Below, piece after piece: positions 1 to 64,000 of a DNA stretch of 64,000 nucleotides. Position numbers and translations under genes: made by a program. This DNA is from Citricoccus sp. SGAir0253 (GTDB lineage: Bacteria; Actinomycetota; Actinomycetes; Actinomycetales; Micrococcaceae): assembly GCF_005877055.1 (NCBI RefSeq), contig NZ_CP039424.1, positions 1,054,001 through 1,118,000 on the forward strand, read 5' to 3'. The notes under the pieces are model-generated. The model saw only the letters and a program-made list of their open reading frames with translations, did no database searches and had not been told where the DNA came from. Position 1 is the stretch's first letter; each line of letters opens with the position of its first letter.

Positions 1-36
1 GACCGCGCCCACGGCGGGAGGTGCGGGGGAGCGGCG

Positions 37-58
37 GGCCGCGCCCGGGGGCGCGGCC
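37..58 (-). terminator. GC-rich hairpin after the FmdB-like gene
   Basis: A 9-bp perfect inverted repeat (GGCCGCGCC / GGCGCGGCC, loop CGGG) lies just past the stop of the zinc-ribbon gene at 62. There is no U-tract, as is common for actinobacterial terminators. The role is inferred from position and stem strength only. Confidence 0.45.
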
Positions 59-61
59 GGC

Positions 62-412
62 TCAGGCGGAGGCGGCGGCGGGCGTCTTGGCCGGCGCCGG
101 GGCGGAGGAGCCTGCCGAGGCGTCGGACGAGGACGAGGACGAGCCACTGGTCGAGGACGATCCGGCGGAGGCCGCCGAGTCGCCCGAGGCGGACGCGGCG
201 GCCGTGGAGGAACCGGCGGTGGAGCCCGAGCGGTCGGAGCGGGAGTCGTTGCGGTAGAACCCGGATCCCTTGAACACCACGCCCACGGAGTTGAACTTCT
301 TGCGCAGGGTGCCCTCGCACTGGGGGCAGACGGTCAGGGAGTCGTCGCTGAACGACTGGACGATGTCGAACGCGTGACCGCAGTCCTTGCAGGCGTAGGC
401 GTAGGTGGGCAC
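62..412 (-). CDS. FmdB-family zinc-ribbon protein
   Basis: 116-aa protein. The first ~40 residues form a zinc ribbon with two CxxC pairs (C8/C11 and C29/C32) around a hydrophobic core (start VPTYAYACKDCG), typical of the FmdB/regulatory zinc-ribbon family. The rest is a low-complexity Ser/Ala tail ending in Ala/Pro/Lys. The GTG at 412 is chosen because GGAAGGAG precedes it and the conserved fold begins there. Family members are usually 70-115 aa and of unclear function. A CIRCE element lies upstream (481-507), so HrcA heat-shock control is likely. Zinc binding is known for the fold; the exact role here is unknown. Confidence 0.85.
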   Translation of the reverse strand: MPTYAYACKDCGHAFDIVQSFSDDSLTVCPQCEGTLRKKFNSVGVVFKGSGFYRNDSRSDRSGSTAGSSTAAASASGDSAASAGSSSTSGSSSSSSDASAGSSAPAPAKTPAAASA

Positions 413-480
413 GGGGTTACTCCTTCCGACCAGCCGTTGCCGGTCCGCGGGACGACGGGTCGCTCCGTCGGCCGGGTGGC

Positions 481-512
481 TTGGCACTCTCACGTTTCGA
501 GTGCTAAGGATA
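481..512 (-). promoter_or_regulatory. CIRCE (HrcA) operator with overlapping -10 box
   Basis: On the minus strand the sequence reads TTAGCACTC-N9-GAGTGCCAA (481-507). This matches the CIRCE consensus TTAGCACTC-N9-GAGTGCTAA at 17 of 18 positions. A -10-like TATCCT sits at 512-507, so the start point would fall inside the operator, the usual arrangement for HrcA repression. The only minus-strand gene downstream is the FmdB-like zinc ribbon (start 412). Confidence 0.85.
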
Positions 513-544
513 CACCCCCGGCCGGGCGGCCGCCGTCGGGCACG

Positions 545-1273
545 TCACGCCCGGGCGGCCAGCGGGTCCACCCCGTCGCCGAACCAGGTGAGGCCGTCGG
601 CGGTCACCGCGCCGTCCACCGGCTCGTCGAACTCCCCGGCGGGCAGGTATCCCCGGGTCATCAGCTCGTGCCGGAACACGCTCGCCACGGTGACGGGGCC
701 GCCGTCGCCGGCCTCCCGCAGCCGGCGCACCCCGGCCAGGAACCGGTCGTAGTATCCGCCGCCCTGGCCCATCCGGATCCCCAGCAGGTCCACCACCTGG
801 GCCGGCACCAGCACGAGGTCCACGGTCGCCATGGTCTCCACGCCCAGCCGCTCGCCGACGGGCTCGTCGATGGGCGCCACCGCGCTCCGCGCCAGTTCCA
901 CGCCGGGGTGCCAAGCGGTCCAGGACAACTGCCGCTCGGGCTCGGTGATCGGCACGAGCACCTCGATCCCGGCCCCGTGCAGGGCCTCGCGCAGGGGCCC
1001 GGTCTGCGGTTCGGTCCCGTAGGACATCACGACGGCGGCCCGCCGGTGGCGCGCCCGCGGGAGGTACCACTCCAGCACGTGGCGCGTGATGGCCTCGGAC
1101 TGGGCCGTCCGCTCGGCCTCGCCGAGCTCGCGGCGCCGGGCCCGCCACAGCGTGCGGGTGTCCTGCTTGCGCCACGCCAGCGTCTCCTGGGGCGTGGAGC
1201 CGCGATGGCCGGTCAGGGACGCGGAGTACTCGGCGGTGGGCTGGTCCTGGGGCGTGGGGTCGTTGGGGGACAC
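545..1273 (-). CDS. fthC: 5-formyltetrahydrofolate cyclo-ligase
   Basis: 242 aa. The family uses ATP to convert 5-formyl-THF (folinate) to 5,10-methenyl-THF, returning it to the one-carbon pool in the cytoplasm. Visible marks are the basic helix around WRKQDTRTLWRARRREL near residues 34-50, SYGTEPQTGPL in the middle, and the family signature GQGGGYYDRFLA in the C-terminal third, which binds substrate phosphate. The first ~28 residues are a variable extension. The GTG start lies 6 nt after a CACAAT -10-like box, so the mRNA may be leaderless. It is divergent from the acetyltransferase at 1302 with only 28 nt between start codons. Confidence 0.9.
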   Translation of the reverse strand: MSPNDPTPQDQPTAEYSASLTGHRGSTPQETLAWRKQDTRTLWRARRRELGEAERTAQSEAITRHVLEWYLPRARHRRAAVVMSYGTEPQTGPLREALHGAGIEVLVPITEPERQLSWTAWHPGVELARSAVAPIDEPVGERLGVETMATVDLVLVPAQVVDLLGIRMGQGGGYYDRFLAGVRRLREAGDGGPVTVASVFRHELMTRGYLPAGEFDEPVDGAVTADGLTWFGDGVDPLAARA

Positions 1274-1279
1274 CCCACC

Positions 1280-1295
1280 ATTGTGCCCCTAGGAT
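1280..1295. promoter_or_regulatory. Back-to-back leaderless -10 boxes for divergent genes
   Basis: Plus strand: TAGGAT at 1290-1295, 6 nt before the ATG at 1302. Minus strand: CACAAT at 1285-1280, 6 nt before the GTG at 1273. With 28 nt between start codons there is no room for 5' UTRs, and the two polymerase footprints must overlap. Confidence 0.6.
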
Positions 1296-1301
1296 CGCCT
1301 C

Positions 1302-1931
1302 ATGGCTCCCGTCCCGACGCACTCCTGGCCCGTGACGCTGGAGCACGGCGACCTCGTGCTGCGGCCGTTCCGCCGCTCCGACCAGGAGGAGTGGATGGCG
1401 CTGCGGTCCCGGAACCGCGAGTGGCTGCGGCCGTGGGACGCCACCAACCCGGTGCCGGAGACCGGCCTCAAGAGCTTCCACGAGATGGTCCGGGTGCTCA
1501 ACCGCTCGGGCCGGGACGGGACCGGGCTGCCGTGGCTCATCTGCGTGCGGGGCACCGCGGACGGGCGGGCGGCGATCGCCGGGCAGCTGAGCGTGTCCTC
1601 GATCGTGCGCGGCTCGGCCCAGTCGGCCGCGATCGGCTACTGGATCGACCAGGCCCGCGCGGGCCAGGGCCTCGTGCCCACCGCGGTGGCGCTGGCCGTG
1701 GACCACTGCTTCTCCGTGCTGGGACTGCACCGGATCGAGGTCAACATCCGCCCCGAGAACCGGCCCAGCCTCCGGGTGGTCGAGAAGCTGGGGTTCCGCC
1801 ACGAGGGCCTGCGCCGTGCCTTCCTGCACATCGACGGCGACTGGCGTGACCACGAGTCCTTCGCGCTGACCGCCCCGGAGGTCCCCGGCGGGCTGCTCGC
1901 GCGGCTGGGCCGGGGGCGTCCGGCCGGCTGA
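1302..1931 (+). CDS. GNAT-family N-acetyltransferase (RimJ/RimL type)
   Basis: 209 aa with the RimJ/RimL layout: an N-terminal beta strand LVLRPFRRSD, a central GYWIDQARAGQG that forms the acetyl-CoA pyrophosphate loop, and the C-terminal HRIEVNIRPENRPSLRVVEK / LGFRHEG motif. Members acetylate N-terminal amines of ribosomal proteins or other small amines using acetyl-CoA. The substrate here cannot be read from sequence. Fused to no other domain and normal in length. The ATG follows a TAGGAT box by 6 nt with no Shine-Dalgarno, suggesting a leaderless transcript. Confidence 0.88.
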   Translation: MAPVPTHSWPVTLEHGDLVLRPFRRSDQEEWMALRSRNREWLRPWDATNPVPETGLKSFHEMVRVLNRSGRDGTGLPWLICVRGTADGRAAIAGQLSVSSIVRGSAQSAAIGYWIDQARAGQGLVPTAVALAVDHCFSVLGLHRIEVNIRPENRPSLRVVEKLGFRHEGLRRAFLHIDGDWRDHESFALTAPEVPGGLLARLGRGRPAG

Positions 1932-2060
1932 GCGGGCGGCGGACGAGGCGGCGCACGACGCGGCGCACGAGGGAGTGGAGCGGCACGGAAAACCGCTGGT
2001 CGGAGCGACACAGCGTGGCGAATGACACTCGTGTGCTTCGGTGCCGGTACCGTTTGGGGC

Positions 2061-2933
2061 GTGGATACAGGCATCGCTATTCTGGAGGAGTCGCTCAGTC
2101 TCGTACTGGGCTACCTTCCGGATGTCCGCCTGCACGCCTCCCTGGTGCTCTGCGCGCTGGTGGCGGCGTGGCTGTTCGCCATCCACCGGAGGGCCAGCCA
2201 ATCGCCCCCGCCCCGTCGCCACCGGAGGATTCCCATGACGCGCACCGCCCAGTCCACGCCCCGCGGCGTCCGGCCCCGGTCGATGCCCGCCTCCGGGTTC
2301 CGCGTCAAGTGGGACCGCACCCTCATCGCCCTCGTCGCCCTGCTGGCCGTGCTGGTCCTCGTCGTCACCGGGGTCGCCGCCCTCTTCGGCGCGGGCACGG
2401 GAGGGACCGCCCTCGTCGCGGCCCTCGTGGCCGCGGGCGGGGTCGCCTCCCTGCGCGCCCTCGCGCTGCGGGACCGCAAGGCGCGCCGCGACCAGCGGAT
2501 CGAGCGGGCGTTCACCGAGGCCATGAACCCCGGCCTGCCGGTCGTCCACGACGCCGTGCCCAGCGGCTCCGGCTCGACCGCCGTCTTCGACGCCGCCTCC
2601 GGCCAGGCGCCCGCCCCGCACGCCCGGGACGAGCAGGGTGCCGCGGCCCCCGCCGCGGCCCCGGCCGTCCCCGCCGGCTCCGCGCCGACCCCCGCCCCGG
2701 GCGCCGACCTCGACGCCGCGGCCCTGCCCAGCGTGCCGCGGCCCACCTACCTGGACGCCGCGGAGGCCCACCGGCCGGTCCCGGAGCCGCTCGTGCGCCC
2801 CGAGGTCCCGGCCGCGCAGCCCGGCACGAAGCTCAAGTCCGGCGTGTCCGGTGAGTACCTGGCCAAGGTCCAGGCCACCGCGAACCGCTCCCTGGACCTG
2901 GACAAGGTCCTCCAGCGCCGACGGGCCGTCTGA
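2061..2933 (+). CDS. Hypothetical membrane protein with Ala/Pro-rich C-terminus
   Basis: 290 aa, not a recognised family. Hydrophobic segments lie near residues 24-40 (SLVLCALVAAWLFAI), 85-107 (LIALVALLAVLVLVVTGVAA) and 112-130, followed by a basic patch RDRKARRDQR and a long Ala/Pro-rich, probably disordered cytoplasmic tail ending in a conserved-looking basic stretch. The GTG at 2061 is chosen because TACCGT lies 7 nt upstream, as in other leaderless genes here, and codons from ~2120 on show coding bias. An ATG at 2235 with GGAGGA upstream is a credible internal or alternative start giving 232 aa and removing the first segment. Seventeen bases separate it from the phosphotransferase gene, so the two are probably co-transcribed. 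Confidence 0.6.
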   Translation: MDTGIAILEESLSLVLGYLPDVRLHASLVLCALVAAWLFAIHRRASQSPPPRRHRRIPMTRTAQSTPRGVRPRSMPASGFRVKWDRTLIALVALLAVLVLVVTGVAALFGAGTGGTALVAALVAAGGVASLRALALRDRKARRDQRIERAFTEAMNPGLPVVHDAVPSGSGSTAVFDAASGQAPAPHARDEQGAAAPAAAPAVPAGSAPTPAPGADLDAAALPSVPRPTYLDAAEAHRPVPEPLVRPEVPAAQPGTKLKSGVSGEYLAKVQATANRSLDLDKVLQRRRAV

Positions 2934-2950
2934 CGACAGGGGAACGGCCG

Positions 2951-4327
2951 ATGCGCCACCGGGCGCAGGGGGAGGACGCGGAGGACCGGCAGGTCCGGTA
3001 CCTCTCGTCCACCGCGGTGCGGGACACGCTGCAGCACGTCCTGGCCGGACAGGGGTTGCGGCTGCACCACGCCCGCCTGGTCGACCTCCAGCACCGGCCC
3101 GGCGCGGGGGCCACGGGGGTGTTCCAGGCGTGGGCGGTGCCCGATGACGCCCCCGACGACGGCGCCCCGGAGGAGGACTCCCCGGCGGAGGGCGACGCCG
3201 CGCAGGCCGGCCGCGAGGTCTTCGTCGCGCTGACCGCCGAGGCCGTCCCGGAGGACGCGGTGGTCGACGCCGGCCGCGCCGCCGAGACCGACTGGTCCGC
3301 CTGGATCCACCCCCACGACCCGCTCCTGGCCGGGCTCGCGCTGGCCTCCGACCCGGCCTCCGTCGCGGCGGTCTGGGGCGCGGGCCGGGTCCTCACCGAC
3401 CTGCAGACCGTCAGCTACCGGCCGCTGCGCCGGGCCGTGCTGCGCGCCGAGTTCGCCCCGGCGGGCGAGGACGCCCCGCCCCCGGCGCGCTCGGCCGGCC
3501 ACGGCCCCGGACAGGACGACGTCGTCCGCGGGGGCGCCCCGGGACAGGACCCCGCCGGGCCGCGCACGGTGTATCTCAAGGTGATGCGCGGCGGCCTGGC
3601 CGCGGGACTGCACCACCGCCACGTGCTGCTCGCCGCGGCGGGGGTGCCGGTGCCGCCGGTGCTCGGCCCGCCGGTCGCGGACGTGCTGGCCCTGGGCGAG
3701 GGCACCGGGACCGTGCTGGCCGGGGCCATCATGGCCGACGGCGCCCGGCACGTGGACCCGCGCGAGGTCACCGACCTGCTCGACCGGATGCCGGGGGAGA
3801 TCCTCTCCCTGCCCCGGCGCGAGGCCTGGGCGGACCGGACGCCCTCCTACGGCCACGCCGCGGCCACCGCCCTGCCGGACCAGGCCCGCCGGATCCGCTC
3901 GCTCGTGGAGCACCTGCAGCGGCAGCTGGCCACCACGGACCGCGGTCCGGTGGTGCCCACGCACGGCGACCTCTACGAGGCCAACCTGCTCGTGCGGGAC
4001 GGGCGGATCAGCTGCGTGCTCGACGTGGACGGTGCCGGCCCCGGCCACCGCGTGGACGACCTCGCCTGCTTCCTGGGCCACCTCGCGGTGCTGCCGGCCG
4101 TGGACGAGCGCTACGTCTTCACCCACCGGGCGCTGCGCCGGTTCCACTCCCACTTCGTGGGGACCGTGGACCCGGGGGCACTGGCCTGTCGCTCGGCCGC
4201 CGTCGCGCTGTCCCTCGTGGCCGGCGCCCGGGACTCGGGCCGCCCGGACTGGCAGGCCGCCGCCCGGCAGCGGCTGGACATCGCGGAGTCGCTGCTGCAG
4301 CTGCCTCAGTCGTCCTCGGGCTGGTAG
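2951..4327 (+). CDS. Phosphotransferase, APH/choline kinase-like fold
   Basis: 458 aa. The C-terminal half carries the aminoglycoside-phosphotransferase/kinase signature: Brenner motif THGDLYEANLLV (catalytic Asp) followed by CVLDVDGAGPGHRVDDLACF (metal-binding Asp). An N-lobe stretch TVYLKVMRGG provides the ATP-binding Lys. The N-terminal ~150 residues are variable, with an acidic insertion (EEDSPAEGDAA). Such kinases phosphorylate sugars, amino-alcohols or antibiotics; nothing here identifies the substrate, and resistance should not be assumed. Likely in an operon with the upstream membrane protein. The last 22 nt overlap the converging response-regulator gene. Confidence 0.78.
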   Translation: MRHRAQGEDAEDRQVRYLSSTAVRDTLQHVLAGQGLRLHHARLVDLQHRPGAGATGVFQAWAVPDDAPDDGAPEEDSPAEGDAAQAGREVFVALTAEAVPEDAVVDAGRAAETDWSAWIHPHDPLLAGLALASDPASVAAVWGAGRVLTDLQTVSYRPLRRAVLRAEFAPAGEDAPPPARSAGHGPGQDDVVRGGAPGQDPAGPRTVYLKVMRGGLAAGLHHRHVLLAAAGVPVPPVLGPPVADVLALGEGTGTVLAGAIMADGARHVDPREVTDLLDRMPGEILSLPRREAWADRTPSYGHAAATALPDQARRIRSLVEHLQRQLATTDRGPVVPTHGDLYEANLLVRDGRISCVLDVDGAGPGHRVDDLACFLGHLAVLPAVDERYVFTHRALRRFHSHFVGTVDPGALACRSAAVALSLVAGARDSGRPDWQAAARQRLDIAESLLQLPQSSSGW

Positions 4328-5013
4328 GGGCGGTAGTCCTTCTCCGCCACGAGCCGGTAGCCCACGCCGCGCACGGTCGCGAAGCGGGTGACCCCGAGCT
4401 TGGTGCGCAGGTAGCGCACGTAGACGTCCACCACGTTGGAGCCGGGATCGAAGTCGTAGCCCCACACCCGGGACAGCAGCTGCTCCCGGCTGAGGGCCTG
4501 CCCCGGGTGGCGCAGGAACGCCTCGGCCAGGGAGAACTCGCGCGCCGAGAGGTCCACCTCGACGCCGTCGATCGTGGCCACGTGCCGCACGGGGTCCAGG
4601 GCGAGGTCGGCGTGGCGCAGCACCGGGTCCTCCACGGCCCGGGCGCCGCCGTTGTCGCCGCGCAGCCGCAGCCGGACGCGGGCCACGAGCTCGGCGAACC
4701 GGAAGGGCTTGGGCACGTAGTCGTCGGCTCCCGAGGTCAGTCCCGTGACCGTGTCCTCCCCGGAGGTCCGGGCGGTGAGGATGATGACCGGCAGCTGCCG
4801 GTCCTGCGCCCGGATCCGCTCGAGCACCTCGAAGCCGTCCAGGTCCGGCAGGCCCAGGTCGAGGATGACCAGGTCGAAGCCGCCCGTGAGGGCGAGGACC
4901 AGTCCCTCGCGGCCGGTGGCGGCGACCGTGGTGGTCAGCCCTTCCGCCTTCAGGCCCTTGGCCACGAAGGAACTGATCCGTGGTTCGTCCTCGATCATGA
5001 GGATCTGGCTCAT
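4306..5013 (-). CDS. OmpR/PhoB-family response regulator
   Basis: 235 aa. The receiver domain (residues 1-115) has the acidic pair E8/D9, phospho-acceptor D52 in VILDLGLPD, the Thr of ILTAR and the Lys of PKPF. A winged-helix domain follows (LSAREFSLAEAFLRHPGQAL and the recognition region NVVDVYVRYLRTKLG, ending in the wing RGVGYRLV). It therefore acts as a DNA-binding transcription factor switched on by phosphorylation. Its ATG overlaps the stop of the histidine kinase (ATGA at 5013-5010), so the two are translationally coupled. It overlaps the convergent phosphotransferase gene by 22 nt. Confidence 0.93.
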   Translation of the reverse strand: MSQILMIEDEPRISSFVAKGLKAEGLTTTVAATGREGLVLALTGGFDLVILDLGLPDLDGFEVLERIRAQDRQLPVIILTARTSGEDTVTGLTSGADDYVPKPFRFAELVARVRLRLRGDNGGARAVEDPVLRHADLALDPVRHVATIDGVEVDLSAREFSLAEAFLRHPGQALSREQLLSRVWGYDFDPGSNVVDVYVRYLRTKLGVTRFATVRGVGYRLVAEKDYRPYQPEDD

Positions 5014-6593
5014 GCCGCACCGTCCTTCGCGGGGGTCGTCGTCTCGTCCTGGGGGTCCGCTCCGTCCCGGGGCGGGACCGCGGTGGCATCCCCGGGCGGG
5101 GCGCCGCACGGCTCCCGGCCGGGGTCGAGGGGCAGGTCGAGGTGGAACGTGGACCCGGCCCCCGGGGCGGACCGCACGTCCACCGTGCCGCCGTGGGCGG
5201 CCGCGATGGCCGTGACGATGTTCAACCCGAGGCCCGAGCCCTCGGCGCGGGTGCTGTTGGAGCCGCGCCCGAACCGCTCGAAGATCACCTCGCGGTCCTC
5301 CGGCCGGATGCCGATGCCCTGGTCCCTGACCCACAGCCGCAGGACGCCGTCGAGCCGCTGGGAGCCGAGCCAGACCGTGGTGCCCTCCGCCGAGTACCGC
5401 ACCGCGTTCGAGGCCAGTTGCAGCCACGCCTGGGTGATGCGGCGCTCGTCGAGGGACACGGTCACCTCGGCGGCCCCGTCCAGGGCCCAGTGGCGGTCCC
5501 CGAGGGAGGTCGCCTTGGCCAGGACGTCGCGGGTGAGGGCGCCGACGTCGACCGGCCGGCGGGTGATGAAGTCCGGCCGCCCGGACCGGGCCAGGGTGAC
5601 GAGGTCGTCCACGAGCAGGCGCATGCGGTCCAGTTCGTCCAGGGCGACCTCCCGGACCTCGCGCACGTCCTGCGGGTCGTGCGGGTCCTGCAGCTCGAGG
5701 TGGCCCTGGATGATCGTGATGGGCGTGCGCAGCTCGTGGCCCACGTCGTCCAGCAGCCGGCGCTGGGAGGAGAAGGCCTCCTGCAGGCGGTCCAGCATCT
5801 CGTTGAAGGTGGTGGCCAGCTCGGCCACGTCGTCCTGGCCGGAGACCGGCACGCGGCCGTTGAGGTCCGTCCCGGAGATCTCCGCCGCGGTCGACTGCAG
5901 GGTGCGCAACGGGTCCAGCAGCCGGCCGACGAGGCCCCACCCGGCGAGCCCGACGACGCCCATCACCACGAGCCCCACCCCCGCGTAGGACACGAACGAG
6001 GCGTTGAGCTCGGCCAGCTCCGCGGAGTGGTCGAAGGCCAGCAGCATCATGGACGGGGCGGTGTCGTTGTCGAAGCGGATCGGCACCACGACCGCCCGGT
6101 AGGTGGTCCGGTCGGTCGTGACCGTCCCGAGCCGGACGCTGCCGGCGCCGGAGTGCGCGCGCGCCCAGTCCACGAGCCGCGCGTCGTCCTCCAGCCGCAG
6201 CTCGACGGCGTCCGAGGCCGTCCAGCTGATCCGCCCGTCCCGCAGGCCCAGCATCCCCTCGTGCTCGGCGGGCAGGGTGCGCTGCATGGCGGTGTAGACG
6301 AGCTGGTCCGCGGCGGAGAACGGCTCACCCGTCTCGGGGTCCACGCCCTCCTGCGCGAGGATGCGGAACTCCTGGACCGAGCGGGTCAGCGAGTCGTCGA
6401 GCTGGTGGTCCATCGCGCCGCGCTGCAGCAGGTAGGCCGTGGCCCCCGAGAGCAACAGCGCGAGGGCGGTGAGCAGGACGAAGAGGATCACCACGCGGGT
6501 GCGCACCGGCAGGGCCCGGCGGCCGCGGGGACGGCGGCCGGGCGGCCGCGTCCGCGGCGCGGCCCCGGGCTCAGTCGTCGTCATCCCCCGCAT
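5010..6593 (-). CDS. Sensor histidine kinase (HAMP, HisKA, HATPase)
   Basis: About 527 aa. Order of parts: basic N-terminus, TM1 near VVILFVLLTALALLLSGATA, an extracytoplasmic sensor region of ~150 residues, TM2 near YAGVGLVVMGVVGLAGWGL, HAMP linker, dimerisation helix with H-box GHELRTPITIIQGH (phosphoryl His), then N-box LASNAVRYS, DQGIGI and GLGLNIV of the ATPase. It autophosphorylates and passes the phosphate to the regulator encoded next. Start is ambiguous: ATGs at 6593 and 6584 both overlap the upstream gene; 6593 has GAGGGGG upstream. The signal is unknown. It sits between an acidic exported-type protein and the regulator, suggesting a cell-envelope stimulus. Confidence 0.92.
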   Translation of the reverse strand: MRGMTTTEPGAAPRTRPPGRRPRGRRALPVRTRVVILFVLLTALALLLSGATAYLLQRGAMDHQLDDSLTRSVQEFRILAQEGVDPETGEPFSAADQLVYTAMQRTLPAEHEGMLGLRDGRISWTASDAVELRLEDDARLVDWARAHSGAGSVRLGTVTTDRTTYRAVVVPIRFDNDTAPSMMLLAFDHSAELAELNASFVSYAGVGLVVMGVVGLAGWGLVGRLLDPLRTLQSTAAEISGTDLNGRVPVSGQDDVAELATTFNEMLDRLQEAFSSQRRLLDDVGHELRTPITIIQGHLELQDPHDPQDVREVREVALDELDRMRLLVDDLVTLARSGRPDFITRRPVDVGALTRDVLAKATSLGDRHWALDGAAEVTVSLDERRITQAWLQLASNAVRYSAEGTTVWLGSQRLDGVLRLWVRDQGIGIRPEDREVIFERFGRGSNSTRAEGSGLGLNIVTAIAAAHGGTVDVRSAPGAGSTFHLDLPLDPGREPCGAPPGDATAVPPRDGADPQDETTTPAKDGAA

Positions 6594-7116
6594 CGTCCCC
6601 CTCGTCGTCCCCGTCCTCGTCGTCCGCCTCGTCATCGTCCCATCCGTCGTCGTCCGTGGGCGCCTGCGGTGCGGGGGCCGGGACCGCGCGCGGCGTCGGG
6701 GAGGTCCGCGCCGCCGGGCCGGTGCTCCCGGCGGTCCCGTCGGCCCCGTCCGCGCCGGCGGTCGGGGACGTGGTCGCCGGGGCCGGACGGGAGGAGACCG
6801 GGGCGCGCGAGGAGAGGCCCCCGGACGCCGGGGTCTCCCTGTCCGGGGAGGGGGTCGGGGACCCGGTGGGGGAGCCGGTGGCGGCCGAGGCCTCGGGGTG
6901 CGGGGACTGGCCCGACGCCGGCGCGCCCCCTGCCGGGTCGTCCCCGCCGGCCGCGAGGGGCGCGTTGTGCGGGGACGGCGCGTCCGTCACGGCGATCAGC
7001 GGGCCGAGGTCGACCGTGCTCGGCCGGGCCGAGAGCGCGACGAGGCCCAGCGCGCCCAGCACGGCGACGGCCACCAGGGCCACGGCCGCCTTCAGTCCCC
7101 ACCCGGTGCTCTTCAT
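6571..7116 (-). CDS. Hypothetical exported protein with Asp/Glu-rich tail
   Basis: 181 aa, family not recognised. An N-terminal hydrophobic segment (KAAVALVAVAVLGALGLVAL, residues ~9-28) acts as signal or anchor. A Ser/Thr/Pro/Ala-rich low-complexity region follows, then a C-terminus of about 30 residues that is almost wholly Asp/Glu with few Gly/Ala/Trp. The acidic tail could bind divalent cations or contact positively charged surfaces; this is inference. ATG at 7116 is preferred over 7125 because GAGGA is well placed. The stop overlaps the kinase start, so it is the first gene of a three-gene unit with the two-component system and may be an accessory sensor or a target. Confidence 0.65.
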   Translation of the reverse strand: MKSTGWGLKAAVALVAVAVLGALGLVALSARPSTVDLGPLIAVTDAPSPHNAPLAAGGDDPAGGAPASGQSPHPEASAATGSPTGSPTPSPDRETPASGGLSSRAPVSSRPAPATTSPTAGADGADGTAGSTGPAARTSPTPRAVPAPAPQAPTDDDGWDDDEADDEDGDDEGDDAGDDDD

Positions 7117-7164
7117 GGCGACCATCCTCGCGCGCGCTGATGAGGCGAAGATGAGAGGGCCGGG

Positions 7165-9072
7165 TCAGCCGGCGCCCGGCGCGCCCCCGGCCGCGGGGCC
7201 CTCGTCGGGGTCCGCACCGGGGCCCGTCCCCGGGGCGGGACCCTCGTCGGGGCCGGTCCCGGGCGTCGGGTGGGGGCCGCCGTCGGGCTCCGGGTCGGTG
7301 GCCGTGGCCGCGGCGTCGGCCTCGAACCGGGCGCGGGTGGCGCCCTCCTCGTCCCCGGCCAGGTCCAGCGACTGCGCGAGTCCCAGCCAGGCGGCCATCC
7401 GCAGGTACCGCGCGGTGCCCTCGTGCTCGGTGATCATCCGGAACAGGGCGGCCGCCTCCTCGGCCCGCTCCTGCTCCAGCAGCACGTAGGCGGCGAACAG
7501 CTCCGCGTTGGAGGCCGCCGTGGCGTCCTCGGAGGCGGTGAACAGGTCGGCCGCGGTCAGGGCGGAGGACACCGCCGCGGTGCCCTTGCGCAACGCCCAC
7601 AGCCCGCGGGCTCGGGTGTCCGTGAAGTCCGCCTCGTACCAGCCGGCCTCCGAGTCCTGGGCCAGGGAGATCGCCTCGTCCAGCAGTTCCACCCCGCGCT
7701 CCTGGCCCAGCTCGCACAGCACGTGGCCCAGGGCGTGCAGTGCCTGGGGCAGCACCGCGGGGTCCTCGTCGCCGACGCCGCGCGCCAGGTCCACCGCGCG
7801 GCCGAAGTGCTCGGCGGCCTCCTGCGGCCTCTCCTGCCGGTTCAGCAGGGCGCCGGAAGCCAGGTGCATGCGCGCGGCCTCGGCCACGGAGCCGGCCTGC
7901 TCGAACAGCGCGCAGGCCCGCTCCCAGTGCTCCAGGGCCTCGCCGGGCCGGCCCTGGTGGCGCGCGGCGTGGCCGAGGTCCACGAGCGCCCGGGCCAGCC
8001 CGGGCAGCCGCCGGGCGGCCTCCTCGCGCCGGACGAGGCCGGCCAGCACGCGCTCGGCGAGGGCGTGCTCCTCGGCCTCCAGCAGCTGGTGCCCCAGCGC
8101 GAGCGTGAGGTCCGAGGCCTCGGGGACCTCGCCCTGCTCGGCCTGGGCCACCGCCACCTTCCAGGCGAGGATGGAGGACTGCTGGTCGCCGGCGTCGTGG
8201 GCCAGCCCCGCCAGCAGCGCGGCCGCGGAGGCCGCGCCCTTGCGCACGCCCGCGGCGGCGTGCAGTTCCACGGCGTGCAGGGCGTCCTCGGCGGCGGTGG
8301 CCGCGTCCCCGTGCTCGTGGGCCACGACCGCCTTGAGCATCCACATCGCCGCGCGCACGGCCCGGTTGGCCCGTCCGGCCAGCACCCGGTCGGCCACCGC
8401 GGCGGCGTCCTCGGGGTCGTGGGACATCAGGTGCACGTGGGCCAGGAACATGCGGGTGGAGGCCAGGGCCTCGGGGGCCACCGGGACGCCGGCGGACACC
8501 CGGGCATCCAGGATGTCCAGGCACTCCTCGAGCAGGTCCACCGCGGGGTGCAGCCGGCCGTCCTCCACGTAGCGCACCGCCAGCGCCACGAGCACGTCCG
8601 GCAGCACGGTGTCCACGGAGTGGGCCGAGCGCTCGCGCTCGCCCTCCAGGACGCCCTCCAGGACCGTGGCCTCGAAGGGCTCCGGCTCGCGCAGCAGCAT
8701 GGCCCCCAGCTCGACCTCCAGCCGGGCCTGGTGCGGGTAGCCCGCCGTGGTGAGCAACCGCGCGCGCTCGGCGATGCGGGAGGCCGCGGTGGCGTGGTCG
8801 CCCGTCATCTCGGCCACCGACGCCAGGGCCCGCAGCAGGCCCAGCCGGTTGAGGACGTCGTGCCCGCCGGGGGCGTCCAGGCCGGCCCGGGCGGCGCGGC
8901 CGGCGCGGGCCAGGTCCTCGGCGTAGGCGGCCTCGTAGGAGGCGTCGATCCAGCCGCGCGCCGTCTCCGGGGCGTCGCGGCCCACGGTGAGCGAGCGGCG
9001 GGACAGCACGGCCCGCAGCCGCCGTTCCAGGTCCTCGGGGAGGCCCGGGACGACGGAGCCCTCGTCCGTCAT
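7165..9072 (-). CDS. TPR-repeat protein
   Basis: 635 aa, soluble and helical. From about residue 60 to the C-terminal 60 residues it consists of helix pairs with the TPR pattern of small residues (for example ALVDLGHAARHQGRPGEALE, MHLASGALLNRQERPQEAAE, ALHALGHVLCELGQERGVEL). The last ~55 residues are a Gly/Pro/Asp low-complexity tail. TPR proteins are scaffolds for protein interaction; no catalytic domain is visible, so partner and role are unknown. GGAGGGAGGG precedes the ATG. It is divergent from the Nudix gene at 9177 and ends 49 nt before the acidic exported protein gene on the same strand. Confidence 0.82.
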   Translation of the reverse strand: MTDEGSVVPGLPEDLERRLRAVLSRRSLTVGRDAPETARGWIDASYEAAYAEDLARAGRAARAGLDAPGGHDVLNRLGLLRALASVAEMTGDHATAASRIAERARLLTTAGYPHQARLEVELGAMLLREPEPFEATVLEGVLEGERERSAHSVDTVLPDVLVALAVRYVEDGRLHPAVDLLEECLDILDARVSAGVPVAPEALASTRMFLAHVHLMSHDPEDAAAVADRVLAGRANRAVRAAMWMLKAVVAHEHGDAATAAEDALHAVELHAAAGVRKGAASAAALLAGLAHDAGDQQSSILAWKVAVAQAEQGEVPEASDLTLALGHQLLEAEEHALAERVLAGLVRREEAARRLPGLARALVDLGHAARHQGRPGEALEHWERACALFEQAGSVAEAARMHLASGALLNRQERPQEAAEHFGRAVDLARGVGDEDPAVLPQALHALGHVLCELGQERGVELLDEAISLAQDSEAGWYEADFTDTRARGLWALRKGTAAVSSALTAADLFTASEDATAASNAELFAAYVLLEQERAEEAAALFRMITEHEGTARYLRMAAWLGLAQSLDLAGDEEGATRARFEADAAATATDPEPDGGPHPTPGTGPDEGPAPGTGPGADPDEGPAAGGAPGAG

Positions 9073-9176
9073 GCTGGCCCTCCCTCCGGTCGGTGCGCGT
9101 GGACAGCGAACCCAGTATTCCAGAGGACCGGCGCGCGGGACCGGTCCCGCGAGCGGCTCCTCCTAGACTGGCCCCC

Positions 9177-9605
9177 ATGGACTTCGACACCAGGGTGGGC
9201 GCGTACGGCGTGATCGTCCGGGACGACACCCTGCTGCTGAGCCTGTGGGACGGCCCCGTGGAGGCCCTCTGGACGCTGCCCGGGGGCGGAATGGAGCTCG
9301 GCGAGCAGCCCGAGCAGGCGTGCGTGCGCGAGATCGAGGAGGAGACCGGGTACCGGGCCCGGCTGCAGGGCCTCGTGGGCGTCACGAGCCGGACGATCGA
9401 CGGCGCCCACCGCGCCACCCACCCGGGCCGGCCCCTGCTGGCCGTCCAGGTGATCTACCGCGCCGAGGTGGTCTCCGGCGTGCTGCGCCCGGAGGTGGGC
9501 GGGTCCTCCATCGATGCCGCCTGGATCCCGCTGGACGAGCTGCACCGCCACCGCACCTCCCAGAACGTGCACCGTGCCCTCGAGCTCGCCGGGGTGGGCC
9601 GGTGA
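9177..9605 (+). CDS. Nudix hydrolase
   Basis: 142 aa. The Nudix box is intact: GGGMELGEQPEQACVREI followed by EEETGY fits GX5EX7REUXEEXGU, with the Glu residues that bind Mg. Members hydrolyse nucleoside diphosphates linked to another moiety; the substrate cannot be assigned. ATG at 9177 is chosen because TAGACT ends 7 nt before it (leaderless type) and the fold begins there. Its stop overlaps the GTG of the following lipoprotein (GTGA), so the two are coupled although no functional link is obvious. Confidence 0.88.
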   Translation: MDFDTRVGAYGVIVRDDTLLLSLWDGPVEALWTLPGGGMELGEQPEQACVREIEEETGYRARLQGLVGVTSRTIDGAHRATHPGRPLLAVQVIYRAEVVSGVLRPEVGGSSIDAAWIPLDELHRHRTSQNVHRALELAGVGR

Positions 9606-10708
9606 GGGCCCTCGCCGCCGCCCTGGCCGCCGCCGCCCTGGCCGTCACCGCGCTTGCCGGCTGCACCCCGGCCGCGGAGCCGCCCGCCACCGGGGGCGGC
9701 CCCGCGGGGCCGGACGCCTCCGCGAACGCCGCCCCGGTGACCGTCGTCGCCGGCACCCGGCCGGTCGAGCGGCTGCTGGCCCACGTCGTCGTGCGGCAGC
9801 TGGCCCGGAGCGGGGTCGCGGCCGTCGTGGGCGAGCCCTCGGCGCAGCCGTGGGAGGCCGCGGGGGACCGGCGGGTGGCCGTCGTCGACTCCCTGGCCAT
9901 GGCCGCCGAGGTGGCCCCGGCGAACCTCGCCGGCCCGGTCCCGACACCGTCCCCGTCCGCGGCGGCGTCCGGGTCCGCCACCGCCTCGCCCAGCCCTGTG
10001 GGCGGTCCGTCCCCCTCGGGGACCGCCTCGCCCTCGGACCCGGCCCCGGCCTCCCCGACGGGCCACCCGACCTCGACGGGCAGTCCCACCCCGCTGCCCG
10101 AGGGCGTGCCGGCCCCGGACGCCGTGGGCACCACGGCGGTCGTGTCCGGCCACCTGCCGGCCGGCACGGAGGTCCTCGGCCAGTCCGAGGGCACCCTGCG
10201 GCTGCAGGCCGTGACCACCTCGGCCACCGCGGGACTGTACGGGCTGCAGGACGTGCGCGACCTCAACGGGTTGTGCGACCGCATGGACGTCACGCCCCGG
10301 GACGCCGGGGCGGTCGAGGCCCGGCGCCTCGAGGTGCTCGCCGGGTGCGAACCGGCCCGCTGGGTGGACCCGGGCCGGGACGGGCCGGCGGGGGACCTCG
10401 TGCGGGGGCGCGCCGACGTCGCGCTGCTGTACGGCACGGACCCGGCGATCGCCGACGACGCCCTCGTGCCGCTGGCCGATCCGCAGCGGATCCTGCCGGA
10501 GGGCCGGATCCTGTTCGCGGGCTCGGCGCCGTCCCTGCCCGGGGAGGCCCGGTCGGCGCTCGAGCAGCTCGCGGGCAGCCTGTCCGGGGAGCAGGTGGCG
10601 GAGCTGCAGCGGCTCACCGCCGGCCCGGACGTGCTGCCCGCGGACGAGGCCGCGCAGTACTGGCTGGTGTCCGCGGGCCTGGAGCCGGCCCCGGACGGCT
10701 GGTTCTGA
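9602..10708 (+). CDS. Lipoprotein resembling a glycine betaine-type binding protein
   Basis: 368 aa. A type II signal peptide with lipobox LAGC places the lipidated Cys at residue 21. The next part (VTVVAGTRPVERLLAHVVVR) and the C-terminal region (LPADEAAQYWLVSAGLEP) resemble OpuAC/OsmF-type substrate-binding proteins. A Pro/Ser/Thr/Gly linker of ~60 residues interrupts the fold near residues 116-170, which is unusual. No ABC permease or ATPase gene is adjacent. Starts with GTG overlapping the Nudix stop. It could be a degenerate or repurposed solute-binding protein on the outer face of the membrane; ligand unknown. Confidence 0.62.
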   Translation: MRALAAALAAAALAVTALAGCTPAAEPPATGGGPAGPDASANAAPVTVVAGTRPVERLLAHVVVRQLARSGVAAVVGEPSAQPWEAAGDRRVAVVDSLAMAAEVAPANLAGPVPTPSPSAAASGSATASPSPVGGPSPSGTASPSDPAPASPTGHPTSTGSPTPLPEGVPAPDAVGTTAVVSGHLPAGTEVLGQSEGTLRLQAVTTSATAGLYGLQDVRDLNGLCDRMDVTPRDAGAVEARRLEVLAGCEPARWVDPGRDGPAGDLVRGRADVALLYGTDPAIADDALVPLADPQRILPEGRILFAGSAPSLPGEARSALEQLAGSLSGEQVAELQRLTAGPDVLPADEAAQYWLVSAGLEPAPDGWF

Positions 10709-10774
10709 GCCGGCCCTGATCCGGCCGGGCGGATCTCCACCGCGGGGTGGGCCGGCAGTGGGATGATGAGAGGC

Positions 10775-12007
10775 ATGGCGAAGACACGGACCGGTCAGAT
10801 CAAGCAGTCCTCCAAGCTCCACAACGTCCGCTACGACGTGCGCGGGCCCATCCTGGAGGAGGCGCAGCGCATGGAGGCGGCCGGCCATCGGATCATGAAG
10901 CTGAACATCGGCAACCCCGCCCCGTTCGGCTTCGAGGCCCCGGACGCCATCCTCAAGGACATGGTCTCGCACCTGCCGCACGCCCAGGGCTACTCGGACT
11001 CCCAGGGCATCTACTCGGCCCGCACGGCCGTGAGCCAGTACTACCAGTCCCGCGGGATCATGGGCATCGAGGTGGAGGACGTCTTCATCGGCAACGGGGT
11101 CTCCGAGATGATCTCCATGGTCCTGCAGGCCCTCGTGGACGACGGCGACGAGGTCCTCATCCCGGCCCCGGACTACCCGCTGTGGACCGGGGCGACCACC
11201 CTGTCCGGCGGCCGCGCCGTGCACTACCGCTGCGTCGAGGAGGAGGGCTGGGAGCCCGACCTCGAGGACATCGAGGCCAAGATCACCGACCGGACCAAGG
11301 CGATCGTGATCATCAACCCCAACAACCCGACCGGGGCGGTGTACTCCCGGCAGGTCCTGAACGGGATCGTGGACATCGCCCGGCGGCACAACCTCGTGCT
11401 GATGAGCGACGAGATCTACGAGAAGATCGTCTACGACGGCGCGCGCCACCTCAACGCGGCCGGGCTCTCCGACGACGTGCTCACCCTGACGTTCTCCGGG
11501 CTCTCCAAGGCCTACCGCGTGGCCGGCTACCGCTCCGGCTGGGTGGCCATCTCCGGGCCCAAGCACCGGGCCACGGACTTCATCGAGGGCCTGACCCTGC
11601 TCTCGAACATGCGCATGTGCGCCAACGTGCCCGGCCAGCATGCCATCCAGACCGCCCTGGGCGGCTACCAGTCCATCAACGACCTGATCCTGCCGCACGG
11701 GCGGCTGCTGGAGCAGCGCAACACCGCCCAGCGGCTGCTCGCCGAGATCCCGGGGGTCAGCCTGCAGCCGGCCCACGGGGCCCTGTACCTGTTCCCGCGG
11801 CTGGACCCGGAGGTCTACCCGATCGAGGACGACGAGAAGTTCGTCATCGCGCTGCTGCGCTCGCAGAAGATCCTCGTCTCCCACGGCCGCGCGTTCAACT
11901 GGCCGGACACCGACCACTTCCGGCTGGTCACGCTGCCGAGCGTGCGCGACCTGGAGGTGGCGATCGGGCGCATCGCCGACTTCCTGGAGGAGTACCGTGA
12001 ACGCTAA
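10775..12007 (+). CDS. PLP-dependent class I aminotransferase (AlaT/AlaA-like)
   Basis: 410 aa. Fold type I marks: LNIGNPAPFGF near the N-terminus, NGVSEMISMV (cofactor phosphate loop), PDYPLW, IINPNNPTGAVYS (Asn that contacts PLP), SDEIYEKIVYD (Asp on the pyridine N) and SGLSKAYRVAGYRSGW with the Schiff-base Lys. The sequence is closest in feel to glutamate-pyruvate transaminases of the AlaA/AlaT group, making alanine from pyruvate and glutamate in the cytoplasm, but amino-acid specificity is not certain. The ATG at 10775 has GAGAGG just before it. The 3' end overlaps the PPK2 gene by 11 nt. Confidence 0.9.
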   Translation: MAKTRTGQIKQSSKLHNVRYDVRGPILEEAQRMEAAGHRIMKLNIGNPAPFGFEAPDAILKDMVSHLPHAQGYSDSQGIYSARTAVSQYYQSRGIMGIEVEDVFIGNGVSEMISMVLQALVDDGDEVLIPAPDYPLWTGATTLSGGRAVHYRCVEEEGWEPDLEDIEAKITDRTKAIVIINPNNPTGAVYSRQVLNGIVDIARRHNLVLMSDEIYEKIVYDGARHLNAAGLSDDVLTLTFSGLSKAYRVAGYRSGWVAISGPKHRATDFIEGLTLLSNMRMCANVPGQHAIQTALGGYQSINDLILPHGRLLEQRNTAQRLLAEIPGVSLQPAHGALYLFPRLDPEVYPIEDDEKFVIALLRSQKILVSHGRAFNWPDTDHFRLVTLPSVRDLEVAIGRIADFLEEYRER

Positions 12008-12878
12008 GAAGCACGTGATGGACTTCGCCGGGAACCCGCGGGAGCTGTTGCGGGCCCGGACCCACGACGGGGTCCAGCGCGGACCGGCGGACGTGGACCC
12101 GGAGTCCAAGCCGGGCTACCTCGGCGCCAAGGCCCAGGGCGAGCAGACCCTGGCCATCCGCTCCCGGCGGCTGTCCCAGCTGCAGGAGCTGCTCTACGCC
12201 AACGGCATGTCCGGCAACGGCGACGGCCGCTCCGTGCTGCTCGTCATCCAGGGCATGGACACCTCCGGCAAGGGCGGGATCATGCGCAACGTGGTGGGGG
12301 CCATGGACCCGCAGGGCGTGCGCGCCGCGGCGTTCAAGGCCCCCACGGACCAGGAGCGCAAGCACCACTTCCTGTGGCGCGTGCGCAAGCACCTGCCGCC
12401 GCGGGGGTTCGTCAGCGTCTTCGACCGCTCGCACTACGAGGACGTGTTGATCCACCGCGTCCGCGAGCTGACCGCGCTGCCGGAGATCGCCCAGCGCTAC
12501 GGGGAGATCCGGGCCTTCGAGCAGGAGCTCGCGGACCAGGGGACCGTGATCGTCAAGGTCATGCTCCACGTCTCGAGGGACGAGCAGCAGGACCGCCTCG
12601 CCGAGCGCCTGGACCGTCCCGACAAGTTCTGGAAGTACCATCCCGGCGACGTGGACGAGCGCGCGTTCTGGGACGAGTACATGGAGGCCTACCGGATCGC
12701 GATCGCCGAGACGGACGCCGACCACGCCCCGTGGTTCATCGTCCCGGCCAACCACAAGTGGTACTCGAGGATCGCGGTGCAGGAGCTGCTCATCGGTGCC
12801 CTCGAGTCGCTGGACCTGCAGTGGCCCGCGGCGGACTTCGACGTCACCGAGGAGAAGCGCCGGCTGGCCGAGAGCTGA
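11997..12878 (+). CDS. ppk2: Polyphosphate kinase 2 family phosphotransferase
   Basis: 293 aa. PPK2 enzymes transfer phosphate between polyphosphate and nucleotides in the cytoplasm. The P-loop-like Walker A is IQGMDTSGKGG, followed by the lid region around KAPTDQERKHHFLWRVRKHL and the Walker B-type SVFDRSHYEDVL. The length fits the single-domain class that phosphorylates AMP or ADP/NDP; the exact class cannot be fixed by eye. The GTG start lies inside the end of the aminotransferase gene, so translation is probably coupled. It may serve energy-store use of polyphosphate, which actinobacteria accumulate. Confidence 0.93.
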   Translation: MNAKKHVMDFAGNPRELLRARTHDGVQRGPADVDPESKPGYLGAKAQGEQTLAIRSRRLSQLQELLYANGMSGNGDGRSVLLVIQGMDTSGKGGIMRNVVGAMDPQGVRAAAFKAPTDQERKHHFLWRVRKHLPPRGFVSVFDRSHYEDVLIHRVRELTALPEIAQRYGEIRAFEQELADQGTVIVKVMLHVSRDEQQDRLAERLDRPDKFWKYHPGDVDERAFWDEYMEAYRIAIAETDADHAPWFIVPANHKWYSRIAVQELLIGALESLDLQWPAADFDVTEEKRRLAES

Positions 12879-12929
12879 TCCGGCGGAGGCGGGTCGCCGC
12901 GAGGGCAGCCGGGGGAGCCGGCGGGGGCC

Positions 12930-13106
12930 TCAGCCCGTGAACAGGGCCGAGGCGCGGATGGCGGTCTGGACCAGTCCGTAGGCGAGGGCCGCCGACACGA
13001 TGACGGCGAGGGCGAGGGCCAGGGCGCGGTGGCCCCCGCCGGACCGTGCGGTGCCGGACTCGTCGACGGACGTCCCGCGGCGGGTGGGGTCTGCTGCGTT
13101 GCTCAC
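12930..13106 (-). CDS. Small membrane partner of the OFA-type MFS transporter
   Basis: 58-aa protein with a polar N-terminus (~28 residues) and one hydrophobic helix (LALALAVIVSAALAYGLVQTA). The GTG at 13106 overlaps the transporter stop (GTGA), giving tight translational coupling. Short one-helix proteins in this position are found after oxalate/formate-type MFS carriers in other bacteria and are named MFS transporter small subunits. That assignment comes from position, size and topology rather than a specific motif. It is easily missed because of its length. Confidence 0.7.
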   Translation of the reverse strand: MSNAADPTRRGTSVDESGTARSGGGHRALALALAVIVSAALAYGLVQTAIRASALFTG

Positions 13107-14464
13107 TTGGCGTGCTCCTTCTGCCGCATCTTCTCCGGCGAGACGTGGTGGCGGTGGTGGACCGGACGGACCAGCAGGTTGGCGATGAAGCCGATGGCCA
13201 GCAGCCCGACCATGATGTACAGGGACATGTTGTAGAGGTCGCCGCCGGTCAGCCCGGAGTCCTCCTGGGCCTCCAGGACGCTGTTGACGATCAGCGGGCC
13301 GGCGATGCCCGCCGCCGACCAGGCGGTGAGCAACCGGCCGTGGATCGCCCCGACCTGGTAGACGCCGAACATGTCCTTGAGGTAGGCGGGGATGGTGGAG
13401 AAGCCGCCGCCGTAGAAGGACAGGATGATCATGGTCGCCAGGACGAAGACCACCATGTTGGCGCTGCCCATCAGGGCGATCACCAGGTACATGGCCAGGC
13501 CGACGCCGAGGTAGACCATGTAGATGTTCTTGCGGCCGATGTAGTCCGAGGTGGTGGACCAGATGAAGCGGCCGCCCATGTTGGCCAGGGAGAGCACCCC
13601 GACGAAGCCGGCCGCCGCCGCGGGGGTGATCCAGTCGTAGTAGTCCTGGATCATCGGGGCGGCGTTCTCGAGGATGCCGATGCCGGCCGTGACGTTGCAG
13701 AACAGCACGATCCACAGCATCCAGAACTGCCAGGTCTTGATGGCGGTGTCCGCCGAGACGTTGCCCTTGGTCTGGAGGGGCTTGTGCTGGACGGTGGCCG
13801 GGTCCCAGCCGGTGGGACGCCACTCCGGATGCGGGACGCGGATCACGATGGCGCCGAGGGAGATGACGATCGCGTAGATGATGCCGAGCGTCAGGAACGT
13901 CTGCACGAGCCCGCCCTGGAGCTGCTCGGGCTGGTTGCCGCCGCCGTAGAAGGACATCAGGGCGTTCGAGAGCGGGCTCGCGATGAGGGCGCCGCCGCCG
14001 AAGCCCATGATGGCCAGGCCGGTGGCCAGGCCGGGGCGGTCCGGGAACCACTTCATCAGGGTGGAGACGGGGGAGATGTAGCCGATGCCCAGGCCGATGC
14101 CGCCGACCCCGCCGTAGCCGAGGTAGACGAGCCACAGCTGGCCCGTGGCGATCCCGACCGTGGCGATGAGGAACCCGGCCACCCAGAAGGAGCCGGCCAC
14201 CACCATCGACTTGCGCGGTCCGGAGCGCTCCACCCAGGTCCCGCCGAAGGCCGCCGAGAGCCCGAGCATGGCGATGGCCACCGAGAAGATCCAGCCGACC
14301 GCCACCTCGCCCACGCCGAAGTGCCCCATCATCGGGTTCTTGAAGACGCTGAACGCGTACACCTGGCCGATGCACAAGTGGATGGCCAGTGCCGCGGCGG
14401 GGATGAGCCACCGGTTGAACGTGCGAGGCGCGACGATCGCCTCCCGGTCGAGAATGCTGGCCAT
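13103..14464 (-). CDS. OFA-family MFS transporter (oxalate/formate antiporter type)
   Basis: 453 aa with about 12 transmembrane helices. N-terminal helix AIHLCIGQVYAFSVF is characteristic of the OFA family, and the MFS loop 2-3 signature appears as GGTWVERSGPRKSM. Other marks are GIGYISPVSTLMKWFPDRPG and the second-half repeat NMGGRFIWSTTSDYIGRKN. Family members exchange small carboxylates (oxalate/formate, lactate, pyruvate); the substrate is not readable. ATG at 14464 has GAGGGG upstream. A convincing promoter lies at 14570-14598. A one-helix protein is coupled downstream. Formate handling would fit the formate dehydrogenase at 48 kb, but this link is speculative. Confidence 0.9.
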   Translation of the reverse strand: MASILDREAIVAPRTFNRWLIPAAALAIHLCIGQVYAFSVFKNPMMGHFGVGEVAVGWIFSVAIAMLGLSAAFGGTWVERSGPRKSMVVAGSFWVAGFLIATVGIATGQLWLVYLGYGGVGGIGLGIGYISPVSTLMKWFPDRPGLATGLAIMGFGGGALIASPLSNALMSFYGGGNQPEQLQGGLVQTFLTLGIIYAIVISLGAIVIRVPHPEWRPTGWDPATVQHKPLQTKGNVSADTAIKTWQFWMLWIVLFCNVTAGIGILENAAPMIQDYYDWITPAAAAGFVGVLSLANMGGRFIWSTTSDYIGRKNIYMVYLGVGLAMYLVIALMGSANMVVFVLATMIILSFYGGGFSTIPAYLKDMFGVYQVGAIHGRLLTAWSAAGIAGPLIVNSVLEAQEDSGLTGGDLYNMSLYIMVGLLAIGFIANLLVRPVHHRHHVSPEKMRQKEHAK

Positions 14465-14569
14465 GATGGGGATCCCCTCGGTCGGCTGCCCGGACGGCCG
14501 CGTGGGTGCGTGCGCGGCCGGCTGCCACGTCAGGTGCGGTGGGCACCCCCCGACGGCAGGCTGTCCCCG

Positions 14570-14598
14570 AGGGTATCCGTGGCCCCGGTCACGGTCAA
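14570..14598 (-). promoter_or_regulatory. Promoter of the OFA transporter operon
   Basis: On the minus strand TTGACC (14598-14593) and TACCCT (14575-14570) are separated by exactly 17 nt, a good SigA-type match. The start point near 14563 gives a ~100-nt leader before the ATG at 14464. The 14465-14801 gap also holds a TAGGCT -10-like box at 14746-14751 for the DJ-1 gene on the plus strand and nothing else obvious. Confidence 0.6.
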
Positions 14599-14801
14599 TC
14601 CGCCCCCCGGATACCGGCGTGGCACCGGCGTGGCCCCTCCGGGACGTTGCCGGGACACCCAGGGGATGCCACCGGGACGTCCGCGGGCCCGGACCGTTCC
14701 CCGGTACGCGAACATCCTTGCCCTGCCCCCCCCGGGGGTCGGGCCTAGGCTGTGGAGCACACCGACCGGTGGTCCAGACCGATGATCCAGGAGGTACCGA
14801 C

Positions 14802-15371
14802 GTGACCGAACAGCAGCTGCAGGGAAAGACCATCGCCTTCCTCGCCACGCGCGGCGTGGAGCAGGTCGAGCTGACCTCCCCCTGGGAGGCCGTCGAGGCC
14901 GCGGGCGGCCGGCCCGTGCTGGTGTCCCCGGAGTCCGGGACCATCACCGCCATGCAGGGGGACTGGGAGCACGGTGACACCTTCACCGTGGACCGCGAGG
15001 CCGCCGCCGCGAGCTCGGCCGAGTTCGACGGGCTCGTGATGCCCGGCGGCACCCTCAACGCCGACGCCCTGCGCGTCGACGAGGACGTCCGGGCGTTCGT
15101 GCGCGGCTTCTTCGACGAGCACAAGCCCGTGGCCGCCATCTGCCACGCCCCGTGGACCCTCATCAACGCCGGCGTCGTCTCCGGCCGGCGGCTGACGAGC
15201 TACCACTCGCTGTCCGAGGACCTGCGCAACGCCGGGGCCACGTGGGTGGACGAGGAGGTGGTCGTCGACCAGGGGCTGACCACCAGCCGGAACCCCGGCG
15301 ACCTGGACGCCTTCAACGCCAAGCTGGTCGAGGAGTTCGCCGAGGGCCGGCACGCCGGCCAGACCGCCTGA
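14802..15371 (+). CDS. DJ-1/PfpI-family protein (general stress/deglycase type)
   Basis: 189 aa, full-length single domain. The catalytic nucleophile Cys sits in the elbow AAICHAPWTL, preceded by the Glu-bearing GVEQVELTSPWEA and followed by RRLTSYHSLSEDLRNAG, as in the YhbO/PfpI/GSP18 subgroup. Proteins of this subgroup act on glyoxal-modified proteins or small carbonyls, or as stress chaperones; the activity is debated. The GTG start has AGGAGG 7-8 nt upstream, one of the clearer Shine-Dalgarno sites here. It is transcribed alone and converges on xseB. Confidence 0.9.
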   Translation: MTEQQLQGKTIAFLATRGVEQVELTSPWEAVEAAGGRPVLVSPESGTITAMQGDWEHGDTFTVDREAAAASSAEFDGLVMPGGTLNADALRVDEDVRAFVRGFFDEHKPVAAICHAPWTLINAGVVSGRRLTSYHSLSEDLRNAGATWVDEEVVVDQGLTTSRNPGDLDAFNAKLVEEFAEGRHAGQTA

Positions 15372-15400
15372 GCCCGGGACGGGGTCGGCCGCCGCGGCGC

Positions 15401-15712
15401 TCAGCCGACGGGGCCGGCCCCGTCCGCCGTGCGCTCGCGGACCTGCTGCAGGCGCTGACGGGCCCCCTCCAGCCACGCCTCGCAGCGGTCGGCCAGCGCC
15501 TCGCCGCGCTCCCACAGGGCCAGCGACTCCTCCAGGCCCGCCCCGCCGGTCTCCAAGCGGGAGACGGTCTCGACGAGCTCGGCGCGGGCCTGCTCGTAGC
15601 TCATCGCGGCGACGTCAGAGGTGTCGGCCGCGGAGAAGCCCTCCACGGCGGCCTGCCCCCCGGGCCGGTCGGCCGCGTCCCGTCCGGCATCCTCGGTCTG
15701 CGCGCTGCTCAT
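15401..15712 (-). CDS. xseB: Exodeoxyribonuclease VII small subunit
   Basis: 103 aa. The conserved core [20 protein letters not shown] and [14 protein letters not shown] is the XseB three-helix region that packs on XseA; it is followed by [12 protein letters not shown]. The N-terminal ~35 residues are a variable polar extension. Its ATG overlaps the xseA stop (ATGA), so subunits are made together, in keeping with the many small subunits per large subunit in the enzyme. The nuclease degrades single-stranded DNA from both ends in repair. Confidence 0.93.
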
Positions 15713-16992
15713 CGTGTCTCCTCTGCGCTCGTCGTCTCGCTCGTGGTCTCGCTCGTCGTCTCGGTCGTGGCGGTGATGCGCCCGGCGGCGACCAGGATGT
15801 CCAGGGCGTCGCCCGGGGCCACCTCGCCGGCCGCGCGCACCACGCGACCCTCGTGCTGGACCACGGCGTAGCCGCGGTCCAGCGTGTTCTGGGGGGACAG
15901 GGACCGCACCCGGGCCCGCAGGTGCCCCACGGCGTCGTGCTCCCGCTCGAGCCGCCCCGCCATGCTGGACCGCGCCCGCTCGCGCCAGCGCGCCAGGTCC
16001 TCGGCGCGCTCGGTGACCATCCGCTCCGGGGCGGCCAGCACGGGCCGCGAGCGCAGCGAGGCGAGCTGCTGGGCCTCGTGGCCCACGAGCCGCTCCACCC
16101 CGGAGGCCAGGCGCATCCGCGCCGCGGCGATCGCCTCGCGCTCCACGGCGGCGTCCGGGACGATCCTCTTGGCGGCGTCCGTGGGCGTGGAGGCGCGCAG
16201 GTCGGCGACGTCGTCCAGCACGGGCCGGTCCGCCTCGTGCCCGATCGCCGAGACCACGGGGGTGGTGGCGGCCGCGACCGCCCGGACGAGGGCCTCGTCC
16301 GAGAAGGGCAGGACGACCTCCTCGAGGGCGCCGCCGCCGCGGGCGATGACGATGACGTCCACCTCCGGGTGGGCGTCCAGCTCCGCCAGGGCGGCCATGA
16401 CCTCGCGGGGGGCGGACGCGCCCTGGACGGCCACCTCGCGCACCTCGAAGCGGGCGGCCGGCCAGCGCAGGTGGGTGTTGCGCATGACGTCCTTCAGGGC
16501 GTCCGAGTCCCGGCCGGTGACCAGGCCGATGAGGTTCGGCAGCACCGGCAGCGGTCGCTTGCGCGCGGGGGAGAACAGGCCCTCCGCCTCCAGGGTGCGG
16601 CGCAGCAGCTCCACGCGGGCCAGCAGGTCGCCGAGGCCCACGGGGCGCATGGCGGAGGCGATCATGCTCAGCTTGCCGGTCTTGGTGTAGAAGCTCGGCT
16701 TGACGCACGCCACCACGCGCGAGCCCTGCTGCACCGTGCCGTCGAGCGTGGCGGCGACGTTGCGCCAGGCGGTGACCGGCAGGGAGTAGTCCCCGTCCAG
16801 GTCCCGCAGGGTCATCCAGGCGTTGCCGCGGATGACCTTGAATTCGATCAGCTGCCCCTCGATCCAGGCCTGTGGCGCCCGCTCGAAGTACCGCTTGAGG
16901 TTCTCCGAGAGCACCCGCAGGGGCCAGGGCGCCTCGGGGGACGTCCCGGCGGCCGTGGCCGGGAGCGTGCCGGGAGCCTGGGGGTCGTCCAT
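15709..16992 (-). CDS. xseA: Exodeoxyribonuclease VII large subunit
   Basis: 427 aa. The N-terminal OB-fold region ([20 protein letters not shown], residues ~27-46, then [13 protein letters not shown]) binds single-stranded DNA. The catalytic domain holds [31 protein letters not shown] and [23 protein letters not shown] with the family's His/Asp residues, then a coiled coil. The C-terminus ends in a short repeat (ETTS)n encoded by 15713-15770, which is not part of the family. GAGAGGATC precedes the ATG. The ispH-xseA-xseB neighbourhood is common in Actinobacteria. Confidence 0.95.
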
Positions 16993-17079
16993 GCGGCGGA
17001 TCCTCTCGGGTGGGGCGGTTCGTCCCCTCAGTTCTATCAGTAGGCTGGGACGGGACTGGCCCCCACGAACGGAGCGGAC

Positions 17080-18015
17080 ATGCGCACGGTCACCGCCCTC
17101 GTGCTGGCCGTCCTGGCCGGCGTGCTCGCCGTGCTGGCGATCGCCGGGTCGCGGATCGAGGCCCTCGTGCACACCCCGGGGCCGGCGCAGGAGATCGCCG
17201 GGCCGATGGCCCGGGACCCGGAGCTCGGGTCCGGGCTGGCCCGCCGGGTGGAGGACGTGGTGGGGCGCCGGCTCCCGGACGCCGTGCCCTCGTTCCTCGC
17301 GGCGCCCCTGCTCGACCTCGTCGGCGGTGCGGTGGACGGCCTCGTGGGGGACGGGCGCTTCGCGCAGGCGTGGTCCCGCGCCGTGGAGCAGACCCGCGTG
17401 GACTGGGTGGACCGGCTGGAGCGGATCGAGTCCGCCCCCGGGACCGGCACGCCGCCCGACGACGGCACCGTCCACCTGCAGCTGGCGCCCCTGGCCGAGC
17501 TGGGCGTGGACCGCCTCGCCGAGTCCGTGGCGCCGCTGCCGGGGGGCGAGGCGGCCGCGCGGGCGCTGCGCGAGGGTGCGGGGGAGGCCCTGGCGGGGAC
17601 GGGCGACGGCGGCTCCTCGCCGCTGTCGGTCGACCTCGGCACCCCCGACCCGGCCCGGGTGGACCCCCGGTGGGTGGCCACCGGCGTGTCCCTGCTGCCG
17701 CAGTGGCCGTGGCTGGCGGTCGGGGCCGTGGTCGCCGCCGTGCTGGCCCTCGTCCTGGCCCCGCGCGGGCGTCGCTGGCTCGTCCTCGTGGCCGCCGGGG
17801 CCACCGTGCTGGCGGCCGGGGCCGCCGGGAGGTGGGGACTGGAGCGGGCGGACGTGGGGGCCGTGGACGGACTGGCGCGCCTGGCGGCCCGCTCCCTCCT
17901 GGACGGCGTGCGGGAGTACGCGATCCCGGACACGGTGACGCTCATGGCCGGCGGGGCGCTCGTGGCCGTCCTCGGGCTCGTGGCCGGACTGGTCTCGCGG
18001 GCCCGGCGCCGTTGA
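17080..18015 (+). CDS. Hypothetical membrane protein
   Basis: 311 aa, not assigned to a family. One N-terminal helix ([20 protein letters not shown]), then ~190 residues predicted outside the membrane with Asp/Arg-rich segments ([15 protein letters not shown]), then three or four C-terminal helices (around residues 200-310), ending in a basic stop-transfer SRARRR. The pattern resembles conserved actinobacterial hypotheticals with an extracytoplasmic domain between helices. It is divergent from xseA and upstream of ispH; no functional link can be shown. Confidence 0.65.
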
Positions 18016-18144
18016 GCGGCCGCCGGCCCGGCCCCTTCACCCGCGCCTCTCTGCACGCGCCCCGTCGCCCGCGCCCCGTCGCCGGGGGCGAGGCGTCCAT
18101 CACCTCCGGTGGCCAGCCGGGACGGGCTCGGTAGAATGGAGCAT

Positions 18145-19290
18145 ATGCCTGCCACCCCCTCCGTCTCCTCCCTGCCCGACACGCTGCCGTCCGCCGCGGA
18201 CGCGCACGCGCCGGGTGCCGCCCGGGTCGCCGTCGGGATGCCCCACGTGCCCCGCGCCCGCCGCACCCGCGAGGACGTGGAGGCCGCCGCCGTCGTGGCC
18301 GGGGACAAGCGCGTGCTGCTCGCCGCCCCGCGCGGCTACTGCGCCGGGGTGGACCGCGCCGTCGTCGCCGTGGAGAAGGCCCTCGAGCACCACGGCGCGC
18401 CGGTGTACGTGCGCAAGGAGATCGTGCACAACCGCCACGTGGTGGAGACCCTCGAGCAGCAGGGCGTCGTCTTCGTGGACGAGCTGGACCAGGTGCCCGA
18501 GGGCGCGCTGACCGTGTTCTCCGCGCACGGCGTCTCGCCCGCCGTGGTCACCGAGGCGGCCGAGCGCAACCTGCGGACCATCGACGCCACCTGCCCGCTC
18601 GTGACCAAGGTGCACCGCGAGGCGGTGCGCTTCGCCCGGCAGGACCGCCGCATCCTCCTCATCGGCCACGAGGGCCACGAGGAGGTCGAGGGCACCTTCG
18701 GCGAGGCCCCCGAGCACACCACCGTCATCAACGACCCGGCCGAGGCCCGGACCGTGGAGGTCGAGGACCCGGACAACCTCATCTGGCTCTCGCAGACCAC
18801 CCTGTCCGTGGACGAGACCCTGGAGATCGTCTCGATCCTGCGCGAGCGGTTCCCCAACCTGCAGGACCCGCCCTCGGACGACATCTGCTACGCCACCTCG
18901 AACCGCCAGGCGGCGATCAAGAAGATCTCGCCGGAGTGCGACCTGGTGATCATCGTCGGCTCGGCCAACTCCTCGAACTCCGTGCGGCTCAAGGAGGTCG
19001 CGCTCGAGTACGGCGCGCAGCGCGCCGAGCGGGTGGACTTCGCCCACCAGGTGGACGAGTCCTGGTTCGAGGGCGTGGCCACCGTGGGCCTGTCCTCGGG
19101 GGCGTCCGTGCCGGAGGTGCTCGTGCAGGACGTGCTGCGCCTGCTGGCCGACTACGGCTACGGCACCGTGGACGAGGTCGTCACCGCCGAGGAGGACATC
19201 ATGTTCTCGCTGCCCAAGGAGCTGCGCGCCGAGCTGAAGAAGGTCGGGGACACCGACCGTGCCCTCGGCGGTCGCCACCGCCCCGCCTGA
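18145..19290 (+). CDS. ispH: 4-hydroxy-3-methylbut-2-enyl diphosphate reductase
   Basis: 381 aa. Last step of the MEP isoprenoid pathway: reduces HMBPP to IPP and DMAPP. The three Cys ligands of the Fe-S cluster are visible at C66 ([10 protein letters not shown]), C150 ([11 protein letters not shown]) and C248 ([10 protein letters not shown]), with the substrate-binding [17 protein letters not shown], and SNSVRL motifs. The first ~54 residues are a non-conserved extension. ATG at 18145 follows TAGAAT by 7 nt, so the transcript is likely leaderless; with no later in-frame start before [11 protein letters not shown] other than M32, the extension appears to be genuine. Confidence 0.96.
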
Positions 19291-19346
19291 TCACCCCCGG
19301 GCGGACACCGGGCGGAGGCCGCGTCCGGACGCCCGCCCCCGGAGAG

Positions 19347-19390
19347 CCGCCAGGCCCGGGACACCGCGATCGGCGTCCCGGGCCTGGCGG
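19347..19390. terminator. Bidirectional terminator between ispH and the helicase
   Basis: Perfect 16-bp inverted repeat (left arm 19347-19362 CCGCCAGGCCCGGGAC, right arm 19375-19390) with a 12-nt loop, placed between two converging genes. No U-tract on either side. Confidence 0.8.
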
Positions 19391-19441
19391 CGTCGTGGGC
19401 CTCCGGTCCCCGGGGGAGCCGGGGGCCGGAGGCGGGGAGGC

Positions 19442-21175
19442 TCAGCCGCGGGCCGTGCCCGAGGAGCGGCGGCGCCGGCCGGCACCCTGCCCGCCGCGCG
19501 AGCGGCCCGTGCGCTCCCGGCCGCCCTCGGGGGCGCCGTGGCCCTCCCCGTAGTGGCCGGGGCGCCCGGTCTCGGAGGTGTAGACCCGCCCGCCCGACGA
19601 CGGCGCGCCGGCCGCCGAGCCCGCGCGGCGGTTCCCCGGGCGGCCGGTCCCGCGAGAGGACTGCCCGGCGGTGCCGGAGCGCTCGCCGGAGCGGGACGCG
19701 GTGGACGCCGCCCCGCGGGTGCGGCCGCCCTCGGCCCGGTTCGCCTCGCCGCCGGCCGCCGCGCCGCCGCGACCGCCGGAGCGTCCGCCGCGCGAGCCCT
19801 GGCCACCGCGGCCGCCGGAGCGCCCGCCGGACCGGCCGCCGCCGCCCTGGCCACCCTGGCTGTTGGAGGCGCTCTGGCCGTTCTGGCCGGTCTGGGGGGC
19901 GGGCGTGGAGACGGCCAGCAGCCGCTCCAGCTCCGCCTGCTCCAGGAAGGTGCGGGGGCCGGGGGCCAGCTGGTCCAGCAGGGGCTCGCTGGCGCCGTCG
20001 GCGTGGATGGTGGGGGTGATCTTCGCGGCCCGCATCAGCTGGCGGACCTCGCCGCGCTGGTCCTGGCCGGCGAGGGTGACGACGGTGCCCGCCTGGCCCG
20101 CGCGCGCCGTGCGGCCCGAGCGGTGCAGGTAGGCCTTGTGCTCAGCCGGCGGATCGGCGTGCACCACGAGGGCCACGTCGTCCACGTGGATGCCGCGCGC
20201 GGCGATGTCCGTGGCCACGAGGGTCCCCGCGGTGCCGCTGTGGAAGGCGTCCAGGTTGCGCGTCCGGGCGTTCTGGGACAGGTTCCCGTGCAGCTCCAGG
20301 GCGGCCACGCCGCGCTGGCGCAGCTGCTTGGCGGCCTTCTTGGCGCCGTACTTGGTGCGCGTGAACACGATCGTGCGGCCCGGGGCGGCGCAGAGATTGG
20401 CCAGGGTGGTCAGCTTGGCGTCGCCGTCCACGGCCACCACGTGGTGGTCCATCCGCGCGACCGGGGACACGGCGGAGTCGGCCTCGTGGACCACGGGGTC
20501 CTTGAGGTACTTCTGCACGAGCACGCCCACGCCCTCGTCCAGGGTGGCCGAGAAGAGCATCTTCTGCGCCCGGGCGGGGACCTTGTCGAGGATCCGGCGG
20601 ACCATCGGCAGGAAGCCCATGTCCGCCATGTGGTCGGCCTCGTCGATGATGAGCACCTCCACGCCGGACAGGTCCGCGTGGCCCTGGCCCATCAGGTCCA
20701 GGAGGCGGCCGGGGCAGGCGACCAGGACGTCGACGCCGCGCTGCAGCGCCTTGACCTGGGGGTTCTGCCCGACGCCGCCGAAGATCGTCAGCGAGGACAG
20801 CCCGGCCGCCGCGGAGAGCGGGTCCAGGGAGGCCTCGATCTGCACGGCCAGCTCGCGCGTGGGCGCCAGGATGAGCGACCGCGGGCGGCGGGCCGGGGCG
20901 GGCCGCCCGCCGGACAGGCGCGCGGCCAGCGGCAGCAGGAAGGCGTAGGTCTTGCCGGAGCCGGTCCGGCCGCGGCCGAGCACGTCCCGGCCGGTGAGCG
21001 AGTCCGGCAGCGTGGCGGCCTGGATGGGGGTGGGGGAGGTGATGCCCTGCGGGGCCAGCGCGGCGGCCAGGCCGGCGGGGACGCCCAGGTCGGTGAAGCC
21101 GCCGGTGGCGGTCTCCTCGGCGGAGGGCAGGGTGGAGGTGCCGCCAGTGCTGGCGGCATGCTGGGAAGAGGTCAC
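19442..21175 (-). CDS. DEAD-box ATP-dependent RNA helicase
   Basis: 577 aa. Q motif GITSPTPIQAATLP, motif I GRTGSGKT, Ia PTRELAVQIE, II DEAD within IIDEADHMADMG, III SAT, then the second RecA domain with VFTRTKYGAKK, V TDIAARGIHVDDV and VI HRSGRTARAGQAG. Residues from ~400 on are a Gly/Arg/Ser-rich tail with many RGG/SGG repeats, a typical RNA-binding extension. It unwinds RNA duplexes in ribosome assembly or cold adaptation (RhlE/DeaD-like). The GTG start at 21175 lies ~120 nt below a TAGACT box (21308-21303), so a long leader is possible, as in other cold-induced helicases. Confidence 0.93.
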   Translation of the reverse strand: MTSSQHAASTGGTSTLPSAEETATGGFTDLGVPAGLAAALAPQGITSPTPIQAATLPDSLTGRDVLGRGRTGSGKTYAFLLPLAARLSGGRPAPARRPRSLILAPTRELAVQIEASLDPLSAAAGLSSLTIFGGVGQNPQVKALQRGVDVLVACPGRLLDLMGQGHADLSGVEVLIIDEADHMADMGFLPMVRRILDKVPARAQKMLFSATLDEGVGVLVQKYLKDPVVHEADSAVSPVARMDHHVVAVDGDAKLTTLANLCAAPGRTIVFTRTKYGAKKAAKQLRQRGVAALELHGNLSQNARTRNLDAFHSGTAGTLVATDIAARGIHVDDVALVVHADPPAEHKAYLHRSGRTARAGQAGTVVTLAGQDQRGEVRQLMRAAKITPTIHADGASEPLLDQLAPGPRTFLEQAELERLLAVSTPAPQTGQNGQSASNSQGGQGGGGRSGGRSGGRGGQGSRGGRSGGRGGAAAGGEANRAEGGRTRGAASTASRSGERSGTAGQSSRGTGRPGNRRAGSAAGAPSSGGRVYTSETGRPGHYGEGHGAPEGGRERTGRSRGGQGAGRRRRSSGTARG

Positions 21176-21302
21176 GAAGGAAGATCCGTCCGGGTGGAAG
21201 AGAGACCCGGCCCTGGCACGGGCGGCTGTGGCATACGGGAGCCACTCAACGCGGTGCTGGCCGGCACCGGAGGGGAAGGGTCCCGACCGGCTGGCTGCGT
21301 CC

Positions 21303-21308
21303 AGTCTA
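21303..21308 (-). promoter_or_regulatory. Possible -10 box and long 5' leader of the helicase gene
   Basis: Minus-strand TAGACT matches the box seen before many genes here but lies ~120 nt from the GTG at 21175. The 21176-21410 gap has no ORF that looks real, so it is best read as leader plus spacer behind the FMN-reductase terminator. No -35 box is clear. Confidence 0.35.
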
Positions 21309-21410
21309 CGGCATCGGGCGCCGGGCGCCGTCTCCGCGCTGGTCAGGTCCCGGTCGGCCTCTCCCGTCCGGGGTGGTGGACCGGGTCGGCGGGGGTGCCC
21401 CGGGACGCGA

Positions 21411-21445
21411 CGGACCCCCGGCCGCGTGCTGCGGCCGGGGGTCCG
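21411..21445 (-). terminator. Terminator of the FMN reductase gene
   Basis: Perfect 15-bp stem (arms 21411-21425 and 21431-21445, CGGACCCCCGGCCGC) with the 5-nt loop GTGCT, starting 37 nt after the stop at 21482 on the minus strand. Confidence 0.75.
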
Positions 21446-21481
21446 GGATCCCGGGGTGCTGCCCGGGAGGGGTGCGGGGGA

Positions 21482-22036
21482 TCAGGCGGCGACGCGCGCG
21501 GCGGCGTCCACGTGGGCCACGAGGGCGTCCACGTAGCCCTGGAGGACGGCCCGAAGGGAGTCGTCCTGGATCTCCCCGGTCGCGGCGATGGCGCCCTCGC
21601 GGGCCTGGACGAAGGCCTCCGGCTGGCCCAGGACGCGCATGTCCAGGTGGGCGAGGATGTTGCGCAGGTGCTGCTGGGCCATCGCGGTGCCGGTGCTGCC
21701 CGGGGAGGTGCCGATGACGCCGGCGGGCACGCCGCCCCACACGGACTGGCCCCACGGGCGGGAGCCCCACTCGATGGCGTTCTTCAGGGCGGCGGGGATG
21801 GAGCGGTTGTACTCCGGGGTCAGGAACAGGACGCCGTCGACGCCGGCGACGGCCTCCTTGAAGTCCAGGGCGGCGGCCGGGAAGTCGGCGTCCTGGTCCC
21901 AGGAGTACAGCGGGAGGTCGGCGATGGAGATCTCCACGAACTCCACGCCCTCCGGGGCGAGGCCGGACAGTGCGGTCGCCAGGCGGCGGTTGATGGAGTG
22001 CTGGGCCAGGGAGCCGACGATGTAGCCGATGCGCAT
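21482..22036 (-). CDS. NADPH-dependent FMN reductase / quinone reductase
   Basis: 184 aa, single flavodoxin-like domain. The FMN phosphate loop is VGSLAQHSINRRLA near the N-terminus; LFLTPEYNRSIPAALKNAIEW is the highly conserved segment of this family, and SPGSTGTAMAQQHLRNIL follows. Members use NAD(P)H to reduce FMN, quinones, azo compounds or chromate and protect against redox stress. GGAAGGA lies upstream of the ATG. A perfect 18-bp palindrome overlaps its predicted promoter, so it is probably repressed by a redox- or quinone-responsive factor not encoded next to it. Confidence 0.92.
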   Translation of the reverse strand: MRIGYIVGSLAQHSINRRLATALSGLAPEGVEFVEISIADLPLYSWDQDADFPAAALDFKEAVAGVDGVLFLTPEYNRSIPAALKNAIEWGSRPWGQSVWGGVPAGVIGTSPGSTGTAMAQQHLRNILAHLDMRVLGQPEAFVQAREGAIAATGEIQDDSLRAVLQGYVDALVAHVDAAARVAA

Positions 22037-22072
22037 GGGGGTCCTTCCGGGGCGGGTCAGGCGGATGCCATG

Positions 22073-22104
22073 TCGTTGAAATTTCAACGACCTACCCCGT
22101 TCAA
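22073..22104 (-). promoter_or_regulatory. Perfect palindromic operator and promoter of the FMN reductase
   Basis: TCGTTGAAATTTCAACGA (22073-22090) is an exact 18-bp palindrome in an AT-rich pocket of GC-rich DNA. A -35-like TTGAAC lies at 22104-22099, so the palindrome covers the -10 region. This is typical of a dimeric repressor site (MarR- or HxlR-like spacing); the regulator is not in the neighbourhood. Confidence 0.7.
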
Positions 22105-22121
22105 CCGCCGGCCACGGTGGA

Positions 22122-23438
22122 CTATTCCGGCCGGGTCCCCGTGCGCGGGGTGATCTCCGTCACGGTGCCGCCGCCGTTCCCGTCCCCCGCCGCCGGCTCC
22201 TCCAGCAGCTCCGCGGCGGACAGAACCCGGGGGGTGGCCTCCACGGGGCGGCCCATCTCCACCTCCGCGTCCAGCGTGGGATCCAGTTCCCCGATGCGGC
22301 GTGCCGAGGGCAGCACCCGGGACTCGAGCGTGCCCACGAGGGAGTTGTACTTCTCCACCGCCGAGCGCAGCGAGCCGCCCAGCCGGGACACGTGCCCGCC
22401 GAGGGTGCCGAGCCGCTGGTAGAGCTGCCGGGAGGCGTCGAACAGGGCCCGGGCGTTCTCCGTCAGGGTCTCCTGCCGCCAGGCGTAGGCCACCGACTTC
22501 AGGGCCGCCAGCAGGGAGACCGGTGCCACGAGGGCCACGTTCTGGGCGAAGGCGTGGTCCAGCAGGCCCGGATCGGCCTCGAGGGCCGAGGCGAGGAACG
22601 ACTCGGCCGGCAGGAAGCACACCACCAGCTCGGGGGAGTGGTCCAGGCCCTGCCAGTACTCCTTGGCGGCGAGGGCGTCCACGTGGGCCCGGACCGCCTT
22701 GGCGTGCGCCCGCCGGAGGTCCCCGCGGCGGGCGGCGGCCTCCGCGGAGTGGTCCCCGGCCAGCTCCTCCGCCTCGAGGACGGCCGCCAGGGGGGCCTTG
22801 GCATCGATGGCCAGCGACTTGCCGCCGGGCAGGCGCACGACGAGGTCCGGGCGCAGCACCCGGTCCTCGTCCCCGCGCAGCACCTGCTGCTCGGCGAAGT
22901 CGGTGTGTGGCAGCATCCCGGCGGCCTCGACGACCCGCCGCAGCTGCACCTCGCCCCAGTGGCCGCGGGCCGAGGTGGACTTCAGCGTGGCCACGAGCGA
23001 GCGGGTGTTGACCAGCAGGGCGGTGTCCGTCTCCGCGGCGGTCTTGAGCTGCTCCGAGAGCTGGCCGTACTGCTCCACCCGGTCCCGCTCCAGCATGCCG
23101 ACCTGGCGCTGCAGGGTCTCGAGGCGCTGGCCCACGGGGGCCAGGGCGGTGAGGACCCGCTGCTCCACGGCGGCGCGGTCCCGGTCCGCGGTGCGCTCGG
23201 CGGTGAGCACCCGGCTCTCCGCCTCGGCGGCGGCCAGGGCCGCCTGGACCTCGGAGAGCTCGCCGCGCAGGTGCAGGGCCTCCTCTCGGTAGGCCTCGGC
23301 CTCCTCGCGCGTGCGCTGCCCCGGCCCGCCGGCGGACCGGAACCGGGTGATGCCGAACCACGCACCGAGCGCGGCGCCCACCACGAGCCCCGCCAGCACG
23401 CACACGAGGGCCACCACCAACACCACAGAAGTCTCCAT
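22122..23438 (-). CDS. rmuC: RmuC-family DNA recombination protein
   Basis: 438 aa. N-terminal membrane helix (VVLVVALVCVLAGLVVGAALGAW) followed by a coiled coil (~residues 40-145) and the RmuC nuclease-like domain with LVATLKSTSARGHWGEVQLR, LPGGKSLAIDAKAPLAAV and FLPAESFLASALE. RmuC limits inversions and acts on DNA ends; the domain is related to PD-(D/E)XK nucleases. Length fits the family. ATG at 23438 lies ~7 nt after a GACAGT box, so leaderless start is possible. It is divergent from the SLC13 transporter. Confidence 0.93.
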   Translation of the reverse strand: METSVVLVVALVCVLAGLVVGAALGAWFGITRFRSAGGPGQRTREEAEAYREEALHLRGELSEVQAALAAAEAESRVLTAERTADRDRAAVEQRVLTALAPVGQRLETLQRQVGMLERDRVEQYGQLSEQLKTAAETDTALLVNTRSLVATLKSTSARGHWGEVQLRRVVEAAGMLPHTDFAEQQVLRGDEDRVLRPDLVVRLPGGKSLAIDAKAPLAAVLEAEELAGDHSAEAAARRGDLRRAHAKAVRAHVDALAAKEYWQGLDHSPELVVCFLPAESFLASALEADPGLLDHAFAQNVALVAPVSLLAALKSVAYAWRQETLTENARALFDASRQLYQRLGTLGGHVSRLGGSLRSAVEKYNSLVGTLESRVLPSARRIGELDPTLDAEVEMGRPVEATPRVLSAAELLEEPAAGDGNGGGTVTEITPRTGTRPE

Positions 23439-23638
23439 GCCCCCTACTGTCGCAGAGCCGCGGGACGCGATAGCCGAGGCCGGGCGGGCGGGGGCGGCGG
23501 GCAGGCCTCGAAACCGGCGGACCGGTGACAGTACGGTGGCAGCACACGCACCAGTCTCCGCGGCGGGGCGCGCACCAGGGCACCACCCCGGCGCGGAGGG
23601 GTCATGCACCATGACCCGCCGAGCAGAGGGAGAGGGCC

Positions 23639-25321
23639 ATGTCCCACAGCACCGAGGGCGCCGCCGGCGGCGGCGCGGAACACCACGGCCGCCACGGCGC
23701 CGTCCGGCACCGCGAGGAGGGCGATCCCGGCCCCGACCGGGTCTCCGACGACTCCGCCACGCCCGAGGCGGCCTCCGCGCCGGCCGTCGGCGAGGGCGAG
23801 TACCTCTCGCCCGGCGAGCGGGCCCCGGCGGAGCGCCGCGGACTCCACCGGCGCCGGTGGATCGGCTTCGCCGCGGGCCTGCTGGTCGGCCTCGTGCTGT
23901 TCCTGGCGATGCCCGCGGACGTGCCGTACAACGCCCGGGTGACCGCCGCCGTCGCCGGCCTGATGGCCGTGTGGTGGATGACGGAGGCCATCCCCATCCC
24001 GGCCACCGCGCTCGTGCCGCTCGTCGCCTTCCCCGTGCTCGGCCAGGAGGTGGACATCAAGGACGTCGGCGCCGCCTACGGCAACGACATCATCTTCCTG
24101 TTCATGGGCGGGTTCGTCATCGCGCTGGCCATGCAGCGCTGGGACCTGCACCGGCGGATCGCCCTCGTGACGGTGCGGGCCATGGGCACCAAGCCGGGCG
24201 GCGTGGTCGCCGGGTTCATGATCGCCACGGGCTTCCTGTCCATGTGGGTGTCCAACACCGCCACGGCCGTGATGATGATCCCCATCGGCGTCTCCGTCCT
24301 GACCCTGGTGGTGGCCAAGGACAACGCCGCGATCACCGAGTCCTCGGACCCGGCCTCCGCCGAGGTCAAGGACGCGGTCATCGAGTCCAACTTCGGCACG
24401 GCCCTGATGCTCGGCATCGCCTACGCCGCCTCGGTCGGCTCGCTGGCCACCCTCATCGGCACGCCCCCGAACGCGCTGCTGGCCGGCTACATGTCCCAGG
24501 CGCACGGGGTCGAGATCGGCTTCGGGCAGTGGATGCTCGTCGGCCTGCCGGTGGCGCTGGTGATGCTCGTGCTCGTGTGGTTCCTGCTGACGCGGGTGCT
24601 GTTCCCCGCCGAGATCTCCGAGATCCCGGGCGGCCGGGCGCTGATCACCTCCGAGCTGTCCAAGCTCGGGCCCATGTCCTCCGGCGAGGTCCGGGTGCTG
24701 GTGGTCTTCGCGCTCGCGGCGATCTCCTGGATCACGGTCCCCCTGCTGTTCGACGGGGTGATCAGCGACGCCGGGATCGCGGTGTCGGCGGCGCTGCTCC
24801 TGTTCCTGCTGCCGGCCGGCGCCCGGCGCGGCGTGCGGCTGATCGACTGGGACTCGGCCGTGAAGCTGCCCTGGGGCGTGCTGCTGCTGTTCGGCGGCGG
24901 CCTGGCCCTGTCCGCCCAGTTCAGCGACTCGGGGCTGGCCGACTGGATCGGCACGCAGGTCCAGGGCCTGGGCGGGGTGCCCGTCTGGCTGCTCGTGGCC
25001 ATCCTGACCACGGCGATCATCTTCCTCACCGAGCTGACCTCCAACACGGCCACGGCGGCCACGTTCCTGCCGGTGGCCGGCGGCGTGGCGGTCGGCGTCG
25101 GCGTGGACCCGCTGCTGCTGACCATCCCGGTGGCCCTGGCCGCGACCTGCGCCTTCATGCTCCCCGTGGCCACCCCGCCCAACGCCATCGCCTTCGGCTC
25201 CGGCTACGTGACGATCGGGCAGATGATCAAGGGCGGGCTGTACCTGAACCTCGCGGGGATCGTGCTGATCACGCTGGCCACGCTGAGCCTCGGGGTGTGG
25301 GCCTTCGGGCTGGTGTCCTGA
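23639..25321 (+). CDS. SLC13 (DASS) family sodium-dependent carboxylate transporter
   Basis: 560 aa. After a polar N-terminal region of ~75 residues there are 11-12 helices. DASS signatures are present twice as the substrate/Na-binding clamshell motifs: [12 protein letters not shown] in the first half and [14 protein letters not shown] in the second, plus [13 protein letters not shown] and [16 protein letters not shown]. Such carriers take up succinate, malate, citrate or other dicarboxylates with Na+. GAGGGAGAGG precedes the ATG. A hairpin at 25334-25362 follows, so it is a single-gene unit. Confidence 0.93.
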
Positions 25322-25333
25322 CGCGCCGTCCGG

Positions 25334-25362
25334 CCGGGCCGGCCCCTCGCGAGCCGGCCCGG
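25334..25362 (+). terminator. Terminator after the SLC13 carrier
   Basis: 10-bp perfect stem (CCGGGCCGGC / GCCGGCCCGG) with a 9-nt loop, 13 nt past the stop and just before the -10 box of the macrodomain gene. Confidence 0.6.
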
Positions 25363-25382
25363 AGCGGACCTACGCTGGGCCC

Positions 25383-25904
25383 ATGGAACTGCTCATCCGT
25401 CCCGGCGACATCACGCGGACCCCGGCCGACGCCGTCGTGAACGCGGCCAACTCGACCCTGCTGGGCGGCGGGGGAGTGGACGGGGCGATCCACCGCCGCG
25501 GCGGGCCGGAGATCCTCGCCGAGTGCCGGCGGCTGCGCGAGACGGAGCTGCCGGGCGGGCTGCCCGCGGGGCGGGCCGTGGCCACCACGGCGGGCCGACT
25601 GCCGGCGCGCTGGGTGATCCACACCGTGGGACCGGTGTACGCCAGGACCATCGACAAGTCCGGGACCCTGGCCTCGTGCTACCGCGAGTCCCTGCGGCTC
25701 GCCGCCGAGCTGGGGGCGCGCAGCGTGGCCTTCCCGGCGATCTCCGCCGGGATCTACGGCTGGCCGATGGACGACGCCGCGCGCATCGCCGTCGAGAGCT
25801 CGCGGGCCATGGCCGAGCTCGTGCGCGAGGTCGTGGAGCAGGTCCTCTTCGTGCCCTACGGGCCCGCCGCCGAGGAGGCGTTCCGGGCGGCCCTCGAGGC
25901 CTGA
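25383..25904 (+). CDS. Macrodomain protein (O-acetyl-ADP-ribose deacetylase type)
   Basis: 173 aa, one macrodomain. The MacroD signature is complete: [24 protein letters not shown] (ribose-contacting Asn residues and the diphosphate loop), VIHTVGPVY and [12 protein letters not shown]. Members remove ADP-ribose from acidic side chains or deacetylate O-acetyl-ADP-ribose made by sirtuins. ATG is 6 nt after TACGCT (25371-25376), so leaderless. Confidence 0.94.
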
Positions 25905-25949
25905 CCGGTGCCGGCCGGTCGCGGCCCGGCCCGGCCGGCAGCCCCCGCG

Positions 25950-25993
25950 CACGACGACGCCGCCGTCACCCGGGAGGGGACGGCGTCGTCGTG
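25950..25993. terminator. Terminator between converging genes
   Basis: 13-bp perfect inverted repeat (CACGACGACGCCG at 25950-25962 and its complement at 25981-25993) with an 18-nt loop, between the macrodomain gene and the SseB-like gene. Confidence 0.65.
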
Positions 25994-26012
25994 GTCGGCA
26001 GCCGGGGCGGGC

Positions 26013-26558
26013 TCAGGCGCGCAGGACGTTCTCCCCGTTGGCATAGAGCTGCGGGGCGCCCAGCGGCTCGGCCTGGCCGGCCTCGGGGTCCTCGCCGCCG
26101 GCGGCGGGGCGGCTGTAGAGCTGGATGACGGTGGCGGACTGCTCCTGCTCGTCGTCGAAGGCCTCGAGCACGAACGCGTCGTGGGGCTGGCCGTCCACCT
26201 CCAGGCGGGCGTCGAACACGCTCACGGCCAGGCTCGGCCGCGGGCTCAGCTGGGCGATCTGCTCCCGCATCTGCGCCTCGTCCGCGCCGGGCAGGCGCCA
26301 CATGCCCTTCTGCTCCTCGTCGATGTAGCCGAGCAGGAACGGCACCACGTCGCCGCCCTCGGTGGCGAACTCCAGGGCCTGCTCGATCGCCAGGAAGACG
26401 AGGGGCGAGATCCGCTCGGACGGCGGCTGGGGCTGCCCCTCGGGCAGGGCGGTGCCCGGGGCCACCAGCCCGGACTCCGGGGTGGGGTCCTGCGCGGCGC
26501 CGGGCACGCCGGCGGGGTCGGTGGAGGGGGAGGGGGTCTGGTCCGGTAGGTCAGTCAC
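26013..26558 (-). CDS. Hypothetical protein, SseB-like character
   Basis: 181 aa, soluble. A Pro/Thr/Ser-rich N-terminus (~50 residues) is followed by a compact alpha/beta region (LVFLAIEQALEFATEGGDVV, VPFLLGYIDEEQ, FDARLEVDGQPHDAFVLEAF). The second half loosely recalls SseB/enhanced-serine-sensitivity domains, but no diagnostic motif was found. The GTG at 26558 is preferred over an upstream ATG at 26594 because TAGCGT lies 7 nt before it, and because the ATG would overlap the divergent ychF promoter. Confidence 0.62.
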   Translation of the reverse strand: MTDLPDQTPSPSTDPAGVPGAAQDPTPESGLVAPGTALPEGQPQPPSERISPLVFLAIEQALEFATEGGDVVPFLLGYIDEEQKGMWRLPGADEAQMREQIAQLSPRPSLAVSVFDARLEVDGQPHDAFVLEAFDDEQEQSATVIQLYSRPAAGGEDPEAGQAEPLGAPQLYANGENVLRA

Positions 26559-26565
26559 GCTCTCG

Positions 26566-26588
26566 ACGCTATCGGTCACCGGTAGCAT
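26566..26588. promoter_or_regulatory. Back-to-back leaderless -10 boxes (SseB-like gene / ychF)
   Basis: TAGCGT on the minus strand (26571-26566, 7 nt before GTG 26558) and TAGCAT on the plus strand (26583-26588, 8 nt before GTG 26597). Only 38 nt separate the start codons, so each promoter's upstream elements lie within the other gene's start region. Confidence 0.6.
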
Positions 26589-26596
26589 GGACAACC

Positions 26597-27691
26597 GTGG
26601 CTCTTACTATCGGAATCGTCGGCCTGCCCAACGTGGGCAAGTCCACCCTCTTCAACGCCCTGACCCGCCAGACCGTGCTCGCGGCGAACTACCCGTTCGC
26701 GACCATCGAGCCGAACGTCGGGGTGGTGAACCTGCCGGACGAGCGCCTCGACAAGCTCGCGGAGATCTTCGGCTCGCAGAAGATCCTGCCCGCCACCGTG
26801 TCCTTCGTGGACATCGCCGGCATCGTCAAGGGTGCCTCCGAGGGGGAGGGGCTGGGCAACCAGTTCCTGGCGAACATCCGCGAGGCCCAGGCCATCGCCC
26901 AAGTGGTGCGGGCCTTCGACGACCCGGACGTGGTGCACGTGGACGGGAAGATCAACCCCGCCTCGGACATGGAGACCATCAACACGGAGCTGATCCTCGC
27001 GGACCTGCAGACCGTGGAGAAGGCGATCCCGCGCGTCGAGAAGGAGGTCAAGGGCAAGAAGCGCGACGCCGCCGAGCTCGAGGCCCTGAAGGCCGCCCAG
27101 GCCGTGCTCGAGCGCGGCGAGACCATCTACGCGGCCGTGCGCTCCGGCGGCAGGGACGCCCCGGAGATGGAGTGGCTGCGCGAGGTGAGCCTGCTGACGG
27201 CCAAGCCGTTCATCTACGTCTTCAACGCGGACGAGGGCGTGCTCGGGGACGAGGCCAGGAAGCAGGAGCTGCGCGACCTCGTGGCCCCGGCCGACGCCGT
27301 GTTCCTCGACGCCAAGCTCGAGGCGGACCTCGTGGAGCTCTCCGAGGACGAGGCCCGGGAGATGCTGGAGCTCAACGGCCAGGACGAGTCCGGCCTGGAC
27401 CAGCTCGCCCGCACCGGCTTCCACACCCTGGGCCTGCAGACCTACCTCACCGCCGGGCCCAAGGAGGCCCGCGCCTGGACCATCGCCAAGGGCGACACCG
27501 CGCCCAGGGCCGCCGGCGTGATCCACACCGACTTCGAGCGCGGCTTCATCAAGGCCGAGATCGTCTCCTTCGACGACCTCGTGGCCGCCGGGTCCATGGC
27601 CGAGGCCAAGGCCGCCGGCAAGGTGCGCATGGAGGGCAAGGACTACGTCATGCAGGACGGCGACGTGGTGGAGTTCCGCTTCAACGTGTGA
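26597..27691 (+). CDS. ychF: Redox-regulated ATPase YchF (Obg-family)
   Basis: 364 aa, the usual length. G1 GLPNVGKSTLFNALT at residues 7-21, switch region FATIEPNVGVV, G3 VDIAGIVKGAS, then the coiled-coil insertion (ELILADLQTVEKAIPRVEKE), G4 variant FNADE, and a C-terminal TGS domain (PRAAGVIHTDFERGFIKAE ... MQDGDVVEFRFNV). YchF/OLA1 prefers ATP to GTP, binds ribosomes and responds to oxidative stress. GTG start with TAGCAT 8 nt upstream and no Shine-Dalgarno: leaderless. Confidence 0.97.
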   Translation: MALTIGIVGLPNVGKSTLFNALTRQTVLAANYPFATIEPNVGVVNLPDERLDKLAEIFGSQKILPATVSFVDIAGIVKGASEGEGLGNQFLANIREAQAIAQVVRAFDDPDVVHVDGKINPASDMETINTELILADLQTVEKAIPRVEKEVKGKKRDAAELEALKAAQAVLERGETIYAAVRSGGRDAPEMEWLREVSLLTAKPFIYVFNADEGVLGDEARKQELRDLVAPADAVFLDAKLEADLVELSEDEAREMLELNGQDESGLDQLARTGFHTLGLQTYLTAGPKEARAWTIAKGDTAPRAAGVIHTDFERGFIKAEIVSFDDLVAAGSMAEAKAAGKVRMEGKDYVMQDGDVVEFRFNV

Positions 27692-27721
27692 GGCCCGGCC
27701 GCGGTGGCCTACGCTCGGCAC

Positions 27722-28093
27722 GTGGACACCGACGCCGAGCGGGGCCCCGAGGACCTCTTCGCCGGCTTCCCCCGGGGGCTGGCCGTCTGCCGCGCCGTGC
27801 AGGAGGCGGTGCGCACCCTGGGCGAGGCGACCGTGGACGTCACCAGGAGCCAGGTCGCGTTCCGGCGGCGCCGGGGGTTCGCCTACGTCTGGCGTCCGGG
27901 GCAGTACGTCCGCAGCGACGTCCCGGCGGTGCTCAGCCTCGCCCTGCCGCGCGAGGTGGCGTCCGGCCGCTTCAAGGAGGTCGTCCACCCGTCCGCCGCG
28001 GTGTGGATGCACCACCTCGAGCTCCACGATCCCGCGGAACTGGACCACGAGGTCCTCGGCTGGCTGGCGGAGGCCTACGCCGGCGCCGGCTGA
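27722..28093 (+). CDS. DUF5655-like protein
   Basis: 123 aa, single small alpha/beta domain: CRAVQEAVRTLGEATVDVTR, QVAFRRRRGFAYVWRPGQYV, then FKEVVHPSAAVWMHHLEL and a C-terminal helix DHEVLGWLAEAYA. This order fits the DUF5655 family, whose function is not established. The GTG start lies 6 nt after TACGCT (27710-27715), the leaderless pattern; the gene begins 30 nt after ychF yet has its own promoter. Confidence 0.7.
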   Translation: MDTDAERGPEDLFAGFPRGLAVCRAVQEAVRTLGEATVDVTRSQVAFRRRRGFAYVWRPGQYVRSDVPAVLSLALPREVASGRFKEVVHPSAAVWMHHLELHDPAELDHEVLGWLAEAYAGAG

Positions 28094-28205
28094 CCGATGG
28101 CGGTCCCCGCCCGTGCCCGCGCTCCGACCGACGAGGGGCGGGGCTGGGGAGGGGAGAGACTCGATGGTGCGGCGCACACGGCGCCCGCCCGGACAGGAGA
28201 CGATG

Positions 28206-29861
28206 ATGACCGCGACACTGGTGGCCTCCGGCGTGGCCGGCGGCCACGGCCACCGCACCCTCTTCGAGGGCCTGGACCTCACCGTCGCCCCCGGGGACGT
28301 GGTCGGCGTCGTCGGCGCGAACGGGGCGGGGAAGTCGACGCTGCTGGCGCTCCTCGCCGGGCGCCACGCGCCGCAGGCGGGCACGGTCTCGCTCTCGCCC
28401 GCGGACGCGTTCGTCGGCTGGCTGCCCCAGGAGCACGAGCGCGTGCCGGGCGAGACCGTCGCCGGCTACATCGCCCGCCGCACCGGGTGCGCCGAGGCGA
28501 CCCGCGAGATGGACCGGACGGCCGAGGCCCTCGCGGACCCCGCGGCGGGGGCCGCCGAGGCCGACGCCTACTCCGCGGCCCTGGACCGCTGGCTCGCCAG
28601 CGGCGCGGCCGACCTGGACGAGCGGCTCCCGGCCGTGCTCGCCGAGCTGGGCCTGGAGCCCGACGGCGGCCCGGTGGAGCAGGCGCCCATGACCGCGCTC
28701 TCCGGCGGGCAGGCGGCCCGCGTGGGACTGGCCGCGCTGCTGCTCTCCCGCTTCGACATCGTCCTGCTGGACGAGCCGACCAACGACCTCGACCTGGACG
28801 GTCTCGAGCGGCTCGAGGCCTTCGTCCGGGGCCTGCGCGGTGGGGTCGTGCTGGTCAGCCACGACCGCGAGTTCCTCGCCCGCTGCGTCACGCGGGTGCT
28901 CGAGCTGGACCTCGCCCAGCACTCGCACCGCCTCTACGGGGGCGGGTACGAGGCCTACCTCGAGGAGCGCGAGACCATCCGCCGGCATGCGCGCGAGCGC
29001 TACGAGGAGTACGCCGGGCAGAAGGCCGACCTCGTCGCCCGGGCCCGGACCCAGCGCGAGTGGTCCAGCCAGGGCGTGCGCAACGCCCTGCGGAAGGCCC
29101 CGGACAACGACAGGATCCGGCGCCGGGCCTCCACCGAGTCCAGCGAGAAGCAGGCCCAGAAGGTGCGGCAGATGGAGAGCCGGATCGCCCGGCTCGAGGA
29201 GGTCGAGGAACCGCGCAAGGAGTGGCGCCTGGAGTTCACCATCGGGGCGGCGCCGCGGTCCAGCACGGTGGTCTCCACGCTCAACGCCGCGGTGTTCCGG
29301 CAGGGGGACTTCACGCTGGGGCCCGTGTCCCTGCAGGTCAACGCGCGCGAGCGCATCGGCATCACCGGTCCCAACGGCGCCGGCAAGTCCACGCTGCTGC
29401 GCGGCCTCCTCGGCCGCCAGCGCCCGGACGAGGGGACCGCGGCCCTCGGGACGAGCGTGCAGGTCGGGGAGATCGACCAGGCGCGCTCGCTGCTGGCCGG
29501 TCCCCGGCCGCTGGCGGCGGCCTTCGAGGCGCTGGTCCCCGAGTTGGCCTCGGGTGGGGTCCGGACGCTGCTGGCCAAGTTCGGGCTGCGGGCGGACCAC
29601 GTGGACCGGCCCGTGGACGAGCTCTCCCCCGGGGAGCGCACGCGCGCCGGCCTGGCCCTGCTCCAGGCGCGCGGGGTGAACCTGCTGGTCCTCGACGAGC
29701 CGACGAACCACCTCGACCTGGAGGCGATCGAGCAGCTGGAGCAGGCCCTGGAGACCTACGACGGGGCACTGCTGCTGGTCACCCACGACCGCCGGATGCT
29801 CGAGGCGGTGCGCACGGACCGGCGCTGGGTCGTGGAGGCGGGCCGGGTCACCGAGCCCTGA
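28206..29861 (+). CDS. ABC-F family ATPase
   Basis: 551 aa with two ABC domains and no membrane segment. First half: Walker A GANGAGKST, signature LSGGQAARVGLAALLL and Walker B DIVLLDEPTNDLD. The inter-domain linker is rich in Arg/Lys/Glu and helical (RARTQREWSSQGVRNALRKA and following), as in ABC-F proteins that reach into the ribosome. Second half: Walker A GPNGAGKST, signature LSPGERTRAGLALL (Pro in place of the usual Gly) and LLVLDEPTNHLD. ABC-F proteins act on the ribosome in translation or antibiotic protection. ATG at 28206 is best spaced from AGGAG (28195-28199); 28203 is equally possible. Confidence 0.92.
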   Translation: MTATLVASGVAGGHGHRTLFEGLDLTVAPGDVVGVVGANGAGKSTLLALLAGRHAPQAGTVSLSPADAFVGWLPQEHERVPGETVAGYIARRTGCAEATREMDRTAEALADPAAGAAEADAYSAALDRWLASGAADLDERLPAVLAELGLEPDGGPVEQAPMTALSGGQAARVGLAALLLSRFDIVLLDEPTNDLDLDGLERLEAFVRGLRGGVVLVSHDREFLARCVTRVLELDLAQHSHRLYGGGYEAYLEERETIRRHARERYEEYAGQKADLVARARTQREWSSQGVRNALRKAPDNDRIRRRASTESSEKQAQKVRQMESRIARLEEVEEPRKEWRLEFTIGAAPRSSTVVSTLNAAVFRQGDFTLGPVSLQVNARERIGITGPNGAGKSTLLRGLLGRQRPDEGTAALGTSVQVGEIDQARSLLAGPRPLAAAFEALVPELASGGVRTLLAKFGLRADHVDRPVDELSPGERTRAGLALLQARGVNLLVLDEPTNHLDLEAIEQLEQALETYDGALLLVTHDRRMLEAVRTDRRWVVEAGRVTEP

Positions 29862-29898
29862 GGCTCGGGTCCGGTGCCAGGGGAACCGGCCGAGGAGC

Positions 29899-30447
29899 CT
29901 AGATGAACTCCAGCGGGTCGAACGCGTCGATGTCGATGACCCGCACGCGCGGCAGGGCCTTGGTGAAGGCCGCCACGTCGTACTCGAGGTCGTACAGCTC
30001 GATCCCCGGCACGGTCCGCAGCGCCGCCGCGGTGAACTCCTGGAACCCGATGGCGGCCGTGCGACGGTGCGGGTCCGCCGCGAGCGCGGTCATCTGCGGC
30101 ACGAAGTCCGCGTCGTGGCTGACGAGGATCGCGTCGGCCGGCCGGTCCCACAGGGCCTCCAGGGTGCGCTGGATGGCGATGTCCACGATCTTCCCCTCGC
30201 CCTGCAGCGGCACCACGCGGTAGCCGAGGGCCAGCAGGGCCTGGACGAACGGCATGGGCATGCCGTCGTTCGCTGCGAGGAAGAACAGGGCGTTCACGGG
30301 CTGGCCCCAGATCTCCTGGGCGTGCTCGAGCAGCTTGTTCCAGCGGGGGCGTTCCTCCGGCTGCGGGCGGCGGCCGAGGACGGACCCTCCCAGGGTGGCG
30401 TCGATGTTCTCCCCGTCCACCAGGAGGTGCGTGGTGCGTTCGCTCAT
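29899..30447 (-). CDS. NYN-domain protein (PIN-like, LabA/DUF88 type)
   Basis: 182 aa. The NYN fold has acidic active-site residues in LLVDGENIDATLGG near the N-terminus, a central ALFFLAANDGMPMPFVQALLALG and the segment AILVSHDADFVPQMTALA with the SHDADF acidic pair. NYN domains are putative metal-dependent RNases. The C-terminus runs YDLEYDVAAFTKALPRVRV and ends DAFDPLEFI. The ATG lies 6 nt after TAGGCT (30459-30454, minus strand): leaderless. Converges with the ABC-F gene. Confidence 0.88.
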   Translation of the reverse strand: MSERTTHLLVDGENIDATLGGSVLGRRPQPEERPRWNKLLEHAQEIWGQPVNALFFLAANDGMPMPFVQALLALGYRVVPLQGEGKIVDIAIQRTLEALWDRPADAILVSHDADFVPQMTALAADPHRRTAAIGFQEFTAAALRTVPGIELYDLEYDVAAFTKALPRVRVIDIDAFDPLEFI

Positions 30448-30549
30448 GCTGGGAGCCTACGCCGACCGCCGACCGCCGTCCCCGCACGCGACGTGGGCCG
30501 ACGTCGGCACGCCCTCGGCCGGTGCCGCCCGGCGCCCTAGGGTGGCCCC

Positions 30550-31269
30550 ATGGACCTGGAGAACCTCGTGGTGGACGCGGCCGACCCGCGGCGGCTGGGC
30601 CGGTTCTGGGAGGCGGCGCTCGGCTGCACCCCGCTCACGGACGAGCCGGAGGGCTACGAGACCCGGCTGGCCGTCGGGGACGCGTTCGCGCTGGACCTGT
30701 GCTTCCAGCGGGTTCCCGGCCGGCCGCCGTCGGGCCCCCGGCTGCACCCGGACCTGCACCCCGGCGCCGACCAGGCGCGGACCGTGGACCGACTGCTCGG
30801 CCTCGGGGCGCGGCCCCTGGACATCGGCCAGGGCGACGTGCCGTGGGTGGTGCTCGCCGACCCGGAGGGCAACGCGTTCTGCGTCCTGGAGGAACGTCCC
30901 GTCCACGCCCGCACCGGGCCGCTCGCCGCGCTGCCCCTGGCCAGCGCCGCTCCGCGCCGTGACGGGGCCTTCTGGGCCTGGCTCACCGGCTGGGAGTCGA
31001 TGCCGGCGGTCGACCCGGTCTCCCTGCGCCACCCCTCGGGACGCGGCCCCCTGCTGGAACTCGTCCCCGAGCGCGCCGCCAAGGGCGCAGCGAAGAACCG
31101 GCTGCACCTGGACGTCCGGCTGGGGCCCGACGACGACCCCGGCGCCATCGCGGCCGGCATCGCCGCCCGCGGGGGCCGGGAACTCCACCCGGACTGGGGC
31201 GCACTGCCGTGGCGCGTGTTCGCCGATCCCTCCGGCAACGAGTTCTGCGTGCTGCCCGCCCGCGCATAG
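30550..31269 (+). CDS. VOC-family (glyoxalase-like) protein
   Basis: 239 aa formed of two VOC half-domains. The first holds VVDAADPRRLGRFWEAALG and ends in VLADPEGNAFCVLEE; the second is RLHLDVRLGPDD to VFADPSGNEFCVLPA. The repeated DPxGNxFCVL ending gives the metal-binding Glu/His positions of glyoxalase-like dioxygenase or bleomycin-binding folds. This type of actinobacterial protein is widespread and of unknown substrate. ATG is 6 nt after TAGGGT, so leaderless. Confidence 0.88.
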   Translation: MDLENLVVDAADPRRLGRFWEAALGCTPLTDEPEGYETRLAVGDAFALDLCFQRVPGRPPSGPRLHPDLHPGADQARTVDRLLGLGARPLDIGQGDVPWVVLADPEGNAFCVLEERPVHARTGPLAALPLASAAPRRDGAFWAWLTGWESMPAVDPVSLRHPSGRGPLLELVPERAAKGAAKNRLHLDVRLGPDDDPGAIAAGIAARGGRELHPDWGALPWRVFADPSGNEFCVLPARA

Positions 31270-31284
31270 GCCGTCCCGCTCCCG

Positions 31285-31322
31285 CGGCCCGGCCCCGGCC
31301 ACCGTGGGCGGCCGCCGGGCCG
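31285..31322. terminator. Possible terminator between VOC gene and arfB
   Basis: 9-bp perfect inverted repeat (CGGCCCGGC / GCCGGGCCG) with a 20-nt loop between converging genes; weak evidence because GC-rich hairpins are common by chance. Confidence 0.35.
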
Positions 31323-31342
31323 TCCGCCCCGGGGCGCGGGAC

Positions 31343-31783
31343 TCAGTCCGGGCGGGGACGGCGGCGGTGCTGCTTCGTCTCGGAGCGCTGTCGCTTGGCC
31401 TCGAGCCGGCGCCGCTGCGAGCCCCGGGTGCGCCGGGTGGGCCGGCGGGGGACCGGGGGAGCGAGGGCCTCGCGCAGCAGCCCGGCCAGCCGTTCCCGCG
31501 CCGCCACCCGGTTGCGGCGCTGGGACCGGTGCTCGGCGGCGGTGACGGTGAGCACCGTGCCCGAGAGCCGTGGCGCGAGCCGCTCCAGGGCGAGGGCGCG
31601 CTGGGACTGGCCCAGCGCCGTCGTGGTCGCGAGGTCCAGGCTGAGCTGCACGCGCGAGTCCGCCGTGTTGACGCCCTGGCCACCGGGTCCCGAGGCGTGG
31701 GAGAACTGCTCGACGAGCTCCGCGGCCGGGACCACCAGCCCGCGGGGCGCGCCGGGTCCCGGGGGCACGCGCAGGTCGTCCAT
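31343..31783 (-). CDS. arfB: Alternative ribosome-rescue factor / peptidyl-tRNA hydrolase ArfB
   Basis: 146 aa. Class I release-factor catalytic domain with the GGQ motif in FSHASGPGGQGVNTADSRVQ, no codon-recognition domain, then a basic C-terminal tail (RPTRRTRGSQRRRLEAKRQR) that enters the empty mRNA channel in the ArfB/YaeJ family. It hydrolyses peptidyl-tRNA on stalled ribosomes. ATG at 31783 begins the conserved part; CAGACT lies 7 nt upstream on the minus strand. Confidence 0.93.
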   Translation of the reverse strand: MDDLRVPPGPGAPRGLVVPAAELVEQFSHASGPGGQGVNTADSRVQLSLDLATTTALGQSQRALALERLAPRLSGTVLTVTAAEHRSQRRNRVAARERLAGLLREALAPPVPRRPTRRTRGSQRRRLEAKRQRSETKQHRRRPRPD

Positions 31784-31881
31784 GCGGACCAGTCTGCCGC
31801 ACGGACGGGGCGGCCCGCGGCCAGACGTGGTCACCGGCCAGACGTGGCCCGCGAGGGCCGGGCCGGGGGAGGATGGACGGC

Positions 31882-32202
31882 ATGAGCGATCCCCAGCGCA
31901 GACTCACCCCCGCCGAGGTGGACGCGGCCGGTCTGGCCGACTGGCGCCACGCCGAGGACACCCTCCGGGCCCGGTTCCGCACCGGCTCCTTCGCGAAGGG
32001 ACTGGAGCTGGTGAACCGGATCGGTGCCGCCGCCGAGGCCGCGAACCACCATCCGGACGTCCTCCTGACCTATCCCGCCGTGGGCGTCACGCTCTCCAGC
32101 CACGACGTCGGCGGGATCACGAGCCGCGACCTGGACCTGGCGCGGACCATCAGCGAGCAGGCCGCGGACATCGGGGCCAGGCCCACGCCCGACAAGGCCT
32201 GA
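31882..32202 (+). CDS. 4a-hydroxytetrahydrobiopterin dehydratase family protein
   Basis: 106 aa. The PCD/DCoH fold is shown by LADWRHAEDTLRARFRTGSF, the helix VNRIGAAAEAANHHPDVLLTY (AxxxNHHPD catalytic His residues) and GVTLSSHDVGGITSRDLDLA with the second His. In bacteria this enzyme recycles pterin cofactor for phenylalanine hydroxylase or supports other pterin chemistry. No hydroxylase gene is nearby. ATG at 31882 is 7 nt after GAGGAT. Confidence 0.93.
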   Translation: MSDPQRRLTPAEVDAAGLADWRHAEDTLRARFRTGSFAKGLELVNRIGAAAEAANHHPDVLLTYPAVGVTLSSHDVGGITSRDLDLARTISEQAADIGARPTPDKA

Positions 32203-32261
32203 GCCCGGCGGGCAGGCGCCGCGCCGTTCCGCCCGTGGGGCGCCCGGCGGCACAATGGGGC

Positions 32262-32777
32262 ATGACCTCCGCGGCCCCGCTCCCGCCCCCGGTCCTCACC
32301 CTCGCCGGCGCCCTGGCCCAGCGCCTGCTGCCCCGCGGCCCCAGCCCCGGGCCGGTGCGCCGGGCCGCGGCCCAGACCCTCGCCGTGGCCTCCGGCGTCG
32401 TCATGTTCGGTGCCTCGGCGCGGTTCCTGGCCGCCGGGACCACCGTGGACCCCCGGGCCCCTGAGCGGGCCGCCGCCCTCGTCACGGCGGGTCCCAACCG
32501 GATCAGCCGCAACCCGATGTACCTCGGCATGATCGGCCTCCTGGCGGCCCACGCCGTGGTTCGTGACCGCTGGGCCGCGTGGTTGCCGGTCGCCGCCGTG
32601 GCCGTGGCCCTCGACCGGATGCAGGTCCCGCTCGAGGAGCGCGCGCTGCGCGAGCGCTTCGGCGCCGAGTACGAGGCCTACTGCGCCGCCGTGCCGCGCT
32701 GGCTCGGCCGGCCGGGTGGGTCGCCCGCGGCCGGCGGGGCTCCCGAGGCCGGTGCCGCGCCGGGGAGCAGGCCGTGA
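32262..32777 (+). CDS. Isoprenylcysteine carboxyl methyltransferase (ICMT/PEMT)-like membrane protein
   Basis: 171 aa with about three to four helices. The SAM-binding C-terminal signature of the ICMT/phospholipid methyltransferase superfamily is visible as GPNRISRNPMYLGMIGL and EERALRERFGAEYEAYCAAVPRW. Substrate in bacteria is unknown; methylation of lipids or small thiols is possible. First gene of a three-gene coupled run: its stop overlaps the GTG of the next gene. ATG at 32262, 5 nt after CACAAT. Confidence 0.82.
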   Translation: MTSAAPLPPPVLTLAGALAQRLLPRGPSPGPVRRAAAQTLAVASGVVMFGASARFLAAGTTVDPRAPERAAALVTAGPNRISRNPMYLGMIGLLAAHAVVRDRWAAWLPVAAVAVALDRMQVPLEERALRERFGAEYEAYCAAVPRWLGRPGGSPAAGGAPEAGAAPGSRP

Positions 32778-33322
32778 TCCGCCCCGGCGCCCCGGACCCG
32801 CCCGTGCCCCTGGCGCGCACGGCCGTCACGCGCTCGCTGCTCGGCCTGGCGATCTTCCAGGTCCTGTCCACGCTCCTCGGGGTGGCGACCATGGTGCTCA
32901 TGCCCCAGTGGTACACGGAGATGCTCGCCGGTACCCCCTTCGAGGGGCGGGTGGGGGTGGCCGCCGTCCTGCTCGGCGTGGCGACCGGCGGGTGGCAGTG
33001 GCTCGCGATCCTCGTGCACTGGCTGTGGCCCCAGCGGCTGGCCCTGGCCCACCTCGTGGCCGGGACGGTCATGCTGGGGTGGATCGCCGGGGAGTGCCTC
33101 GTGCTCGACGCGTTCTCCTGGCCCCACGCCCTGTGGGGCGGGGCCGGTGCGCTGCAGGTCGTCTTGGTGGCCGTCCACCTCGGCGCGCTGCGGCCCCAGC
33201 CGGCCCCCGCGCGCCGCGGGATCGGCCGGCCCTGGCATGCCGAGGGCGACGGCGGTCCCGGCCCCGTGACCTCCGGGACGCACGCCTCCGGACCACTCCC
33301 CACGGAAGGACCACGACGATGA
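32774..33322 (+). CDS. Hypothetical four-helix membrane protein
   Basis: 182 aa, four predicted helices (around SLLGLAIFQVLSTLLGVATMV, VAAVLLGVATGGWQWLAILV, LALAHLVAGTVMLGWIAG, LWGGAGALQVVLVAVHLG) and a polar C-terminal tail. No family marks recognised. The GTG overlaps the stop of the ICMT-like gene (GTGA), and its stop overlaps the ATG of the reductase-like gene (ATGA). The three are therefore an operon and may serve one process. Confidence 0.7.
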   Translation: MIRPGAPDPPVPLARTAVTRSLLGLAIFQVLSTLLGVATMVLMPQWYTEMLAGTPFEGRVGVAAVLLGVATGGWQWLAILVHWLWPQRLALAHLVAGTVMLGWIAGECLVLDAFSWPHALWGGAGALQVVLVAVHLGALRPQPAPARRGIGRPWHAEGDGGPGPVTSGTHASGPLPTEGPRR

Positions 33323-33945
33323 CGGACAACCCCTCGACGGCACCCGGCCTGCTCGTCGACTTCATCACCACCCTGGACGGCTACGCCTCCGGCGAGGGCT
33401 GGCCCGGCTTCTGGGGGATCGAGAGCCCCGAATACCTCGCCTGGCTGGAGGAGGACGCCCAGCGGGGCTACACGCTGTTGCTGGGCGCCCGCACCTACCG
33501 GCTGATGTCCTCCATGTCCGCCGAGGCCGCGAGCGGCACGGCGGAGTACTCGGACACCGAGGCGGCGGCCCTCACGGGCCTGGACGCCGTCCCCAAGGTG
33601 GTGTTCTCCTCCACGCTGGAGGAACCCCTGGCGTGGCCGAACACCACCCTGGTGCGCGGGGACGCCGTGGAGGCCGTGGCCGCGATGAAGCGGACGGCCA
33701 CCGGGCCGCTGAGCACGCTCGGCAGCCTGAGCCTGGCGCGCTCACTGCTCACCGCCGGGCTCGTGGACCGCTTCCGCGTGGTGCTCTTCCCGTTCATCAC
33801 CGGCGTGACCGGGTCCGAGCGGATCTACGACGGTTACCCGGACGTCGCGCTCGAGCTGGTGCAGAGCCGCACCTTCGACGGGCGCACCCACCTGCTGGAG
33901 TACGTCCCGACCGTGCTCAGCCCTCGTGCCGGAAGCCGAGCTTGA
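33319..33945 (+). CDS. Dihydrofolate reductase-like (RibD C-terminal) family protein
   Basis: 208 aa. The DHFR/RibD-type fold is indicated by VDFITTLDGYASGEGWPG near the N-terminus, LLLGARTYRLM, VFSSTLEEPLAWPNTTLV, LSTLGSLSLARSLLTAGLVD and FRVVLFPFITG. These proteins bind NADPH and reduce various substrates; true DHFR activity is not implied. GGAAGGA precedes the ATG. The last 29 nt overlap the convergent dodecin gene. Confidence 0.9.
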   Translation: MTDNPSTAPGLLVDFITTLDGYASGEGWPGFWGIESPEYLAWLEEDAQRGYTLLLGARTYRLMSSMSAEAASGTAEYSDTEAAALTGLDAVPKVVFSSTLEEPLAWPNTTLVRGDAVEAVAAMKRTATGPLSTLGSLSLARSLLTAGLVDRFRVVLFPFITGVTGSERIYDGYPDVALELVQSRTFDGRTHLLEYVPTVLSPRAGSRA

Positions 33946-34126
33946 GGGTCACCTGCCAGTCCGCCACGCGGTCGCCCTCCACGTGTCCGCGGATCGACTG
34001 CACCTCGAACCAGTCGAGGTTGCGGAGGGTCTTGGAGGCCTCCGTGATGGCGTTGCGGACGGCCGCGTCCACGCCCTCGGGCGAGGTCCCGACCAGCTCG
34101 GTGATGTTGTAGGTGTTGTTGGCCAT
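33917..34126 (-). CDS. Dodecin (flavin-binding dodecamer)
   Basis: 69 aa, the normal dodecin length. MANNTYNITELVGTSPEG, then the helix NAITEASKTLRNLDWFEVQS (Trp that stacks on flavin) and strands VEGDRVADWQVTLKLGF with the flavin-contacting Gln. Dodecins store and protect riboflavin, FMN or FAD. AGGAGG lies 5-6 nt before the ATG, one of the best Shine-Dalgarno sites here. It overlaps the converging reductase-like gene by 29 nt. Confidence 0.95.
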   Translation of the reverse strand: MANNTYNITELVGTSPEGVDAAVRNAITEASKTLRNLDWFEVQSIRGHVEGDRVADWQVTLKLGFRHEG

Positions 34127-34276
34127 GCCGTCCTCCTGGTGATCGGCCCGGGATCCTCGCCGCCCGGGCAGCCTGCTGGCCACCGTAACGGAGGCCCCCC
34201 GCCCCCGGCCAGACCCGCTCGGCATCCCCGGGCGGCGCCGGATGGGCCGCGACGAGGGGCCACTACACTGGCCGGC

Positions 34277-35026
34277 GTGGAGGGGACATCGGACGACGGG
34301 CCGGCGCAGCAGGCGGGGCGGTCCGCGCCGGCGGCCGGTCCCGCTCGGCCCACGTGGCCCCGGGTCCCGGAGCCCCCTCACCCGGGTGCCGGCCACTCGC
34401 GGGGCCCCGGCCACTCGCGGGGCCCCGCCCGCACCGGGCGCCGGCGGCGCGCGCTGGCCGTGGCACTGACGGAGGGCGCCAGCCCGTTCGTGCTGCTCGC
34501 CGTCGTCCTGGTGGTCGTGGCCGTGCGCACGGATCCGCACTGGGTGCGCAGCGCCCTGCTGACGGTGCTGCCGATCGTCGCGGTCCCGCAGGCCATCTCG
34601 CTCGTGATGACCCGCCGCCGGATCGTCACGGACCGGTTCATCGTGCACCGGCAGCAGCGGCACCTCTACTACGCCCTGACCTTGGCCTCCATCCTGGCGG
34701 GCGCGGCGCTGGTGTTCCTCGTCCCCACCGCCCCGGCGATGCGCACCATGGTGGTGATGGCGGTCGGCACGCTGTTGACCGTCATGGCCGTCAACACGGT
34801 CCTCAAGATCAGCATCCACGCCCTCGGCGCCGCCCTGGCGGCGATCGTGCTGCCGGGCGTCACCGGGGCCTGGTGGTTGCTGGCGGCCTCGGTCCCGCTC
34901 TGGCTCGGGGTGAGCTGGTCACGGCTGCACCTGGCCCGCCACGCCCTGCCGGAGGTGGTCCTGGGCTCGGTCCTCGGCGGGGCGGTCGGCCTGGTGTTCC
35001 TCATGCTGGCCGGCGGCGCCGGCTGA
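34277..35026 (+). CDS. PAP2-like membrane phosphatase
   Basis: 249 aa. A polar N-terminal ~55 residues is followed by five to six helices. The C-terminal part holds the PAP2 motifs KISIHALGAALAAI (motif 2, catalytic His) and SWSRLHLARHALPEVVLGSVLG (motif 3, nucleophile His). The first motif appears weakened (RRIVTDRFIVHRQQRHLY), so activity is uncertain. PAP2 enzymes dephosphorylate undecaprenyl diphosphate or lipid phosphates at the membrane. The GTG lies 7 nt after TACACT. An 18-bp exact tandem duplication in the N-terminal region encodes GHSRGP twice. Confidence 0.75.
   Translation: MEGTSDDGPAQQAGRSAPAAGPARPTWPRVPEPPHPGAGHSRGPGHSRGPARTGRRRRALAVALTEGASPFVLLAVVLVVVAVRTDPHWVRSALLTVLPIVAVPQAISLVMTRRRIVTDRFIVHRQQRHLYYALTLASILAGAALVFLVPTAPAMRTMVVMAVGTLLTVMAVNTVLKISIHALGAALAAIVLPGVTGAWWLLAASVPLWLGVSWSRLHLARHALPEVVLGSVLGGAVGLVFLMLAGGAG
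34391..34426 (+). repeat. 18-bp tandem duplication inside the PAP2-like gene
   Basis: GGCCACTCGCGGGGCCCC is present twice head to tail, in frame, adding one GHSRGP unit to the polar N-terminus. Likely a slippage event without effect on the membrane core. Confidence 0.8.
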
Positions 35027-35093
35027 GGGCGGGGCCGGCGGGGGACGAGGGGCGCGGGAACAGCAGGGGACGGCGGCTGCCGTCAGCCGGCCG

Positions 35094-36238
<1,145 letters not shown>

Positions 36239-36242
<4 letters not shown>

Positions 36243-37207
36243 GCGCCGCCGCCGGCCGTCCTGCCGGACACCGCGGTGGCCACGCCGCCGCTCGCGCCGG
36301 TCGCCGTGGCCGCCGCCCCGGCTCCCGCGTCCGAGGCCACGTCCAGCCCGAGGTCCAGGGCGCGCACGCTGTGGGTCAGCGCGCCCACCGAGATGACGTC
36401 CACCCCGGTGCGGGCGATGTCCGCCACGGTCTGCAGGCTGACGCCCCCACTGGCCTCCACCACCGCGGCGTCGCCGACCAGGGCCACGCCCTCGCGCAGG
36501 TCCGCCAGGGAGAAGTTGTCCAGCATGATCGTGTCCACCCCGGCCTCGAGCACCGCGGGGACCTGGTCCAGACGGTCCACCTCGACCTCGAGGTGCGTGG
36601 TGTGCGGCAGCCGGTCCCTCGCGGCCCGCAGCGCCTCCGTGAGGCCCAGGCCGGCCTCGGCCAGGAACGCCAGGTGGTTGTCCTTGGCCATCACCGCGTC
36701 GGAGAGGGAGTGGCGGTGGTTGTGGCCGCCGCCGTCCCGCACGGCCTGGCGCTCGAGCACGCGCAGTCCCGGCGTCGTCTTGCGGGTGTCCACGATCCGC
36801 GCGCCGGTGCCGGCGACCGCCGCCACGTAGCGCGCCGTCTCGGTGGCGATGCCGGACATGCGCTGGACGAAGTTCAGGCCGATCCGCTCCGCGCGCAGGA
36901 TCCCGCGCGCCGGGCCGGTGACCTCCGCCAGCACCGCGCCGGCGCCGAAGGACTCCCCGTCGGCCACGAGCGCGCGGACCTCCAGCGCCGGGTCCACGAG
37001 CCGGAAGGCGGTGGCGAACACCGCGATCCCGCTGAGCACGCCGGGCTCGCGGGCCACCAGCCGGGCGGTGCCGGCGGCCGACGGCGGCACGAGGGCCTCC
37101 GAGGTGATGTCGCCCCACGGCGCGTCCTCCTCGAGGGCCGCCGCGACGAGGCGCTCGACGGCCCCGGGCGCCGCCGGCGCCGCGGGCCAGGCGGTCGGGG
37201 CGCTCAC
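36239..37207 (-). CDS. nadC: Nicotinate-nucleotide pyrophosphorylase (carboxylating)
   Basis: 322 aa. Converts quinolinate and PRPP to nicotinate mononucleotide. Marks: EDAPWGDITSEALVP near the start, LNFVQRMSGIATETARYV, RIVDTRKTTPGLRVLERQAV, the DGGGHNHRHSLSDAVMAKDN active-site block and VDTIMLDNFSLADLREGV. The C-terminus carries an extra Ala/Gly-rich stretch of ~30 residues not needed by the fold. GTG start overlaps the nadA stop and the stop overlaps the desulfurase start (GTGA at both ends). Confidence 0.96.
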
Positions 37208-38598
37208 CGGGCGCCCGCCGGGGAGGCGGCCGGGCCGGCCGCGGGGGTGCCGGCCGTCGTCGGGACGGCCGGGGGCACGACGGCGAGCATCCTCTCGAGC
37301 GCCACGCGCGCGGGGTCGGCCACGCCGGCGGGGACCTGGATGCGGTTGACGACCTCGCCGGCCACGAGCGACTCGAGCACCCAGGCGAGGTAGCCGGGGT
37401 GGATCCGGTACATCGTCGAGCACGGGCAGATGACCGGGTCCAGGCAGAAGATCGTGTGCTGCGGGTATTCCGCGGCCAGCCGCTGCACGAGGTTGATCTC
37501 GGTGCCGATGGCGAACGTGGACCCCGCCGGGGCGGCCTGGATCGCCTTGACGATGAAGTCGGTCGAGCCGGCCGAGTCCGCCGCGTCCACCACGGGCATG
37601 GGGCACTCCGGGTGCACGATGACGTGCACGCCCGGGTGCTCGGCGCGGGCGCGGTCGACCTGGTCCACGGTGAACCGCTTGTGCACGGAACAGAACCCGT
37701 GCCACAGCAGGACCCTCGCCTGCTCCAGCTCGGCCTCGGTGTTGCCGCCGAGGGGCTTGCGCGGGTTCCACAGCGGCATCTGCTCCAGGCCGATGCCCAT
37801 GGCCTTGGCCGTGTTGCGGCCCAGGTGCTGGTCCGGGAAGAACAGCACGCGCTGGCCCCGCTCGAAGGCCCACTCCAGCACGGCGGCGGCGTTGGAGGAG
37901 GTGCACACGATCCCGCCGTGCTCGCCCACGAAGCCCTTCAGCGCCGCGGAGCTGTTCATGTAGGTGACGGGGACGACCGGGGCCCGGCCGGCCGCGTCCG
38001 GCTCCGTGCCGTAGAGCTCCTCGAGCTGCTCCCAGCACTCGGTCACCGAGTCCAGGTCCGCCATGTCCGCCATGGAGCAGCCGGCGGCCAGGTTGGGCAG
38101 GATCACGGACTGCTCGGGGGTGGAGAGCAGGTCCGCGGTCTCGGCCATGAAGTGCACGCCGCAGAAGACGATCGCCTCGGCCTCCGGGCGGGTCCGGGCG
38201 GCTCGCGCCAGCTGGAAGGAGTCGCCCACGAAGTCGGCGTGGGCCACCACCTCGTCGCGCTGGTAGAAGTGGCCCAGCACCACGACCCGGTCCCCGAGCG
38301 TGGCCTTGGCGGCCGCGATGCGCTCGTGCAGCTCGGCGTCGGAGGCGCGCTGGTACTCCTCGGGGATGGCGCCCTGGCGGGGCGCGCCGGCGGGGATGGC
38401 GTCCCGCTGGGAGGCGCCGGGGCCGTAGCCGGGGGCGCCGGCGTCGAAGGTCCACGGCCCGGCCGTCAGCTCCGGGGAGCAGCTGGAGCCGGCGGCGGCG
38501 CCCGTGGCGATCAGGTCCAGCGCGCGGTGCACGCTGGCGCCGCCCGCGGGGGCGGCCGTGCCGGGGATGACGGTGGGGGAGTCGGTGGTGAGGCTCAC
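37204..38598 (-). CDS. nadA: Quinolinate synthase
   Basis: 464 aa. Condenses iminoaspartate with DHAP to quinolinate using a [4Fe-4S] cluster. The three cluster Cys lie in VFCGVHFMAETADLL, GIVCTSSNAAAVLEW and LDPVICPCSTMYRIHP; VVLGHFYQRDEVVAHAD is the substrate region. The N-terminal ~85 residues and the C-terminal Pro/Ala tail are variable. GTG overlaps the nrtR stop, and nadC follows with no gap, so no nadB is in this operon; iminoaspartate must come from an enzyme encoded elsewhere. Confidence 0.95.
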   Translation of the reverse strand: MSLTTDSPTVIPGTAAPAGGASVHRALDLIATGAAAGSSCSPELTAGPWTFDAGAPGYGPGASQRDAIPAGAPRQGAIPEEYQRASDAELHERIAAAKATLGDRVVVLGHFYQRDEVVAHADFVGDSFQLARAARTRPEAEAIVFCGVHFMAETADLLSTPEQSVILPNLAAGCSMADMADLDSVTECWEQLEELYGTEPDAAGRAPVVPVTYMNSSAALKGFVGEHGGIVCTSSNAAAVLEWAFERGQRVLFFPDQHLGRNTAKAMGIGLEQMPLWNPRKPLGGNTEAELEQARVLLWHGFCSVHKRFTVDQVDRARAEHPGVHVIVHPECPMPVVDAADSAGSTDFIVKAIQAAPAGSTFAIGTEINLVQRLAAEYPQHTIFCLDPVICPCSTMYRIHPGYLAWVLESLVAGEVVNRIQVPAGVADPARVALERMLAVVPPAVPTTAGTPAAGPAASPAGAR

Positions 38599-39302
38599 GA
38601 GAGCGTCCTTGTCTTCTCGGTGGGGGTGGGGGTCTCTGCGGGGGCGCCGGCGGCGCGGGTGAAGTCGCGGTAGCGGTACAGCTTCGGCGGCCGGTGCGGG
38701 GTGCCGGCCAGGCGCTCGCCGGTCTCCACGATCTCGGCGGAGGCGGTGATGGACCGGCGGAAGTTGGCCGGGTCCAGCGGGTGGCCGCGCACGGCCTCGT
38801 GGACGGAGCGCAGCTGGGCGAGGGTGAAGGTCTCGCCCAGCAGCGTGTGGGCGATGTCCGCGTACTCGACCTTGGTGCGCAGGCGCCGCAGCGCGTAGTC
38901 CACGATCGCGTTGTGGTCGAAGGCCAGGTCCGGCAGGTGGTCCGCGGGGAACCACTCGACGTTGTTCCCGACGGCGGCGCCGGCCACCTCGTCGGAGCGC
39001 ACGAGCGCCCAGTAGACGACCGAGACGACCCGTCCGGTGGGGGAGCGGTCCACGTCCCCGAAGGTGTAGAGCTGCTCGAGGTAGCTGGGGCGCAGGCCGG
39101 TGGTCTCCGCCAGGGTGCGCGCCGCGGCCGCCTCGAGGGGCTCGGCGTCCGGCAGCCAGCCGCCGGGCAGGGCCCACTGGTCCAGGTGCGGCTCGCGCGT
39201 GCGGCGCACGAACGGCGTCCACAGCGAGGGCGCGGACCCGTCCTCCGCGCGCAGCGCGAAGATGACGGTGGACACCGCCATCCGGACCGACTGCTCCTGC
39301 AC
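38595..39302 (-). CDS. nrtR: NrtR-type Nudix regulator of NAD synthesis
   Basis: 235 aa. An N-terminal Nudix-like domain (TVIFALRAEDGS, PHLDQWALPGGWLPDAEPLE; the Glu pair of a catalytic Nudix box is degenerate: AAARTLAETTGL) is joined to a C-terminal winged helix (LLGETFTLAQLRSVHEAVRG, PLDPANFRRSIT). This two-domain layout defines NrtR, which represses NAD genes and senses ADP-ribose. First gene of the nad operon and close to a 23-bp near-perfect palindrome (39318-39340). The GTG at 39302 has GGAGGGAG upstream. Confidence 0.9.
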   Translation of the reverse strand: MQEQSVRMAVSTVIFALRAEDGSAPSLWTPFVRRTREPHLDQWALPGGWLPDAEPLEAAAARTLAETTGLRPSYLEQLYTFGDVDRSPTGRVVSVVYWALVRSDEVAGAAVGNNVEWFPADHLPDLAFDHNAIVDYALRRLRTKVEYADIAHTLLGETFTLAQLRSVHEAVRGHPLDPANFRRSITASAEIVETGERLAGTPHRPPKLYRYRDFTRAAGAPAETPTPTEKTRTLS

Positions 39303-39317
39303 GGGGACTCCCTCCTG

Positions 39318-39358
39318 CTTAGTGTCACGGTGACATTAAGTGTGTGGCCTCCATCATA
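39318..39358 (-). promoter_or_regulatory. NrtR-type operator and promoter of the nad operon
   Basis: Core TGTCACGGTGACA inside a 23-bp palindrome (39318-39340) that pairs at 10 of 11 positions around a central G, with CTTA/TAAG flanks. A good -10 TATGAT lies at 39358-39353 on the minus strand; transcription would begin just ahead of the operator, and the nrtR start codon is 16 nt beyond it. This fits autoregulated repression of nrtR-nadA-nadC-desulfurase. Confidence 0.8.
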
Positions 39359-39448
39359 CAGTCGTGGTGACCCGAAGGGGCGGTCGCGGGACCCGTGTGA
39401 CATCGCCGCGTCACGGTCTGGCGGTGGCCGCGGGATGGCCGTGCCGAC

Positions 39449-39464
39449 CGTGACGCCCGTCACA
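39449..39464 (+). promoter_or_regulatory. CRP/FNR-like palindrome, distal
   Basis: CGTGA-N6-TCACA; 9 of 10 half-site bases match the CRP consensus TGTGA-N6-TCACA. It lies 33 bp (about three helical turns) before a second such site. Other TGTGAC half-sites occur nearby. Confidence 0.5.
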
Positions 39465-39481
39465 TCGACTGTGACGACGAC

Positions 39482-39497
39482 TGTGACGGCGCTCACA
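39482..39497 (+). promoter_or_regulatory. CRP-like palindrome overlapping a leaderless promoter
   Basis: TGTGA-CGGCGC-TCACA matches the CRP/FNR consensus exactly. The -10 TAGACT begins 9 nt downstream (39506-39511), so the site covers the -35 region of the gene starting at 39519, suggesting repression, or activation in place of a -35 box. Confidence 0.6.
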
Positions 39498-39518
39498 GGA
39501 TCGGCTAGACTGGTCGGC

Positions 39519-40031
39519 ATGGACGGGGGAGAACTCAAGAGCGTGCTCCGCGAGGCCTTCGAGGCCCGCGTCATGAACCACGGCGACTACAGCCTGGTGT
39601 ACGGCCAGCCCTCCGGGCCCGGGCCGGTCCTGGTGCTCGGCTACCGCCGCACCTCCCTGGAACTGTTGCTCTGCCCGGTGGACCTCGCGGACCTGGGCGC
39701 GATCGCCGAGGGCACGGCGCGGCCGGCCGGCCGGGTCACCAGCATCGACCTGACCAACGTGGCGACCGTGGCGGACACCGGCACGGGCTACCAGGTGGAG
39801 ACCGTCACCGGCTTCCGCGCCTGGTTCGAGGTCGAGGGCACCGCGCGGATCCCCGTGGCGGACGCGGCCGGCGGGCCCGCCGCCGGCACCGTGCTCATGG
39901 ACCAGGAGGACGCGGCGGAGGACTTCCACCAGTTCATGGGCCACTTCATGGACACCCTGGACGCCTTCTACCAGGTGCCGGACGTCGCCGAGATCCTCCA
40001 AGGCGCCTACATGACGGCCCTCGCGGCCTGA
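39519..40031 (+). CDS. Hypothetical protein behind CRP-like sites
   Basis: 170 aa, soluble, mixed alpha/beta; no family recognised. N-terminal helix GELKSVLREAFEARVMN, strands around SLVYGQP and VLVLGYRRTSLELLLCPVD, then FRAWFEVEGTARIPV and a C-terminal acidic helix region EDAAEDFHQFMGHFMDTLDA. The layout suggests a small ligand-binding or structural protein. The ATG is 7 nt after TAGACT with no Shine-Dalgarno (leaderless). It shares a 216-bp divergent region with the nad operon, which holds an NrtR-type operator and two CRP-like palindromes. Confidence 0.68.
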   Translation: MDGGELKSVLREAFEARVMNHGDYSLVYGQPSGPGPVLVLGYRRTSLELLLCPVDLADLGAIAEGTARPAGRVTSIDLTNVATVADTGTGYQVETVTGFRAWFEVEGTARIPVADAAGGPAAGTVLMDQEDAAEDFHQFMGHFMDTLDAFYQVPDVAEILQGAYMTALAA

Positions 40032-40164
40032 GCGGGGGGGGCACGGGGCCGGCGGCTTCCCGGTCCTGACCCGGCCGGACGGGGTGGGCAGCGGCTACAC
40101 TCTTCGGGGCGCGGATGCGCCCCACCGCCCACCCGCGCCTGCCGAAGCCGAGGTCATCCCCGCC

Positions 40165-41493
40165 GTGCTGCTGAACCCCGTCGTCGTGTCCGTGCTCGTG
40201 CTCGCCATCCTGAGCCTGGCCCGTGTCAACGTCATCGTCGCCCTGCTCATCGCCGCGCTCGTCGCGGGCCTGCTCGGCGGGCTCGACGTCGAGGGGACCA
40301 TCTCCACCCTCGTCGGGGGGCTCGGCGGCCAGGGCGAGACGGCCCTGAGCTACATCCTGCTCGGCATCCTGTCCGTCATGGTGGCCCGCTCGGGGATCAC
40401 CGAGAGGCTCATCCGCCGGGTCCTGCCGCACATCCACGGCCGGCGGGCCATGACCCTGTTCGGGATCGCCGGACTGGCGTGCCTGTCCCAGAACCTCGTC
40501 CCGGTGCACATCGCGTTCATCCCCATCCTCATCCCCCCGCTGCTGGCGGTCTTCAACCGGATGGGCGTGGACCGGCGGGCCGTGGCCACCGCCCTGACCT
40601 TCGGGCTGAAGGCCCCGTACATGCTGGTCCCGCTCGGGTTCGGCCTGATCTTCCAGAACATCATCCTCGACGAGATGGCCGCCCACGGGATGGACATCGA
40701 GCTGTCCCAGGTCCCGCTCGCCATGGCCATCCCGGTGGCCAGCATGGTGATCGGCCTGGTGATCGCCATCCTCGTGACCTACCGGCGGCCGCGAGAATAC
40801 CGGGACGCGGCCCCCGGGCTCGGCGCCTCGCTGTTCGGGTCCGCTCCCGGGGCCGGCGCCGCCACCGCGGAGAGCTGGACGCGCCAGCACGTCGTGGTGC
40901 TCGTGGGCCTCGCCGTGACCCTCGCACTGCAGCTCGTCTTCGGCTCCCTCGTCATCGCGGCCCTCGGCGGCGTCCTGGTGATCTTCGTGTTCCGCGGGGA
41001 GCGGTGGCGGTCCTCGGACGAGCTGGCCCACGGCGGCGTGACGATGATGGGCACGATCGCGTTCATCATGCTGGTGGCCTCCGGCTATGCCTCCGTGCTC
41101 ACCGAGACCGGCGCCGTGGAGGAGCTGGTCAGCACGGCCAGCGGGTGGATCGGCGGCAGCCGGCTGCTGGCGGCCGTGGTCATGATGACCGTGGGCCTCG
41201 TCGTGACCCTCGGCATCGGATCCTCCTTCGGCACCGTCCCGATCCTCGCCGCGATCTTCGTGCCGCTGTGCGCCGCCGTCGGGTTCAGCCCCCTGGCCAC
41301 CGCCGCCCTCGTCGGTGCCGCCGGCGCCATCGGCGACGCCGGCTCGCCCGCCTCGGACAGCACCCTCGGCCCGACGTCCGGGCTCAACGCCGACGGCCAG
41401 CACCACCACATCTGGGACACCTGCGTGCCGACCTTCGTGCACTTCAACATCCCGCTGTTCGCCGGCGGCGTCGTCGCCGCCATGGTGCTCTAG
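40165..41493 (+). CDS. Na+/H+ antiporter-family (NhaC-like) membrane protein
   Basis: 442 aa with 11-12 helices. The sequence begins with a helix (NPVVVSVLVLAILSLARVNV), continues with ALVAGLLGGLDVEGTISTLV, VARSGITERLIRR, SQNLVPVHIAFIPILIPPLL and GLIFQNIILDEM, and ends with GDAGSPASDSTLGPTSGLNA and HHIWDTCVPTFVHFNIPL. These are features of the Na+/H+ antiporter/NhaC-like superfamily (ion transporter clan). Ions moved cannot be fixed by eye. GTG 40165 is preferred (weak GAGG upstream); TACACT at 40096-40101 would give a ~57-nt leader. Confidence 0.85.
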   Translation: MLLNPVVVSVLVLAILSLARVNVIVALLIAALVAGLLGGLDVEGTISTLVGGLGGQGETALSYILLGILSVMVARSGITERLIRRVLPHIHGRRAMTLFGIAGLACLSQNLVPVHIAFIPILIPPLLAVFNRMGVDRRAVATALTFGLKAPYMLVPLGFGLIFQNIILDEMAAHGMDIELSQVPLAMAIPVASMVIGLVIAILVTYRRPREYRDAAPGLGASLFGSAPGAGAATAESWTRQHVVVLVGLAVTLALQLVFGSLVIAALGGVLVIFVFRGERWRSSDELAHGGVTMMGTIAFIMLVASGYASVLTETGAVEELVSTASGWIGGSRLLAAVVMMTVGLVVTLGIGSSFGTVPILAAIFVPLCAAVGFSPLATAALVGAAGAIGDAGSPASDSTLGPTSGLNADGQHHHIWDTCVPTFVHFNIPLFAGGVVAAMVL

Positions 41494-41526
41494 GCCGGAC
41501 GGGGGGCGGCTCGGCCGGCGCGGGCC

Positions 41527-41802
41527 TCAGCGCACCTCGAACCGGTCGGCCAGGCCCGGGGGCGGCGCGTCGAGCGGCGCGGCCTCGACCCGGTCGACGA
41601 CCGCCGCACGGGGCCCCTCGTGGCACCAGACGACCATCGCCTCGACCGCCTCCCGGGAGCCGGCGACGACGGCCTCGACCCGGCCGTCGTCGAGGTTCCG
41701 GACCCAGCCGGTGGCGCCGGCGGACTCCGCGGCCCGCCGGCACGCGGCGCGGTAGCCCACGCCCTGCACGGTCCCGCTCACGAGCAGGTGCACCGCCTCC
41801 AT
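41527..41802 (-). CDS. acyP: Acylphosphatase
   Basis: 91 aa, normal length. VSGTVQGVGYRAACRRAAE carries the catalytic Arg that binds the phosphate, and TGWVRNLDDGRVEAV carries the catalytic Asn; GPRAAVVDRVEAAP closes the ferredoxin-like fold. It hydrolyses acyl phosphates such as carbamoyl or 1,3-bisphosphoglycerate. Transcribed alone, converging on the antiporter gene. Confidence 0.95.
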   Translation of the reverse strand: MEAVHLLVSGTVQGVGYRAACRRAAESAGATGWVRNLDDGRVEAVVAGSREAVEAMVVWCHEGPRAAVVDRVEAAPLDAPPPGLADRFEVR

Positions 41803-41833
41803 GCCGGATCCTCCCGTCCTCGACGTCCCCGCA

Positions 41834-41873
41834 GCTTCGCGGCTTCGCGGCTTCGCGGCTTCGCGGCTTCGCG
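41834..41873. repeat. Five tandem copies of GCTTCGCG
   Basis: An exact 8-bp unit repeated five times between acyP and the DUF2630 gene. No ORF is convincing across it. It lies ~30 bp upstream of the acyP start (minus strand), so copy-number change could alter acyP or its neighbour. Confidence 0.85.
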
Positions 41874-41989
41874 TCCACCCTCCCACCGGGGACGGGTCGC
41901 GGGCCACCGTCGGGTCGCGCGGTGGTCGGCCCGGCCCCCGGGCCGCCCGGGCCTTCTGCCGGCGGGGTCCGGGGCCCATGATGGGGGAC

Positions 41990-42235
41990 ATGGACGACTC
42001 CTCCATCCTTGAGCGGATCAACGGCCTCGTCGAGCAGGAGCACCGGTTGCGCGAGCAGCTCGGTGACGGCGTGATCGACGAGGGCGACGAGAACCGGCGG
42101 CTGCGCGAGATCGAGATCGAGCTGGACCGGTGCTGGGACCTGCTGCGCCAGCGCAAGGCGCGCCGCGAGGCCGGCCTCGACCCGGACGAGGCGCAGCCGC
42201 GGCCCGACGGCACGGTCGAGGGCTACCTCAGCTGA
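41990..42235 (+). CDS. DUF2630-family protein
   Basis: 81 aa, almost wholly helical: SILERINGLVEQEHRLREQL, ENRRLREIEIELDRCWDLLR, RKARREAGLDPDEAQPRP, ending VEGYLS. This is the DUF2630 pattern, a small two-helix actinobacterial protein of unknown function. ATG at 41990 follows CATGAT by 7 nt, consistent with leaderless expression. A longer reading from 41801 would run through the GCTTCGCG repeats and is not supported. Confidence 0.88.
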   Translation: MDDSSILERINGLVEQEHRLREQLGDGVIDEGDENRRLREIEIELDRCWDLLRQRKARREAGLDPDEAQPRPDGTVEGYLS

Positions 42236-42331
42236 CGCCGCGCGCCCCGCCCTGGCGCACCGTGCCACGGACGGCCCTGCCGTGCCGGGGATGTCCAGCA
42301 ACCGTCCAGAAACGGATGCGAGGGTCGAGGA

Positions 42332-44602
42332 ATGCACCGTGTCCGAAACGTGATGTCCACGACGGCCGGGAAGATCCTCGTCTTCCTCGGCGTGAGCGCG
42401 CTGGCCGGGGTCCTCGTGGCCGGCCTCGCCGTCCCCCTCGCCGCGACCGGCGGGGCCACCGCCGCCACCGGCTCCGACCTGATCGAGGAGTTCCCGGCCG
42501 AGCTGCGGGAGGAGCCCATCAGCGTCCCCTCGCGCGTGCTGGCCTCCGACGGCACGGAGCTGGCCCGGTTCTACGCCGAGAACCGCGACCCCGTGACGCT
42601 GGACCAGATCAGCCAGGACATGCAGGACGCCATCATCGCCATCGAGGACGAGCGGTTCTGGGAGCACGGCGGGATCGACCCGCAGGGCATCGGCCGGGCC
42701 CTCGTGACCAACGCGTCCTCGGGCTCCGAGCAGGGCGCCTCCACCATCACGCAGCAGTACGTCAACAACATGCTCATCAACGCGGACCTGCGGCGCGGCG
42801 CCGACCGGCTGACGATCTCCGGCACGAAGACCTACACGGACAAGCTCAAGGAGATGAAGCTGGCCGTCTCCGTGGAGCAGGACCTGACCAAGGAGCAGAT
42901 CCTCGAGGGCTACCTCAACATCGTGCTCCTGGGCGGGCGCAACTACGGCGTGGAGGCGGCGGCCCAGTACTACTGGGGCGTGCCCGCCTCCGAGCTGACC
43001 GTCGCCCAGTCGGCCACGCTCGCCGGCCTGGTGAAGTCGCCCAACGGCTACAACCCCGAGACCAACCCGGAGGCGGCGGTCCAGCGGCGCAACGTGGTGC
43101 TGGACTCCATGCTCGCCCAGGGGTACATCACCCGGCAGGAGCACGACGAGGCCCGGAACAGCGAGCTGGGCCTGGACATCCACCGGGAGAAGACCGGCTG
43201 CATCGCCGCCTCCCAGGCGCCGTACTTCTGTGACTACGTCCAGCGGGAGATCGTGGCGAACGACGCGTTCGGGCCCGACGAGGAGGCGCGCCGCCAGCTG
43301 CTGCAGCGCGGCGGCCTGGAGATCACCACCACCCTGGACCCGAAGCTCCAGCAGCAGGCCCAGGCCTCGGTGGAGGAGACCGTCCCGGTGGGCGACCCCT
43401 CCGGTGCCGGCTCCGCCCTCGTCTCGGTCGAGCCCGGCACGGGCAACGTGCGGGCCATGGCGCAGAACACGAACTACGCGCCCGAGGAGGGCGCCGGCAA
43501 CACCGTCCTGAACCTCAACGTGGACGCGGCGCAGGGCGGGGGCAACGGCTTCCAGGGCGGGTCCTCGCTCAAGCCGTACGTCGCCGCGGCCTGGCTCGAG
43601 GACGGCCGGTCCATGGCGGACATGGTGGACGCCTCCCAGGACCACTGGCGCCAGGGCGAGCAGTTCCGGGCCTCGTGCCAGCCCGGCGGCAACGTCGCCA
43701 TCCCGGACGCCGGCGGCTGGAGCGTCAACAACGTCATCGGGGACATGAAGCGGCCGATGACCGCGGACTTCGGCCTCTACTGGTCCATCAACACCGTCAT
43801 GGTGAACATGGCGCAGGAGCTGGACCTGTGCGGCATCACCGACGTGACGGGCCGGCTGGGCGTGCACCGGGCGGACGACGGCAAGCCGCTGAACCCCGCC
43901 AACCCGTCCTTCATCCTGGGCTCCGAGGAGTTCGCGCCGATGACCCAGGCCGCGGCCTACGCCGCCTTCGCCGCGGACGGCACGTACTGCCGGCCGCGCG
44001 CCATCGAGTCGGTCAAGGACTCCAGCGGCAAGACCTACGACGTCGGCGGGCCGCAGTGCCAGCAGGCGCTGGATCCGGAGGTGGTGGCCCAGCTGAACGA
44101 GACCCTGACCCAGATCGCGCGGCGCAACGCCGACGAGGCCGGGGTGGACCCGGGCGTGCCGATGGGCGGCAAGACCGGCACCAACAACTCCCAGTCCTCC
44201 ACGTGGTTCATCGGCTACACGAGCGACCTGTCCACCGCGAGCTGGGTGGGCAACTACACCGGACTCGGGACGCTGGCCGGCCAGGCCGTGGACGGGCAGG
44301 TGCACGAGGACTTCTGGGGCAGCACCCTGGCCGGTCCGCAGTGGATGCGGTACATGAAGCAGGCGGCCCCGTCCCTCCAGGCCCGGCCGTTCCGGGCCGC
44401 GGAGGACTCGCCGTTCCGGGACCCGGCCAACCCGGAGCGGTACCGCATGGGCGGTGACGGCAGCGAGCCCGGCGCCTCCGGCCCGGCGGCCTCGCCCGCC
44501 CCGGCACCCGCGGACGGCTCCGCCCCGACGCCGGCCCCCTCGGGCGGCGAGGGCGCGGCACCCACCCCGACGCCGTCGTCGCCGGCCCAGCAGGCCCCGT
44601 AG
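42332..44602 (+). CDS. Class A penicillin-binding protein (transglycosylase/transpeptidase)
   Basis: 756 aa. TM helix near residues 14-36, then a GT51 transglycosylase domain with catalytic E105 in IAIEDERFWEHGGID and SGSEQGASTITQQYVNN, ILEGYLNIVLLGGRNYGVEAAA. The transpeptidase domain has SxxK as S411-S-L-K414, SxN as S485-I-N487 and KTG at K614-T-G. The usual STFK sequence is SSLK here. C-terminal ~85 residues are Pro/Ala/Ser-rich. It polymerises and crosslinks peptidoglycan outside the membrane. ATG 42332 has GAGGGTCGAGGA directly before it; ATG 42353 is an alternative. Confidence 0.94.
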   Translation: MHRVRNVMSTTAGKILVFLGVSALAGVLVAGLAVPLAATGGATAATGSDLIEEFPAELREEPISVPSRVLASDGTELARFYAENRDPVTLDQISQDMQDAIIAIEDERFWEHGGIDPQGIGRALVTNASSGSEQGASTITQQYVNNMLINADLRRGADRLTISGTKTYTDKLKEMKLAVSVEQDLTKEQILEGYLNIVLLGGRNYGVEAAAQYYWGVPASELTVAQSATLAGLVKSPNGYNPETNPEAAVQRRNVVLDSMLAQGYITRQEHDEARNSELGLDIHREKTGCIAASQAPYFCDYVQREIVANDAFGPDEEARRQLLQRGGLEITTTLDPKLQQQAQASVEETVPVGDPSGAGSALVSVEPGTGNVRAMAQNTNYAPEEGAGNTVLNLNVDAAQGGGNGFQGGSSLKPYVAAAWLEDGRSMADMVDASQDHWRQGEQFRASCQPGGNVAIPDAGGWSVNNVIGDMKRPMTADFGLYWSINTVMVNMAQELDLCGITDVTGRLGVHRADDGKPLNPANPSFILGSEEFAPMTQAAAYAAFAADGTYCRPRAIESVKDSSGKTYDVGGPQCQQALDPEVVAQLNETLTQIARRNADEAGVDPGVPMGGKTGTNNSQSSTWFIGYTSDLSTASWVGNYTGLGTLAGQAVDGQVHEDFWGSTLAGPQWMRYMKQAAPSLQARPFRAAEDSPFRDPANPERYRMGGDGSEPGASGPAASPAPAPADGSAPTPAPSGGEGAAPTPTPSSPAQQAP

Positions 44603-44669
44603 GCCCGGGGCCGGGCGGCGGCCGTCGCGGCCGCGGCGGGGTCCCGGGGCGCTGGCTACGATCGGTGCC

Positions 44670-45725
44670 ATGGCCAGCATGACGCGCACCCGGGGAACGG
44701 CCCTGCGCCGGCTCACGCCCGAGCACCTGTCCCCGGGCTGCTTCGCCTTCGTCATGGCCACCGGGATCCTCTCCATCGGGGCGGCCCAGCGCGGCTGGGA
44801 CGCCCCCTCGGCCGCCCTGCTGGTGGTGGCCGGCGTCGGCTATGCGCTGCTCGTGGTGCTCAACGCCTGGCGGCTGGTCGCCTACCGGCGCGCCTACGGG
44901 AAGGACTTCCACGACTCGTCCACCGCCTTCCTCGTCTTCACGTTCGTGGCGGCCACCGACGTGCTGGCGGCCTGCCTCTCCGGGATCGGGGCCCTCGCCC
45001 CGGCCGGGGTCCTGCTGGCGGTCGGCGCGGTCAGCTGGCTGCTGCTCGGCTACGCCGTGCCGTGGACGGCCGTGCTCGGCCGCGCCGAGCGGCCCGTCAC
45101 GGCGCACGCCAACGGCACGTGGTTCATCTGGGTGGTCGCCGCCCAGTCGGTGGCCGTGGTGGCGGCGACCCTGGAGCCGGACGTGCCGGGGGGCCGCAAC
45201 GCCCTGGCCATGCTCGCCGTCTTCGCCTGGTCCATCGGGATCGCCCTGTACGTGGCCGTGGCGATCCTCGTCGTCTACCGCATGCTGGCCTTCCCGCTGG
45301 CCCCGGAGCAGTTCCAGCCGCCCTACTGGGTGTCCATGGGGGCCATCGCGATCACCATCGTGGCCGGCTCCCGGATCGTGGAGATGGAGAGCACCCCCAT
45401 GGTGGACGCCGTGCGGGGGCTCGTGGCGGGCGCCTCCGTGGTGCTGTGGTGCTTCGCCACGTGGCTGATCCCCGTGCTGTTCGCCGCGGGGGTGTGGCGG
45501 CACTGGCTCAAGGGCGTGCCGCTGCGCTACAGCCCCACCCTGTGGAGCATCGTCTTCCCCCTGGGGATGTACGCGGTCGCCGGGATGTACCTGGGCCGCG
45601 CCGACCAGCTGCCGATCGTCGCGCGGATCGGGGAGCTCTGGACGTGGGTGGCCCTGGCCGCCTGGGCGGCGACGTCCCTGGCCATGGTCGCGTCCTGGGC
45701 CTCCGTCCTGCGGTCCCCGCGGTGA
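44670..45725 (+). CDS. TDT-family (TehA/Mae1-like) transporter
   Basis: 351 aa with about ten helices. LSPGCFAFVMATGILSIGAA is the N-terminal TDT helix pattern, and LWSIVFPLGMYAVAGMYLG near the end is the conserved motif of the tellurite-resistance/dicarboxylate transporter (SLAC1-like) family. Substrates in the family include C4-dicarboxylates, sulphite and anions; not assignable here. Leaderless promoter: TACGAT at 44657-44662, 7 nt before the ATG. Confidence 0.9.
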   Translation: MASMTRTRGTALRRLTPEHLSPGCFAFVMATGILSIGAAQRGWDAPSAALLVVAGVGYALLVVLNAWRLVAYRRAYGKDFHDSSTAFLVFTFVAATDVLAACLSGIGALAPAGVLLAVGAVSWLLLGYAVPWTAVLGRAERPVTAHANGTWFIWVVAAQSVAVVAATLEPDVPGGRNALAMLAVFAWSIGIALYVAVAILVVYRMLAFPLAPEQFQPPYWVSMGAIAITIVAGSRIVEMESTPMVDAVRGLVAGASVVLWCFATWLIPVLFAAGVWRHWLKGVPLRYSPTLWSIVFPLGMYAVAGMYLGRADQLPIVARIGELWTWVALAAWAATSLAMVASWASVLRSPR

Positions 45726-45818
45726 ACCGGAGGGCGACCCCCATGGCGGCCCCCGCGCCGGCAGTCCCCCTCTCCGGCAGCCCCGGCCCGGTCGGCCGCG
45801 CGTCCCTAGGATGGGCGC

Positions 45819-46520
45819 ATGACCACGACGCGGGACGGGACGGGCAGCGCGGGCGGGTCCGGACGGAGCCGCCGGGCCACGCGGACGAGGGGCTCCGGCA
45901 GGGCCGGCCGGCTCCAGGTGATCGCCGGGCCGATGTTCGCCGGCAAGTCCGAGGAGCTCATGCGCCGGGTGCGCCGGGCGTGGCTGGCCGGGCTCTCCGT
46001 GGAGGTCGTCAACCACGCGCTGGACCTGCGCCACGGCTCGGCGGACATCGCCTCGCACGCCGGGCTGAGCATCCCCGCCCGCTCCGTGGCGGACGCCGCG
46101 GGCCTCGCCGCACTGGTGGCGGACCAGGAGCTGGACCTGCTGGCCGTGGACGAGGCCCAGTTCTTCGGCCCCGAGCTGGTGCCGGTGGTCACGCGGCTGG
46201 CGGGGGAGGGACTGACGGTCGTGGTCTCCGGGCTGTGCGTGACCTTCGACGGGCTGCCCTTCGAGCCGCTCCCGGCCCTCATGGCCGTGGCCGAGGACGT
46301 GGTCAAGCTGACCGCCGTGTGCTCGACCTGCGGGGAGGACGCCGCCTTCCACGTGCGGCTCCCGGCCGGCGACGGCGGCCGCCGCGGCGCGGGTGCGGGC
46401 GGCGCGGGGCCCGGCGACTCCCGGGTGGCCGCAGCCCACCACGTGGGCGGGGCGGAGACCTACCAGGCGCGCTGCCGGGCCCACGCCCGGCCGGCCGCGG
46501 CGGGAAGCGCGGACCGGTAG
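45819..46520 (+). CDS. tdk: Thymidine kinase (type II)
   Basis: 233 aa. P-loop GPMFAGKSEELMRR at residues 37-50, DEAQFFG (catalytic Glu region), VSGLCVTFDGLPFE and zinc-binding CSTCGEDA with a later Cys in QARCRAHARP. The first ~30 residues are a polar Arg/Ser/Gly extension, and a Gly/Arg-rich insertion lies between the zinc knuckle and the C-terminus. Phosphorylates thymidine in the salvage pathway. ATG lies 6 nt after TAGGAT: leaderless. Confidence 0.95.
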   Translation: MTTTRDGTGSAGGSGRSRRATRTRGSGRAGRLQVIAGPMFAGKSEELMRRVRRAWLAGLSVEVVNHALDLRHGSADIASHAGLSIPARSVADAAGLAALVADQELDLLAVDEAQFFGPELVPVVTRLAGEGLTVVVSGLCVTFDGLPFEPLPALMAVAEDVVKLTAVCSTCGEDAAFHVRLPAGDGGRRGAGAGGAGPGDSRVAAAHHVGGAETYQARCRAHARPAAAGSADR

Positions 46521-46551
46521 CGGCCACGGCGGCGCCTGCACCCGGCGCTCC

Positions 46552-48369
46552 TCAGTGGGCGTCCGCGTAGGACTCCACGGCGGCCACCGTGAGCGGGAAC
46601 CCCACCGGGGCCGCCCCGAAGAGCAGCCGGCCGGCGGCCTCGGCGGACTCCGTGACGATGCGCTCCACGGCCTCGGCCTCCCCGGCCGGTCCGTGCAGCA
46701 CCACCTCGTCGTGCACGAAGAACACCAGCCGGGTCCGCAGCCCGGCCGGGTGCCCGGGACCGCCCTCGCGCAGCCGGCGCCGGATCTCGCCCATCCAGCA
46801 CAGCGCCCACTCCGCCGCGGTGCCCTGCACCACGAAGTTGCGGGTGAACCGTCCCGCGCCGCGCCGCACGGTCCGCGCCCTCGACTCGGCCTCGGCGGTG
46901 CCCACGTCGGCGACCGTGCGGAGCCATTCGGGGCCCGGCGGCGGCGAGGTGCGCCCCAGCCACGTGGAGACCTGGCCGCCCTCCTCGCCGGCGCGCGCCG
47001 CCCGCTCGAGCAGCCCGATCGCCTCGGGGTACAGCCGGCGCAGGTGCGGCATGAGCGCGGCGGAGTCGCCCGTCGTCGCCCCGTACATGGCGCCCAGCAG
47101 CGCGACCTTGGCGCGCGAGCGGTCGCCGATCTCCGAGCCCGCGCGCCGGCCCTGCTCGGCCACGGCGAGGTAGAGGTCGTGGCCGGAGCCGGCGGCGGCC
47201 AGCGCCCGGTCCCCGGACATCGCCGCGAGGATGCGCGGCTCCACCTGCGAGGCGTCGGCCACCGTGAGCACGTGCCCCGGGTCGGCCCGCACGGCGTCGC
47301 GCACCGCCGCCGGCACCTGCATGGCCCCGCCGCCGTGGGCGGCCCACCGGCCCGTCACCACCGAACCCACGGCGTAGGCCGGGTGGAAGCGGCCCCCATG
47401 CACCCACTCGTCCAGCCAGTGCCAGCCGTTCGCGGTCCACAGCCGGTACAGGCCCTTGTACTCGAGCACGTCCGCCAGCAGCGCCGAGCGCCGCGGGGTG
47501 TCCGGCCCGCCGCCGGCGATCCAGTGCCTGAGCTCCCCCGCGCGCGTGGAGGACACGGGCACCCCCGCCGCGCGCAGGGCCCGCAGTAGGTCCTGCGGCG
47601 AGTCCGGGTTGAGGCCCGGGGCGCCCAGGGTGGTGCCGATGCGCCCGGCCAGCTCCTGCAGCCGGGCCGGCCGCTGCCCCTCGGGCGGCCGCGGCCCGAG
47701 CAGCCGGGCCAGCATCGCCTCGTGCACGTCCCGGCGCCACGGCAGCCCCTCGTGCAGCATCTCCGCGGCCACCAGCGCGCCCTGCGACTCCCCGGCCAGC
47801 AGCAGCCGCAGCCGTCCCGGGTGGCGTGCGCCCGCCACGGCCGCGAGCTGGGCCCCGAGCTCGCGGGCCAGGTCCGCCGCCCGCGGCACCGGGCCGCCGT
47901 CCGGCCCGCGGGCGGGCAGGTCGAAGAAGGCGCCCTGGTCCGGTCCGGGCGGGGGAGCCGGCGTCGCCGGTTCCGGGTCCCGGACGGGCACGACGACGGC
48001 CGGTGCGTAGCGCACGCCCGTCGAGTCCCGCGTGGCGGCACCGGAGAGGATGCGCTGGCACAGGCCCAGGTCCCAGCAGCGGCCGAGCTCGATCCCGGCC
48101 TCCAGCAGCGCCGGGTAGCCGACCGCCACGGAGGCGAACACCCAGCGCACCGCCTCCGGGTCCACCCCCAGCCGGCCCGGCAGCCCGCGCACCAGCTCCG
48201 GCAGCGGCGCGGTGGCCGGGCGACCGGGGCGCACGGTGCCGTGCTCGTCCACCACCACGGCGGACCACGGGGCGGCGGGACCGGACGCGGGGGGCTGGCC
48301 GGCGGGCCCGGCCGGGGCCGCGCCGTCGGCGGCGCCCGGCGGGGGAGCCGGTGCGAGGACGATGTGCAT
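46552..48369 (-). CDS. PolA-family bifunctional 3'-5' exonuclease/DNA polymerase
   Basis: 605 aa, shorter than DNA polymerase I (~900 aa) and lacking the 5' nuclease. The C-terminal polymerase has motif A VADASQVEPRILAAMSGD, motif B RSRAKVALLGAMYGATTGDS and motif C VFFVHDEVVL, so catalytic Asp and Glu residues are kept. The N-terminal exonuclease-like half has weak acidic motifs and may be inactive. This class is frequent in Actinobacteria next to the full PolA and may act in repair. Start ATG 48369 is divergent from fdh with 71 nt between starts. Confidence 0.88.
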   Translation of the reverse strand: MHIVLAPAPPPGAADGAAPAGPAGQPPASGPAAPWSAVVVDEHGTVRPGRPATAPLPELVRGLPGRLGVDPEAVRWVFASVAVGYPALLEAGIELGRCWDLGLCQRILSGAATRDSTGVRYAPAVVVPVRDPEPATPAPPPGPDQGAFFDLPARGPDGGPVPRAADLARELGAQLAAVAGARHPGRLRLLLAGESQGALVAAEMLHEGLPWRRDVHEAMLARLLGPRPPEGQRPARLQELAGRIGTTLGAPGLNPDSPQDLLRALRAAGVPVSSTRAGELRHWIAGGGPDTPRRSALLADVLEYKGLYRLWTANGWHWLDEWVHGGRFHPAYAVGSVVTGRWAAHGGGAMQVPAAVRDAVRADPGHVLTVADASQVEPRILAAMSGDRALAAAGSGHDLYLAVAEQGRRAGSEIGDRSRAKVALLGAMYGATTGDSAALMPHLRRLYPEAIGLLERAARAGEEGGQVSTWLGRTSPPPGPEWLRTVADVGTAEAESRARTVRRGAGRFTRNFVVQGTAAEWALCWMGEIRRRLREGGPGHPAGLRTRLVFFVHDEVVLHGPAGEAEAVERIVTESAEAAGRLLFGAAPVGFPLTVAAVESYADAH

Positions 48370-48440
48370 CCCCCCAGTCAACCCGACGCGCAGGACGCGG
48401 CGTGCTTCCGTCCACGCCTCGACTCGGCTACGTTTGACGC

Positions 48441-51400
48441 ATGTCACGGTTCAGCTTCCTGGAATGGCCGGTCATCCGGCAGTTCCGCACGGACGACTCG
48501 TCCGGCCGAAGCTCTGCCGTGGTCTCCGGCCGGACCCGGTCCCTCACCCCCCGCACCGCCACCGCGGACCGCGCGGTGCAGAGCGTCTGCCCGTACTGCG
48601 CGGTGGGCTGCGGACAGAAGGTGTTCGTCTCGGACGAGCGGGTCGTCCAGATCGAGGGGGACCCGGACTCGCCGATCTCCCGCGGCCGGCTGTGCCCCAA
48701 GGGCTCGGCGAGCGAGCAGCTCGTCAACGCCTCCAACCGCCAGACGAAGGTCCTCTACCGCGCGCCGCGGGCCACCGAGTGGCAGGAGATGGACCTGGAG
48801 ACCGCCACCGAGATGGTGGTGGACCGCTTCCTGGAGTCCCGCCGCAACGGCTGGCAGGACCTGGACGAGCAGGGCCGCCGGCTGGCCCGCACCATGGGGA
48901 TCGCCTCCCTGGGCGGCGCCACGCTGGACAACGAGGAGAACTACCTCATCAAGAAGTTGTTCACCGCGGCCGGCGCCATCCAGATCGAGAACCAGGCCCG
49001 TATTTGACACTCCGCCACGGTTCCCGGTCTGGGGACCTCCTTCGGGCGCGGCGGCGCCACCCAATCGCTGCAGGACATGGCCAACGCCGACTGCATCGTC
49101 ATCCAGGGCTCCAACATGGCCGAGGCGCACCCCGTGGGCTTCCAGTGGGTGACGGAGGCCAAGGCGCGCGGTGCCAAGGTCTTCCACGTGGACCCGCGCT
49201 TCTCCCGGACCTCCGCGGTGGCGGACAAGCACGTCCCCATCCGGGCGGGCTCGGACATCGTGCTGCTCGGCGCGCTCATCAACCACGTGCTCACCCACGA
49301 GAAGTGGTTCAAGGAGTACGTGGTGGCCTACACGAACGCGGCCACGATCGTCGGGGAGGACTTCCGGGACACCGAGGACCTGGACGGGCTGTTCTCCGGC
49401 TTCGATGAGGAGACCGGCGGCTACGACATGTCCTCGTGGGCCTACGAACCGGAACCGGGATCGCCGGCCGCCGGGGCCGGCGTCGGGACCCCGGGGACCG
49501 GTGAGGCCACCGAGGGCGCCTCCGGCGCCGTCGCGGGGTCCATGGGCGGTGACGCCGTCCAGGAGGACGCCGCCGAGGCCTCGACCGAGGCCGCGGGGCA
49601 CCAGTACGGCTCCGGCGGGCCGGACATCGAGACCCACCGGCCGCGCCGCGACGAGACCCTGCAGCACCCGCGCTCGGTGTTCCAGATCCTCAAGCGGCAC
49701 TACTCGCGCTACACCCCCGAGATGGTCCGCGAGGCGTGCGGGATCTCCGAGGAGGACTTCGAGGAGCTGGCGCACGCCATCACGCAGAACTCCGGCCGGG
49801 AGCGCACCACGTGCTTCGCCTACGCCGTCGGCTGGACGCAGCACACGGTGGGCGCCCAGTACATCCGCACCGCCACGATCCTGCAGCTCCTGCTGGGCAA
49901 CATGGGCCGTCCCGGCGGCGGCATCATGGCCCTGCGCGGGCACGCCTCCATCCAGGGCTGCACGGACATCCCGACCCTGTTCAACCTGCTGCCGGGCTAC
50001 CTGCCGATGCCCACCGTGGAGCGCCAGGACCTGGCCACCTACCTGGAGGCGATCGCCTCCAAGCAGCAGAAGGGCTACTGGGCGGAGGCCGACGCGTACA
50101 CGGTGAGCCTGCTCAAGGCCTGGTGGGGGGACGCCGCCCACGCCGACAACGACTACGCGTACGACTACCTGCCGCGGCTCACCGGGCCGCACGGGACCTA
50201 CCAGACGGTCGAGGGCATGATCGCCGGGGACGTGGAGGGCTACTTCATCCTCGGCCAGAACCCCGCGGTCGGCTCCGCCAACGGGCGCATGCAGCGCATG
50301 GGCATGTCCCACCTGAAGTGGCTCGTGGTCCGCGACTTCCAGCTCATCGAGTCCGCCACGTGGTGGAAGGACGGCCCGGAGATCGAGACCGGGGAGCTGC
50401 GCACCGAGGACATCGAGACCGAGGTGTTCTTCTTCCCCGCGGCCAACCACGTGGAGAAGGCCGGCACCTTCACCCAGACCCAGCGGCTCGTCCAGTGGCG
50501 CCACCAGGCCGTGGCACCGCCGGGCGACGCCCAGTCCGAGTTGCAGTTCTTCCACGAGCTCGGCAAGCGGATCCGGGCCCGGCTCGCCGACTCCACCGAC
50601 CCGCGGGACCGGCCCCTGCTGGACCTGACCTGGGATTACCCGGAGGACGAGCACGGGGAGCCGGACGGCGAGGTGATCCTGCAGGAGATCAACGGCCGCT
50701 TCGTCTCCGGTGAGCGGGCCGGGGAGCTGCTGTCCAGCTACACCCAGATGCGCGCGGACGGCTCCACGGCCGGCGGCTGCTGGATCTACACGGGCGTGTA
50801 CGCCGACGGCGTCAACCACGCCGCGATCCGCACCCCCGGGGGCGGGGACGGCCCGCAGGACGAGGAGTGGGGCTGGGCCTGGCCGGCCAACCGGCGCATC
50901 CTGTACAACCGAGCCTCGGCGGATCCCGAGGGCCGGCCGTGGTCCGAGCGCAAGCGGCTCGTGTGGTGGGACGAGGAGCAGGGCCGGTGGGTCGGCAACG
51001 ACGTGCCGGACTTCCCCGTGGACCGCGCCCCCGGCAGCACCCCGGACCCGTCCCTGGGCGGCGCCGCCGCGATCGCGGGGGACGACCCGTTCATCATGCA
51101 GGCCGACGGCAAGGGCTGGCTGTTCGCGCCCAAGGGCATGGTGGACGGCCCGCTGCCGACCCACTACGAGCCGCAGGAATCGCCCGTGCGCAACGCGCTG
51201 TACGCGCAGCAGAACAACCCCACGCGCGTCACCCTGCCGCGCAAGGACAACCTCTCGGCGCCCGAGGCCGGCACGCCCGGCTCGGACGTGTACCCGTTCA
51301 TGTTCACCACCTACCGGCTGACCGAGCACCACACGGCCGGCGGGATGAGCCGGTGGCTGCCCTACCTCGCCGAGCTGCAGCCGGAGATGTTCTGCGAGAT

Positions 51401-51890
51401 CTCGCCGGAACTGGCCGCCGAGCGCGGGCTCGAGCCCTACGGCTGGGCCACGCTGGTCTCCCCGCGTGCGGCCATCGAGGCCAAGGTGCTGGTCACGGAG
51501 CGGATGCGGCCCCTGCGCGTCGGGGGGCGCACCGTGCACCAGATCGGCCTGCCCTACCACTGGGGCGTGGGCGTGGACGCGGTGGTCAGCGGGGACTCCG
51601 CCAACGACCTGCTCGGGATCACGCTGGACCCCAACGTGCTCATCCAGGGCTCGAAGGTGGGCGCGGTGGACATCCGCCCCGGCCGGCGGCCCCGCGGCCG
51701 GGCGCTGCTGGACCTCGTGGCGTCCTACCAGGAGCGCGCCGGTCTCACCGTGGACTCCGGCAACGAGGGCGTCACCGGGACGCACGAGGAGGCCGGGGCC
51801 GAGCAGGCCACCGCACGCAGCAGGACCACGGACCGCGCCGCGAACGGGCCCGGGACCACCGGGCCGGGCGAGCGCGCGGGGGAGGACTAG
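48441..51890 (+). CDS. fdh: Formate dehydrogenase catalytic subunit, selenoprotein (UGA = Sec at 49005)
   Basis: 1149 aa when the in-frame TGA at 49005-49007 is read as selenocysteine (residue 189). The context is ENQARI-U-HSATVPGLG, the position of the active-site Sec/Cys in formate dehydrogenases. N-terminal [4Fe-4S] Cys are C50, C53, C57 and C85; MoCo/bis-MGD binding follows. A GGUCU-loop hairpin lies 12-30 nt after the UGA. The reading frame stays open on both sides without frameshift. Low-complexity Gly/Ala/Glu insertion near residues 340-400. No clear Tat motif. ATG 6 nt after TACGTT. Oxidises formate to CO2, passing electrons to the subunits encoded next. Confidence 0.93.
49019..49037 (+). 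promoter_or_regulatory. Bacterial SECIS-type hairpin after the UGA codon
   Basis: Arms GGTTCCC (49019-49025) and GGGGACC (49031-49037) form 7 bp, one of them a G-U, with apical loop GGTCT. The first loop G lies 19 nt after the UGA, inside the distance range known for bacterial SECIS, and Gs at the loop start match the SelB-recognition rule; GGUCU is also the loop core in E. coli fdhF. It lies in coding sequence, as bacterial SECIS do. Confidence 0.85.
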
Positions 51891-53099
51891 ATGTCTCGAC
51901 TGACCGCACCGGACAGCGCGGCGGTGGGGGAGAACCCCACCGCGGACGCCCACTACGAGCACCCGCATCCGCGCAAGGGGTTCTTCACGGACACCTCCAT
52001 CTGCATCGGCTGCAAGGCCTGCGAGGTGGCGTGCAAGGAGTGGAACCGCAATCCCGTGGACTCGGACTACGCGCTGTCCAACTCCTCCTTCGACAACTCC
52101 GAGGGGCTGGGGGCGGACACGTGGCGGCACGTGGCGTTCATCGAGCAGGACCGGTCCCGGATCGAGGCGGCCCGGGAGTCCGGGCGCGCCCTGGTCAGCC
52201 TCGGGATGCCCGGCTTCCGGCCGGTCGGCGCCGCGCACCCGGACGTGCCGAGCGCGGCCGGTGACGCGACCGCAGCGGCCCTCTCCGGTGCCCTGCACGG
52301 CGCGCTGGCCGAGGCGGCCGGGGGTCCGGCGGCCGGGCTGCCCCCCGCCCCGGACCTGGGCGAGCTGGACGTGCTCTCCGCGCTCGGTGGCGGGCCGACC
52401 CGCCCAGAGGACGCCGGGGCCGTGGACACGACGCCGCCGGACACCCCCGAGTTCCGCTGGCTGATGTCCTCGGACGTGTGCAAGCACTGCACCAACGCCG
52501 GCTGCCTGGACGTGTGCCCCACCGGCGCGCTGTTCCGCACCGAGCACGGCACCGTGGTGGTGCAGGACGACGTCTGCAACGGCTGCGGCACGTGCGTGGC
52601 GGGCTGCCCGTTCGGGGTGATCGAGCGGCGCAAGGACGGCATCGCCCAGCCTCGCACCGAGCGCTCCGCGGCCCCCGGGACGCCGACCGCGCCCGGGACG
52701 CCGGAGCCCACCCGCAACGCGGGCGTGGCCCAGAAGTGCACGCTGTGCTACGACCGGCTCCGCGACGACCAGACCCCCGCGTGTGCCCAGGCCTGCCCCA
52801 CCACCTCCATCCGCTACGGCGAGCGGGCGGACCTCGTGGCCTCCGCCCGGGACCGGGTGGCCCGCCTGCACGCCCAGGGCCGCACGGAGGCCCGGCTGTA
52901 CGGGGCGAACCCGAACGACGGGGTGGGCGGCACCGGCTCGGTGTTCCTGCTGCTGGACGAGCCGGAGGTGTACGGCCTGCCGCCGGACCCGCGGGTCCCC
53001 ACCGCCGACCTGCCGAGGATGTACGCCCGCGCCGGGATCGCCATGGCCGGGATGGCCGCGGCCTCCGCCCTCGCCTTCGTGCTGGGAGGGCGCCGGTGA
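51891..53099 (+). CDS. Formate dehydrogenase iron-sulphur subunit
   Basis: 402 aa, FdnH/FdoH-type ferredoxin with four [4Fe-4S] cluster motifs: CIGCKACEVACKEW (residues ~38-51), CKHCTNAGCLDVCPTGALF, CNGCGTCVAGCPFGV and CTLCYDRLRDDQTPACAQAC. It shuttles electrons from the catalytic subunit to the membrane subunit. An Ala/Gly-rich insertion of ~95 residues sits between the first and second motifs, and a C-terminal hydrophobic helix (AGIAMAGMAAASALAFVLGG) may anchor it. Directly follows fdh (start 1 nt after the stop) and overlaps the NrfD gene by GTGA. Confidence 0.95.
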   Translation: MSRLTAPDSAAVGENPTADAHYEHPHPRKGFFTDTSICIGCKACEVACKEWNRNPVDSDYALSNSSFDNSEGLGADTWRHVAFIEQDRSRIEAARESGRALVSLGMPGFRPVGAAHPDVPSAAGDATAAALSGALHGALAEAAGGPAAGLPPAPDLGELDVLSALGGGPTRPEDAGAVDTTPPDTPEFRWLMSSDVCKHCTNAGCLDVCPTGALFRTEHGTVVVQDDVCNGCGTCVAGCPFGVIERRKDGIAQPRTERSAAPGTPTAPGTPEPTRNAGVAQKCTLCYDRLRDDQTPACAQACPTTSIRYGERADLVASARDRVARLHAQGRTEARLYGANPNDGVGGTGSVFLLLDEPEVYGLPPDPRVPTADLPRMYARAGIAMAGMAAASALAFVLGGRR

Positions 53100-54358
53100 C
53101 CACCTCCGAGTACGACGCCTACCGCCCGCCCGAGGAGCCCCGCCGCCGGCGCCGCCGGGAGGCCCCGGCCCCCGGGCGGACGACCGCCACGCAGGACGCC
53201 CCCGCCCAGGACGGCCCGACGACGGCCGCCTCCGGCGCGGGGACCGGTACCGGACCCGCGGCCGTCGGCGCGACGATCGAGCGCCCCCGGACCGGGGCGC
53301 CGTTCGCCACGGGCACCGCGCGCCGCGGGGGCCTGGCCCCCGCCGGCAGCGACGGGGCGCGCGAGATGGCCATGGTGCCCGAGCCGGAGTTCACGGCCGG
53401 GGACGGCTACTACGGCCGCCCCGTGGTCAAGGCCCCGCCCTGGGACGAGCGGGTGGCCACCTACCTCGTGTGCGGCGGCATCGCCGGCGGTTCCTCGCTG
53501 CTGGCCTTCGGCGCCCAGCTCACCGGTCGCGCCGAGCTGCGCCGCACCGCCCGGCTGACCGCCCTGGGCTCGGCGAGCGTGGGAGCGCTGGCGCTCGTGG
53601 CCGACCTCGGCCGACCCGAGCGCTTCCTGAACATGCTGCGCACCATCAAGCCGACCTCGCCGATGAGCCTGGGCTCGTGGGTGCTGGCCGGGTTCAGCAC
53701 GGCCGCGGGCGTGGCCGCCGTCGCGGAGGCCGACCGGATGCTGGGCGAGGTGCTGCCCCTGGGCCCGCTGCGCACCGTGCTGCGCGCCGTGGAGGCCCCG
53801 TCCGGGGCGGTCGCGGCGCTGCTCGCCGCCCCGCTGGCCGGGTACACGGCCGTGCTGCTGTCCGACACCGCCATGCCCACGTGGAACGCGGCCAGGGACG
53901 ACCTGCCGTTCGTGTTCGTCTCCTCCGCCTCGCTGGCCTCGGGCGGGATGGCGATGATCACCACGTCCACCGCCCAGGCGGGCCCGGCGCGCGCCCTCGC
54001 GGTGCTCGGGGTCGCCGGGGACCTCGTGGCCACGCGCGTCATGGAGCGCCGGATGGACCCGGTGGCCGCGGAGCCGCTGCACCACGGCCGGCCCGGCCGG
54101 CTCATGCGCTGGAGCGAGCGCCTGGCGGTCGCCGGCGGGATCGGCACGGTCGTCTCCGGGCTGACCCGGAGCCGGTGGGCGGCCGTCGCCTCGGGCGCGG
54201 CGCTGGTCGCGGCCTCGGCGTGCACCCGCTTCGGGGTGTTCTACGCGGGCAAGGACTCCGCGCGGGACCCGCGGTACACCATCGAGCCGCAGAAGAACCG
54301 CCTGGCCGCGCGCCGGCGGGCCGGCATCACGCACGACTCGATCACCACCGTCGGCTGA
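53096..54358 (+). CDS. nrfD: NrfD-type membrane subunit of formate dehydrogenase
   Basis: 420 aa. The first ~115 residues are polar and rich in Arg, Pro, Ala and Thr; then eight to nine helices follow with the polysulphide-reductase NrfD pattern (YLVCGGIAGGSSLLAFGAQL, LVADLGRPERFLNMLRTIKPTS with the conserved Asp and Arg of the quinone side, SMSLGSWVL-type, AGYTAVLLSDTAMPTWN). It hosts menaquinone reduction. No cytochrome b subunit is present, so this is the NrfD form of the complex rather than FdnI type. The operon ends at the hairpin at 54391. GTG start overlaps the previous stop. Confidence 0.9.
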   Translation: MTTSEYDAYRPPEEPRRRRRREAPAPGRTTATQDAPAQDGPTTAASGAGTGTGPAAVGATIERPRTGAPFATGTARRGGLAPAGSDGAREMAMVPEPEFTAGDGYYGRPVVKAPPWDERVATYLVCGGIAGGSSLLAFGAQLTGRAELRRTARLTALGSASVGALALVADLGRPERFLNMLRTIKPTSPMSLGSWVLAGFSTAAGVAAVAEADRMLGEVLPLGPLRTVLRAVEAPSGAVAALLAAPLAGYTAVLLSDTAMPTWNAARDDLPFVFVSSASLASGGMAMITTSTAQAGPARALAVLGVAGDLVATRVMERRMDPVAAEPLHHGRPGRLMRWSERLAVAGGIGTVVSGLTRSRWAAVASGAALVAASACTRFGVFYAGKDSARDPRYTIEPQKNRLAARRRAGITHDSITTVG

Positions 54359-54390
54359 CCCGGCGGGGGAGTCGTCACGCGGCGGGGAAG

Positions 54391-54426
54391 ACGGCCCCGG
54401 GCCCCTGAAGGGGAGCCCGGGGCCGT
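54391..54426 (+). terminator. Terminator of the formate dehydrogenase operon
   Basis: Stem of 16 pairs with a one-base bulge: arms ACGGCCCCGGGCCCC (54391-54405) and GGGG-a-GCCCGGGGCCGT, loop TGAA. It lies 33 nt beyond the NrfD stop codon. Confidence 0.8.
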
Positions 54427-55058
54427 CCGTCGTCTGCCCGCCGGGCGCCGGAGGCGTGGGCGGGAGGCTCGGAGCTGTCCGATGCCGGACGGGCGTGCCG
54501 AAGGACAGTAGGGGTCCGCGAGGGAGGGGCCGGTACTCCGAGCCCCGACGCTCCGGTGGCCTGACGGAGTGGCGGCACCGCGATCGCCGGCGGCCCTCGG
54601 ACCAGACCGCCCGCACTGACCTGGCCCGGCGGTGACCCGGAACGTCAGCTGCCCTCCGCACCGTGCGGAGCCGAGCAGTGAGTATGGACACCCGGAAGTC
54701 ACGTACCCCGGTGAGTAAGGGCCCCGAGGATCGGGCCGACCAGTCGAGTAGTCCCCCCCGGAACTTGGGGTAGCGATTACTCGTGAACCGGCGCGGTAGC
54801 CGTTCGTACAGTACAGGCATCGCCTCAGGTCAAGTCCTCAAATCCCCCTCCCGGAGCTCCCCGGCGCTCCCGATCACACCACGGACGCACACCGTCCCGC
54901 ATCGATCCCCCTACCGGCGGCACCCGCAGCAGAGCGGGGCCGTCCCACCCGCCCTGGGCGTGGGCCTCCCCGTGGGAGACACCACGCGGCCAGGCCCGGA
55001 CGTCCTTCCACCACCCCGGCTGGACGGACCCTCCGACCACCGTCCCAAGGAGTTCCCC
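54427..55058 (+). promoter_or_regulatory. Long upstream region of the glycan locus
   Basis: About 630 bp without a convincing gene. It contains GAGTA elements spaced at 33 bp (54680, 54713, 54746) and an inverted TACTC at 54778, an AT-richer stretch at 54760-54850 with TACAGT (54806-54811) as a possible -10, then Pro/Arg-rich non-coding-looking sequence up to the start of the GtrA gene. A long 5' leader or upstream regulatory region for the surface-glycan genes is likely. No known riboswitch was recognised. Confidence 0.4.
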
Positions 55059-55748
55059 GTGACCTTCATCGCCACTCCCGGCCCGGCCCGGCCCGGTGCC
55101 CCGTCCCGGGCCGCGGGTACGGAGACCACCCGGGTCGACCCGTCGGCGCACGTGGACGAGGCGGTCGCCGGCACGGGGGAGACGGCACTCGGCCTCCTGC
55201 CGCCCTCCGCGCCGGCCCGGCCGGCCAGCGGTGGCTCCCTCCCCCGGCCGACTCCCCGTGGCGTGGAAACCACCCCCCGTGGCCGCCTCCTCGGTCGTCG
55301 GCTCACCGCGGTGCTCTTCGGTCGGATGACCCGGTTCGCTGCCGTCGGGGCCATCGGAGCCGTGCTCAACCTGGGAATCATGGCCGCGCTCCTCGCGGTC
55401 GGGGCGCACTACCTGGTGGCTGCCGTCGTGGCCACGGAGCTCACCATCCTCGGCAATTTCCTGCTCCATGAGCGCCTCGTCTTCCACGACCTGAGAACCG
55501 GGCGCCCGTTCTGGCAGCGGATCCTCGGGAGCCTGGGCTTCAACAACCTCGAGACCATCGTCCGGATGCCGGTGCTGGTCCTGCTCGTGGACCTGCTGCT
55601 CGTCGACAGCGTCCTCGCCCAGGGGATCACGCTGGCGCTCGCATTCCTGGCCCGGTTCATCTTCACCTCGCGCGTCATCTACCGAATCCGCCCCGCTGCG
55701 GGCCGCCCCCGGCTCGTGATGCCCCGTCCTGAGGAGCCCCTCCCATGA
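55059..55748 (+). CDS. GtrA-family membrane protein
   Basis: 229 aa. A polar N-terminus of ~85 residues is followed by the four-helix GtrA fold: MTRFAAVGAIGAVLNLGIMA, VAAVVATELTILGNFLLHER (conserved E/N of the family), RLVFHDLRTGRPFWQRIL, then two more helices ending FIFTSRVIYRI. GtrA proteins move polyprenyl-linked sugars or act with glycosyltransferases in surface polysaccharides. GTG with AAGGAG 6 nt before it decides the start. The stop overlaps the next start (ATGA). First gene of the co-directional glycan locus. Confidence 0.87.
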   Translation: MTFIATPGPARPGAPSRAAGTETTRVDPSAHVDEAVAGTGETALGLLPPSAPARPASGGSLPRPTPRGVETTPRGRLLGRRLTAVLFGRMTRFAAVGAIGAVLNLGIMAALLAVGAHYLVAAVVATELTILGNFLLHERLVFHDLRTGRPFWQRILGSLGFNNLETIVRMPVLVLLVDLLLVDSVLAQGITLALAFLARFIFTSRVIYRIRPAAGRPRLVMPRPEEPLP

Positions 55749-55885
55749 ACGTCACCCTTGGTGCACCCCCTGATCAGCAGCCCGCCGATCCGCGAGAGCC
55801 GGCCCATGACCGGCAAGAGGTGCAGAGGGTGGGCTGCCCTCGCTGTTCCGATGCCCGAGATGCCGGAGAGGAGGAAGCGTCATGA
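55745..55885 (+). CDS. 46-aa ORF coupled on both sides by ATGA overlaps
   Basis: ATG at 55745 overlaps the gtrA stop and its own stop overlaps the glycosyltransferase start (both ATGA). GAGGAG lies 8 nt upstream. The peptide is charged and Pro/Asp/Arg-rich with one CPRC pair and no membrane helix; no family is recognised. The double coupling is the main reason to call it a gene. It may instead only pass ribosomes from gtrA to the glycosyltransferase. Confidence 0.42.
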   Translation: MNVTLGAPPDQQPADPREPAHDRQEVQRVGCPRCSDARDAGEEEAS

Positions 55886-57027
55886 GCCTGGCCATGGACA
55901 CCCCCGCAGGACCGCCGCCACCCGCCGCGGTGGAACCGGTCGGCCTGGACCTCTCCGGCCTCGACCGGCCCGGATCCCGCATCGTGTCGCTCATCCCGGC
56001 GCACAACGAGGAGGACGGCATCGTCAAGACGGTCCGCAGCCAGTTCGCCCAGTCGATCCAGCCCGCGCTGGTCATCGTCATGGCGGACAACTGCACGGAC
56101 GATACCGTGCGCCTGGCCCGTGAGGCCGGGGCGCAGGTGGTGGAGACGGTGGACAACCGGGCGAAGAAGGCGGGCGCGCTGAACCAGGGGCTCGCCATGG
56201 TGATGCCGCTGCTCGACGACGACGACTACATCCTCGCCCAGGACGCCGACGGCGAGCTCGGGACGGACTTCATCAAGAACGCGCTGTGGGCCTACGAGGT
56301 CAAGCCGAACCTGGGTGGAGTCTCCGGTTGCATCGTCGCCCGGACGCCGACCAACTTCATCGAGCGGGCCCAGGCCATCGAGTACGCCCGCGGCACCCGC
56401 CTCATGGGCCGGCAGGGGGGGAAGGTGCATGTCCTGTCCGGCGCCGCCGCACTGTTCCCGGTGCGCGTCTTCAGGGCCATCGCGGAGGCACGCGGCACCA
56501 CGCTGCCCGGCGCCCCCGGAACGGTGTACATGGAGGACTCGCTCACCGAGGACTACGAGCTCACCCTGGCGATCCGGCACCTGGGGTTCGACTGCACCAG
56601 CACCAAGCGGTGTCCGGTGGTCACCGACATCATGCCGGACATCGAGATGCTGCAGGTCCAGCGCCTGCGCTGGTACCGGGGGGCCATGGAGTCGCTGTGG
56701 CTCTACGGGTGGAACCGGATCACACGGAGCACGTGGGGCGGCGTCGCGTTCACCTTCTTCTCGTCGCTCCTGTTCCCGCTCGCGCTGCTGGCGCTGGTCC
56801 TGAGCTGGCTGCTCTGGGACATCGGACCGAACCCCCTCTACTGGTTCCTCCTGCCCATCTTCATGGCCGAGAACATCGTGGTCGCGATGCGCATCAAGGA
56901 CAGGGCGTCCCTGCGGACGGCCATCTTCTTCGTGCCCCTGTGGCTCTACGACAACGCCATGTTCATCGTGTACTGGCGCGCCCTGTTCGGAGCCGTGCGC
57001 CGCGAGGCGCGCGTCTGGGTCACCTGA
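55882..57027 (+). CDS. Processive glycosyltransferase family 2 (membrane polysaccharide synthase)
   Basis: 381 aa. GT2 marks: PAHNEEDGIVKTVRSQ, VIVMADNCTDDT (first Asp), AQDADGELG (DxD, UDP-sugar/metal), DSLTEDYELTL (ED catalytic base) and QRLRWYRGAM (Q(Q/R)xRW, the processive signature). Two to three C-terminal helices (FTFFSSLLFPLALLALVL, FLLPIFMAENIVVA, IFFVPLWLYDNAMFIVY) form the membrane part. Shorter than Streptomyces CslA, like IcaA/PgaC or NodC-type enzymes. It probably extends a beta-linked sugar polymer across the membrane. AGGAGG precedes the ATG, which overlaps the 46-aa ORF. Confidence 0.92.
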   Translation: MSLAMDTPAGPPPPAAVEPVGLDLSGLDRPGSRIVSLIPAHNEEDGIVKTVRSQFAQSIQPALVIVMADNCTDDTVRLAREAGAQVVETVDNRAKKAGALNQGLAMVMPLLDDDDYILAQDADGELGTDFIKNALWAYEVKPNLGGVSGCIVARTPTNFIERAQAIEYARGTRLMGRQGGKVHVLSGAAALFPVRVFRAIAEARGTTLPGAPGTVYMEDSLTEDYELTLAIRHLGFDCTSTKRCPVVTDIMPDIEMLQVQRLRWYRGAMESLWLYGWNRITRSTWGGVAFTFFSSLLFPLALLALVLSWLLWDIGPNPLYWFLLPIFMAENIVVAMRIKDRASLRTAIFFVPLWLYDNAMFIVYWRALFGAVRREARVWVT

Positions 57028-57044
57028 GAGGAGGGAAAACAGCA

Positions 57045-57200
57045 ATGTACGGAACAAGCGGAATCGCCGCCACGACCGGTGCGTCGGCCACCGCGCTCGC
57101 CGCCACCGGACTGGACGTCTTCTGGATCGTCGTCTCCAGCGTGGCGTTCATCATGGCCGGCGTCGTGTTGACGCGGCTGCGGCCGAAGGAGGAGTTCTGA
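57045..57200 (+). CDS. 51-aa LAATG sorting-signal membrane microprotein
   Basis: 51 aa. The C-terminal 34 residues form a typical cell-wall sorting signal: LAATG at residues 18-22 (LAXTG is the class E sortase motif of high-GC Gram-positives), a hydrophobic helix (LDVFWIVVSSVAFIMAGVVL) and a charged tail RLRPKEEF. Only 17 residues precede the motif, with no signal peptide. AGGAGG lies ~10 nt before the ATG. Placed between the synthase and the deacetylase, it may be a tiny synthase partner (like the small D subunits of poly-GlcNAc synthases) or a sortase-attached anchor. Function unknown. Confidence 0.75.
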   Translation: MYGTSGIAATTGASATALAATGLDVFWIVVSSVAFIMAGVVLTRLRPKEEF

Positions 57201-57250
57201 GCAGCGTGGCGGCCTCGCGCGAGGCCGCCACGCACTCGGACAGGAGGACC

Positions 57251-58021
57251 ATGCGCATCACCCCGATCATGACCGCAACCACAGCCGTCCTGGCCCTGGC
57301 CCTGGCCGGGTGCGCCACGCCCGACCCCCCGGCCCCCACTCCCATCACGCGCGAGGCGCGTGGGGTCAAGGCGGCCGACATCGGCCACCTGCCGGACCTG
57401 ACGCCGCCGGAACGCTGCACCGGTCACGTGGCACTCACCTTCGACGACGGACCCACGAAGCTGACGCCGGAGATCCTGGCCGTCCTGGACCACTACGACG
57501 TGCCCGCGACCTTCTTCAACGTGGGTCTCCAGGAGAAGGCCCTGCCGCGCCTCGTCGAGCGAGAGCTCGCGGCCGGCCACCAGGTCGGCAACCACACGAT
57601 GACGCACCCTGACCTGTTGTCCCTGGACGTCGACGAGGCCCTGGAGGACGTGGACGCGGCCTCGGCGACGCACCGCGACCTGACCGACGAGCACGTGACG
57701 CTGTTCCGCCCGCCGTACGGGAACTCCGACGCGGCGATCCGCGCCGCGGCCGAGGACCGTGGCCTGACCGAGGTCCTGTGGACCGTCGACTCCAAGGACT
57801 ACGAGGCCATCTCGGTCGACGAGGTGGTGGAGAACTCCCGGGGAATGACCGACGGCGGCATTCTCCTCATGCACGACGGCAAGCCGCTGACCGTCGAGGC
57901 ACTGCCCCGGGTCATCGAGCACTACTACGACGAGGGCCTGTGCTTCGGCCGGGTCACTCCAGGCGACACCGAACTCCCCTCCAACGTGGGCCTCACCCAC
58001 CGGGCCCGAGCCAGCGACTAG
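57251..58021 (+). CDS. Polysaccharide deacetylase lipoprotein (NodB domain)
   Basis: 256 aa. Lipoprotein signal ending LALALAGC, so it is tethered outside the membrane. The NodB motifs are complete: TFDDGP (catalytic base and metal Asp), HTMTHPDL (metal His residues), FRPPYGNSD, LWTVDSKDY and GGILLMHDG (catalytic His). CE4 enzymes remove N-acetyl groups from GlcNAc polymers. Its presence beside a processive GT2 suggests an N-acetylhexosamine polymer. AGGAGG-type Shine-Dalgarno before the ATG at 57251. Confidence 0.95.
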   Translation: MRITPIMTATTAVLALALAGCATPDPPAPTPITREARGVKAADIGHLPDLTPPERCTGHVALTFDDGPTKLTPEILAVLDHYDVPATFFNVGLQEKALPRLVERELAAGHQVGNHTMTHPDLLSLDVDEALEDVDAASATHRDLTDEHVTLFRPPYGNSDAAIRAAAEDRGLTEVLWTVDSKDYEAISVDEVVENSRGMTDGGILLMHDGKPLTVEALPRVIEHYYDEGLCFGRVTPGDTELPSNVGLTHRARASD

Positions 58022-58032
58022 GAAGCAGCATC

Positions 58033-59499
58033 ATGAGCACCGCAACCCTCACCCGATCCGAGGCCTCCGCCGCCACTCGCCCGGCGCGACGGCCGATGAG
58101 CCGGCCCACGAGACAGTGGCTACTCCTGGGAGCGGTCGCGGTCTACGTCGTCGTCCTGGCCGTCCGCCTGCGCAACACGGCCTTCATCGACGAGGCCCTG
58201 TACATCAACGCCGGGAACGCCTACCTCGACCACTGGTTCGGCGGCCGCCCCCTGGGTGATGCAGGTGCCTTCTTCTCGGGACTGCCCGTCCTCTATCCCG
58301 TCCTCGCGGCCCTCATCGACTCGGTCGGTGGACTGTACCTCGTCCGCGCGTTCAGCCTGGCGTGCGTCCTGGCGACCGCCCTGCTGCTGTTCGGCACGGC
58401 GCGCCGGCTCTGGGGACGCCGAGCAGGCCTGCTGGCGGCGGCCACCTTCCTGCTGTCCGGGCCGGTGGTCTTCATCGGGTGGCTGGGGACGTTCGACGCG
58501 CTCGTGGTGGCCCTGCTCGCCCTCGGCCTGTGGCTCGGCCTGGCCCGCTCGGGCATCCCCTCGGCGGTCCTGCTCGGCATCGTGCTGACCCTGGCGACCC
58601 TGACCAAGTACACGGCCGGGCTCTTCGTGCCCGTGGTCCTGGCCGCCACCGTCGTCGCGGGGGCGATGGGTCTCCGACGGGCGGGGGTCGCCGCGGCCGT
58701 GGCAGTCGGTTCCCTGGCGGTGGTCTGGACGCAGGGCGGTGCGGACGTGGCGCGGGATGTCGCGTTCACGACCACCGGCCGCCAGGCCCTGTCACCCGTG
58801 GGCGCCGGCGAGCTGTTCGGCCTGCTGATCGACCACCTGGCCTTCCTCATCCTGCTCGCCGTCGTGGCCCTCGTGCTGATGTGGCGGGCGGGGGGGTGGC
58901 GACTGCGGGTGCTGGGCCTGGGCCTCGTCACCGCGGCGGCGGCGCTGCCGGTAGGCCAGATGATCCTCGGTGAGGCCGTCTCGTTCGAAAAGCACCTGGC
59001 CTACTCCGTCCTGCTGCTCGCGCTGCCCATCGGATGGGGCCTGGCCCACGTCTCACGACTCCCGCTCATGGTCACCCCCGTGGTGCTGGCCGTGATGATC
59101 ATGGCCCTCTTCCCGCTGGTGCGAGCAGACGCGATGTACCGCTGGCCCAACGTCGCCAGCGTGTTGGCCGCGATCGAGTACGACCCCCAGCCCGGCCTGT
59201 ACATCAGTTCGGCGACCGACGCGTTGGACTACCACACCCGCGACCTGCCGGGCATCGCGTGGGAGACGACGTTCGAGCTGTACTTCGAGGGTGAGGAGGG
59301 GATCCAGGCGGCCGTCGCCAACGAGCGGTACGAACTCGTCATCCTGCGCACCGCCAGCGTGGGCAACGCCGAACAGGACTCGCTGCAGGCGACCTTCCTC
59401 GCGGCCCTGGAGCAGAACCCCGCCTACGGCTTGGCCTTCGAGCCGTTCCCCGCGTCGACCACCCCCGGCGACGAATGGCTCATCTACTCCCACCGGTGA
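58033..59499 (+). CDS. GT39-like multispan glycosyltransferase
   Basis: 488 aa with ~11 helices. The first extracytoplasmic loop holds RLRNTAFIDEALYINAGNAY, where the D-E pair fits the catalytic acidic motif of the PMT/ArnT (GT39/GT-C) fold that uses polyprenyl-phosphate sugars. Helices follow (VRAFSLACVLATALLLFG, GLLAAATFLLSGPVVFIGW, LGIVLTLATLTKYTAGLF), then a C-terminal soluble domain of ~110 residues. It may decorate the polymer or an acceptor from a lipid-linked sugar, and GtrA could supply that donor. AGGAAG precedes the ATG. Confidence 0.82.
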   Translation: MSTATLTRSEASAATRPARRPMSRPTRQWLLLGAVAVYVVVLAVRLRNTAFIDEALYINAGNAYLDHWFGGRPLGDAGAFFSGLPVLYPVLAALIDSVGGLYLVRAFSLACVLATALLLFGTARRLWGRRAGLLAAATFLLSGPVVFIGWLGTFDALVVALLALGLWLGLARSGIPSAVLLGIVLTLATLTKYTAGLFVPVVLAATVVAGAMGLRRAGVAAAVAVGSLAVVWTQGGADVARDVAFTTTGRQALSPVGAGELFGLLIDHLAFLILLAVVALVLMWRAGGWRLRVLGLGLVTAAAALPVGQMILGEAVSFEKHLAYSVLLLALPIGWGLAHVSRLPLMVTPVVLAVMIMALFPLVRADAMYRWPNVASVLAAIEYDPQPGLYISSATDALDYHTRDLPGIAWETTFELYFEGEEGIQAAVANERYELVILRTASVGNAEQDSLQATFLAALEQNPAYGLAFEPFPASTTPGDEWLIYSHR

Positions 59500-59545
59500 C
59501 CACTCCCGCCGGTGAATGCCAGAACGAAGAACGGAGAGAACCCGC

Positions 59546-62500
59546 ATGAAGAACAGGAAGCCCAGGAGGCTCCTCGCCCTGGCGGTGGCCATGAGCACCG
59601 TCAGCCTGGCCGGGGTGCCGGTGGCCACCGCCGCCCCCTGCACGTGGGGGACGCAGTGCGTCGCCGTGACCATGGCCTCCCCGACGAACGGGGCGACGCT
59701 GAGGGGCACGGTGGACCTCGAGGCCTCCGCGCGCGTGATCCAGGCGTCGCGGGGGGAGATCGTTAAGGTCGAGTGGTGGCTGTACCACCCCGACTTCACG
59801 CGGCAGGTGCCCGAGAACGAGGAGGGGAAGATCCTCCTCGACGAGGTCACCACCCCGTCCTCCGGCACCCCGCTGAACGGCACGTGGCGCGGCCAGTGGA
59901 CGGTGTCCAACCGGATGACCACCCGGGACGGGGCCTACCAGCTGTCCGGCACCCGGACATACACGCTGCCGAACACGAGCGGCTACAAGGTCGAGGCCCA
60001 CGTCCTGGACGAGGAATGGGTGCGGACGTGGGGCGGCCCGCCCGGCCGTAGCGATCCCGCGAACGTCACGATCGACTTCGGCGGCACGTCCTCGCCGACC
60101 CCGACGCCGACCCCGACGTCGACCTCCTCGCCGAGCCCGACGCCGACGTCGACCTCCTCGCCGAGCCCGACGCCGACGCTGGCGGCGGACCAGGTGCGGA
60201 TCGGCACGTCCACTCGCAAGCTCGACGGGACGAACGTCTACCGTGGTACCGGGATGCTGGTCCGGTACACCGGGACGCGCAGCCCGGCCAACCAGTACGG
60301 CATCGAGGTCGCGGTGGGCCCGGACAACCGGGTGACGGCGGTCTCGCGGTACCAGACGGGCATGGCGATCCCGAGCGGTGGCTACGTCCTGTCCGGACAC
60401 GACGACTCGGCGACCTGGCTGTCCACTCATGCCACGGTCGGTGCGGTCGTCCAGCTCGGCAGCGCCTCCTCGCCCAGCCCGACCCCGACGTCGACCTCCT
60501 CGCCGACCCCGACGCCGACCCCGACGTCGACCTCCTCGCCGACCCCGACGCCGACCCCGACGCCGACCTCCTCGCCGAGCCCGACGCCGACGTCGACCTC
60601 CTCGCCGAGCCCGACGCCGACGTCGACCTCCTCGCCGAGCCCGACGCCGACGCTGGCGGCGGACCAGGTGCGGATCGGCACGTCCACTCGCAAGCTCGAC
60701 GGGACGAACGTCTACCGTGGTACCGGGATGCTGGTCCGGTACACCGGGACGCGCAGCCCGGCCAACCAGTACGGCATCGAGGTCGCGGTGGGCCCGGACA
60801 ACCGGGTGACGGCGGTCTCGCGGTACCAGACGGGCATGGCGATCCCGAGCGGTGGCTACGTCCTGTCCGGACACGACGACTCGGCGACCTGGCTGTCCAC
60901 TCATGCCACGGTCGGTGCGGTCGTCCAGCTCGGCAGCGCCTCCTCGCCCAGCCCGACCCCGACGTCGACCTCCTCGCCGACCCCGACGCCGACCCCGACG
61001 TCGACCCCGACGCCGACCTCCTCGCCGGCGTCCAACGAGGTCCAGGTGGGGACCGCGAAGCATGTCCTGAACGGCACGAACGTGCCCCGCCTGGCGGACT
61101 ACCTGGTGCGGTACACCGGCACCAAGAGCCCGGCCAACATGTGGGGCACGGAGGTCGCGGTGGGCAGCAACGGGAAGATCCTCTCGGTCAGCACTCGCCA
61201 GGAGGGCATGGCGATCCCCAGCGGCGGGTACGTCCTGTCCGGGCATGGAGAGGCCGAGCGGTGGCTGGAGGCCAACGCCCCGGTCGGCGCGACGGTCATC
61301 CTGCCCGGTGGCACGGCACCGGTCCCCTCGCCGACCCCTACTCCCACCGCCACCTCCACCACCTCGCCCCCCACGACGGGCCTGGCGGCGACCGGCCGCT
61401 GGAGCATCTCGAACAGCCCGTTGCCCTCCCGGGCGATCCACTCCACGCTCTTGCGGGACGGGCGGGTCCTGCTGCTCGCGGGCTCCGGCAACAACACGGG
61501 GGACTTCGACGCCGGGACCTTCAAGAGCGCCGTGTGGAACCCCACGACGGGTGCCTACAAGGAGATCCCCGTTCCCTACGACATGTTCTGCGCCGGTCAC
61601 GTCACCCTGCCGGACGGCCGTGTCCTGATCAGCGGGGGCACGGAGGGGTATGCGGGCCACAACGGGGCCGTGGGCTACGTCGGCTCGAAGAAGTCCTACG
61701 TCTTCGATCCTGCCACGGACGCCTACTCGGCGGTCAACGACACCATCGAGGGGCACTGGTACCCGACGTTGACCAAGCTGGAGAACGGCAATGTCTGGTC
61801 GGTCGGGGGATACGACAACCGGGACGGGCGGGCCAAGGTCTCCACGGCCGTGGAGATGTACGACTTCGCGGCCGGTCGGTGGCTGCCCGCCTCGGGCACC
61901 GCACAGACCGGGCGGTACTGGGGCACCTACCCGCACTTCTTCCTCATGGCGAACGGGAACCTGTTCTTCACGGGCGGGTACACCTTCGGTGACTCCCCGT
62001 CGGCCACGGGCTCCGTCATCCACGACTGGCGCAACGGCACCAGTGGTGATGTCCCGGGGCTGCGGGACCGCCAACTCCGCGACCAGGCGGGCTCGGTCCT
62101 GCTGCCCCCGGCACAGAACCAGACCTTCATGATCGCCGGGGGCGGGTCGACCGACCGGGGAGGGGCGACGAACAGCGTCGACCTCATCAACCTGAACTCG
62201 GCCAACCCCGCGTGGACTCCCGGACCGGCACTGCCGGGCCCGGAAGGACGGATGTACCTCAACCTCACCACGTTGCCCGACCGGACCGTCCTGGCGTCCA
62301 ACGGCAGTACGGGACCGCGTGCGGGCAACGTGCTACGGGCGGCGACGTACAACCCGGCGACCAACGCCTGGACCACGGTGGCGGCGGATCCCGTGGGCCG
62401 CAACTACCACTCGTCCTCGCTGGTCCTCATGGACGGCCGGGTCGCGGTCTTCGGCTCGAACCCGGCCGACGGGTCCTTCGAGATGCGCGTCTCGATCTAC

Positions 62501-62812
62501 GAACCGGGCTACCTCTTCAAGGGCACCCGTCCCACGATCACGGCGGCTCCCGGCTCGACCGGCTACGGTGCGGGGTTCGACCTGGGCGTCACCGGGGACG
62601 TGGTCAGCGCCTCACTCACGGCCGTCGGCTCGGCCACCCACCAGACGGACACCAACGCCCGCCTCGTGGACCTGCCCATCACCGGTACCGGCACGACGCG
62701 TCGCGCGACGGTACCGTCCAATCCCGCACTGTTGCCGCCCGGGCCCTACATGCTCACGGTCCTCGACGCCAACGGTGTCCCCTCCGTCGCCAGGATGGTG
62801 AATGTCCGATGA
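59546..62812 (+). CDS. Secreted modular protein with copper-radical oxidase domain (galactose/glyoxal oxidase, GlxA-like)
   Basis: 1088 aa. Signal peptide (residues ~1-30), an Ig-like domain (~35-180), then three related modules (~213-305, 371-463, 495-590) joined by Pro/Thr/Ser linkers. The C-terminal half (~615-1088) is a kelch-type galactose oxidase-like domain: C682 (FCAGH) and Y739 (HWYPT) for the Cys-Tyr cross-link, Y954-H955 (NYHSS) and H1032 (ATHQTD) as copper ligands. It oxidises a primary alcohol or aldehyde of a glycan with O2 to H2O2. Modules 1 and 2 are nearly identical in DNA. GGAGA before the ATG. Confidence 0.9.
60113..60532 (+). repeat. 420-bp exact direct repeat, copy 1
   Basis: Identical base by base to 60587-61006, offset 474 bp (158 codons, in frame). 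It encodes a linker and the first of the two near-identical modules. Perfect identity in a coding region means very recent duplication or ongoing gene conversion. Confidence 0.92.
60587..61006 (+). repeat. 420-bp exact direct repeat, copy 2
   Basis: Second copy of the repeat at 60113-60532. Homologous recombination between the copies would delete one module and keep the frame, so module number may vary between strains, and short-read assemblies may collapse it. Confidence 0.92.
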
Positions 62813-63330
62813 GAGAACAGATCCTCGTGGTCGCCGCGGCTGGGCTGCTGCTGCTCGGCGGATGCGCCCTCGACCCGGCCTCGGGCGCGCCCGGCTCCGG
62901 CGCGCCGCCGGTGGCGGCCCCCGACTCCCGTCCGGACTCACAGGTCGCCGACGCACACGTGCCGATCGCGGGCGTGGCCCCGGAGGCCCACGCCGCCAAC
63001 AGGCCCGGACCGCAACAGGCCCAGGGCATCAGGATGGTGCCGGACCGGGGGAGGGGCCTGGATGCCGACGACGTGTCGGACACGGCGCTGGCCGGCGGCT
63101 GCGTGCCCGGCTACGGCACGGACGGGGAATGCCTGCCCCCGGTTCCGCCCCGGCTCGCGGCCGAGCACGCGGGGCACCGGGGAATGGACGGACCCGAGAT
63201 GGCGATGTTCTACAACTGCGCGGACGTCCGGGCCCTGGTCCCGGACGGCCTCGTCACGGAGGACGACCCGCTCGGCCTCGACTCGAACCGGGACGGGATC
63301 GCCTGCGGGAAGGGAGATGACAGCAGGTAG
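62809..63330 (+). CDS. Lipoprotein with Excalibur-like calcium-binding C-terminus
   Basis: 173 aa. Signal with lipobox LLGGC (Cys residue ~19), a Pro/Ala-rich linker and a C-terminal region [10 protein letters not shown] ... [18 protein letters not shown] that fits the Excalibur domain (NCxxA...DxxGDGxxC) but with changes in spacing. Excalibur domains bind calcium in surface proteins. The ATG overlaps the stop of the oxidase gene (ATGA), so translation is coupled and the two likely function together on the cell surface. Confidence 0.8.
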
Positions 63331-63372
63331 CCGGCAGGTGGGTCACGCGGAGGAGCGGCGGGAGGTCGGCAC

Positions 63373-64000
63373 ATGATCACCCGCCGCTCGTTCCTCGCCG
63401 CGGCCGTGCTTCCCGCGCTGGGGCTGGCCTCGGGCGCCGTCGACGGTGAGGAACCCCAGCGCTACACCGACGTTTCCCGGGAGCCGGTACCGGAGGGCTA
63501 TCCCCACGACCGGCCCCTGCCGACCCTCAGGAGTCCCGTCATGGCACCCCTTCCCCGGCGCGTGGTCGCCGGCTACTGGACCTACTGGGGATCCCCCACG
63601 CGGCTGAGGGACATCCCGGCCCAGTACAACACCGTCTTCCTCTTCCACGCGACACCCGTCGGAGGTGCGCCGGGCAGCACGGGGGCAGTGCAATGGAACA
63701 CGCCCGACGACGGGCGGGGGGCGGCGACCCATCTCCTGGCGGACCTCGCGGAGTTCCGCCGGACGCGCACGGCCATCCTCACCGTCGGGGGGGCCCGGGC
63801 GCACGTCGACCTCTCCACGCGCGCACGGGCCCAGGCCTTCCTGGACAGCGTGCTGCGGATCTACGGCGACCTCGGCGGCTTCGACGGCCTGGACTGGAAC
63901 ACCTACGAGGGCGACCAGCAGCCCAACACCGAGCAGATGATCTGGGTCTCCCGGGAGCTCAAGGCCCGCTTCGGACAGGACTTCGCCATCACCACCCCGC
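63373..64000 (+). CDS. Tat-exported GH18-like glycoside hydrolase, partial (3' end outside window)
   Basis: At least 209 residues, running off the window end. TRRSFLA with a hydrophobic stretch (AAAVLPALGLASG) is a twin-arginine signal. The GH18-type barrel begins with VVAGYWTYWGSPTR, and ILTVGGA and GGFDGLDWNTYEG correspond to strands 3-4. The canonical DGxDxDxE motif is altered: DGLD is kept but followed by WNTYE, so the catalytic Glu spacing is one residue longer. It may cut or bind a GlcNAc-type polymer made by this locus. GGGAGG precedes the ATG. Confidence 0.8.
   Translation, partial: MITRRSFLAAAVLPALGLASGAVDGEEPQRYTDVSREPVPEGYPHDRPLPTLRSPVMAPLPRRVVAGYWTYWGSPTRLRDIPAQYNTVFLFHATPVGGAPGSTGAVQWNTPDDGRGAATHLLADLAEFRRTRTAILTVGGARAHVDLSTRARAQAFLDSVLRIYGDLGGFDGLDWNTYEGDQQPNTEQMIWVSRELKARFGQDFAITTP

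Follow-up and report, generated by a model that had tools for sequence, protein, structure and literature searches.

A cluster of glycan-related genes in the 64,000-nucleotide stretch of Citricoccus sp. SGAir0253 DNA analyzed here (hereafter, the window) is real and forms one discrete unit, which was inserted as one block. Its gene content, its conserved motifs and partners and its insertion as a single block are known here. On balance, we consider that this cassette probably makes a surface poly-N-acetylhexosamine resembling those of Pga/Ica systems, with GlxA-type oxidation and lipid-sugar decoration.

Insertion of the cluster as one block

Comparison with genomes G003 and G004 by blastn defined an insertion of 10,994 bp, running from window position 54365 to about 65358 (54365–64000 inside the window, no strand given), with its right end at G000 C1:1119358. 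The insertion is flanked by a selenocysteine formate dehydrogenase (fdh) operon on one side and selD on the other, and these flanks lie only 12 bp apart in G003 and 5 bp apart in G004. The site is empty in all five further members of the genus in which both flanks are present. The unit ends with the gene for a GH18-like protein, which runs past the 64-kb window end to about 65325 and is followed by selD, tRNA-Sec, selA and then selB (the last recognized by eye). In PLSDB, relatives of the oxidase were found on 15 plasmid records, every one below 60% identity, and a relative of the GT2 on one record at 37% identity; given these low identities, PLSDB yielded no plasmid vehicle for the cassette.

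From 55059 onward, all cluster genes lie on the + strand, as read and translated. The ATGA overlaps described in the earlier note were found at the GtrA/orf46 (55745), orf46/GT2 (55882) and oxidase/Excalibur (62809) junctions. Purine-rich Shine-Dalgarno sites precede the genes for GtrA, orf46, the GT2, orf51, the deacetylase, the oxidase and the GH18-like protein, whereas those of the GT39 (AGGAAG) and Excalibur genes are weaker. A domain scan matched GtrA, GT2, CE4/NodB, PMT_2 and a galactose-oxidase-like E-set. Upstream, a leader element with the pattern AGTAGTCCCC..GGGTAG....TACTCGTGA (54747–54786, + strand, pattern match) may represent an operator. The pattern matched once in the window and in 0 of 100 shuffles, and a similar element lies upstream of the Arthrobacter ruber cluster (L044, 4715); among all loci compared, only the window and A. 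ruber hold the full pattern. A scan of the 500 bases before the GT2 gene in 41 loci returned scattered pieces only, most of them in L157, and is insensitive because that span misses the element even in the window, where it lies ~1.1 kb before the GT2 gene.

Predicted proteins of the cassette

The GT2 synthase (381 aa; 55882–57027, + strand; domain match 8e-15) contains D, DxD, TED and QxxRW motifs, which are present in 44/44 aligned homologues. TED and QxxRW are marks of polymerizing GT2 enzymes. A hydropathy scan placed two C-terminal segments over the threshold and no N-terminal membrane helix, with orf51 adding one; known processive synthases have more membrane helices. The proposal that the GT2 is processive thus holds for the motifs, but the few helices count against it. 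Its best NCBIfam match is PgaC/IcaA (TIGR03937; 56.9 bits, cut-off 422.3), and the cellulose synthase model CelA scored 23.2 bits (cut-off 699.1); on these scores the oxidase has no BcsA-like CslA synthase next to it of the kind found in the CslA-GlxA system. A search of PDB sequences gave no match at E ≤ 0.01.

Directly after the GT2 gene lies orf51 (57045–57200, + strand), a gene absent from the earlier list that encodes a predicted single-helix LAxTG membrane microprotein of 51 aa (NF058583, 2.8e-8). Its score of 33.3 bits falls below the 65-bit cut-off of NF058583, which none of 395 genomes passed, and the NCBIfam scan revealed no relation to PgaD or IcaD. An LAxTG microprotein follows the GT2 gene in 38/38 short-form GT2 loci read. 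The LAxTG motif is present in all 38, with a hydrophobic stretch and a basic tail recognized by eye; these are features of class E sortase substrates, and the genome carries two sortase-domain genes. GT2 typing covered the strongest 102 of 122 GT2 rows, leaving aside 20 rows at E 7.8e-49 or weaker, and LAxTG typing covered 48 of the NF058583 rows listed, mostly from genomes that also have a GT2 row. The corresponding 0/64 for long-frame GT2s may be an undercount, because the listed NF058583 matches ended near E 1e-4 and many long-frame GT2 genomes have weaker ones. At 36 GT2/LAxTG loci no other cluster gene was detected (stretches of 12–19.5 kb, E ≤ 1e-5), indicating that the pair does not need those genes. 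A CE4 relative (24% identity) was seen about 7 kb from the GT2 gene of G015, mostly outside the stretch counted (L162).

The first cluster gene encodes a GtrA-type flippase-like protein (229 aa; 55059–55748, + strand; PF04138, 8.8e-18) that is 61 and 68% identical to the GtrA proteins beside the two class C oxidases. It overlaps orf46 (55745–55885, + strand; reading and translation), a small ORF with a CxRC motif; counterparts precede the GT2 gene in L044 and L124, and the same scan found none in L122 or L123. The deacetylase is a CE4 (NodB) lipoprotein such as Pga/Ica systems have (256 aa; 57251–58021, + strand; PF01522, 1.4e-32; 2cc0, 6e-34; lipobox recognized by eye), and scored 129.5 bits against the NCBIfam NodB model (cut-off 240). 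It is followed by a GT-C glycosyltransferase of the PMT_2/GT39-like type (488 aa; 58033–59499, + strand; PF13231, 1.9e-7), 71% identical to its A. ruber counterpart.

The GlxA-like copper radical oxidase (1088 aa; 59546–62812, + strand) matched 4unm, which we take to be GlxA, at 2.6e-79, and its galactose-oxidase-like E-set domain at 8.1e-21. A score of 403.5 bits against the GlxA equivalog NF052501 (cut-off 800) makes it a relative of GlxA, not GlxA itself. The Cys-Tyr pair, the second Tyr and the two His copper ligands, whose roles are known from galactose oxidase and GlxA, are kept in all 44 aligned oxidases, window included, and 42 of the 44 also have a Trp of the GlxA type; rows with matches below 380 columns were dropped from one set (L062). 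The repeat modules noted earlier are real; they have no gene of their own and sit within the oxidase ORF, where three modules of ~90 aa with Pro/Thr/Ser linkers (60194–61310, + strand; starts 60194, 60668 and 61040) occupy the N-terminal half. The same module ends the GH18 protein in L122–L124, a fusion that links oxidase and GH18 to one polymer. Coupled to the oxidase gene is that of an Excalibur-type lipoprotein (173 aa; 62809–63330, + strand; reading, lipobox by eye). PF05901 was detected in 15/17 family members at E ≤ 1, with a best value of 2.1e-5 and 0.078 for the window copy alone; a Foldseek search of PDB with a model of the Excalibur domain (pLDDT 75.1, pTM 0.66) returned nothing at E ≤ 10.

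The GH18-like secreted protein (650 aa; 63373–64000 and on to about 65325, + strand) fell below the cut-off when only its in-window part was searched (7.3e-4), whereas a five-member profile gave a clear match (3ebv, 1.1e-18). The GH18 catalytic motif is DxxDxDxE; the family instead has an invariant DGxDxNxxE (5/5), with the Glu one residue late, which the profile alignment to 3ebv bridges with a gap and a single-sequence alignment does not. The family match stands, and with the motif altered in this way the suggested trimming of the polymer is only a possible activity. An AlphaFold model of the domain (2 sequences) was set aside at a mean pLDDT of 38.6. Chitin is a frequent substrate of CE4 and GH18-like families, and among solved structures the GH18-like protein is closest to chitinases. 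Together with the modules on the secreted oxidase, this would suit a foraging set that degrades or oxidizes foreign chitin-like polymers. We judge that reading very unlikely, because the cassette unit holds two biosynthetic glycosyltransferases, none of the genes identified within the insertion serves transport or sugar catabolism, and the GH18 motif is altered.

Cluster partners in relatives and known systems

In A. ruber, the cluster has the same order as in the window minus GtrA, for which a search of that locus gave no match; its proteins are 61–91% identical (orf46, 39%). Near the oxidase, an Excalibur protein occurs in 27/28 loci, a GT2 in 26, a GT-C in 25 and GtrA in 22, counts that are not independent since some of these loci are close kin. 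The 28 loci comprise 19 of 22 family copies and 9 further loci. The count leaves out duplicate records (L101, L103, L105, L107–L110 and L116), divergent family copies that showed no cluster partner (L113–L115), divergent Arthrobacter loci (L068–L070 and L079; 28–33% identity) and the remaining loci outside Micrococcaceae and Microbacteriaceae. No CE4 relative was found in 26 of the 28, indicating that the oxidase in general is not tied to this deacetylase. A second core of GT2, GT-C, deacetylase and GH18 occurs without the oxidase at three loci. Relatives mostly carry the parts of the cassette in separate sets. These data support the earlier view that the locus mixes two types of system, as each core also occurs separately, and run against the absence of conserved co-occurrence that would have spoken against it. 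Chance neighborhood was considered and rejected, given the A. ruber gene order, the empty sites, the single-block insertion and the conserved partners. In the open-access literature (titles and abstract openings, among the matches listed), we found nothing on this cluster or on an oxidase/Excalibur pair, and no LAXTG proteins beside GT2 genes.

Elsewhere in its genome, the window organism carries a class A operon (L041) with its own oxidase. L041 resembles the cassette in its oxidase, whose catalytic part is 57–58% identical, and in having Excalibur, GT2, GT-C and GtrA genes. It differs in that its GT2 and GT-C do not match those of the window by tblastn, the N-terminal part of its oxidase is different, and no CE4 or GH18 match was found in it. 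The cassette might accordingly be read as two adjacent units, one for a GT2/deacetylase/GT-C/GH18 glycan and the other an oxidase/Excalibur pair acting on the class A product. The existence of both cores apart in relatives agrees with this, as does the second oxidase operon; it is nevertheless quite unlikely, as the genes were inserted together as one block, A. ruber has a matching gene order, ATGA couples oxidase to Excalibur, and a module is common to the oxidase and GH18 proteins.

GtrABC, a bactoprenol-linked glucosylation system, consists of GtrA, a GT2 and a GT-C. The cassette shares all three, but its GT2 is of the polymerizing type and it has extra secreted modifying enzymes. It is possible, though rather unlikely, that the cassette is a GtrABC-like set that makes no new polymer: the GT2 would load one sugar onto polyprenyl phosphate, GtrA would flip it and the GT-C would transfer it to a wall glycan or protein, with the oxidase, deacetylase and GH18-like protein modifying the wall glycan. 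The GT2 keeps TED and QxxRW throughout its family, its closest named family is PgaC/IcaA, and A. ruber manages without a GtrA match, all of which argue against such a set. On the other side stand the presence of both GtrA and GT-C, the few membrane helices of the GT2, and fusions of GtrA to a DPM1-type GT2 in some class A operons (L046 by Pfam; full-length matches in L100–L102, L104, L105 and L109), which place a lipid-sugar route in the oxidase context. No GtrB of the polyprenyl-phosphate transferase type was identified in the operon, the only GT2 identified being the QxxRW one. In the domain scan, no polyprenyl-phosphate sugar synthase domain was detected among the cluster proteins; this counts against the preferred reading, as does the A. 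ruber locus without a GtrA match.

The preferred reading, a Pga/Ica-like polymer with GlxA-type oxidation, draws on several known systems. The earlier likening to GlxA and poly-GlcNAc systems stands as relatedness, although no protein scored above the curated cut-off of these families. PgaABCD and IcaADBC synthesize poly-beta-1,6-GlcNAc. The cassette resembles these systems, described in part in PMC7112194, in a GT2 nearest PgaC/IcaA, a small membrane neighbor that may correspond to PgaD/IcaD, and CE4 and GH-like proteins comparable to the two halves of PgaB. It differs in encoding CE4 and GH18-like proteins by separate genes, in its added copper oxidase and in having no identified PgaA- or IcaC-like gene. 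According to the parts of two sources available, the Streptomyces CslA-GlxA(-CslZ) cellulose synthase complex has a glycoside-hydrolase gene at its locus and shares with the cassette a QxxRW GT2, a GlxA-type copper radical oxidase and that hydrolase gene (PMC11022532; PMC3543389). The cassette GT2, however, belongs to another family, a GH18-like protein stands where Streptomyces has the CslZ glucanase, and CE4, GT-C, GtrA, Excalibur and the LAxTG microprotein are extra. Streptomyces MatAB likewise pairs an actinobacterial GT2 with a CE4 for a PNAG-like polymer, but MatB fuses the two, and the available part of the source describes no oxidase, GT-C or GH18 at that locus (PMC5972031).

Proposed pathway and implications

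In the following scheme, which is judged from sequence, the nature of the polymer, the sequence of events and all enzyme activities are predictions. The GT2 and its small membrane partner orf51 would polymerize a UDP-sugar and pass the chain outward, where the CE4 lipoprotein would take off part of the acetyl groups. On the outer side, GtrA and the GT-C may decorate the chain with sugars carried by polyprenyl phosphate. The repeat modules would keep the secreted oxidase on the polymer, where, together with the Excalibur protein, it would convert primary alcohols to aldehydes, releasing H2O2, and the GH18-like protein may bind or trim the chain.

As an unlikely further step, the product might be a self-crosslinking wall glycan, in which deacetylase-derived amines and oxidase-derived aldehydes on one chain would join as imines into a gel, and a class E sortase would cleave the LAxTG microprotein, which would tie the synthase product or site to peptidoglycan. 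Fitting this amine-plus-aldehyde logic, the oxidase of class C loci L098 and L099 lies near an unrelated de-N-acetylase, PIG-L (by Pfam in L098, by similar sequence in L099); since no CE4 relative was found in the commoner class A loci, such crosslinking would be confined to classes B and C.

The GT2/LAxTG-microprotein pair, seen at 38 loci, is a candidate for a minimal synthase and may connect sortases with polysaccharides. No single cellulose synthase goes with GlxA-type oxidases: across Micrococcaceae and Microbacteriaceae, these enzymes and an Excalibur partner recur together at GT2 glycan loci of three kinds or more, which makes the role of such oxidases in bacterial glycans testable by comparison.

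Gene content of the cluster and its insertion site

The putative glycan cluster lies on the plus strand of the window (C1:1054001–1118000 of the 3.56-Mb G000 genome, the Citricoccus host). It begins at 55059 with GtrA (229 aa), followed by a 46-aa ORF (orf46, 55745–55885), a GT2 glycosyltransferase (381 aa), a 51-aa microprotein (orf51), a CE4 lipoprotein (256 aa), a GT-C enzyme (488 aa), a copper radical oxidase (1088 aa), an Excalibur-type lipoprotein (173 aa) and a GH18-like protein (650 aa), which ends at ~65325, beyond the window. On reading the sequence, the ATGA overlaps and ribosome-binding sites named in an earlier note were present; the separate repeat-module protein that it described proved to be part of the oxidase itself, whose ORF contains three modules starting at 60194, 60668 and 61040. 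Two 300-nt stretches of the oxidase gene (60101–60400 and 60575–60874) are 99% identical, the product of a recent internal duplication of module and linker. That the cluster is one unit is well supported; its chemistry is putative.

The region upstream of the cluster encodes a selenocysteine formate dehydrogenase with molybdopterin, FeS and NrfD-like subunits, the alpha gene carrying an in-frame TGA (selenocysteine) at 49005–49007. Downstream are selD, tRNA-Sec, selA and then selB, the last assigned by eye (L003 12359–16813). selD is present in six of the eight genus genomes, and in all five selD-bearing genomes other than G000 the dehydrogenase adjoins selD, with no match to cluster genes between them. 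In alignments the two flanks are 12 bp apart in G003 and 5 bp in G004, against 10,994 bp in G000; the remaining three genomes have ~1.5 kb of other sequence at this site. The cassette is a single inserted block, with a GC content of 71.5% compared with 78.5% and 77.9% in its flanks, and no integrase was found among the genes identified in it. Because the cassette is present in one species and absent in five, sequence comparison favours gain by transfer over loss in other genus members.

A locus in the sister species G003 (L037 9492–12111) contains GT2 fragments 64–74% identical to the window GT2 and a GtrA-like gene. The fragments are broken up among transposase-like genes, beside the class A oxidase operon of that species; a decayed relative of the cassette may once have been located there.

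The oxidase family and its gene partners

Close relatives of the oxidase (E ≤ 1e-60) occur as 22 copies in 20 of 395 Micrococcaceae genomes. Among solved structures the oxidase is closest to 4unm (2.6e-79), an entry labelled as a secreted protein, which we take to be S. lividans GlxA. Five ligand residues are conserved in 44/44 aligned rows, and the Trp that is Ala in 5lxz and 5lqi, presumably GlxA variants, in 42/44. Against the NCBIfam GlxA model the window oxidase scored 403.5 bits, with 800 required; judged by sequence, it is a relative of GlxA and not GlxA itself.

Among 28 oxidase loci, some of which are close kin so that counts are non-independent, neighbouring genes encode Excalibur (27), GT2 (26), GT-C (25), GtrA (22) and CE4 (2) proteins. 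Sequence runs out within 3.3 kb downstream at three of the 28 loci, and at the sole locus lacking Excalibur it stops 141 bp past the oxidase. At one locus (L049) Excalibur is the only partner despite coverage of 10 kb on either side. Outside these 28, no partners were found at L113–L115, three more divergent family copies. The commonest arrangement, A (oxidase-Excalibur-GT2-GT-C-GtrA), also occurs in the host genome (L041). Arrangement B comprises the window and Arthrobacter ruber, and arrangement C (L098, L099) reads GtrA-oxidase-Excalibur-GT2-GT-C. By eye, the class C GT2 resembles cellulose synthases (PF03552 0.0013, below the cut-off). After the GT-C gene of this class come a GH26-like protein and a PIG-L de-N-acetylase, assigned by Pfam in L098 and by similar sequence in L099. 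L098 additionally has a GH6 gene. A midpoint-rooted maximum likelihood tree of 44 oxidase rows joins B and C as sister groups (98/92), separate from A (99/95). Two Actinocorallia loci (L060, L061) have tandem arrays of three to four oxidase genes, neighboured by GT-C-like genes in L060 and by mannose-6-phosphate isomerase in L061.

The A. ruber cluster (L044) follows the window order from orf46 to GH18, with identities of 39% for orf46, 88% for GT2, 84% for orf51, 63% for CE4, 71% for GT-C, 91% for the catalytic part and 61–73% for the N-terminal parts of the oxidase, 74% for Excalibur and 68% over residues 1–342 of GH18. A leader element of ~40 bp is common to both clusters; no GtrA match was found in the 21 kb of L044 (E ≤ 0.01). 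The A. ruber GH18 protein has a C-terminal LysM domain where the second half of the window protein is weakly similar to the GH18 domain (25%, E 0.001). A GAF-domain protein gene (L044 2899–3588) lies 5′ of the A. ruber cluster, and a gene resembling it by eye is close to the L122 cluster.

At L122–L124, GT2, GT-C, CE4 and GH18 genes occur together with no oxidase match. The window unit is thus a core of that kind (D) plus oxidase, Excalibur and GtrA. The GH18 protein of L122–L124 ends in a C-terminal module that is also the module of the window oxidase; of the sequence evidence, this makes the strongest case that the oxidase and the GH18-like protein work on a single polymer. Counterparts of orf46 with a CxRC motif are present in A. 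ruber and L124; none was found in L122 or L123.

The synthase, its microprotein and the other enzymes

The GT2 motifs D, DxD, TED and QxxRW are conserved in 44/44 aligned sequences. Its best named relative is PgaC/IcaA (56.9 of 422.3 bits), it has few membrane helices, and no match was found among PDB sequences. The nearest solved enzyme to CE4 is 2cc0 (6e-34), with the motifs TFDDGP, HTMTHP, RPPYG and MHDG visible by eye, and the GT-C enzyme has a PMT_2 domain. A profile search places the GH18-like protein clearly in its family (3ebv, 1.1e-18). At the catalytic stretch 5/5 members have DGxDxNxxE, with the Glu one residue later than in the usual GH18 motif, DxxDxDxE. In an alignment of 17 Excalibur proteins four Cys are invariant and a DxNxDG-type loop is present, and a Foldseek search of the PDB with the predicted model gave no fold match.

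The microprotein orf51, absent from the earlier note, has LAATG, a single hydrophobic stretch and a basic tail. It matches the NCBIfam LAXTG_small_WW model at 2.8e-8 (33.3 bits), below the 65-bit cut-off, which is reached in 0/395 genomes. Among the matches listed, this model hit 3–141 nt downstream on the same strand at 36/38 GT2 homologues with frames <440 aa and at 0/64 with longer frames, the latter possibly an undercount because genomes with long-frame GT2 often have weaker matches than those listed. These homologues are 102 of 122 rows, the 20 weakest (E 7.8e-49 and weaker) being left out. Direct DNA reading placed a small ORF with a conserved LAxTG at 38/38 short-form loci. A different small membrane protein occupies this position at L122–L124 and at the long-form loci L126 and L036; none was found at L125, one of three long-form loci read. 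At 36 GT2/LAxTG loci (L127–L162, 12–19.5 kb each), oxidase, Excalibur, GT-C, GtrA, CE4 and GH18 were unmatched (E ≤ 1e-5); the GT2/LAxTG pair can therefore stand alone. The basic C-terminal end of the orf51 helix suggests an N-out topology, hence with LAxTG outside. LAXTG is a class E sortase signal (PMC5148588). The host genome has two sortase genes, one ~2 kb from its class A oxidase gene (L041 15418–16365).

A putative route to a modified polymer

Most likely, GT2 with orf51 would make a polymer that the CE4 lipoprotein would deacetylate in part. GtrA would flip a lipid-linked sugar for GT-C to add to it as decoration, the oxidase, anchored via its modules, would oxidise primary alcohols, and the GH18-like protein would bind or trim the product. 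CslA-GlxA, Pga/Ica and MatAB each have single traits in common with this unit, and its full set is in none of them as far as the accessible parts of their descriptions extend. According to a survey of synthase-dependent operons, a GH domain attached to the PNAG deacetylase goes with Gram-negative pga operons, although the survey also records dual deacetylase-hydrolase proteins in two Gram-positives, including the actinobacterium Kitasatospora setae (PMC7112194). No description of the cluster was found among the papers listed in searches of the open-access literature.

Deacetylase and oxidase together could place amines and aldehydes on one chain, and hence yield imine crosslinks; such crosslinking cannot be general, because a CE4 relative is absent at 26/28 oxidase loci. 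Streptomyces GlxA complexes with the synthase CslA and is required for its full activity (PMC11022532); by analogy, the window oxidase may therefore be a structural partner as well.
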